Virus record (IMG/VR): IMGVR_UViG_3300018906_000008
Span: 1 to 28,856 of that record
Source of the DNA: a virus
Reading direction: 5' to 3' (one strand)
Length of the DNA stretch: 28,856 nucleotides
Within the stretch, counting starts at the first letter, position 1; every line of letters starts with the position of its first letter. Made by a program: the position numbers and the translations under genes. The notes under the pieces were generated by a model. It was not told where the DNA came from. It was given only the letters and a program-made list of their open reading frames with translations, and searched no databases. This document shows, piece after piece, positions 1 through 28,856 of the stretch.

Positions 1-14
1 CGGTCTCCAATGAG

Positions 15-170
15 ATGTTCGACCGCCACACATCGCAGGAACGCGGAGCGTGCTTTCTCGGTTATAGAGGTAAGTGTAGTAGCCCCGCATGTCCCCACAC
101 AGTCAATGAAACTGACGAATGCGAGCGATGCGGCGCAGATTTTGTTTTTACCAAGTCTGAGACGGTCTAA
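15..170 (+). CDS. small cysteine-paired (zinc-ribbon-like) protein, start uncertain
   Basis: A 51-residue reading frame from ATG 15 to TAA 168. It carries Cys21/Cys26 and Cys36/Cys39, the latter as CERCGADF, which is the look of a zinc knuckle. The frame is open to the left edge of the window and the ATG has no clear Shine-Dalgarno, so the protein may begin outside. It is followed 8 nt after its stop by a short repeat also seen after two other genes here. No family is recognised; the zinc-binding reading is inference from cysteine spacing only. Confidence 0.5.
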   Translation: MFDRHTSQERGACFLGYRGKCSSPACPHTVNETDECERCGADFVFTKSETV

Positions 171-203
171 CGCTCGCCATCAGCCGCCGGGAAAGGAGCG
201 AAT

Positions 204-395
204 ATGTTTGATCCGTTGTGGGACATACCGGAGAGCGACGAAGAAGCAAAAACCGCGCTGACTTTCCAGCGAGACGATCTGACAGGTAAAAATCTCGTCG
301 GAATTTACGAGTGCCGGCGGGCGCAAGGTGCGACTGTCCACGAAGCGTATGAGACCGCACTACTGGCACACATTGGGGCAGCACAAAGCACCTAA
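204..395 (+). CDS. small hypothetical protein
   Basis: 63 residues, acidic at the N-terminus (MFDPLWDIPESDEEAK). The ATG follows a good ribosome site (AAAGGAG, about 6 nt spacing), which fixes the start. No membrane segment, cysteine pair or known motif is visible. It is the second of a run of small plus-strand genes and its stop is followed by the same short repeat that precedes it. Function unknown. Confidence 0.6.
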   Translation: MFDPLWDIPESDEEAKTALTFQRDDLTGKNLVGIYECRRAQGATVHEAYETALLAHIGAAQST

Positions 396-429
396 TTCCA
401 AACATCACCCGCCGGGAAACATTGAGATT

Positions 430-684
430 ATGGCGCAGCAACTTACAGGATCATTCAGGGCGCAGGAACTCGTGGACTTGTGCGGCACAGAATTGATTGG
501 GCGAACCGTCAAGACGAGGGAGATGGGCAGCTATCCCGGCGGGTTGGCAACTGTAACGGAAATTGCACCCGATCCGAACGCCCCTGAGATCGCTTTCACG
601 GTGCAACATCCGACGTGGCGTGACAAGTTTTGCGAGGACGGCGAGATCGGTGTTTTCGGTTACGAGATTGTGGATGCTGTTTGA
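430..684 (+). CDS. small hypothetical protein
   Basis: 84 residues from ATG 430; a longer frame from 328 overlaps the preceding gene and starts in poor sequence, so 430 is preferred. The protein looks soluble and beta-rich, with TVKTREMGSYPGG and a central TVTEIAPDP stretch. It resembles the short phage or plasmid proteins that carry an SH3-like fold, but that is only an impression. The upstream GGGAAA lies about 10 nt from the ATG and is a weak ribosome site. Confidence 0.55.
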   Translation: MAQQLTGSFRAQELVDLCGTELIGRTVKTREMGSYPGGLATVTEIAPDPNAPEIAFTVQHPTWRDKFCEDGEIGVFGYEIVDAV

Positions 685-715
685 CGGCAAAGCTGAGATA
701 TGACGAAAGGGCTAT

Positions 716-766
716 ATGATGGCTTTTTTAGAAGGCTATAACGCAGCCCTTGAAAGTAAAGTCTAA
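716..766 (+). CDS. possible 16-residue miniprotein
   Basis: ATG ATG followed by a short frame (MMAFLEGYNAALESKV) ending at TAA 764, with AAAGGG 4 nt upstream of the first ATG. The FLEGYNAALE pattern resembles the ends of many short phage helical proteins. It fills most of the 90-nt gap between its neighbours. Length alone makes it doubtful. Confidence 0.3.
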   Translation: MMAFLEGYNAALESKV

Positions 767-774
767 CAGAAGAT

Positions 775-1071
775 ATGCGAAATGCAGAATTACAGCAGCC
801 GAAGCGCGAACTTCTATGCCAGAAGTGCGAACAGGATTATCCGATTTGGTATTGCGATAATTTTTTGTGGAATCCCGTTGCTGCATTTATCGAAGATCGG
901 ACGAATGTGCGGGTTAGCTTTCTCTGCTTAAATTGCTTCGCCTTCTACTGTGAGCAAGCTGTATTAGTTGGCCAAAATGCGGATTGTAAAATCATTTGGA
1001 AATTAGAAATAGGAACGCGAAATGATGCAGCAGTATCAATGCAACGATTAGAAAGGATAGACGCAATATAA
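775..1071 (+). CDS. small cysteine-rich hypothetical protein
   Basis: 98 residues. Cysteines occur as CQKC (15, 18) and CLNC (51, 54), with extra Cys27 and Cys59, so a two-knuckle zinc ribbon is likely. The middle is hydrophobic and aromatic. The start has no good Shine-Dalgarno (AGAAGAT just before the ATG), so the start is moderately certain. Its A+T content is higher than that of the structural genes on the right. No family recognised. Confidence 0.5.
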   Translation: MRNAELQQPKRELLCQKCEQDYPIWYCDNFLWNPVAAFIEDRTNVRVSFLCLNCFAFYCEQAVLVGQNADCKIIWKLEIGTRNDAAVSMQRLERIDAI

Positions 1072-1145
1072 GCATTATCGGAAATAAGACGAGAGAGGCC
1101 GTGAAACGAGTGAAGCCAAGTATATCGAACGATGACAACCAACGT

Positions 1146-1187
1146 GATTCCGGTCGGGTGCATGCCGATGTTATGACCGCCCGTTGA
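1146..1187 (+). repeat. hairpin-forming repeat element, copy 1
   Basis: Positions 1146-1166 match 4166-4186 at 19 of 21 bases. In both copies CGGTC pairs with a GACCG 18-19 nt later. In this copy an outer CAACG (from about 1140) can also pair with CGTTG (1182-1186). It lies just upstream of the start of the gene at 1199. Confidence 0.5.
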
Positions 1188-1198
1188 AAGGACGCACT

Positions 1199-1420
1199 AT
1201 GACCATAACCGAAACCGTAATTGAAACCATGCGCCGATTGCGCCATTACGCCCGTCCTGAATTTGTCTGGCAAGAGTCAAAGAAACTCATGCAGGATTTA
1301 GAGTTTAAGGACGTGAGTGTAATTCTCGAAAATCTATTCGAGGATGGTTTGATTGAACCATTCAAGCGAACCGACGGACGTCAATACTGGCGACTCAAAA
1401 GAAACAGCGAAGCGGCATAA
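1199..1420 (+). CDS. small winged-helix-like protein
   Basis: 73 residues from ATG 1199, preceded by AAAGGACG at a good distance; an upstream in-frame TTG at 1184 is less likely. The sequence has the rhythm of a small winged-helix domain: helices around MRRLRHYARPEF, KKLMQDLEF and ILENLFEDGLIE, then a hairpin wing ending in QYWRLKRN. A DNA-binding or regulatory role is inferred from this pattern only. It sits directly after a conserved hairpin repeat. Confidence 0.6.
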   Translation: MTITETVIETMRRLRHYARPEFVWQESKKLMQDLEFKDVSVILENLFEDGLIEPFKRTDGRQYWRLKRNSEAA

Positions 1421-1467
1421 CGACCGGGCATCAGCCGCCACACTCAGCGCGGCCCTCATAAAATTCA

Positions 1468-1668
1468 ATGAAATATAACCAAAATAATAACCGCGAAATA
1501 AAGCGAAGGGCGACGCACAATCCTTTCAAGCGATTCAGAAAGGCTGCGATGCGCTTCTATGTTTGTAAATCATGCGACACGACGTGGCAATTTTCTTGGC
1601 GATGTCCTTTATGCGGGCAATATGGTGAAGTTAAGAAAACGCGCACCGAACATAAAGGAGAAGTATGA
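1468..1668 (+). CDS. small zinc-ribbon protein
   Basis: Up to 66 residues, with CKSC (33, 36) and CPLC (46, 49): a rubredoxin-like or zinc-ribbon pair of knuckles. The N-terminus is very basic and Asn-rich. Two starts are possible: ATG 1468 has no Shine-Dalgarno, while ATG 1549 has AAAGG at 6 nt spacing and would give a 39-residue bare ribbon. Its TGA overlaps the ATG of the next gene (ATGA), so the two are translationally coupled. Confidence 0.55.
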   Translation: MKYNQNNNREIKRRATHNPFKRFRKAAMRFYVCKSCDTTWQFSWRCPLCGQYGEVKKTRTEHKGEV

Positions 1669-1877
1669 ACGCACCAGAAGAGATACACAATGTCAGCATG
1701 GGCTACTTCTCTATCGCCCGATACTATGGAGGGTGTAAGTTCAATGGACACGATTATGTCTACGATGCGACGCGCGATGTGCTAATCAGGGGAGACATTT
1801 TCAAAGCGCGGCACAAGCCGAAGCGCAAACCACGCACTAAACCGGACAGCGGGCAGATGAGTTTCGATGAAACCTAG
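1665..1877 (+). CDS. small basic hypothetical protein
   Basis: 70 residues. Start supported by AAAGGAGAAGT just upstream and by the ATGA overlap with the preceding gene. The N-terminal half is aromatic (YFSIARYYGG) and the C-terminal half strongly basic (KARHKPKRKPRTK), as in nucleic-acid-binding peptides. It is the last gene before a convergent minus-strand block. Function unknown. Confidence 0.6.
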   Translation: MNAPEEIHNVSMGYFSIARYYGGCKFNGHDYVYDATRDVLIRGDIFKARHKPKRKPRTKPDSGQMSFDET

Positions 1878-1880
1878 TAC

Positions 1881-1908
1881 TTGTCACTTATCACCTATCA
1901 CCCGTCAC
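1881..1908. repeat. four tandem heptamers
   Basis: TTGTCAC, TTATCAC, CTATCAC and CCGTCAC in direct succession (consensus YYRTCAC), between convergent genes. Short heptamer arrays of this sort are known from cyanobacteria and other phyla; the role here is unknown. Confidence 0.6.
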
Positions 1909-1982
1909 TTCCCTTCCAACTCGGCCCTCACTCGTTCGTACTCTTCCACGTCCTCCGGCGCGGGCGGTTGCAGGAATTCTCT
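1905..1982 (-). other. coding-like extension beyond the Rep stop, different frame
   Basis: Immediately downstream of the Rep stop, one of the other minus-strand frames reads EFLQPPAPEDVEEYERVR... to a TGA at 1907-1905. It is highly protein-like and has no start codon of its own. It looks like the original C-terminus of the Rep protein, put out of frame by a small indel, or a frameshift extension. Confidence 0.35.
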
Positions 1983-2772
1983 AACCCTCTGCCTTCAACC
2001 GTTCGTGCCTGCACTTCGCCACGCCCTTCTCTGTGCCGTGTGGGTAGTGCCAGCCTGTGCCGCGACAGTCCGGGCAGTTTTCCGCACCGGGCGTAGCCAA
2101 CTCCCCTTTATCAATTTCTTTATTTCTTTGATCTTTATTGGTAGTAGAATTTACTAGGCTAGCAGATTTTACTAGCCTAGTACTTTTTACCATGCTGGAC
2201 GGCGGTTTGACCTCATATTCGATTCCCTGCACACGGTCTTTGCCGAATACGGTTCGCACCTTCCTGACCAGTCCTTTTGCCACCAAACCGTTGACGGCGG
2301 AGGCGGCTGTTTTCTCAGAAGCGCCGATGCGTTTTGCCAATCCCGGCAAGCCAATTAAGCATGTCGCGTTACCGAACCCCCAGGAGAGGCGAAAGAGTTG
2401 AATGTGTACCGCCTGCTCTGTCGTGGTCAGCTGGCGATAGAGATGGTCTGTCATTTGATGCCACAGTTTCGTGTAGCCTTCCACGTCCGGCAGGCTGGAC
2501 ATTAAATCAAGCGGGGCATCCTGAGGTGTGGCAATATTTACTGGGCTAGTAGAATCTGCTGGGCTGGTAAATTGCGGGGCTAAGACGGGCGCTTCCGGTA
2601 GGCTAGTAACTTTGGGAGGGGCAATATTTACCGGGATTGTCTCCCGTTCGAGCGGCAAGCGTCCCAGCATCCGCTTAACGGTGTCCTGTGTCGCCTTTGT
2701 CTCCGCAGGCGTGGCGCGCACGCTCGGTATCTCAGGAAACTTGCGCTTCTTCGCCCGCTTGTCGTTCGACAC
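1981..2772 (-). CDS. winged-helix replication initiator or partition partner
   Basis: 263 residues. A disordered N-terminus is followed by a winged-helix domain at about 113-188 (helices in TTTEQAVHIQLFRLSW and GLPGLAKRIGASEKTAASAV, wing to GIEYEVKP). A C-terminal zinc motif holds Cys233, Cys236, Cys254 and His256 (CPDCRGTGW). The layout resembles lambda-O-like initiators and acidobacterial plasmid HTH proteins. Flanking the domain are 6-residue repeats (LVKSAS type) encoded by 18-bp DNA repeats. Its start overlaps the end of parA by 41 nt, so it is co-expressed and could instead be the centromere-binding partner of ParA. Start chosen as the only early ATG (MSNDKRAKKRK). Confidence 0.75.
   Translation of the reverse strand: MSNDKRAKKRKFPEIPSVRATPAETKATQDTVKRMLGRLPLERETIPVNIAPPKVTSLPEAPVLAPQFTSPADSTSPVNIATPQDAPLDLMSSLPDVEGYTKLWHQMTDHLYRQLTTTEQAVHIQLFRLSWGFGNATCLIGLPGLAKRIGASEKTAASAVNGLVAKGLVRKVRTVFGKDRVQGIEYEVKPPSSMVKSTRLVKSASLVNSTTNKDQRNKEIDKGELATPGAENCPDCRGTGWHYPHGTEKGVAKCRHERLKAEG
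2140..2193 (-). repeat. three tandem 18-bp iteron-like repeats inside rep
   Basis: On the minus strand three 18-mers follow each other; the two best are CTAGTAAAATCTGCTAGC and CTAGTAAATTCTACTACC. A perfect 10-bp inverted repeat (2153-2162 with 2172-2181) lies within. They encode MVKSTR, LVKSAS and LVNSTT. Confidence 0.6.
2524..2640 (-). repeat. second and third groups of degenerate 18-bp repeats inside rep
   Basis: Minus-strand units such as CCAGCAGATTCTACTAGC followed by CCAGTAAATATTGCCACA (about 2524-2568), and related units near 2596-2640. They match the 18-bp consensus of the group at 2140-2193 imperfectly and encode PADSTS and PVNIAT type hexapeptides. Confidence 0.5.
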
Positions 2773-3523
2773 GGCTCGTTACCTCCTCCGCAAGTTGACT
2801 GTATGCCTGATGTCCTTTACTCCCATGTGCATAGTCAACGATGGGCTGGCGCGCGACGGTCGCCTCTGTGAGCGTCGCCGTATGCGGGATGATGGCGGTG
2901 AGCGCGAGGTCTTTGAAGTCCTCCTGAATTTTTGCCAGCACTTCGCGGTTGACGTTGACGTTTGCGCGGTGCAGGGTAGCAAGCGCGTAGACGACCAGAT
3001 CAGGGTTGCTCTCGTCCATCACGTCGCCCACGATAGCCATGAGACGCTTTAAGGCTTCGTAGGCGAACCAGTTTGTCTGGATGGTTATCAGGAGATGCGT
3101 CGCAGCGCAAAAAGCGTTTACAGTGGAAATGCCGAGCGACGGAGCGCAGTCTATGACGGCATAGTCGAAACTGTTTCCCACTTGTGCGAGCGCGCGTTGT
3201 AGGCGAGTCTCGCGGTTAATGGCGTTAAAGAGTTTGATGTCAATTTCGGCGAGCGCGATATGACCGGGCGCGATCTGCAAGTTAGGGCTGACGGCGCGCA
3301 GGATAGCTTTCAGGTCGGGTGCTTTCTCTGAGATGAGAGCATAAGAACTGTGCTGCTCGCTCTCCGGGTTCTCCACGCCGAGATGGTCGGTCGCGTTGCT
3401 CTGCGGATCGAGATCAACGAGCAGCACGCGGCGACCGAGGCGCGCAAGACAGGCACTCAGATTAACCGCTGTTGTGGTCTTGCCTACACCGCCCTTCTGA
3501 TTCGCAATGGCGATAACTCTCAT
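2732..3523 (-). CDS. parA: ParA family partition ATPase
   Basis: 263 residues. Deviant Walker A at residues 10-17 (KGGVGKTT), the A' motif VLLVDLDPQSN and Walker B YAVIDCAPS identify a ParA/Soj/MinD-type ATPase. There is no N-terminal HTH extension, so it is the short type. Such proteins use ATP-dependent, non-specific DNA binding to segregate low-copy plasmids with a centromere-binding partner. It starts with an ATGA overlap with the HTH gene upstream and ends inside the Rep-like gene: one three-gene operon. It implies stable extrachromosomal maintenance. Confidence 0.93.
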   Translation of the reverse strand: MRVIAIANQKGGVGKTTTAVNLSACLARLGRRVLLVDLDPQSNATDHLGVENPESEQHSSYALISEKAPDLKAILRAVSPNLQIAPGHIALAEIDIKLFNAINRETRLQRALAQVGNSFDYAVIDCAPSLGISTVNAFCAATHLLITIQTNWFAYEALKRLMAIVGDVMDESNPDLVVYALATLHRANVNVNREVLAKIQEDFKDLALTAIIPHTATLTEATVARQPIVDYAHGSKGHQAYSQLAEEVTSRVERQAGEEAQVS

Positions 3524-3714
3524 ACTGCCCTTTCGTAAGTCTGTTTCAGCTTCAAAACTTCCGCCTTGCTCACGTATTTAATCCGGCGGTCAAGAGGGTT
3601 GGAGTAAGTCGCCAGCATCCCGGCCTTTAGTAATGCAGTCATCTTGTAATCGCTGATACCGACGAGTGCGCGGGCTTCGCGCACAGGAATCAGGTCGTGT
3701 GGATTCTTGCTCAT
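3520..3714 (-). CDS. small helix-turn-helix protein (excisionase/MerR-like)
   Basis: 64 residues: LIPVREARALVGISDYKMTALLKAGML is a helix-turn-helix of the excisionase/MerR fold, followed by a basic wing (DRRIKYVSKAEVLKL). First gene of the HTH-parA-rep operon, overlapping parA by ATGA. It may be the operon repressor or a centromere or origin binder. No Shine-Dalgarno precedes its ATG; a promoter-like sequence lies so close that the transcript would be nearly leaderless. Confidence 0.7.
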   Translation of the reverse strand: MSKNPHDLIPVREARALVGISDYKMTALLKAGMLATYSNPLDRRIKYVSKAEVLKLKQTYERAV

Positions 3715-3722
3715 TAAGGAAG

Positions 3723-3750
3723 CTTACATTGATCGCGATTTAGCCGTCAA
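3723..3750 (-). promoter_or_regulatory. candidate sigma70 promoter for HTH-parA-rep operon
   Basis: On the minus strand TTGACG (3750-3745), 16 bp, then TGTAAG (3728-3723). The -10 ends 8 nt before the ATG at 3714. A repeated ATCG(C/T)GATTT occurs between the two divergent promoters (near 3732 and 3774) and may be an operator. Confidence 0.4.
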
Positions 3751-3786
3751 TGGTTTAAAGTTAGTCGTGTTTTATCGTGATTTGTC

Positions 3787-3815
3787 TTGATGGAAAGAAT
3801 GGAGGGGATTATAAT
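3787..3815 (+). promoter_or_regulatory. sigma70 promoter with consensus -10
   Basis: TTGATG (3787-3792), 17 bp, TATAAT (3810-3815). The expected start site falls at about 3822, at or just before the ATG at 3823. Confidence 0.6.
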
Positions 3816-3822
3816 TGCGGGC

Positions 3823-4071
3823 ATGAAAGCTCCGCGCCTTAAAAGGCAAGGTTTCGTTGGCGTTTTACCGGATGGCCGTCACTGTGTAGTCTCTACAAAG
3901 AACCGTAGCGACGCCTTCATTGCCGAGTGTCGTGAGTGCGGAGATTGCTTTGACAACGACGATCCCGCATTCACCGTCGCTAACGGCGTCGCTCTACACA
4001 AACAAGGGACAGGGCACAGTGAGTTCAACTATTTCACCTTAACTCTGGCGAAAGTTGAAACGGCGCCTTAA
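3823..4071 (+). CDS. small C2H2-like zinc-finger protein
   Basis: 82 residues from ATG 3823. It holds CRECGDC and a later HKQGTGH, so a Cys2-His2-type metal site is plausible. The frame extends upstream to ATGs at 3790 and 3799, but a consensus promoter -10 lies at 3810-3815, inside that extension, so the downstream ATG is preferred. The message would then be essentially leaderless, and no ribosome site is well placed for 3823 (GGAGGGG is about 16 nt away). It is divergent from the parA operon. Function unknown. Confidence 0.6.
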   Translation: MKAPRLKRQGFVGVLPDGRHCVVSTKNRSDAFIAECRECGDCFDNDDPAFTVANGVALHKQGTGHSEFNYFTLTLAKVETAP

Positions 4072-4103
4072 CTGCGCCGCCTGCGTGGATACGTTTTCCT
4101 CCG

Positions 4104-4117
4104 CCGTCTGAAGACGG
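4104..4117. repeat. short perfect inverted repeat
   Basis: CCGTCT-GA-AGACGG, in the 67-nt gap between two small plus-strand genes. There is no T tract, so it is not an obvious terminator. It includes the 10-mer GCCGTCTGAA at 4103-4112. Confidence 0.5.
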
Positions 4118-4138
4118 ACGGTCTCCTACGAGGTTTGG

Positions 4139-4339
4139 ATGAACTCAGAAGTAAAGAAGCCACACGATTCCGGTCAGGCGCATGCCATTGCTAGACCGCC
4201 GGAGAAGCTGAAAATGCGGTTTTGTCCTGCTTGCGGTCGGAATGATCTCATGCGCGATTTCCATGATAAGCATTTCGCAGGCGGCAAGCTGTGTCCGGGC
4301 AAGCCGATAGCCGTTACCTATAAACGCGAATCGATTTAA
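4139..4339 (+). CDS. small zinc-finger protein, start uncertain
   Basis: Up to 66 residues; the conserved-looking core is MRFCPACGRND with a later DFHDKH and a C-terminal LCPGKP, giving Cys-x2-Cys plus His/His/Cys. Two starts compete. ATG 4139 has GAGG upstream, while ATG 4214 has GGAGAAG at normal spacing and would give 41 residues. The extra N-terminal part coincides with a 21-nt repeat shared with 1146-1166, which favours 4214. Probably a nucleic-acid or metal-binding small protein. Confidence 0.55.
   Translation: MNSEVKKPHDSGQAHAIARPPEKLKMRFCPACGRNDLMRDFHDKHFAGGKLCPGKPIAVTYKRESI
4166..4202 (+). repeat. hairpin-forming repeat element, copy 2
   Basis: Matches copy 1 at 19 of 21 bases (4166-4186), and again CGGTC pairs with GACCG 18 nt later. 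An inner GGC-GCAT-GCC pairing is also possible. Confidence 0.5.
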
Positions 4340-4364
4340 CAAGCAATGCGAGGGCAGGGAAACG

Positions 4365-4865
4365 ATGCCAGTAATCAAGATCGGTACTGCAATCTATCAC
4401 GAAAGCCGCTACTGGAAGACTGACGATCTGGCAGCGGGTGAAGTGCCGGGATGGAATGCCCGATACCTACCCTACGTGGTGACGCGCATCACCGAGAAAC
4501 GTATCTACTGTACGGGCTGTAGTCCTGAAGGCCAGCCGTCACAGGTTCAACTGCCGCGCGGCGAACGTCCGAAACGAGCGGGGCGCGAACGCCATCAGGT
4601 GTTAGAGATTGATGGCAGGCAATACTATTCACGTTTTCACGAATACTTCTACGTGGAGATTCCAAAGGCAGAGCCGGAGCGTAACGCCAGCCCGAATCTC
4701 GTCTCTGCGCTTTCGTTGCTTGGGCTGACGGTTCCCTATGATCGCGCAGATGTGAAGCGCGCGTACAAAAGGCTCGCACCAAAGTGCCATCCAGACACGG
4801 GCGGCAGCCATCGGGAATTTATCAAGCTAAAAACTGCGTATGATGTGGCGGTGCGAGGTTATTAG
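4365..4865 (+). CDS. protein with C-terminal J-domain (DnaJ-like)
   Basis: 166 residues. The C-terminal 55 residues form a J-domain: NLVSALSLLGLT, then VKRAYKRLAPKCHPDTGG with the diagnostic HPD at 142-144, then a helix EFIKLKTAYDVAV. J-domains stimulate Hsp70 ATPases. The N-terminal 100 residues are not recognised but include a CTGC pair near residue 50. The usual DnaJ Gly/Phe and zinc domains are absent. AGGGAAA precedes the ATG. It may recruit host DnaK to the phage origin or to assembly, as lambda does with host DnaJ and DnaK; that role is inference. Confidence 0.8.
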   Translation: MPVIKIGTAIYHESRYWKTDDLAAGEVPGWNARYLPYVVTRITEKRIYCTGCSPEGQPSQVQLPRGERPKRAGRERHQVLEIDGRQYYSRFHEYFYVEIPKAEPERNASPNLVSALSLLGLTVPYDRADVKRAYKRLAPKCHPDTGGSHREFIKLKTAYDVAVRGY

Positions 4866-4970
4866 CCAGCCCGATTGTCTTCATATCGCGCATTTTGCTG
4901 GCGGGCGGGCGTGAAAGTCAACGAAAAAAGGGAAGGGGGGCAATGATAATTCTCGAAAAATAGTTGAAAT

Positions 4971-5021
4971 AGTTGACGAACGCAAAAATAATGCTTGACA
5001 TAATCAGTTGACGAGCGTAAA
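4971..5021 (+). promoter_or_regulatory. two 16-bp direct repeats, candidate operators
   Basis: AGTTGACGAACGCAAA (4971-4986) and AGTTGACGAGCGTAAA (5006-5021) differ at two positions and are 35 bp apart. The second lies across the spacer and -10 of the promoter at 4995-5023, where a bound repressor would block RNA polymerase. Confidence 0.55.
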
Positions 5022-5023
5022 CT
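4995..5023 (+). promoter_or_regulatory. sigma70 promoter
   Basis: TTGACA (4995-5000), 17 bp, TAAACT (5018-5023), about 47 nt upstream of the gene at 5071. The surrounding 200 nt (4866-5070) hold no gene on either strand that I can support. Confidence 0.6.
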
Positions 5024-5070
5024 GGATTCACGCTCGATTGAGCGAATTTGAGAGGGAGAAGGAAACGAAA

Positions 5071-5325
5071 ATGGCGACGACAAAATACACGGTTGAACTG
5101 TTCGGCAAAGAATTGACCGCAGGCGACACGCAGATGACAGGCCGTTCCGGTGTTGTAGCAACGGTAGAGACTTTCGAGAAGGCGTTCGAGCATGCGATTC
5201 AGAGCGCAAGCGAAAACTCGATCACCAAGATTCACCGCTTCACGCAGCGCAATCACGACACGGACGGCGTGATATTTGAGGCAGACGGCGCGGAACTGTT
5301 GAAACTGAAAGGGGCGCGAGCGTGA
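5071..5325 (+). CDS. small hypothetical protein
   Basis: 84 residues from ATG 5071, with GGGAGAAGGAAACG upstream; an upstream in-frame ATG at 5008 lies inside the promoter and is rejected. The sequence (TKYTVELFGKELTAGD, later FEKAFEHAIQSASEN) looks like a small alpha/beta protein. It is the first gene after the operator-bearing promoter and overlaps the HTH gene that follows, so it is probably co-regulated with it. No family recognised. Confidence 0.65.
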   Translation: MATTKYTVELFGKELTAGDTQMTGRSGVVATVETFEKAFEHAIQSASENSITKIHRFTQRNHDTDGVIFEADGAELLKLKGARA

Positions 5326-5522
5326 AAAAAGAGGACTTGATGACAGTCGGCATGGTGGCGGGAGAGCTAGGAATCTCCCGCCAACGCGTCCACTACAAAA
5401 TTGAGCGCGGCGACTTTCCGTCTGCTTTTCAACTCGCAGACGGGACATGGTTGATAGAGAAAAAAGACCTTGAATCAGCCACCGCACGCAATCCCGGCAG
5501 ACCGACAAGGAAAGCGAAATAA
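5322..5522 (+). CDS. small helix-turn-helix regulator (excisionase/MerR-like)
   Basis: 66 residues from GTG 5322, overlapping the preceding stop, with AAAGGGG upstream. MTVGMVAGELGISRQRVHYKIERGDFP is a helix-turn-helix with the following basic wing typical of the excisionase fold. The tail RNPGRPTRKAK looks like an AT-hook. It may bind the duplicated AGTTGACGA repeats upstream of its own operon, which would be autoregulation. Confidence 0.7.
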   Translation: MKKEDLMTVGMVAGELGISRQRVHYKIERGDFPSAFQLADGTWLIEKKDLESATARNPGRPTRKAK

Positions 5523-5523
5523 A

Positions 5524-6018
5524 ATGGCAACTAATCTCTCAAATCATCGCGCACGCGCGAAGAAATATGGCGTTCCATGCACACTTACATTGAAAGAATG
5601 GCGAAAAATACTCGAAGCTAGTAAAGGCTTTTGCTGCTACTGCAAGCAATATGCAAGCATCGAACTGCTTACACTTGACCATATAGTTCCTTTATCAAAG
5701 GGCGGCGCACATGCCGCTGACAATGTCGCCGTAGCGTGCGGATACTGCAACGCACAAAAGAAAAATCAGAGTGGCAACATAAAACTGCGAATATATCCAT
5801 TTATTGAAAAAGACGATCACTTTGAGATATGGGATGTTGTTCGCCTGCTAGGGTTTAAGTTTGAAACCGAAGTACAGGCACTTGTTAGAAAAGGGCACAT
5901 CATCCCCGCCGGAATCTGGCGAAAGAATTGCCGAACACCCTTATTCTCACGCTCTGATATTGAGGCAAGAGCAAGACGAAGGCAGCAAGTTACTGACGCT
6001 ATAAAAGCAAAGATTTAG
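5524..6018 (+). CDS. HNH endonuclease
   Basis: 164 residues from ATG 5524, one base after the upstream stop. It has the HNH core: FCCYCKQ (Cys37-Cys40), LDHIVPLSKGG (Asp52-His53), DNVAVACGYCNAQK (Cys72-Cys75-Asn76). The paired cysteines bind structural zinc and the DH...N residues coordinate the catalytic metal. The C-terminal 80 residues are unassigned. In phages such proteins act as homing endonucleases or in packaging next to terminase; here it is far from terS/terL, so a mobile or defence role is as likely. Confidence 0.9.
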   Translation: MATNLSNHRARAKKYGVPCTLTLKEWRKILEASKGFCCYCKQYASIELLTLDHIVPLSKGGAHAADNVAVACGYCNAQKKNQSGNIKLRIYPFIEKDDHFEIWDVVRLLGFKFETEVQALVRKGHIIPAGIWRKNCRTPLFSRSDIEARARRRQQVTDAIKAKI

Positions 6019-6035
6019 CAAATAAGTGCCGCGAC

Positions 6036-6306
6036 GTGGGCAAACAGGGCGGACGCCCGCGCGAGAAAAAGGTAACGAAAGGCGCGTTGTATCGGCGCGA
6101 GCGGCGCGCCCGTCCTGTTTAATCCGGGCGACGAGAAGGTGATCCGCCGCACTCTTGATCGGCTTGAACGTCTCGTTGAGGGTGCGACCGCCGGAGGCTC
6201 TGCGACAGGTAGGCCAACCGGACGTAACGGCGGGCGCAAACCCAAGTCCGATCCTTCGCCCGCAGCACTGGCTAAACGGAGGGAGCGCGCCCGGAAAGCC
6301 GGGTAG
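6036..6306 (+). other. two overlapping short frames of one possible basic protein
   Basis: From GTG 6036 one frame reads VGKQGGRPREKKVTKGALYR... and stops at 6122. The +1 frame is open from 6076 and continues coding-like to TAG 6306, including GRPTGRNGGRKPK and AALAKRRERARKAG. A GTG at 6139 could start the second part (55 residues). Both parts carry GRP/GRK AT-hook-like motifs, so they may be one gene broken by a single-base change. The codon character is phage-like, but starts are poor and confidence is limited. Confidence 0.4.
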
Positions 6307-6332
6307 CGTATACTGTCCTGAGAGGGTGCGTG

Positions 6333-6590
6333 ATGTGTGAAGAGTGGGACGAATTTGTAGACGACGCGCCGGACGATCTCGACGTTGAAATTTCCTTTGC
6401 CGACATGCGCCTTGCGGCTTTGAAGGCGGCACGAGCCACGCGGGAATTAAGTGAGACGGCTAAAAAAGTGGCTGATGTTTTTCGCGTGGCGGCGGATCAG
6501 GCTGTGCTAAGTTCAGAAGTTATTGACGAGCAAGTAGGTTTCGTCCACACCTCAAAAACGCCCTACAGAGGCAGCAAACGCCGGGAATGA
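6333..6590 (+). CDS. small acidic hypothetical protein
   Basis: 85 residues from ATG 6333, with GAGAGGG about 6 nt upstream. The N-terminus is very acidic (EEWDEFVDDAPDDLDVE) and is followed by an Ala-rich amphipathic helix (FADMRLAALKAARATRELSE) that may form a coiled coil. No family recognised. Same strand and probable operon with the next gene. Confidence 0.6.
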   Translation: MCEEWDEFVDDAPDDLDVEISFADMRLAALKAARATRELSETAKKVADVFRVAADQAVLSSEVIDEQVGFVHTSKTPYRGSKRRE

Positions 6591-6600
6591 GGGTAACAGT

Positions 6601-6804
6601 ATGATTCATGAAGTTGACGGCGGATATGTGATTTCATCGAACCGCGGCTGGATTCCCGGCTTTTACGCCGACGAGCGAACCGCCAAGTATGCCTTCAAAT
6701 TTAAGAGCGAAGAGTTGCAAAAACTAACCGATGAAGTCGCTCCAAATCCAATTACTTTTGTAATGCTGCAAAACCTTCGCCAAAAACTGAAAGCTGTGGA
6801 GTAG
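6601..6804 (+). CDS. small hypothetical protein
   Basis: 67 residues from ATG 6601 with GAGGGTAACAGT upstream. The pattern MIHEVDGGYVISSNRGWIPGFYADERTAKYAF suggests a small beta-hairpin domain followed by a helix. It resembles short conserved phage proteins but I cannot name it. It is the last plus-strand gene before the convergent late operon; the 77 nt that follow show no terminator. Confidence 0.65.
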   Translation: MIHEVDGGYVISSNRGWIPGFYADERTAKYAFKFKSEELQKLTDEVAPNPITFVMLQNLRQKLKAVE

Positions 6805-6881
6805 TTGAAAACGCCGCATGCCTTACACTGACGCGGTTCTGTGGCCTCACTAAATCCCTTATCGCCGTGCGGACATGACGA

Positions 6882-9017
6882 CTACACCGGCGTCCATACA
6901 GATGTCCCGCCATTTGCCACAGTCAATCGGTAGCGCGTCCCATCCGGTGACTGCTGGATCATGCCGTCCGCTGCATTCAGAATTTCCAAATAACCGCCAA
7001 GCAGAAGCGGCGTCGGTAGATAACTGTCAGGATCGCCGTAGTTGCCGACGTGCGCGATCTTGAAGACCGAGGCGATGCCGTCTGTATTGAGGTACAACGG
7101 GCTTTCGCCAAGTGCCTCTGATAGATTGTTGCCGGCGATGTGATTGCCGGTGATCGCCCCGCCGTCCGTTCGGTACAGGTAGATGGCAGACTTCTGACAA
7201 CCGCGAATCTTATTGCCGGTGATCGTGAAGGCCGCATCCACGCCCATTTCATTTAGGAAGATTCCGCGATTGCCCGCCCCGTAAATCTCGTTTCCGCTAA
7301 TCACAAAATCTTTGTAGGCTGCGCCCGCCCCGCCGAGAATCTGTATCCCATGATCGGCGGGATTGTAGATAGTGTTATTTGCGATAACGAACCTTTCACC
7401 GCCTTGCGAGACAGCGATGCCGATCCCGGTCAGCGAGTCCGCGCTATTGCCGGTGATCGTGACGTTCTTGCCTGCCGCAATCTCATAGCCGTAGATCGTA
7501 CCGCGTACCGTGTTGCCCATGACACTTACGAACTGCGCACGGTTGACGGAGACGCCGAACTCGGATGCAACCGGGTTCAATCTTTCGACAATATTTCCGG
7601 TGATCGTGAGCCACTTCGAGCGACGCGCCTCATCCGGCGACCACGCTTCGATGCCGATCTGATAGCAATTTTTGATGATGTTGTCGGCGACAACAATGCG
7701 CTCATTACCCGCCGCGTGCTCGAGGTAGGTCTGAATGCCGATGCCTTTGCCGTTGTCGAAGTTCTGCGCCACCAGACCCGCATCTTCGATAAAATTGCCG
7801 GTCGCCGCGCCGTCTTGCGATTCAAAGAACATAATCCCATTGAAAGCAGGGTTCTTGACGTAATTCCCGGTAGCTCTCGCGTCGCTCGTTCTCACAAAGG
7901 AAACGGCATTACCGCGCCCGTTCAATAAATTACATCCTTGCACCCTGACGTGTGACGAATCGCTGACGTAGACTAAATCGTTTCCGCCCGCCGCCAGCGC
8001 CACCTGCCCGTCAATCGTGACTTCATCCAGTATCACATTCACCGAACTGGCGACGTTCACGACCTTAAAATTCCCATTGGCAAGCAGTCCCCCCCGCCCC
8101 GGCACAGCGCGCAACGTCACGTTACTTTTCAGATTGATCTGTCCTGTCACCATGTACAAATTCGTCAAGAGCACCACGCCGCCGCCCGCCGCGAACGCCT
8201 CATCAATCGCGTCCTGAATCGCCCCCTGATTCGCCGTGCTGCCGGTGGAAGCACCCCACAGAGCCGCGTTGTAGACCTGCCCGCCCTTATCGAGAATTAT
8301 CCCGCCGTACGGCATCTCCACTACGCCGTCACCCGCACGGGCGCGCAGGCGCGTGATGCCGCCTACCGCTAACGCCGCTTCGCCGTCGCCGTTGCCGTCC
8401 GTATCAGCGTTCAACGAGACGCTGCCGGTGCTCGAAAGTGAATTAGGCGTGACGACGCCGGACGGGAGAGAGTGTAGCCCCGCGCCGCTGCCGATGTGAT
8501 TCAGCGCCGTCACCGCCCCCGCCACGTCCATGTTGCCCGCTACTTCAGGCGCGGTGAGCGCGCCGTCTATGCGGGCGCTCCCCAACACATGCAGGAGTGC
8601 GGCGGTCAGAAGGCCGGAGATATTGACGGGATGCAAGACTTGGCCGGGCTGCGTGTTGCGCATGAAGACGCGAATGTCAGCCCACGTCTGCGGGATGTTG
8701 GTGTCGGGCACTGCGAACCCTTCACCGAAGACACCGAAGGGGACTGACACCGCCCCGCCGTTGAATTCACCTTCAAGATGCGCGAGGTACTGTGCTGTTG
8801 GATGGTCTAGCGAGCCTTCGGTCGGGCGTAGTGATATTTGCGGCGTGACGACGCGCCCCGCGCCGTCCAACGTGCAGGCGAAGCGCAAATCCGCGCCCTG
8901 CGCCAAAACATGCACGTCTTCAGGAGTAAAGAACGGGCGCAATGCTTTGATCACGAGCGTCGGTGCGCCCTCTCCGCGCCAGGTCATCTCGTGTGCTTCT
9001 GCTAAGATTGTCGTCAT
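6882..9017 (-). CDS. tail spike with right-handed beta-helix
   Basis: 711 residues. The N-terminal 200 residues look like a virion-binding domain. The pectate-lyase-like fold begins near YNAALWGASTGSTANQGAIQDAID. Many repeated ITGN, VTGN and ISGN turns follow to about residue 630, the signature of a parallel beta-helix. The short C-terminal tip ends GGTSVWTPV. Such spikes bind or cleave surface polysaccharide of the host. AGGAGT precedes the ATG. It is the last gene of the late operon, 9 nt after the preceding stop. Receptor or enzymatic specificity cannot be read from the sequence. Confidence 0.88.
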   Translation of the reverse strand: MTTILAEAHEMTWRGEGAPTLVIKALRPFFTPEDVHVLAQGADLRFACTLDGAGRVVTPQISLRPTEGSLDHPTAQYLAHLEGEFNGGAVSVPFGVFGEGFAVPDTNIPQTWADIRVFMRNTQPGQVLHPVNISGLLTAALLHVLGSARIDGALTAPEVAGNMDVAGAVTALNHIGSGAGLHSLPSGVVTPNSLSSTGSVSLNADTDGNGDGEAALAVGGITRLRARAGDGVVEMPYGGIILDKGGQVYNAALWGASTGSTANQGAIQDAIDEAFAAGGGVVLLTNLYMVTGQINLKSNVTLRAVPGRGGLLANGNFKVVNVASSVNVILDEVTIDGQVALAAGGNDLVYVSDSSHVRVQGCNLLNGRGNAVSFVRTSDARATGNYVKNPAFNGIMFFESQDGAATGNFIEDAGLVAQNFDNGKGIGIQTYLEHAAGNERIVVADNIIKNCYQIGIEAWSPDEARRSKWLTITGNIVERLNPVASEFGVSVNRAQFVSVMGNTVRGTIYGYEIAAGKNVTITGNSADSLTGIGIAVSQGGERFVIANNTIYNPADHGIQILGGAGAAYKDFVISGNEIYGAGNRGIFLNEMGVDAAFTITGNKIRGCQKSAIYLYRTDGGAITGNHIAGNNLSEALGESPLYLNTDGIASVFKIAHVGNYGDPDSYLPTPLLLGGYLEILNAADGMIQQSPDGTRYRLTVANGGTSVWTPV

Positions 9018-9026
9018 CGGAAACTC

Positions 9027-9707
9027 CTAAAGCTCGTAATAATCGCGTTTGTAATAATGGCCGTCGCCGCCACTTGATCCGCCCGTGCCATCTGAGGCCG
9101 CGAAGGTGAAAGCCTCCGCTGCGGACTCCGCGCCGAACGCCCCGCCGCCTGAGTGTGAAATGCGCACGTAGATGGTCTGCGCCGCCGGCGCTGCCTCGCG
9201 CGTCACATCTACAACACGCGGCATCTCCTGATTGGTGTAATCGGTAATCTCTTCGGTAGCGTTGCTCATGTCCGCGTTGGGTGAGCGTCGAACTTTACGT
9301 TTCTGCGCGAAGGAGGAGAACCCGTCCACAGCCAACTGGATCAGCGTGTTGGTCGCTGCGCCGATCAGCGTGACGGTCGGCGCGTCCGTCTCGCGGTTGA
9401 AAGAGAGATCGGCGGCGACACCGTGCCCGGTCTCCCGCACTGACGGCACGCCCGCCGCGTTGTGAGAGACCGAGTACACGCGAATTCGCCCGTCCGTGTT
9501 CGGATTGAAGGGAAACGATCCGGTCGCGCCCGGCGCGAACGTGCCGAGCGATTGCGGGACGCCGACCGGGTTGTTATTCGCATCGAGTTGCTGCCAAAAG
9601 ACTTCCGCGCCCGCAGCCGCAACCTTTGGAGCGGCATAGTAGGGCGGGAGCGCCTTCGGTTCGGCGATGATATTCAATCCGGTTGATGCTTCGGCGATGG
9701 CGTCCAT
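9027..9707 (-). CDS. putative tail/virion protein upstream of the spike
   Basis: 226 residues, beta-rich with Gly and Ala, no membrane segment. The middle (TDAPTVTLIGAATNT..., TIYVRISHSGGG) suggests immunoglobulin- or fibronectin-like strands. The C-terminus is a Gly/Ser linker followed by an aromatic DGHYYKRDYYEL tail. Its position between the tip protein and the spike supports a fibre-connector or baseplate role. The ribosome site is weak. Family not recognised. Confidence 0.7.
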   Translation of the reverse strand: MDAIAEASTGLNIIAEPKALPPYYAAPKVAAAGAEVFWQQLDANNNPVGVPQSLGTFAPGATGSFPFNPNTDGRIRVYSVSHNAAGVPSVRETGHGVAADLSFNRETDAPTVTLIGAATNTLIQLAVDGFSSFAQKRKVRRSPNADMSNATEEITDYTNQEMPRVVDVTREAAPAAQTIYVRISHSGGGAFGAESAAEAFTFAASDGTGGSSGGDGHYYKRDYYEL

Positions 9708-9764
9708 CTTGTGTCGCTTTCAACGTGCTGCTTCGCACGGTCGGATTACAGAACTGTTAGTCCA

Positions 9765-9929
9765 CTACTTTTTAAGAACCACAAATAATCCGATGACTAT
9801 GGCAAGCAGGCTGCATACCCAGGAAATGATATAGAGATAAACTCGCATGCGAGGCGTAATGATGCTTTCGGCGCGGTCTAACAACTCATTCGATGCCAAG
9901 ACTTTGACGGCATTATTTTCATCGTTCAT
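9765..9929 (-). CDS. small single-pass membrane protein, holin candidate
   Basis: 54 residues (MNDENNAVKVLASN... to ...LFVVLKK). A soluble acidic N-terminus is followed by one strong hydrophobic segment at about 30-52 (VYLYIISWVCSLLAIVIGLF) and a Lys-Lys end. The ATG overlaps the stop of the upstream gene (ATGA), so it belongs to the late operon. Small membrane proteins of this shape beside tail-fibre genes are often holins or spanin-like, but no endolysin is visible next to it. Function is inferred. Confidence 0.65.
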   Translation of the reverse strand: MNDENNAVKVLASNELLDRAESIITPRMRVYLYIISWVCSLLAIVIGLFVVLKK

Positions 9930-10171
9930 CAGAATAAACTCTCCTCTCTGTAACCGCAGCGCAGATCGGGCAACTCGAACTTGAAACGCACCTTTGTCCC
10001 GGCGGGCAAAGGTAGCGTGCCGCCAATCACTACGCCGTTAGCGTCCGCCGCCAGATCGGGCAGGGCGACGTTGTTGGTGAAATCGTAGACCTTCACGGCA
10101 ACATTCGCCGCCGGAATCGGAGCGGCGTCGGCACTTCGCACGTAGCACTCAAAGGTTGAATAATTAGCCAT
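9929..10171 (-). CDS. small beta-sandwich virion protein
   Basis: 80 residues. The pattern FECYVRSADAAPIPAANVAVKVYDF followed by DANGVVIGGTLPLPAGTKVRFKFE is that of a carboxypeptidase-regulatory-like or transthyretin-type beta-sandwich. Such domains are common in phage tail-tip accessory proteins. It begins 3 nt after the tip gene's stop, with GTAAGGG just upstream. Structural role inferred from position. Confidence 0.65.
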   Translation of the reverse strand: MANYSTFECYVRSADAAPIPAANVAVKVYDFTNNVALPDLAADANGVVIGGTLPLPAGTKVRFKFELPDLRCGYREESLF

Positions 10172-10174
10172 CCC

Positions 10175-12349
10175 TTACGTCCCTAACGTGAAATGAACGC
10201 GGTCGTTGGTGTGATCGATTGACGAAAAGCCGAGATCGTAGGCGCGGTCATGGGGGCGACCGCCGGGATTCAGTTCCCGTTCGCCCTCGCCCTGCAAAGG
10301 CGGAGGTTGCAAGACATCTTCCATCTGCTCGTAATAGGCGACCGGATAGGCTTGTGCGGTGATTTCCACTTTCAAATCCGCGCGCCGCTTGATCGTCTGA
10401 ATGCGGAAATACTCAAAGCCGAAAGTTGACAGCACCGCGCTCTCCACCTTGATCACTTTGTAGCGGTGAAGCGTGATGGCATGCTTAAACCACGTCGTAA
10501 ACTTGACGGATAGGTTATTGCGCAACCCACCGCCGTCGAACTCTCCGAGGTCGAGCAGGAGATTGCCCAGGCGCACCGCCTCGCCGTAATCGGTGACGCC
10601 GAGCAGGGCGTGCTTTCGTTCCACGACGCGCTGCGTGTAATCCCCGAAGGCACGCCCCGCCCGAAGCTGCGCGTCCACGTCCTCAAAGGTCAGCGGGCGC
10701 TCAAGGTAATCATTCGCCGCATCGTCAAACGTCACCACGATCCGATTAGGCAAGTCGGCGTCTGACTTCTGCGTATAGGTGAGCGTTGACTTTTGCGCCG
10801 TGCCAGTGCGGATGATGTTGCGCGCCTCGCCTTCGTCGCTGAAGATGGGCGCGGTCTCCAACTGCTCGCTCGTGAGCTTCCTGAGCGGCACGACGCGCAA
10901 GCGTCCGGCCTGCTGAAAAGGCAGACCGAAGCGCCCGGCGGAGCAGATGTCGTTCACCTGCTGCTGCGCCGTGCGGTCGATCAATTCGGCGTTGAAGGTG
11001 GAGCGAGTGGAAGCGTAAGTGTTGCCCTGCGGATCGGAGTAGCCCACGAGTTCGTTGCACCACGCGGCCAGATCGATCCAGTCGTCGAGATAAAAGCGCG
11101 CCGCGTCGAGTCCGTAGCCCCAGCGACGATTGCGTAGCACTTCAAGTAGACACCATGCCCGGTTGGTCGTGTATTCTTCCGTGAAAGTTGAAGGAGTCGA
11201 GTAGACGCGGATGCTGTCTAACCCTTCCACCTTACACGAGCCGCTCAAATTGCTCGCGCTGTAGTTCGCCGGGTTGACCTGTCCGTAGACGCCGAAGAAG
11301 AGCGCCGTGCCGGAGTAGTTCGAGACATTCGGAGAGAAGGCCGTGGGCGGTTGCCTGAGTTCGCCGAACCGGACGTTCAGATGCTCGAAACCCACCGGCA
11401 CATCGTTGACGCGACAATCGGCAATGGAACGCACGCGTCCCTCGCAGATGGCAAAGAGGCAGCGCACGAACCCTTTATCCGGGTGATTCGTGTTCGTCTG
11501 CGGCGTGTATGCCAGCAGATCAAGGTCTCTGACCTTGCGGTAGCCGAAGATCACGCGTAGCGGGCGCTTCAAGTTTGTTTCATTTCCGCGCGAGACGGCG
11601 AAGAGATTTCCACCTTTCGTCTGCCGGTTCAGAATCGACTCAACTACGGTATCGAAGGCGAGAAACTGCGGAGCGCGCGTCGCGCCGGGCGGTTCAAGGC
11701 GGGCAATGCAGACGCTTTGCGTGTGGCGCGGACAGGTCAGATAGGGAAGCCCCGTCGCCGGATCGAGATTGCCGACGCTGCCCCCGATGTGGCGGTTGTA
11801 CGAACAATCGTTGACATCGATCTGCTCCTGAGTTTCGAGCCACCCGCCGAAGATGGCCTGGCATCCGCGATAAAAGGCGCGGCGGGACAGGGGGAGTTGT
11901 GCGGAGCGGAACCCGGCAGATGCCTTGCACTTGAAAGTGAAAGCGTCGGCGTTCTCAGGTGGCCGGAGTGCGCCGAACCACGTAGGTACTAGAAGATCAA
12001 TCTCAGCGAAATAGTAGAAGACTTCTACTCTCAGCCCGTCGCCGTGTAGGGCAAAGAGGCCGCGCAAATGTCCGTCCGCATCGGCGAAGTCGAGATCGAT
12101 TGATTCGTCGCCGAGGCCAGAAGAGAACGGCACATCCTGAAAACGTTCGCCCGGAAAGCGCGCTTTGAGATTCAGATTGCGGGCTGCCAACGCTTCGTAT
12201 CCCGGCAACCCGTCGTATTGGCTGCTCGCGTAATAGCGCACACCTGTCGGAGACGGCCAGTAGACGGCCACGAGTTCACAGACGCGCGGACGTTGGAGCG
12301 CGAGAAGCGCCGCGAGTTTCTGCGGATCGATGTAATCGTGCGCGGACAT
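10175..12349 (-). CDS. tail tip / host-specificity protein, lambda J-like
   Basis: 724 residues from ATG 12349, which overlaps the previous stop (ATGA). A central segment has features of J-type tip proteins: KRPLRVIFGYRKVRDLDLLAY-like and RAWCLLEVLRNRRWGYGLD (the 'partial domain' of tail hubs), and later a GRLRVVPLRKLTSEQ region. A hub and C-terminal strands follow. Many cysteines occur in the N-terminal third (CQAIFGGW, CSYNRH, CPRH). It would form the tail tip hub after the tape measure. Near the C-terminus the string QPPPLQGEGERELNPGG looks like a translated repeat. Lambda K, L and I homologues are not seen between M and J. Confidence 0.82.
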   Translation of the reverse strand: MSAHDYIDPQKLAALLALQRPRVCELVAVYWPSPTGVRYYASSQYDGLPGYEALAARNLNLKARFPGERFQDVPFSSGLGDESIDLDFADADGHLRGLFALHGDGLRVEVFYYFAEIDLLVPTWFGALRPPENADAFTFKCKASAGFRSAQLPLSRRAFYRGCQAIFGGWLETQEQIDVNDCSYNRHIGGSVGNLDPATGLPYLTCPRHTQSVCIARLEPPGATRAPQFLAFDTVVESILNRQTKGGNLFAVSRGNETNLKRPLRVIFGYRKVRDLDLLAYTPQTNTNHPDKGFVRCLFAICEGRVRSIADCRVNDVPVGFEHLNVRFGELRQPPTAFSPNVSNYSGTALFFGVYGQVNPANYSASNLSGSCKVEGLDSIRVYSTPSTFTEEYTTNRAWCLLEVLRNRRWGYGLDAARFYLDDWIDLAAWCNELVGYSDPQGNTYASTRSTFNAELIDRTAQQQVNDICSAGRFGLPFQQAGRLRVVPLRKLTSEQLETAPIFSDEGEARNIIRTGTAQKSTLTYTQKSDADLPNRIVVTFDDAANDYLERPLTFEDVDAQLRAGRAFGDYTQRVVERKHALLGVTDYGEAVRLGNLLLDLGEFDGGGLRNNLSVKFTTWFKHAITLHRYKVIKVESAVLSTFGFEYFRIQTIKRRADLKVEITAQAYPVAYYEQMEDVLQPPPLQGEGERELNPGGRPHDRAYDLGFSSIDHTNDRVHFTLGT

Positions 12350-12801
12350 CAAAAGACGCTTGGCGTCGAATCTCCGTAACTGCCGTCAGGGTTAAAGGCC
12401 ACGCCCGGCTCGCGCCTTTGCTGGATGGCGATCCCGGTCGTGTAAAATTTCTGGCGAAACGCTTCTTTGTAGGAAAGTTTCGTTTCCACGAATTTAGCCA
12501 AGTAATACTTGCGATCACGCGGACAGCGGACGATGAAACTTGAATTGCCTTCGCTCATGCGGGCGCAGAAGAAATTCCACAGGTAGTCGGCGACCGCCTC
12601 CCGGCTAAACCTTCCACCTGCTCTGTGGGGAGTGCGCGCGAGATGGCCGTAAGTGGCAGTCCATGAGCGCAAGCCCTGCGGCGAGCCGACCAGAGACGAA
12701 TCGTCGTAGCCGTCGCCGTACTCGGCGGAATAGACAGCGAAGTCGATTGACGCTTCGTGAGCGTTCAACTGGACGTATTCGAGTCTGGGATAAGTGGGCA
12801 T
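12349..12801 (-). CDS. minor tail protein, lambda M-like
   Basis: 150 residues. It shows the pattern of lambda gpM-type minor tail proteins: an early YGDGYDD, then SWTATYGHLAR, then a helical FSREAVADYLWNFFCARMSEGNSSFIVRCP motif and a positively charged end. It joins the tape-measure end to the tip protein J. Its start has no Shine-Dalgarno and lies directly downstream of a strong intrinsic terminator, which is unusual. The J gene starts inside its stop codon. Confidence 0.75.
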   Translation of the reverse strand: MPTYPRLEYVQLNAHEASIDFAVYSAEYGDGYDDSSLVGSPQGLRSWTATYGHLARTPHRAGGRFSREAVADYLWNFFCARMSEGNSSFIVRCPRDRKYYLAKFVETKLSYKEAFRQKFYTTGIAIQQRREPGVAFNPDGSYGDSTPSVF

Positions 12802-12855
12802 AAAAACGAAGATGCGCCCACCCTGAAGTTTGAAACTTCGCAGGGTGGACGCATC
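12802..12855 (-). terminator. intrinsic terminator upstream of the M-like gene
   Basis: A hairpin of about 20 bp: GATGCG (12811-12816) with CGCATC (12850-12855), CCACCCTG (12818-12825) with CAGGGTGG (12841-12848), AAGTTT with AAACTT. On the minus strand it is followed by TTCG and five T's (complement of 12802-12806). It ends immediately before the M-like start codon. Confidence 0.8.
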
Positions 12856-12898
12856 AGCATCCGAAAGGGAAAACTATTTAACTGTCGTAGTGCGCTAT

Positions 12899-13090
12899 TT
12901 AGGCTGGCACTGGCGTATCGGCCTTATTATCGTAATCATCGTTTTTGCCGTCCGAACGCTGAATCAACACCGTGCCGTCTGCATCCAGTTCAACCGCATA
13001 CGTGTCACCGCTACAGTCACAACCTTCAGTATACACTTCCGCTTCCGCATCGAATTTCTCCAACTCACGAATTAAGTGTTTGACTAACAT
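12899..13090 (-). CDS. small conserved phage protein (moron island 1)
   Basis: 63 residues: LVKHLIRELEKFDAEAEVYTEGCDCSGDTYAVELDADGTVLIQR. This reads as a common short phage or cyanobacterial protein of unknown function, with a CDC pair and an acidic C-terminus. It has its own extended -10 promoter at 13124-13132 and is followed by a strong terminator, so it is a self-contained transcription unit inside the late operon. GGTGG lies about 10 nt upstream of the ATG. Confidence 0.7.
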   Translation of the reverse strand: MLVKHLIRELEKFDAEAEVYTEGCDCSGDTYAVELDADGTVLIQRSDGKNDDYDNKADTPVPA

Positions 13091-13123
13091 TGAATATAAG
13101 CCACCGTTTGGCTATCGGGCGGG

Positions 13124-13132
13124 ATTATAACA
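13124..13132 (-). promoter_or_regulatory. extended -10 promoter of the moron gene
   Basis: TGTTATAAT on the minus strand (TGn plus a perfect TATAAT), about 33 nt upstream of the ATG at 13090. Confidence 0.55.
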
Positions 13133-13166
13133 TTGATGCGGTTATTTCCTGCTGCCTTTCAAATCC

Positions 13167-13194
13167 TTGCTCCCTTTCTTTTTTGTGGTGTAAA
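13167..13194 (+). promoter_or_regulatory. candidate promoter of the GYF_2 gene
   Basis: TTGCTC (13167-13172), 16 bp, TGTAAA (13189-13194). Nine nt separate it from the ATG at 13204, so the transcript would have almost no leader. Confidence 0.4.
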
Positions 13195-13203
13195 TTGCTC
13201 GGC

Positions 13204-13578
13204 ATGGAACTCTTACTTGTCCTCTTTTTATTGATCTTCCCTGTTGCCGCGATCATAGGCCTCCTGCCTGCGGCTATTGCAAGGAACAAAGGGCAAAGTT
13301 TCTTTTTGTGGTGGATTTACGGTTTTCTACTGTTTATCGTAGCCCTTCCTCATGCGCTTCTTCTGAAAGAGGAAACAAAGATAACTGGTCAAACTCGGTA
13401 CGGTACAAACGTCACGCAGATTTTTATTTGTAATGACAATCAACAGCATGGTCCCTACTCGGTAGGCTACGTTAGAGCTTGGCTTGATTCAGGGCAACTA
13501 AAAGGAACCGAACTGGCATGGCACGAAGGCTGCCCGGACTGGATACCGCTATCGGCTATGTTCAATACTAAGAATTGA
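13204..13578 (+). CDS. membrane protein with GYF_2 domain, opposing the late operon
   Basis: 124 residues from ATG 13204. Two hydrophobic segments at about 3-24 (LLLVLFLLIFPVAAIIGLLP) and 32-53 anchor it in the membrane. The remainder carries a GYF_2 domain at about 73-120: HGPYSVGYVRAWLDSGQL, then LAWHEGCPDWIPLSAM, with the GPYS and W..G...W..L landmarks. GYF_2 proteins of bacteria are membrane or peptide-binding modules of little-known function. It lies on the strand opposite to the structural genes with its own promoter, which is the signature of a moron expressed in the lysogen or early. Its end overlaps the gene at 13549-13869 by 30 nt. Confidence 0.8.
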   Translation: MELLLVLFLLIFPVAAIIGLLPAAIARNKGQSFFLWWIYGFLLFIVALPHALLLKEETKITGQTRYGTNVTQIFICNDNQQHGPYSVGYVRAWLDSGQLKGTELAWHEGCPDWIPLSAMFNTKN

Positions 13579-13869
13579 CGGATCGCGCTCCATGGCTCGT
13601 TTCATGATTTCCTCTACCGAAACACAATCAAGCCGCTCAACGGCAGCAGTAAGACGATCATAGACGGCTTGACGTGCCTCTCGTTCCAACTCATCCGCCA
13701 ACTCTCTTAACTTCTCCGGCGTGAACTCCACCGGGTGCGCATCTCGTTTCCCATGTGGCGACCGCATACGCAACCTACCTTTCTCGACCTGTCCGTGCGG
13801 CAACGGGCAACAACCCGTGACGAGCACAAGCCGACCTTTCCTCTTAATAAAACGTGGCTCACTCATCAT
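13549..13869 (-). CDS. post-tape-measure protein sharing the tape-measure C-terminal motif
   Basis: 106 residues. Start at ATG 13869 overlaps the tape-measure stop (ATGA). The N-terminus has a GCCPLPHG and basic patch. A helical region (FTPEKLRELADELEREARQ) leads to a C-terminal segment AVYDRLTAAVERLDCVSVEE...MERDPSI. That segment is about half identical to the C-terminus of the upstream tape measure (AVLNRLAAAVERLEGIPAEQ...VERDPSI). It may bind the same tail-tip partner. Not otherwise recognised. Confidence 0.7.
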   Translation of the reverse strand: MMSEPRFIKRKGRLVLVTGCCPLPHGQVEKGRLRMRSPHGKRDAHPVEFTPEKLRELADELEREARQAVYDRLTAAVERLDCVSVEEIMKRAMERDPSILSIEHSR

Positions 13870-16800
13870 CCCATCCCAAACGCAGGAGCCAGCCCGCGTC
13901 CTATTCTGTCAGGGTCGCTTTGGACATTGCGGATCAACCCGTCGCCGACGATGGACGGATCGCGTTCAACGCCCTGTCGCACGATCTGCTCTGCGGGAAT
14001 TCCTTCGAGCCTTTCCACTGCGGCGGCGAGGCGATTCAGCACTGCGCCCTCGGCGGTGCGCGTGTCGCGGGTGAAGGTGTCGCGCGACGTATCGCGCCCC
14101 TGGGTGCTGCCCGCGCTCGCTGCACTTCCACCGCCTGCGCCGCCGCTCGCAAACGCATCCCCAGCGATCCCGCGCGCTCCGATTGCCGCGCCGCCCCCGA
14201 CCGGACCGTACAAGAGCGCCGACTTGAAGGATTGCTTCGCCGCCGCTTCATAAGCCAAACCGGAAAAGACATTGCCCGCTGCAAAAGCCGCTGCTGCCTT
14301 CGCTTTGTAGCCCACGCCTTCAGCGAGTGCGAAAGCCGCCTTCACAATCGACTGTGCGGCAAGGGAAGCCAAGACGGAGGCGGTCAACTTGCGCCAGGCG
14401 TTGGGGCCGATAGTGCCCATCATCGCCCACTGCTCGACCATGCCGCCGAGTCCCTGCGCCATGCTCCCCACGGCTCCTGAAATCATCGACGCAGCATTAC
14501 CGGCGGCGTCGCCCATCTGCCTGAACACTTCAACGGCCAGCGTGCCAACGGAACTGAGAACCGAGCCGGAGCGCGCGAGTTCGTCCGCAAAAACGTCACC
14601 GAAAATGGAGCGCGCACTGGCCGGGTCTTCACGCTCAAGATCACGCGACTCCTGAGCCTTGACCCGTCTTTTCTCGTCCGTATGCCGCTGCTCTTCGGCT
14701 TCGATGCGCCGGTTGTAAGCCTCGGTAATCTCCAACTGCTTTCTAAGGCCGTTCTCCTGCGCCACACGCGCGTCACGCTCCCGCTTCAACTCTTCGACGT
14801 TCGCGCGCCTCTCGGCTTCCGAGAACGAGACGGCAAGTGCCGCGCGGCGTCGGATGATCTCGGTTCTATCGGTTGACGTGCGCTCGAAATCTTCAAGCTG
14901 CTGTTGTTGCTCGCGCCGCTCGATCTCGTTGATCTGCTCGTAGATACTGCGCAGTTCATCCTGATAGCGGCGCAAATCTTCAAGATCGCGCAGGCGTGCG
15001 TCTCGTCGCCGGTTTACGGCCTCGGCCTCAAAAACTTCCCGCTCGGCTTCCAGCCTGCTCTGCGCGTCCAGAACTTCGAGCCGCGCCGTGCCGTTGTTGC
15101 GCGCCGCGATCATGTCGTCTTCGAGTCGCTTGCGCCTGTCTGCGAACCTTTTGCGTTCAGCAGCAATCGCGGCATCTTCGCGCCGCTCGTTCGTCTCGAC
15201 GATGCCTTTGCGGATGTTGTCGGCCTGTCGCCGGAGGGCGTTCGTTTCGTCCTCGCTCTCCTTTGAACGTTTCCGGTTCTCGTCCTGAATGGTGCGCTCA
15301 CGCCGCCGCAACTCTCCCTCTTTAGCGTCGCGCTCCTGACGCGCGCCCGCCGCTTTCAGTTCGATGGCCGCAAGTTCGGCAGCCAACTCTTCCGCCGCCT
15401 GCTTTCGCTCGACGGACACGCGCCGGGCTTCATCCTTTTCCCTCTCAAAATTGGCGAGACGCGCCTTCAGTAATTTGTCTTCCGCCTCGACGCTCTTGCG
15501 CACGAAGATGTCAATGTCAATCAGTCGCTCGGCATACTGCGCTTCGGCCTCTTCCGTCTCTCTTTTGTAGGCAAGCGCGGCATCCGCCACTTCGTTCTCT
15601 AAAGCCTGCTGGCGGGCACGGCGCAGCGATTCAAGGCGCTCTTTCTCGCGCCGCTCGGCTTCCTTGTCTCGCGTCTCGCGCAAGCCCAAATCTCGATCTG
15701 AGTTGTCCGGCGCGTCAGCCGCTTTCTTTGTCAGTCTCCCTGACAGTTCGTCATAGGTGCGGGAGACTGTCTGCGCGCTTTGCTTGAGACGGTTAAGCGT
15801 CGCCTCGGTGACGACCCGCGCGATGTCAGCAGCTTTCGTGGCAGAGTTCGCGGCTTCAGCAAAATTGAATTGCGAAGCGTAATAGATGGCTTTCCCGGCT
15901 TCGACGGCGGACGCCGAATAGCCGACAAACGCCTCCTGCCCGGCCTGCAACGCCGCTATCGTCTCTCTGATAGCGGTCGGTATCGTCCCGGCGGCGGCGA
16001 CGAAGTTCAGAACGCGAAGAGCAAGGTCGGCAAGGACGGCGGAACTAAGAAGGCCGATCACCCTGATAAGCGGGCGCATCTCTTTGATGGCGTTGGCGAC
16101 GGTGCGCAGCAGAAAGGTGACGGCGGGCGCGGTCTCTTTGCCGAGCGTCAAGGCCAGCCCCGCGCCGACGTTTTTGAGTTCGGTAAAGGCTAATTCAGCA
16201 TCGTGGAGCGACTTCGCCTCGGCATCGCTCAGGACTACCCCCAGCTCCAGCGCCCGCGCCTTGATCTCATCAAAGCCCGTGCCGAGCCTATCGAGCACCG
16301 GGATCATCTTCGCGCCGGATTCGCCGAAAAGTTGAATCGCAATCGCCGTCTTCTTCGCGCCGTCCTCGGAGGCGGCAAAGTTTTTGATGAAGGTCTCGAA
16401 CGCCTGCTGCGGATTCTCGGCTCCCGCACGCGCGTCTATGCCGAGGCGTTTGAAGGTGTCGGCGAGATTCTTGTTGCCCTCTGCGGCCTCGACGAGTCGC
16501 TGCTGAAAACGGGTAATGCCCAGCCCGAAAGTGTCGAAAGATATTTTCGCTTCATCGGCAGCCAGCTTGTAAACGGAAAGCGTCTCTGCGCCGATCCCGG
16601 TTCTCTCGGAAGCGCGATAAATCTCGTCGCCCACCTTACTGACTGCGGCGGTCGCTTTGATTCCTATCGCGGCCAGTCCGGCATAGGCGGCAGCAACGGC
16701 GATGACGGCAGCGGCGGCGAGCGCCAATGGGACGAGAATTGACGCGGCTGCGGTGGCCGTACCACTAAGGCCAGCAGCCGCGCCGCCCGATGCCGCGCCC

Positions 16801-17435
16801 AAGCCGAGCATGCCGGTGCGCGCCGCTTCCAGTCGCGGCAAGATCGCGCCGACGTTTCGCCCAAATACCTCAGCGGCAAGCGAAGCTCGATCCTCTGCCG
16901 ACTCGATCTTGTTAAAAGCTGCAGCGAACTGTGAAAGCCCCGCCTGGGGATCGGTGCGCGCTTGCACACGGTTGACGCCGAGGCGTTTGAAAGTTCCGCG
17001 CAACTCGACATCGCGCGTTCCGGCATTAACCCGATCCGCGCGCTCAAGCGCAGCTTGAAACAGTTCGACTTCTCGACGAGTAGCTTTGAATGAGGTTGCG
17101 GCGGAGGCGACACGACCGGCCAGTTTGCCGATGTTCAGTTCCGTTTTCGCGGTCTGGTCGGCCAGTTCGCCCTGTGCTCGTTTCGCGGCCTCTATTTCAT
17201 TTGTGGCGAAGGTTCGGAGGGCTTGGCGAGCGGCAGAGATGCCGAGGCTTCCGGCGAGTCCTAAACGGCCTCTGACGGGTGAAGAGATGACAGTGAGGGC
17301 GCGTTGTCCGGCAGTCTCAAGCGCGCGGACTTCTTTGATGTAGTCACTTTTGAAACGGCGAACGTCGCGCGAAGCCTCTGCCCCGCCCGTCAGTTGCAGT
17401 TTGAAAAGTAATGCTACAGCTTCGCCGGATCGCAA
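13866..17435 (-). CDS. tail tape measure protein
   Basis: 1189 residues from TTG 17435, with GGGAG at normal spacing upstream and the chaperone stop 21 nt before. It has the form of siphovirus tape measures: a helical N-terminus, a hydrophobic segment at about 225-258 (SILVPLALAAAAVIAVAAA) and a long charged coiled coil at about 590-900 (many EER/RRE heptads). Residues 148-207 and 327-387 are related repeats (FKRLG...FG...IP.L...TG). It sets tail length and is usually ejected with the DNA. A TTG start is uncommon but two other genes here use alternative starts. Confidence 0.92.
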   Translation of the reverse strand: MRSGEAVALLFKLQLTGGAEASRDVRRFKSDYIKEVRALETAGQRALTVISSPVRGRLGLAGSLGISAARQALRTFATNEIEAAKRAQGELADQTAKTELNIGKLAGRVASAATSFKATRREVELFQAALERADRVNAGTRDVELRGTFKRLGVNRVQARTDPQAGLSQFAAAFNKIESAEDRASLAAEVFGRNVGAILPRLEAARTGMLGLGAASGGAAAGLSGTATAAASILVPLALAAAAVIAVAAAYAGLAAIGIKATAAVSKVGDEIYRASERTGIGAETLSVYKLAADEAKISFDTFGLGITRFQQRLVEAAEGNKNLADTFKRLGIDARAGAENPQQAFETFIKNFAASEDGAKKTAIAIQLFGESGAKMIPVLDRLGTGFDEIKARALELGVVLSDAEAKSLHDAELAFTELKNVGAGLALTLGKETAPAVTFLLRTVANAIKEMRPLIRVIGLLSSAVLADLALRVLNFVAAAGTIPTAIRETIAALQAGQEAFVGYSASAVEAGKAIYYASQFNFAEAANSATKAADIARVVTEATLNRLKQSAQTVSRTYDELSGRLTKKAADAPDNSDRDLGLRETRDKEAERREKERLESLRRARQQALENEVADAALAYKRETEEAEAQYAERLIDIDIFVRKSVEAEDKLLKARLANFEREKDEARRVSVERKQAAEELAAELAAIELKAAGARQERDAKEGELRRRERTIQDENRKRSKESEDETNALRRQADNIRKGIVETNERREDAAIAAERKRFADRRKRLEDDMIAARNNGTARLEVLDAQSRLEAEREVFEAEAVNRRRDARLRDLEDLRRYQDELRSIYEQINEIERREQQQQLEDFERTSTDRTEIIRRRAALAVSFSEAERRANVEELKRERDARVAQENGLRKQLEITEAYNRRIEAEEQRHTDEKRRVKAQESRDLEREDPASARSIFGDVFADELARSGSVLSSVGTLAVEVFRQMGDAAGNAASMISGAVGSMAQGLGGMVEQWAMMGTIGPNAWRKLTASVLASLAAQSIVKAAFALAEGVGYKAKAAAAFAAGNVFSGLAYEAAAKQSFKSALLYGPVGGGAAIGARGIAGDAFASGGAGGGSAASAGSTQGRDTSRDTFTRDTRTAEGAVLNRLAAAVERLEGIPAEQIVRQGVERDPSIVGDGLIRNVQSDPDRIGRGLAPAFGMG

Positions 17436-17455
17436 GAATTTTCTCCCGCCTAAAA

Positions 17456-18107
17456 CTATCGCCGCCCTTTTTGTACCTCGCCAGCGATACGCTGATCGTC
17501 ATAGGCCAATCGAAGGGCGGCGGCAATGTTGAAATCAAAGGCGACTACAGGGTCTTCCAGTCCGTAGAGATCACTTGGCTTTTGCCCGAACCTTTCTGCG
17601 GTTCTTGCGAGCGCCAGGAAGTTGTCGCTTACTACGAAAGCCTTTGATAGCTGTCGCTGGCACTGCGCCTCCCTTCGTCTTCACCGTTCGGTTGCTGGCA
17701 CTCGCCATGCCCCAGGCGAAGATCGCAGCGAAGTCGCCGAGGGGGAGCCTGCTCGCCAGCATCTCATCGGGTTGCGCGTTGCTCTCAACGATGCGCGGGC
17801 GCTTGCATGTTGCTCTCACGATCTCGCGCATAAAGATGAGCACTTTCCCGGCGCGCTCTTCCCCGATCTCGTCAAAAGCAGATTCCACCTCATCAGGATC
17901 GCCGTTCGTCTCGCCGAACACACGCTGCACGTCCGCAGTCAACTCCTGGGGCATCATTTCTGTGCCCCACCAAAGTTCAATCGGAGGCGGCGCGAGCAGG
18001 GCGCTAAAGCCCGACGGCAACTCAACGAGTTCGCCGTGCTCGGCCTCGGACTCTTCGATCTTCGCCAGCCAGTCTGCGGCGGTCGGCGGTGTTTTAAGTG
18101 TGGTCAT
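17456..18107 (-). CDS. tail assembly chaperone long form (G-T fusion by +1 frameshift)
   Basis: The upstream ORF (ATG 18107) reads to TGA 17571. A second frame, offset +1, is open from just after a TGA near codon 142 of the first frame and ends at TAG 17456, just before the tape measure. It encodes VVSDNFLALARTAERFGQKP then SDLYGLEDP..., the T-domain of siphovirus chaperones, and has no start codon. Candidate slip sites lie at codons 155-157: AAA_GGC (AAA to AAG) or TTT_CGT (TTT to TTC, 17639-17634). Shift at TTT_CGT gives about 216 residues. The fusion would bind the tape measure during tail assembly, as lambda gpGT does. Confidence 0.75.
17571..18107 (-). CDS. tail assembly chaperone short form (G-like)
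   Basis: 178 residues. It sits between the major tail protein and the tape measure, the fixed position of chaperone G. It is mostly acidic and helical (VESAFDEIGEERAGKVLIFM), with a basic tail from codon 158 on (RSKRQLPGARKNRRK) that exists only in the unshifted product. The N-terminal TTLKTPPTAADWLAKIE motif is typical for the early part of the tail operon. Its last 21 codons overlap the alternative T-frame, so the basic tail is not under protein-level conservation alone. Confidence 0.8.
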   Translation of the reverse strand: MTTLKTPPTAADWLAKIEESEAEHGELVELPSGFSALLAPPPIELWWGTEMMPQELTADVQRVFGETNGDPDEVESAFDEIGEERAGKVLIFMREIVRATCKRPRIVESNAQPDEMLASRLPLGDFAAIFAWGMASASNRTVKTKGGAVPATAIKGFRSKRQLPGARKNRRKVRAKAK

Positions 18108-18113
18108 AACCTA

Positions 18114-18725
18114 TCAGGCAGCGGGCACCACTTTAAATTCACGGTATAGACGATCAGACTCCGCCCTTCCCGGTACACTCAACGCCTTAACCACCATGTC
18201 CTGTTTGCTGCGCTCTCCTTTTTTGAATTGCAGCATGTGCGCGGCGGAGTTGTAACCCGCATAGATAATGACGCCAATATATCCGCCCCCCTTCAGAGGC
18301 GAAACAACGGCAACGGGACGCGCCGGTAAGATGATGCGATCACCGCCCGCCGTGATGCGTTCGGTGGTGACGCCTCCGACTACGTTCGTCGAATACGTAG
18401 CGAACGGAATCATATCTGCGATGCGCTCAAGATCGGTGACTTCAAGGGCAGAGAAAGAGACTTGCGCCGCGATGGACTCAACGCCGACCTCTATGGGGCT
18501 GTCCTCTTCGTCAACCATCTCTTCGTAAAAACTTGGCTCGGCGGTGAACTCGTAACCCGCATCGGTCGAGCCGATGAAGATGGCGTTCGGATTCTGCACC
18601 GGATCAGGCACGCCGTTGGCATCGAGTAACAGGTCTTGCGAAAGCGTGAGCGCGGCGATGTCGTAGTAGAGCTTTCCGTGCTTGCGGTGAATATAGACGG
18701 GCTGGATTGCGCCGTTTGCTGGCAT
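18114..18725 (-). CDS. major tail (tube) protein
   Basis: 203 residues with an excellent ribosome site (AAGGAGTAG, 7 nt). It is beta-rich, with SFYEEMVDEEDSPIEVGVES and VSFSALEVTDLERIADMIPF, typical of tail-tube subunits of siphoviruses. It sits directly before the chaperone, as expected. The strong ribosome site fits a protein needed in many copies. No large insertion domain is seen; the end (LYREFKVVPAA) matches the length of plain tube proteins. Confidence 0.82.
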   Translation of the reverse strand: MPANGAIQPVYIHRKHGKLYYDIAALTLSQDLLLDANGVPDPVQNPNAIFIGSTDAGYEFTAEPSFYEEMVDEEDSPIEVGVESIAAQVSFSALEVTDLERIADMIPFATYSTNVVGGVTTERITAGGDRIILPARPVAVVSPLKGGGYIGVIIYAGYNSAAHMLQFKKGERSKQDMVVKALSVPGRAESDRLYREFKVVPAA

Positions 18726-18752
18726 GTTTTCTACTCCTTAAAATCGAAGCGG

Positions 18753-18977
18753 TCAGGATTTCGTCTCTACGGGTTTGGGGGCAGGCTTCGCCGGGGCAGC
18801 GGCAGTTTGCGCGCTCTCCGCCTTTGGCGAATCACCTGCGACGCTCACCATCCGCCCGCCCCGTTTAATCTTCAATTCACCCGACTCGGTTTCGGCCAGA
18901 TCGGGATTGTAGTCGTAGCCGATTTTCTCAGCGTCGTAATAACCGCTCTCGCGCGCTTGTTCTTCTTTCTTAGCCAT
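18753..18977 (-). CDS. small virion-associated protein
   Basis: 74 residues with a Lys/Glu N-terminus and an Ala/Pro-rich tail (AAAPAKPAPKPVE). ATG overlaps the preceding stop as TAATG. No fold assigned; the low-complexity tail suggests a flexible or linker role. It lies between the connector gene and the tail-tube gene. Confidence 0.6.
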   Translation of the reverse strand: MAKKEEQARESGYYDAEKIGYDYNPDLAETESGELKIKRGGRMVSVAGDSPKAESAQTAAAPAKPAPKPVETKS

Positions 18978-19516
18978 TAAGCCTCCACCTTTCTCGGTTC
19001 AAAATATGCGAGCGTCCAGATACCGCTTCCGACCTGCACGTATAAATTCTCGCTTTCGTATTCGCGGTCGCCGTATCGCTCCGTTCCCCACGTCCATCTG
19101 AAATCGCTGCGACGCTCCGCATCAATCTCGACTTCGATTTCAAGCAAATCTTCCTCGCTCATGTTTGCCAGCACACTGCGGGCGGCGAGGTTGTAGATTT
19201 CCAGCCGGGCTAAAAGCGTATCGGCGTCGCGCTCGATGTCTTCAAATTCAATGAGCACCCGCTTTTGCTCTTCAACATTGTCGTCGTCGTTGACCGTCGG
19301 GTCGGCTCCGAGCAGGAGAAAGTTTGCGACCGGATAATGATCGCGAACCGCGCGGGCGTCGTACATGCCCTGCAAGACCGGCAGCGGCTCGCCTTCCCAT
19401 CCCGCCTGCTCGCTCGCCCACTCAAGCGCGGCGGCAAAGTCGCGCGTAAACACCGCTTTGAGATTGCGGCGAAAGGGCGCGAGCGGTAAGAAGTCGTAGC
19501 GGCTCGACCACGTCAT
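18977..19516 (-). CDS. tail-terminator or connector-like protein
   Basis: 179 residues, acidic. Position (after the virion morphogenesis protein, before the tail tube) is that of a tail terminator. Features: RRNLKAVFTRDFAAALEWAS, a central VNDDDNVEEQKRVLIEFED strand, and an aromatic end (GSGIWTLAYFEPR). Its ATG overlaps the preceding stop by 4 nt. Family assignment is by position and is uncertain. Confidence 0.6.
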   Translation of the reverse strand: MTWSSRYDFLPLAPFRRNLKAVFTRDFAAALEWASEQAGWEGEPLPVLQGMYDARAVRDHYPVANFLLLGADPTVNDDDNVEEQKRVLIEFEDIERDADTLLARLEIYNLAARSVLANMSEEDLLEIEVEIDAERRSDFRWTWGTERYGDREYESENLYVQVGSGIWTLAYFEPRKVEA

Positions 19517-19980
19517 CGGGTTTCAATGCCTCTCTTCTCAATGCGCTCCCGCATGCTCTCTTCGGCGAGTTCGCTCATGCGTTCAATGCTCGCTTCCTTG
19601 AACTCAATAGGGCGATCCTTATTAAAGTAGCGCGCTTGGGTTAGACTTGAGCCGATAAGCAGCGTGTCGTGCCCGATCCCTAAATGAATGTTTCCCGTCG
19701 CGCCTTTTTTTGTCAGGGATCGCATGTACGCGCCACTTGCCTGTCCAATCAACCTGTCGCCGTACTTGACCCTCTTACGAGCGGCGTAACCAGGAGTAAG
19801 CCGTCTCCACAGGCTATAACCTTCCGTAGCAAATGCCTCTTGCAGAATCGGATACATCCCACGCTCTGCGACAAATTCAAGAACTTCCCGCCCGTCTTCA
19901 AAGTCGTCAGCAACTCCTTCAAGCACAGGGAGAACGAGTGCGGTGTTTTGAGGTACAAGAATGGCTTGCGGTAGCGACAT
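19513..19980 (-). CDS. virion morphogenesis / neck protein
   Basis: 155 residues. The LWRRLTPGYAARKRVKYGDR and QASGAYMRSLTKKG pattern matches the Mu gpG-like/HK97 gp10 'virion morphogenesis' family. In that family a helix ends in a basic stretch and an SGxL(x)2S motif, followed by beta strands (NIHLGIGHDTLLIG). It joins head and tail. The start lies 3 nt after the upstream stop. Confidence 0.7.
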   Translation of the reverse strand: MSLPQAILVPQNTALVLPVLEGVADDFEDGREVLEFVAERGMYPILQEAFATEGYSLWRRLTPGYAARKRVKYGDRLIGQASGAYMRSLTKKGATGNIHLGIGHDTLLIGSSLTQARYFNKDRPIEFKEASIERMSELAEESMRERIEKRGIETR

Positions 19981-19983
19981 GGG

Positions 19984-20343
19984 TTATCTTTTCACTCCGC
20001 CCTGCTTGATCTCTCTTCCGAAGATCGTCCAGACGGGTTCTGTCACAGGAGAGTCGAAAGTTATGTCGCCGCAGAGCATCCCGCTGCTTCTCACCCGATC
20101 CACTCTTGCTATCAGTTCAGGTGTGATTTCATCGCGCTCGGTTACTTCAATGCGCAGCAGCGTTTCTACCTGTCCGCGCACGCGCTCAGTTAGAACGCGC
20201 CAGCCATCGGTAATAGTCAGAAGAGGCTCGTCCGGCTGCCCGCCACGCTTTTCAAAGAACTCAAGCCGCGCCCCCTCACCCAACGTCCGCTGCCGTTCGC
20301 GGTCAAAGCGTCTTCCTATAAGTCTTGCGCGGTCGTAGGTCAT
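19984..20343 (-). CDS. head closure / stopper-like protein
   Basis: 119 residues, charged and beta-rich (TDGWRVLTERVRGQVETLL, DITFDSPVTEPVWTIFGRE). Position in the connector block between the gp6-like adaptor and the morphogenesis protein suggests a stopper. No motif is diagnostic. Four small genes run here in lambda/HK97-like order. Confidence 0.6.
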   Translation of the reverse strand: MTYDRARLIGRRFDRERQRTLGEGARLEFFEKRGGQPDEPLLTITDGWRVLTERVRGQVETLLRIEVTERDEITPELIARVDRVRSSGMLCGDITFDSPVTEPVWTIFGREIKQGGVKR

Positions 20344-20350
20344 GTGCGAC

Positions 20351-20680
20351 TTATCTGCTCCGACTGCGCGTTGGCACAGAGACCATCATCCTCGAAGCGA
20401 AGCGGTCGGCCATCGTCGCGCAGTGCTGAGAGATGGTGCGCTCCTCACCCTGATACTCCGCAGCCTTACCCGCCTTCATCTCCCACCCTCTGGCGGCGGC
20501 AGCGTTCAAGTCCCACGCCCCCTCCCATCCCTCATCAGCCGGGGCGCGTCCGGACCTATCCGCCCGCCTCGCACCTGCCAGCAATCGCTGCAATTCGGGA
20601 TAGGAAAGAGTGGGCTCGGCGTTATAGGCCACCAAGCCTTCCAACTCTGCCATCGCTTCCTGTTCAGTTCCGATGAACAC
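20351..20680 (-). CDS. head-tail adaptor (gp6-like)
   Basis: 109 residues from a GTG at 20680. The LNAAAARGWEMKAGKAAEYQ helix and the preceding YPELQRLLAG helix are the hallmark of HK97 gp6/SPP1 gp15 adaptor proteins, which bind the portal ring. It ends in a basic SRSR stretch. The ribosome site is poor (GGAGA about 13 nt away). Confidence 0.7.
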   Translation of the reverse strand: MFIGTEQEAMAELEGLVAYNAEPTLSYPELQRLLAGARRADRSGRAPADEGWEGAWDLNAAAARGWEMKAGKAAEYQGEERTISQHCATMADRFASRMMVSVPTRSRSR

Positions 20681-20735
20681 TCTTAACTGTCTCCGCCTGA
20701 TGATGTGCGCGTTTCAGTTCCAACCACCAGTCCCA

Positions 20736-20933
20736 TCAACGGCCAAGCACTTCACGGGCTTTTCGTGCCGCTTCAGGATCGGTTTCAGGCGTTGGCGCAT
20801 CGGGCGGCGTCTGCGTCGAGTAATTCTCATCCGGCGTCGGATCAACCTTCGCCCCGCGATAGCCCTGCTCCTCTTCCTTGTCCACCATCTTCTGCACTTG
20901 ATCCGCGCCAAGATCGTCTTCCTTCTTCTTCAT
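20736..20933 (-). CDS. small phage protein with VDPTPDE motif
   Basis: 65 residues from ATG 20933, with GAGGAGA at the right distance; an upstream start at 20951 has none. It is hydrophilic (KKKEDDLGADQVQKMVDKEEE) with a VDPTPDENYSTQ..PPDAPTPETD stretch. Similar short proteins are frequent between capsid and adaptor genes of siphoviruses. It overlaps the previous gene by 92 nt in another frame. Confidence 0.65.
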   Translation of the reverse strand: MKKKEDDLGADQVQKMVDKEEEQGYRGAKVDPTPDENYSTQTPPDAPTPETDPEAARKAREVLGR

Positions 20934-21099
20934 CGCAAATCTCCTCGTCAAAGTCTTCTACTGTGAACGGTCGCCAGTTGAGTTCCAGTTGGGCGCGGGC
21001 AGCGGGCGAACCGTGCAGCAGGGCGGCGCGGGCACGTGTCGCCGCACATCGCCGCAACTCCTGCTGCCGGTAAGCAATTGCTCGCGCTTCTTCACTCAT
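20842..21099 (-). CDS. small phage protein downstream of capsid
   Basis: 85 residues; ATG 21099 overlaps the capsid stop (TAATG), so it is translationally coupled. The first 55 residues (MSEEARAIAYRQQELRR, later LELNWRPFTVEDFDEE) look real and phage-typical. The last 30 (GGQGRGAGLSRGEG) are encoded where the next gene's frame is strong and look like a shadow. A truncated or frameshifted ancestor is possible. Confidence 0.55.
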   Translation of the reverse strand: MSEEARAIAYRQQELRRCAATRARAALLHGSPAARAQLELNWRPFTVEDFDEEICDEEEGRRSWRGSSAEDGGQGRGAGLSRGEG

Positions 21100-22037
21100 T
21101 AGGCAGGCGAACGAAGAACGCCGACCGGGTAGCGGCTGGCTTCCGTCGGCTGGTCGTAAGTGATGTTATTGGAAACCTGCCACGCAGCGCGGAAGGTCAG
21201 GCGCATCGCCACCATATCCTGTTGGGCAAGGTTGTAGACGATGGCTCCGGTATTATCCTGAATCACCGCCTCGGTCAGGAGTTTGTAGGTCATGTCTTTG
21301 CGGACGGCCAGGATGAACTGCATCCAGTCGCCCGCGAAGAGTTCCGCCACGCTTGCGCCCGTCGGCCACAAACCGTTGAGGGCGTAGCTAACCGGCTCGC
21401 CTTCAATCGTGTTTAAAGCGATGTCGAGAAGTTTCTGCCCCTGCGTGTCGCGGGCGTTGCGCAAGAACCGGCGATAGGAGCGGCTCGTCACGAAACCGTT
21501 GACATCGAAGCCGTCAGTCTCGACCGTGCCCATCGTGTCGCTGATGTCGGTGGCGATGCCGCCGGCAGCGGCATTGTTCGTCCCGCGCGCCACGACATTT
21601 CCGGCGGCGACCGCCGAGGCCGCGATGTCGCCCGGCCATGAAGTCGGCTTGTTGACGCCGAAGAATACGGCGGCATCGAGCGTGCGCCCGACCGCCTCTT
21701 CGATGCGCGGCTGCACTTCCGCCCAGATATCGAAACTCGAATCGTCCAGCACGTTTTCGGGGATCGGCACAATGCAGGCGATCTCTTCGACGTTCAGGTA
21801 CTTGTTAGACCAGTTCATCTCGGTCGTCTGCTTGAGTCCCGTATCGCCGTTGACGAAATAGGCCACCGGCAGCGCAGCGAGAACTGGCATGCGTTGTTGG
21901 TTGGTCGCCATCGTCGCGCGGCGAAAGAGCGTCATCGCCGCCGACTGCTTGGGCATGTTCGAGATGATGCCGTTTGCGACATCTTCGGGGATGGTCGCCT
22001 GCGCATCGGTGCGCGAGATAATGTTGCTGTAGGACAC
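21099..22037 (-). CDS. major capsid protein, HK97 fold
   Basis: 312 residues. The opening (ISRTDAQATIPEDVANGII and later MPKQSAAMTLFRRATMAT) and the block VPIPENVLDDSSFDIWAEVQ resemble HK97-fold capsids, and the C-terminus (WQVSNNITYDQPTEASRYPV) is typical. No long propeptide is present; a separate scaffold gene lies 2 nt upstream, so the scaffold is not fused. No prohead protease of the ClpP or U35 type is recognised next to it. Confidence 0.87.
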   Translation of the reverse strand: MSYSNIISRTDAQATIPEDVANGIISNMPKQSAAMTLFRRATMATNQQRMPVLAALPVAYFVNGDTGLKQTTEMNWSNKYLNVEEIACIVPIPENVLDDSSFDIWAEVQPRIEEAVGRTLDAAVFFGVNKPTSWPGDIAASAVAAGNVVARGTNNAAAGGIATDISDTMGTVETDGFDVNGFVTSRSYRRFLRNARDTQGQKLLDIALNTIEGEPVSYALNGLWPTGASVAELFAGDWMQFILAVRKDMTYKLLTEAVIQDNTGAIVYNLAQQDMVAMRLTFRAAWQVSNNITYDQPTEASRYPVGVLRSPA

Positions 22038-22038
22038 G

Positions 22039-22632
22039 TTAATTTCTCCCGGCTGCCTGCCTGATGAGGGAGTTCATGTCAACGTGCGCCTGGGTTGTGC
22101 GCCCCGCGCCGCCGTTGGCAGAACCTCCGCTGAGGATGAACAACTCAGGAGCTTCGCGTTTGACTTGCTGAATGAGGGGCTTGAGATTCGTGATCTCGCC
22201 CGTCTCATCGTCGTACTCGAAGGACGGCTCGATCATCCGCAACACGGCGCGAGGGTTGCGCGCCCCGACCTTCTCCTGCGGATCGGTCAGGTAGTGCAAA
22301 GCCTTGTCGCGCGCCGCCGTTCGGCGCAGTTCCGTGCGGGCGTCGTCTCGCTCCTTCTCCGCCGCTTCCACTCTGAGTTTCAACTTTTCCGCTTCCGTCA
22401 TCGCCGCTTCATTGGCGGCCTTCTGCGCAGCTTCCTGAGCGGCCTTGACCGCCCGTTCCGTTTCGCGTTTGACGATGCGATTCAGTTCGGTTTGCGAGAA
22501 CGTTTTCTCGTCACCCTCAGTTGATTTAGCGGCCTGAGTATCCGCGCCCGACCCGGCTCCGGTGGTGTCTTGTTTGCCCGCTCCCTCAGCGGTTTGTCCC
22601 GGTGCAGCGTCGTTGGTGTTGTCGTCTGGCAT
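22039..22632 (-). CDS. capsid scaffolding protein
   Basis: 197 residues from ATG 22632, supported by AAAGGAATCTC; an upstream in-frame start at 22695 lies inside the terminator and is rejected. An acidic, Gly/Ala-rich disordered N-terminus precedes a highly charged Ala/Glu/Lys coiled coil (about 45-105), then a short globular end with RNPRAVLRMIEPSFEYDDET. This is the profile of gp20/DUF4355-like scaffolds that guide capsid assembly. A strong terminator lies 37 nt upstream of its start. Confidence 0.85.
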   Translation of the reverse strand: MPDDNTNDAAPGQTAEGAGKQDTTGAGSGADTQAAKSTEGDEKTFSQTELNRIVKRETERAVKAAQEAAQKAANEAAMTEAEKLKLRVEAAEKERDDARTELRRTAARDKALHYLTDPQEKVGARNPRAVLRMIEPSFEYDDETGEITNLKPLIQQVKREAPELFILSGGSANGGAGRTTQAHVDMNSLIRQAAGRN

Positions 22633-22668
22633 GAGATTCCTTTGCGGAAAATAGGAAGGGCTGTAAAC

Positions 22669-22715
22669 GCAAAAAACCCGCAGACGGAACTCCATTAGGA
22701 ATCCATCTGCGGGTT
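22669..22715 (-). terminator. intrinsic terminator upstream of the scaffold gene
   Basis: AACCCGCAGA (22675-22684) pairs with TCTGCGGGTT (22706-22715); the loop has a further inner GGA/TCC pairing. On the minus strand it is followed by six T's (complement of 22671-22676). It ends about 37 nt before the scaffold ATG. Confidence 0.85.
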
Positions 22716-22841
22716 AGTGCCTTGAAAGGTTACTGCCCTAAATTGTTTTTGGACTATTCGGCGCTTTCACCGGCCACCGAGCGATCCGTTCGTACTGCCG
22801 CACGAGTCCTGCTTTCGCAGGCATAGCCCAAACTTAAAAGA

Positions 22842-23009
22842 TCATCTGCCGCAATGCTCGCATTTTTCAATCTTCAGGTATTTGCGAAGCGCGACAACTA
22901 TCAATATCAAACCGTGCAGTATGCTCAAAGCAAGCGCACGCTCACCGTCAGGCGATACTATATCACGTTTTCTCTCTGTAGTGGAAAGATTATTAAGATT
23001 GGCGCTCAT
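22842..23009 (-). CDS. small membrane protein with C-terminal CxxC
   Basis: 55 residues (MSANLNNLSTTERKR... to ...KIEKCEHCGR). One hydrophobic helix at about 26-41 (LALSILHGLILIVVAL) lies between a charged N-terminus and a short basic tail that ends in CEHCGR. Its ATG is 3 nt after the stop of the frame-broken gene upstream, so the two form a pair. The following 126 nt before the terminator (22716-22841) contain no further gene I can support. Function unknown; a membrane-anchored zinc knuckle or a small holin-like protein are both possible. Confidence 0.55.
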   Translation of the reverse strand: MSANLNNLSTTERKRDIVSPDGERALALSILHGLILIVVALRKYLKIEKCEHCGR

Positions 23010-23012
23010 AAA

Positions 23013-23208
23013 TCATTGACTCGTCAACTGAGCATGCCGGACGGCTATCCTGTCCGGGTACAAATACTGTCCACAGCCTTTCGTATAGAGTCCCGCAACA
23101 TACCAACACCGCTCTGGCCGAATCAGATAGCAGGAGGCCAAGCACGTCGGACAAAACCAGTGCCCCTGCCTCCTGCTTTTTCCACAAGTGCCGGTGTCTA
23201 ATTCTCAT
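23013..23208 (-). pseudogene. zinc-ribbon gene apparently broken by a frameshift
   Basis: ATG 23208 opens MRIRHRHLWKKQEAGALVLS, but the protein-like continuation is in another frame: HWFCPTCLASC, later CWYVAGLYTKGCGQYLYPD and an end at TGA 23013, with cysteines spaced as in a zinc ribbon. That frame has no start codon downstream of its own stop. A single base less in the run of five A's (about 23180) would join both into one 64-residue protein. A sequencing error, decay or +1 frameshifting would all explain it. Confidence 0.45.
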
Positions 23209-23233
23209 TCCCGTACTCGTCAGTTATTTCTAG

Positions 23234-23242
23234 TGCTATAAT
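23234..23242 (+). promoter_or_regulatory. extended -10 promoter
   Basis: TGCTATAAT: a TGn extension plus perfect TATAAT (23237-23242), 6 nt before the ATG at 23249. No good -35 is seen, as often with extended -10 promoters. Confidence 0.6.
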
Positions 23243-23248
23243 CCTTCC

Positions 23249-23599
23249 ATGCACCCTTATCCACCTGAACTGATTGAACGCGCCGATGAGGTTGTTGCCC
23301 TCGCCAGATTCGTCACGCCTACCGATAAGGAAGGTATCCTCGCGCTCTATCAGGAACTTTTGGATCAAAACAATCTAATGTCGCCCGAAGACCGTGATAC
23401 AACTATCAGCAACGGCAACATCCCGCTCGCAATGTGCGCCCCATTTTCACCCGGCGACTTAATAGCCTGCATCCCCTTCCGCGTCGGACTGATAGAGGAA
23501 GTCCCATTTGACGACTTTCTACAACACGTCGAATCAAGTCTGCGCCGCACCCTGCATCAAACTGCCCTTGAATACTTAAGTGGTGAACGAACAGCGTAA
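23249..23599 (+). CDS. hypothetical moron protein (island 2)
   Basis: 116 residues from ATG 23249. Soluble and mostly helical (YPPELIERADEVVALARF, FLQHVESSLRRTL), with a central FSPGDLIACIPF. It opposes the late operon and is divergent from the small minus-strand genes. There is no Shine-Dalgarno (CTTCC precedes the ATG), but an extended -10 promoter puts the transcription start on or next to the ATG. It is probably expressed independently of the late genes. No family recognised. Confidence 0.7.
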   Translation: MHPYPPELIERADEVVALARFVTPTDKEGILALYQELLDQNNLMSPEDRDTTISNGNIPLAMCAPFSPGDLIACIPFRVGLIEEVPFDDFLQHVESSLRRTLHQTALEYLSGERTA

Positions 23600-23612
23600 C
23601 CGTAGCTCCCTG

Positions 23613-23846
23613 TTAGGCGCTTCGTTGAAATTTGAAGCGCGGCCAATATCCGCCCTCGCCTTCTATCTCAACCCATTCGTGCGGGCGTTTGCTATCATCA
23701 TGCGGAAGCCTTACAAGCCTTATTACTCGCGCTGGAAGGTTGAGGGGCATAAAGTACCCGCGCCGGGCTTCTACGACATCACCACGCCTAACATCAGCAC
23801 GCACCCGACCAGGTTCAGCTTGAATGTCATCGTTAGCTTGCGCCAT
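23613..23846 (-). CDS. small hypothetical late protein
   Basis: 77 residues from ATG 23846, with AGAAGGA upstream; an upstream in-frame start at 23882 has poorer context. It has VRRGDVVEARRGYFMPLNLP and ends with HEWVEIEGEGGYWPRFKFQ, a small-beta-domain look. It follows the zincin gene in the late operon and precedes moron island 2. Family unknown. Confidence 0.6.
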   Translation of the reverse strand: MAQANDDIQAEPGRVRADVRRGDVVEARRGYFMPLNLPARVIRLVRLPHDDSKRPHEWVEIEGEGGYWPRFKFQRSA

Positions 23847-23874
23847 TATCTTGATCCTTCTCGGCAGGCGCGCG

Positions 23875-24417
23875 TCAGGCACGTTTATGCCTCTCCTTGC
23901 CCTTACTCGCGTCCATTAACTCCCACGCCTTGAACATGGTTTTATTGGCTTTGTCGCCTAACCTCTCCTTTGTCCTGCCCGCTTTCTCCTGCATCAGCGT
24001 GCGCATGATGATCATGGTGTCCTGCGTCACCATTTCGCCGCGCGCCCGCACTTCTTCCATCAGCATCTTGTGAAACTTCGGCGCGTCGTCGGCGGGCACT
24101 AATTCGCCGATGATCGTGCGCGCCCAATCATCCATCGGTGCGCGCAGTATGTGGATCAGTTCATGCGCCGCATCCTCGGATTTTGCCGCATCCGATTGTG
24201 CAAACCAACTTGGTTGCAGCCTGATGGATGCCCAGCGGTAATCGTAGTAGGTATTGATCTGCGCGTTTACGTCTTCATTCGTGTCGTTGGCATGTTCAGC
24301 GTGGATGAAAACATGATCGCACCACTGCGGCAACAGCACTTCGAGGGGCGCAAAGATTCGCTCCACTACGGGCAGCAACTCCGCCGGTATATCATCTTCG
24401 TATCTAAACTTGCTCAT
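23875..24417 (-). CDS. putative zincin-like metalloprotein in the head module
   Basis: 180 residues. HELIH at 85-89 (SEDAAHELIHILRAP) is a HExxH zinc-site motif in a helix, as in minigluzincin proteases. A downstream third ligand is not certain; E104 and the AELLP/DD region are candidates. The rest is charged, with a C-terminal Lys/Arg-rich tail. It lies between portal and scaffold, where a prohead protease usually sits. Start ATG overlaps the preceding gene by 14 nt. Catalytic activity is inferred. Confidence 0.65.
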   Translation of the reverse strand: MSKFRYEDDIPAELLPVVERIFAPLEVLLPQWCDHVFIHAEHANDTNEDVNAQINTYYDYRWASIRLQPSWFAQSDAAKSEDAAHELIHILRAPMDDWARTIIGELVPADDAPKFHKMLMEEVRARGEMVTQDTMIIMRTLMQEKAGRTKERLGDKANKTMFKAWELMDASKGKERHKRA

Positions 24418-24637
24418 GCGCTTTCACCCCATCTCCACTCACAAACAATCGCACCCACTCACGCGCCCGCTCCCTATCCGTCACTTCAAACACCGCGCCG
24501 CGTCCCATTGCACGATAAAATTCCACCGGATTAACGGCATCGCGCAGCAACCAGCCGATGCGCTGAAGAATGAAATCGCACTCATCGTCTGCCAGGCGCG
24601 CAGGATCAGGCTGCACACTCTCTTTAATCTTCTTCAT
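24404..24637 (-). CDS. small hypothetical late protein
   Basis: 77 residues from ATG 24637, just after the stop of the preceding gene; an upstream in-frame start at 24697 overlaps that gene and is rejected. Features: ADDECDFILQRIGWLLRD and VEFYRAMGRGAVFEVTDRER; helical and charged. Overlaps the zincin gene start by 14 nt. Function unknown. Confidence 0.6.
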   Translation of the reverse strand: MKKIKESVQPDPARLADDECDFILQRIGWLLRDAVNPVEFYRAMGRGAVFEVTDRERAREWVRLFVSGDGVKAHEQV

Positions 24638-24639
24638 AG

Positions 24640-24915
24640 TTAATTCAAAACCATCGTCGCAACGCGCGCCCTCTTTTCGAGAAAGAATTTGATACATCCC
24701 ATCAAAGCCAAGCCGACAGACAGCCCCGGTTCAATGCTTTTATCCAGCGGCGCATGTGCCACATAAGTTTTACCGTCAATCGTGATCGCAACTTCTAAAG
24801 CCACGCCACTCGACGGATTGCCGATGATGAACTCCGGCCTCCTGTCCTGATTCGTAAAGCGAATCACCGCATCGTTTTGAATGCACCACGCGATTGCGTC
24901 TCCGTAGCTGTTCAT
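24640..24915 (-). CDS. small hypothetical late protein
   Basis: 91 residues; ATGA overlap with the upstream gene and AAAGGC nearby support the start. A beta-rich middle (SGVALEVAITIDGKTYVAH) resembles the DNA-contact or 'Phage_TAC' style small domains, but no family is claimed. One weakly hydrophobic stretch (GLSVGLALMGCIKFFLE) lies near the end. Confidence 0.6.
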   Translation of the reverse strand: MNSYGDAIAWCIQNDAVIRFTNQDRRPEFIIGNPSSGVALEVAITIDGKTYVAHAPLDKSIEPGLSVGLALMGCIKFFLEKRARVATMVLN

Positions 24916-25232
24916 CTTTTAGCCTTTCGTGTTTTTTGTGCTGCCAGTGAGAGGGCGCATCCTCCCGTGCTGAAAGCTAATCCCCCACATAATGGAAAAC
25001 CGCAGTAAGAGCAGGATGGGTTATCTATTCGAGATTGTTGCTTCCAAATTCGATCCACATGCTGGTATTTTCGCCCGACCGTGTAGTTGCGCATTACATC
25101 ATCCGCTATGGAAAGCAGATCGGAGGCGATTCGCCCTGCCTCTTCAATAATCGCTGCCTGCATAGCCAGCAAGTGGCATAACTCCGGTGATATAAAATAA
25201 AATCGCTTGCCGGTAACACGAGAGGTTCTCAT
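24912..25232 (-). CDS. small cysteine-containing hypothetical protein
   Basis: 106 residues from ATG 25232, immediately after the upstream stop. N-terminal helices (LCHLLAMQAAIIEEAGRIAS) are followed by a CSYCGFPLC cluster and an extra Cys, a likely metal-binding knuckle. Ends with a basic tail. It belongs to the portal-to-scaffold block; role unknown. Confidence 0.6.
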   Translation of the reverse strand: MRTSRVTGKRFYFISPELCHLLAMQAAIIEEAGRIASDLLSIADDVMRNYTVGRKYQHVDRIWKQQSRIDNPSCSYCGFPLCGGLAFSTGGCALSLAAQKTRKAKR

Positions 25233-25481
25233 TTATATCCACTCCTTCAGATTATTAGCGGCAAGACAGGTGATAATCTTAAGCAGGCGCTCCGGCGTCA
25301 CCTCAGCCCCGGCAGAAACAATGACGTACCCGTACGTCACTTTACTATCCTTAGTCCGCAGCGAGACGGAAATAGCCCCATCCTGCCCGTACTCCGAAAA
25401 CTCCAGCCTCGCGCCTACCCTTGCCCATTGTCTCACTGCATCAGCGAGCGCAGAGCAGGAAGTTGAATCTTTTTCTGTCAT
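25233..25481 (-). CDS. small hypothetical late protein
   Basis: 82 residues; its ATG overlaps the portal stop (ATGA), which supports the start. Mixed alpha/beta: ALADAVRQWARVGARLEFSE, then TYGYVIVSAGAEVTPERLL. No motif recognised. Translationally coupled to the portal, so it is expressed with the head module. Confidence 0.6.
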   Translation of the reverse strand: MTEKDSTSCSALADAVRQWARVGARLEFSEYGQDGAISVSLRTKDSKVTYGYVIVSAGAEVTPERLLKIITCLAANNLKEWI

Positions 25482-26800
25482 CGCCCCTGCCCTTCTTCCG
25501 TTATGGACTCATCTCTGACACGTTCGATCTCCTGATCTGTATAGTTCAGTTCCTTAAATGCCTGCGTCCGACTCATGCCGAGTTTTTCTACCCGCTCCAC
25601 GATCATCTCCTGCTGCTCTTTCTCGTTTCGCGGCGTGGTATCCCGCCACAGGGCGTCAAGTTCAACCTCGGCGTCAATATTGCTCACCTTGAGAGCGAAC
25701 TTAAACATTGCCTCCCAAGTCGCACCGAACGCGACTTGTCGATCATCCACTTTCGATGTCAGACGGAACTCTAAAGTCTTCAACGCTTCGCCACTTGGCG
25801 GGTTGCCCGTACCGGCCATAAAATAGTGCGCGGGGATACCCGTCACCATCGCCATATCCAGTTTGTATCCCTCTTTGACCTTCTGCAATTGCTCAAGATT
25901 CGCCGCTTCAAGTTCGCCGAATTTGGCGTCCTTCGCCGCCGTCGCCCAAAACTCATTAACGACAAACGGATTGATCTTTTTGCCAGTCGCGGGATCGACC
26001 GGCAACTCTACTCCGGTCGCATAGCGTTGCTTGAAAGCCTGCTCCTCGCCGCCGATCAACATGTCACGCAGGGTTTTATTCAGAGCATCCTGCACAGGGA
26101 TAGCCTCTGACAGTTCGGACACACCGAAGCCGGAGCAGCCCGCCCCGTTGCCGAAATGAAAGACGGGAACCTGGCCGTATGGGTTAAGCACTTGCGGCTC
26201 GTCCGGGTGCTCTATGAAAAGCCCGGCCTTCACTTGCGCGCCCTGTCTGAGCGGCGTTCGCGTGACGTACTTTTCAATGCGGTCGGGATAGTACAGATTG
26301 ATCGCCACTCGCTTATCGGCGAGCGTCCACTTGCGCGCCGCAACTGCCACGACATCCGGCTCCTCTTCGTCATACGCCACCGTCATCATGTGCGCGTAGT
26401 TCGGATGAATGGTGACGAGATTGGTGACAGGCGACGGCCAGACGACGGCATAAGCATCACCCGCCGTCAATGCTTCAAGATGAATCTCTCCCACGCGCTG
26501 CTCCGCCCGGTTGCGTCGCCAGATGACGCTTAAAGCATCCCCGACCGCATCGGGCGATCCGTCCTTCGACTTCACCTTGTTATGCGTCAGCCCGGAGAGT
26601 TTCAATCTATCGCGCACGCTCGTCACAACCGCCGGGCACATGTTGAGTCGGGCGCGACGCAGCAGGGCGGCGAAGTCGGAACGCAGTTCGGCGGGCACGA
26701 AGTCGAGGCGATGCCGCCCTTCGTAGTAATCGCGCATGAGGGCGTAATTCGCCGCCCGCGCGGAAAGAGAGTCAATCGCCCATTCCAAATCAGCGTTCAA
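25478..26800 (-). CDS. portal protein, SPP1 gp6-like
   Basis: 440 residues from TTG 26800, with GAAGGTGAC upstream inside the terL stop region. It has the layout of SPP1-type portals: an N-terminal YYEGRHRLDFVP, a central DAYAVVWPSP block, then GIPAHYFMAGTGNPPSGEALK, a GxPS-like motif of the portal family, and a C-terminal helical ERVEKLGMSRTQAFKEL. The dodecameric ring is the DNA entry and exit channel and the terminase docking site. It is directly downstream of terL and translationally coupled to a small gene. Confidence 0.88.
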   Translation of the reverse strand: MNADLEWAIDSLSARAANYALMRDYYEGRHRLDFVPAELRSDFAALLRRARLNMCPAVVTSVRDRLKLSGLTHNKVKSKDGSPDAVGDALSVIWRRNRAEQRVGEIHLEALTAGDAYAVVWPSPVTNLVTIHPNYAHMMTVAYDEEEPDVVAVAARKWTLADKRVAINLYYPDRIEKYVTRTPLRQGAQVKAGLFIEHPDEPQVLNPYGQVPVFHFGNGAGCSGFGVSELSEAIPVQDALNKTLRDMLIGGEEQAFKQRYATGVELPVDPATGKKINPFVVNEFWATAAKDAKFGELEAANLEQLQKVKEGYKLDMAMVTGIPAHYFMAGTGNPPSGEALKTLEFRLTSKVDDRQVAFGATWEAMFKFALKVSNIDAEVELDALWRDTTPRNEKEQQEMIVERVEKLGMSRTQAFKELNYTDQEIERVRDESITEEGQGR

Positions 26801-26803
26801 GCG

Positions 26804-28231
26804 TCACCTTCTTTTGAATATGTGAAGAGTGCGATCCGCGTCCGGTTCATTCAACTTGCTGAATGCGCCGCTGCTCGCGTCCACCTGATCGTCGTTTTTG
26901 CCGTTCGGAAAGGCTGTCAATTCGTCCCGGTAGGCTTTGTTCCACGCGCCTGCGACCACACGCACATTGCCCGCCTCGCATTGATCCGCGAACGGGTCGG
27001 CGCGCGTCACCTTGTCGTTTCGCGCCATCTCGGTCTTGACCGCCAAACCCGCCATCAATCGCACGATGTTGTCTATGACCTCGACGGCCAGGCCGGGCAC
27101 TTTCTCGATCCACGTCGTGACGGGCTGGCGCGAGCGCCCGTCCCCGTGCACGCCGCCGCGCAGTTGATCGGCTTCGGCGGTCGCACGAATATGCTCGTTT
27201 CGCTCGCGCGGCGACCACTGCCCGCGCGCCACATCCTCAACGTAAAAGAGTCCGTCCGGCGTGCGCGACATCAGTACGCCAACGCTGTAATCCGCCTTGC
27301 TGGAATCCGAGCCGCCCAAATCCCAATACCGGATGCGCCGGATGTCGTCACCCGCAGGCAGAGCGGGCACGATGGGCAGTTGATGCAACTTAAACATGTT
27401 GCCCTCGCGTGCCTTCGGCGTCCCCTGATAGAGCGCGAGAAACGTTTGCGGATTCTCTGCCTGAATCTTTTCCAGATAATCAACCGGGTAGCGGGCTGAG
27501 AGCGGTTCGCCCATCTCTCTCCCCATCGGATCGTCGTCGCCGTCGGCAATGGCGGCGAAGCGCAGATACTCCCACCCGCCCTGCTCCTGCAACCTGCCCG
27601 CGAAATCGTCCTCCACCCAACGATGAAACATGACCACAACATTCGTGTCAGGGTTCAGGCGCGGCATCACTACGTCCGTCCACCAGCCCCAGATGCTCGC
27701 GTTGATGACGGGCGATCTGGCCTCTTCCCTGTTCTTGTACGGGTCGTCAATGATCAGGGTGTCTACGCCCATTCCGACGAAGCCGGAGGCGAGGCCAAGC
27801 GCCTTAAACGATGGGTTAGCGTCTAAGAGTGAGGCGCGTTGCAGGGTTGACCACTCATCGGCGGGCACTTTGTCCGGCACGCGCACGTGCGGAAAGGCGC
27901 GCGTAAACTCCGGCGAGCGCATGATGGAGAGGTTGACTTTGCTGAACCGCTCTGCATGCGTCAGGTTGTAGCAGGCGAGGCGGATACGCGAAAGCGGATT
28001 GACACCAAGACTCCACGCCGGAAACCTCTGCGAGACGATGATCGACTTTCCAAATTGCGGCGGGCCGTGCATCAGAATGCGCTGCCCCGTCTGGTGCGGC
28101 AACAGTTGAAGGCGGCGGCACACGAACTGCTGCCACGCCTCCAACTCGAAGGAGATGGTCGGCGCGATGAAATCGGCCAGCGCGGGCGGATCGGGCGCGC
28201 CTGTCGCAGTAGCCGAAGCACGTTGCGCCAT
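26804..28231 (-). CDS. terL: terminase large subunit
   Basis: 475 residues from ATG 28231. An upstream extension to 28321 runs into terS, and AAGGTGG lies just before 28231. Walker A GPPQFGKS (56-63), Walker B TLIIDDP (158-164) and an ATPase coupling region are followed by an RNase-H-type nuclease with Asp304 (YWDLGGSD) and a C-terminal NDDQVDA. It pumps and cuts concatemeric DNA into the prohead. The packaging strategy (cos or pac) cannot be read here. Only 10 nt separate it from terS. Confidence 0.93.
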   Translation of the reverse strand: MAQRASATATGAPDPPALADFIAPTISFELEAWQQFVCRRLQLLPHQTGQRILMHGPPQFGKSIIVSQRFPAWSLGVNPLSRIRLACYNLTHAERFSKVNLSIMRSPEFTRAFPHVRVPDKVPADEWSTLQRASLLDANPSFKALGLASGFVGMGVDTLIIDDPYKNREEARSPVINASIWGWWTDVVMPRLNPDTNVVVMFHRWVEDDFAGRLQEQGGWEYLRFAAIADGDDDPMGREMGEPLSARYPVDYLEKIQAENPQTFLALYQGTPKAREGNMFKLHQLPIVPALPAGDDIRRIRYWDLGGSDSSKADYSVGVLMSRTPDGLFYVEDVARGQWSPRERNEHIRATAEADQLRGGVHGDGRSRQPVTTWIEKVPGLAVEVIDNIVRLMAGLAVKTEMARNDKVTRADPFADQCEAGNVRVVAGAWNKAYRDELTAFPNGKNDDQVDASSGAFSKLNEPDADRTLHIFKRR

Positions 28232-28241
28232 TGCCACCTTA

Positions 28242-28628
28242 TCAGCGGTCGGCCACAGATGAGGCCGCATCAGCGACGGCGGCGATGTCGAGTTTAATTC
28301 CATCCGTTTCACTCTGCGCAAACTTCAACCAATCAAGAATGTCTTTTTCCGTCAGCACCGTGCCGTCCTCACGTGTTTTCTGTCTAATAGCTCGCATCGC
28401 AAGCCGCAAACGCTCTGCCCTGCCTGCGATGTCAACCATCAACGAGAGCCGATCCACTTCCGCTGCAAACTCCTGATGTTGCTGCCAGCGGTAAATGGTA
28501 GCCTCGCCAACGTTGTGCGTTTTCGCAGTTTCCGCCTTAGTCCTACCCTCTGCGAGACTTACAGCTACAGCAGACGATTTCAGCGTCCACTTAAAACCTA
28601 CCAACTTTCTATCGTTTTCCCCGCTCAC
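28242..28628 (-). CDS. terS: terminase small subunit
   Basis: 128 residues. An N-terminal helix-turn-helix (VSLAEGRTKAETAKTHN then VGEATIYRWQQHQEF) recognises the packaging site; helical oligomerisation segments follow (SLMVDIAGRAERLRLAMRAI). Position directly before terL is diagnostic. The start at 28628 lies 4 nt after the stop of the upstream gene. Confidence 0.82.
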   Translation of the reverse strand: MSGENDRKLVGFKWTLKSSAVAVSLAEGRTKAETAKTHNVGEATIYRWQQHQEFAAEVDRLSLMVDIAGRAERLRLAMRAIRQKTREDGTVLTEKDILDWLKFAQSETDGIKLDIAAVADAASSVADR

Positions 28629-28632
28629 CCTC

Positions 28633-28845
28633 TTACCTCAACCTGCTTCCCAGCATCTGCAATCTCACCCGTTCAAAGCTATCAACCGCCTCCTTCGCGT
28701 CCTGCTTCCACCGCGCGAAATGGCGGCGATACTCTTCTTCCGTCATCTCAACCCACCGCCCGGCAATGAGGTACTTCTTTGTCGGCGCGGGCGGCTGTTT
28801 CAAGGTAACTATTTCCTTCCCGGCGTTGTCACCTCGCCAGATCAA
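28633..28845 (-). CDS. small hypothetical protein, probably partial at the window edge
   Basis: 70 residues if started at TTG 28845, but the frame stays open to the right edge, so the true start may lie outside. The C-terminal part is clear: KKYLIAGRWVEMTEEEYRRHFARWKQ, then a helix ending LQMLGSRLR. It precedes terS by 4 nt, so it is the first visible gene of the late operon. Function unknown. Confidence 0.6.
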   Translation of the reverse strand: MIWRGDNAGKEIVTLKQPPAPTKKYLIAGRWVEMTEEEYRRHFARWKQDAKEAVDSFERVRLQMLGSRLR

Positions 28846-28856
28846 CCGCCCATGAG

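Follow-up and report, generated by a model that had tools for sequence, protein, structure and literature searches.

How does a phage translate a tail gene that lacks a start codon? This question was raised by an IMG/VR virus record of 28,856 bases (hereafter the window, meaning that whole stretch), in which an earlier note had noticed a start-less T frame between a G-like ORF and the tape measure gene and had proposed that it is reached by frameshifting during translation. The frame observation was correct. On the minus strand, the gene for a putative major tail protein is followed by the G-like ORF, the T frame, and the tape measure gene (Table 1), so that two overlapping ORFs lie between the tail protein and tape measure genes, as in a G/G-T chaperone pair, and the same order is found in relatives. 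T is in the +1 frame relative to G and can be reached only by a +1 or a -2 shift. It contains no ATG or GTG, and its single TTG lies near the C-terminal end. The extent that the note had given for T, 17456 to 17660, holds at the stop end, whereas upstream the frame is open from 17680, making T slightly longer. The interval available for the shift is bounded, as the note had stated, by a TGA near G codon 142 and by the G stop codon. Within this 36-codon overlap, TTT CGT is the sole in-frame TTT_C, and the rest of G has none. An overlap of such length would contain one or more by chance with a probability of ∼0.16, and as a piece of sequence the window TTT_C is by itself unremarkable; its significance comes from comparison with relatives.

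Table 1. Features of the candidate chaperone locus in the window
Feature	Position	Strand	Details
Putative major tail protein, upstream	18114..18725	-	Weak PHROG matches
G-like tail assembly chaperone ORF	17571..18107	-	178 aa, 0 frame; between putative major tail protein and tape measure genes
T-frame TGA, 5' bound of shift	17681..17683	-	G codon 142
T domain	17456..17680	-	+1 frame, start-less; stop 17456-17458
Candidate slip site UUU_CGU	17634..17639	-	G codons 157-158; predicted P-site UUU to UUC, A-site CGU
G stop codon, 3' bound of shift	17571..17573	-
Tape measure protein, downstream	13866..17435	-	PHROG tape measure families, best E=4.7e-20

Relatives of T were collected by successive searches. 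A tblastn search with window T matched ctLpZ231 (MW202444) at 2e-5. In that genome G and T are annotated as unlinked genes and are likewise in a +1 relation, and a protein at the equivalent position is 28% identical to the putative major tail protein over 89 residues. When the G ORFs (26% identity) and the T peptides (44%) of the two genomes were aligned separately, one shared Phe lay opposite window Phe157, encoded by TTT in the G frame and by TTC in the T frame. Searches with T alignments yielded the uncultured contigs L005, L008, L009, L012, and L013. L008 G and L008 T each weakly matched, at concordant positions, the chaperones of cluster D mycobacteriophages, and L008 T matched Bacillus phages too. 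A search with Troll4 T returned 161 records, mostly from Mycobacterium, Gordonia, and Microbacterium phages; a search with BSTP12 T brought in Youna2, Dp-1, and Dulem virus 36; and the final two scans gave 11 further contigs, a few of which duplicate phages already collected. Scans of the genome_contigs set found no relatives. The resulting G/T set comprised 37 loci from phages of Mycobacterium, Gordonia, Microbacterium, Curtobacterium, Bacillus, Weizmannia, and Streptococcus, from a gut virus, and from uncultured contigs.

Judged by its sequence, the window T peptide is a member of a real protein family: a profile built from the other 36 T peptides, with the window left out, found only the T frame among 584 six-frame window segments (E=9.5e-12; next best, 2). 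Relatives match the tail assembly chaperone families phrog_4336 (G) and phrog_6778 (T). PHROG and Pfam searches with window G and window T gave no matches, and an AlphaFold model of window G was discarded at a pLDDT of 45; the putative chaperone role of window G therefore rests on its position and its relatives. Two PHROG families of unknown function also correspond to this pair in phages of the Dp-1/BSTP12 type (L031 and L017), phrog_6541 to the T domain and phrog_6280 to its G partner.

Several candidates were set aside. The match of L002, to a 15-residue peptide, looks fortuitous. The contig L004 and the phages Eileen and Golden, which are relatives of the head module, lack a T of the window family and therefore have no bearing on the +1 question; in Eileen and Golden the annotated chaperone has a length fitting a -1 shift. 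The window head module itself (21099-28321) resembles Bridgettevirus, with a capsid 52% identical to that of Arthrobacter phage Eileen, and it also resembles that of an uncultured phage (L004, portal 71% identical). The absence of the window T family from the tail modules of these head relatives amounts to head/tail mosaicism.

Across the collected set, T was in the +1 frame relative to G at all 37 loci, and the arrangement that the note had named as evidence against its reading, G and T sharing a frame or standing in a -1 relation, occurred at none. At 36 of these loci the T domain opens at an in-frame TTT_C, which reads TTT CGY (CGT or CGC) at 33 and TTT CCT at 3; CGT follows TTT in the window, L008, L009, and L012, and CCT follows it in ctLpZ231, L005, and L013. 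The codon preceding TTT is variable. Most loci carry a T-frame stop 5 to 26 nt upstream of TTT, so that the shift there can occur no earlier than just before TTT. The note had offered both TTT_CGT and AAA_GGC as candidate sites; the former is the one that relatives preserve, while AAA_GGC is not conserved. Conservation of TTT_C, which the note had suggested as a check, also persisted when T peptides were clustered, with TTT_C in 18 of the 19 clusters formed at 50% identity and in 14 of the 15 formed at 40%. In the collected loci, in-frame NTT_C has T as its first base in 18% of cases. Against this background, the chance of TTT_C in 14 clusters (<40% identity) is ∼0.18^14, or about 4e-11, even if protein selection fixes the T-frame Phe; because the clusters share descent, this value should be taken as a guide rather than exactly. 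Several of the genomes seldom use TTT for Phe (2 of 35 Phe codons in Troll4 and 0 of 14 in NarutoRun, in the ORFs sampled), and TTT_C is kept regardless. Phe is encoded in both frames at the site, as P-site slippage predicts, and four GenBank records (Papyrus, Cuke, NarutoRun, and Aikoy) annotate two-part joins with a length fitting +1. The G ORFs of L008 and L009 contain a second in-frame TTT_C upstream (L008:4550-4976), where a shift would lead to a T-frame stop before the T domain.

Aikoy (OR159654, L028:1185-1197) is the only relative without TTT_C, having GTT CTC at the corresponding place. Two codons upstream, directly after the bracketing T-frame TGA, it has TTG AAA AGT, in which AAA_A permits a tRNA-Lys +1 slip with full pairing. 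Aikoy thus keeps the +1 relation, perhaps through AAA_A as a replacement slip site. In this it may be likened to two amalgaviruses that lack UUU_CGN, are described as having another slip site, and retain the +1 shift (PMC5052127).

From the frame relation, the bracketing stops, the homology of T, and the conservation of UUU_C, we infer that the locus very probably encodes a pair of tail assembly chaperones of the lambda kind, G and G-T, with a programmed +1 ribosomal frameshift linking the two reading frames; that slippage takes place, that it happens in the P site, and what G and G-T do are our reading of those observations. The note's interpretation, a programmed +1 chaperone frameshift at UUU_CGU, is thus supported at the level of sequence. 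Under this model, the majority of ribosomes would complete G. A minority would slip forward by one base at the point where the P site holds tRNA-Phe (anticodon GAA) paired to UUU and the A site presents the Arg codon CGU. UUU and UUC are decoded by one tRNA-Phe, and pairing should therefore survive the slip: the same tRNA would come to decode UUC, after which GUA GUA AGC would be read into the T frame. The predicted product is a minor 216-aa G-T fusion (...IKG-F-VVSDN...). By analogy with lambda, G would coat the tape measure protein and the T portion of the fusion would recruit the tail tube protein (PMC5009743). No conserved downstream RNA structure was found (mean z, -0.05). SD-like sequence was enriched ∼8 nt and 16 to 20 nt before TTT relative to the rest of G (21 loci), at scattered distances, and there was no RF2-like close spacing, with no SD-like enrichment 0 to 3 nt upstream of the site.

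Other routes to T can be weighed against these data. A -2 shift at the same place, known for Mu gpGT (PMC3498833), would enter the same frame as +1 and add one residue (F-F-V), and the note had accordingly read the locus as "+1 or -2." The triplet that a -2 shift would bring under the tRNA differs by locus (GCT, ACT, CGT, CCT, CAT, TGT, or AGT) and offers no pairing to the anticodon of tRNA-Phe, so the -2 half of that reading is disfavored and we hold it to be very improbable; UUU_C conservation fits only the +1 half. We give equally little credence to T being made separately, through re-initiation or internal initiation. Although T stands as a gene of its own in several GenBank records, the annotated starts in Troll4, Terapin, Patience, and Sparcetus remove the conserved beginning of T, the window T frame has only its lone TTG near the end, and the conservation of UUU_C would be left unexplained.

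Since the frame break was first noticed in a single metagenomic contig, it might have reflected transcriptional slippage or an error of sequencing or assembly. We consider this the least probable account of all: the frame relation is identical at 37 loci, many of them from isolates, and the site lacks a long homopolymer, having just UUU. Sequence error, a concern that the note had itself raised, is excluded because the independent genome ctLpZ231 and many others share the break. A real +1 shift could also take place at another codon of the overlap or independently of UUU, by A-site skipping of the C. Skipping the C, or entering directly at UUC, would yield an identical peptide, and Aikoy appears to shift without UUU. 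The first U is nonetheless conserved even though it is no part of UUC, the Phe codon of the T frame, which favors P-site pairing on UUU over plain skipping, and we regard a UUU-independent shift as improbable. P-site slippage of tRNA-Phe from UUU to UUC remains the preferred reading.

Parts of this picture are already known, namely, the kind of shift, the +1 joins in the four records, and one prior site proposal, in archaeal viruses. What is new, as far as could be checked, is the breadth across phages and the conservation test; no report of UUU_C in bacteriophage tail chaperones was found in the literature searched, which took in only part of the subscription journals. On balance we lean toward the view that UUU before a CGY (or CCU) codon acts as a general +1 recoding signal, held in an ancient tail-chaperone lineage of bacterial viruses, probably used by archaeal HF1-like viruses, and convergent in influenza A virus and amalgaviruses. 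If true, this would be a general forward-shift motif that annotation tools lack; the authors of PRFect (2024) describe no general motif as known for forward frameshifts (PMC10885494). The G/T family provides a candidate motif with strong comparative support that is testable in cultivable phages. It also joins two chaperone halves that many public phage records list as separate genes or as unknown ones, and it supplies a likely function for phrog_6541 and phrog_6280. In our set, G and T are annotated apart, or T is missing, at L014-L016, L018-L020, L024-L027, L029-L034, L003, and L017. Finally, the comparison suggests that UUU_CGN, a motif of eukaryotic viruses, is favored in bacterial translation too, which bears on why tRNA-Phe slips there.

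Among known systems close to this one, lambda gpG/gpG-T shares the order of tail protein, G, T, and tape measure, an overlapping start-less T, and a common N terminus for the two products. Lambda, however, makes a -1 shift on a tandem-slip heptamer (X_XXY_YYZ), whereas the window T would be reached by +1 on UUU_C. The site also differs from that of RF2, with its A-site stop codon and SD sequence ∼3 nt upstream, since the A-site codon here is CGY or CCU. Shifts into the +1/-2 frame do occur in other phage tail genes. The tail tube proteins of SPP1 and Listeria phage have known +1 shifts (PMC6316719, PMC3498833); in SPP1 the site is CCC_UAA at the stop codon of the tail tube gene, and its chaperone uses -1 (PMC6316719). 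Mu gpGT, in turn, is made by -2. HSTV-2 has been described as very likely +1 (PMC5009743). The tail chaperones of the HF1-group haloviruses require a +1 shift, for which TTT-CGC was proposed in 2020, citing influenza virus and amalgaviruses (PMC7230728); that proposal covers a single group of six archaeal virus genomes and was argued from local sequence conservation. UUU_CGN directs the +1 shift of influenza A virus PA-X, at UCC_UUU_CGU (PMC3498833), in agreement with the note's identification of UUU_CGU as the PA-X core, and is the proposed +1 site of amalgaviruses (PMC5052127). These are eukaryotic RNA viruses with unrelated proteins, and the phage loci do not conserve the UCC ahead of UUU and may have CCU in place of CGN, as three relatives do. 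The window itself has the same in-frame UUU followed by CGN, with its downstream ORF in +1, and would share with PA-X and the amalgaviruses both the UUU_CGN core and the +1 slip of tRNA-Phe from UUU to UUC.
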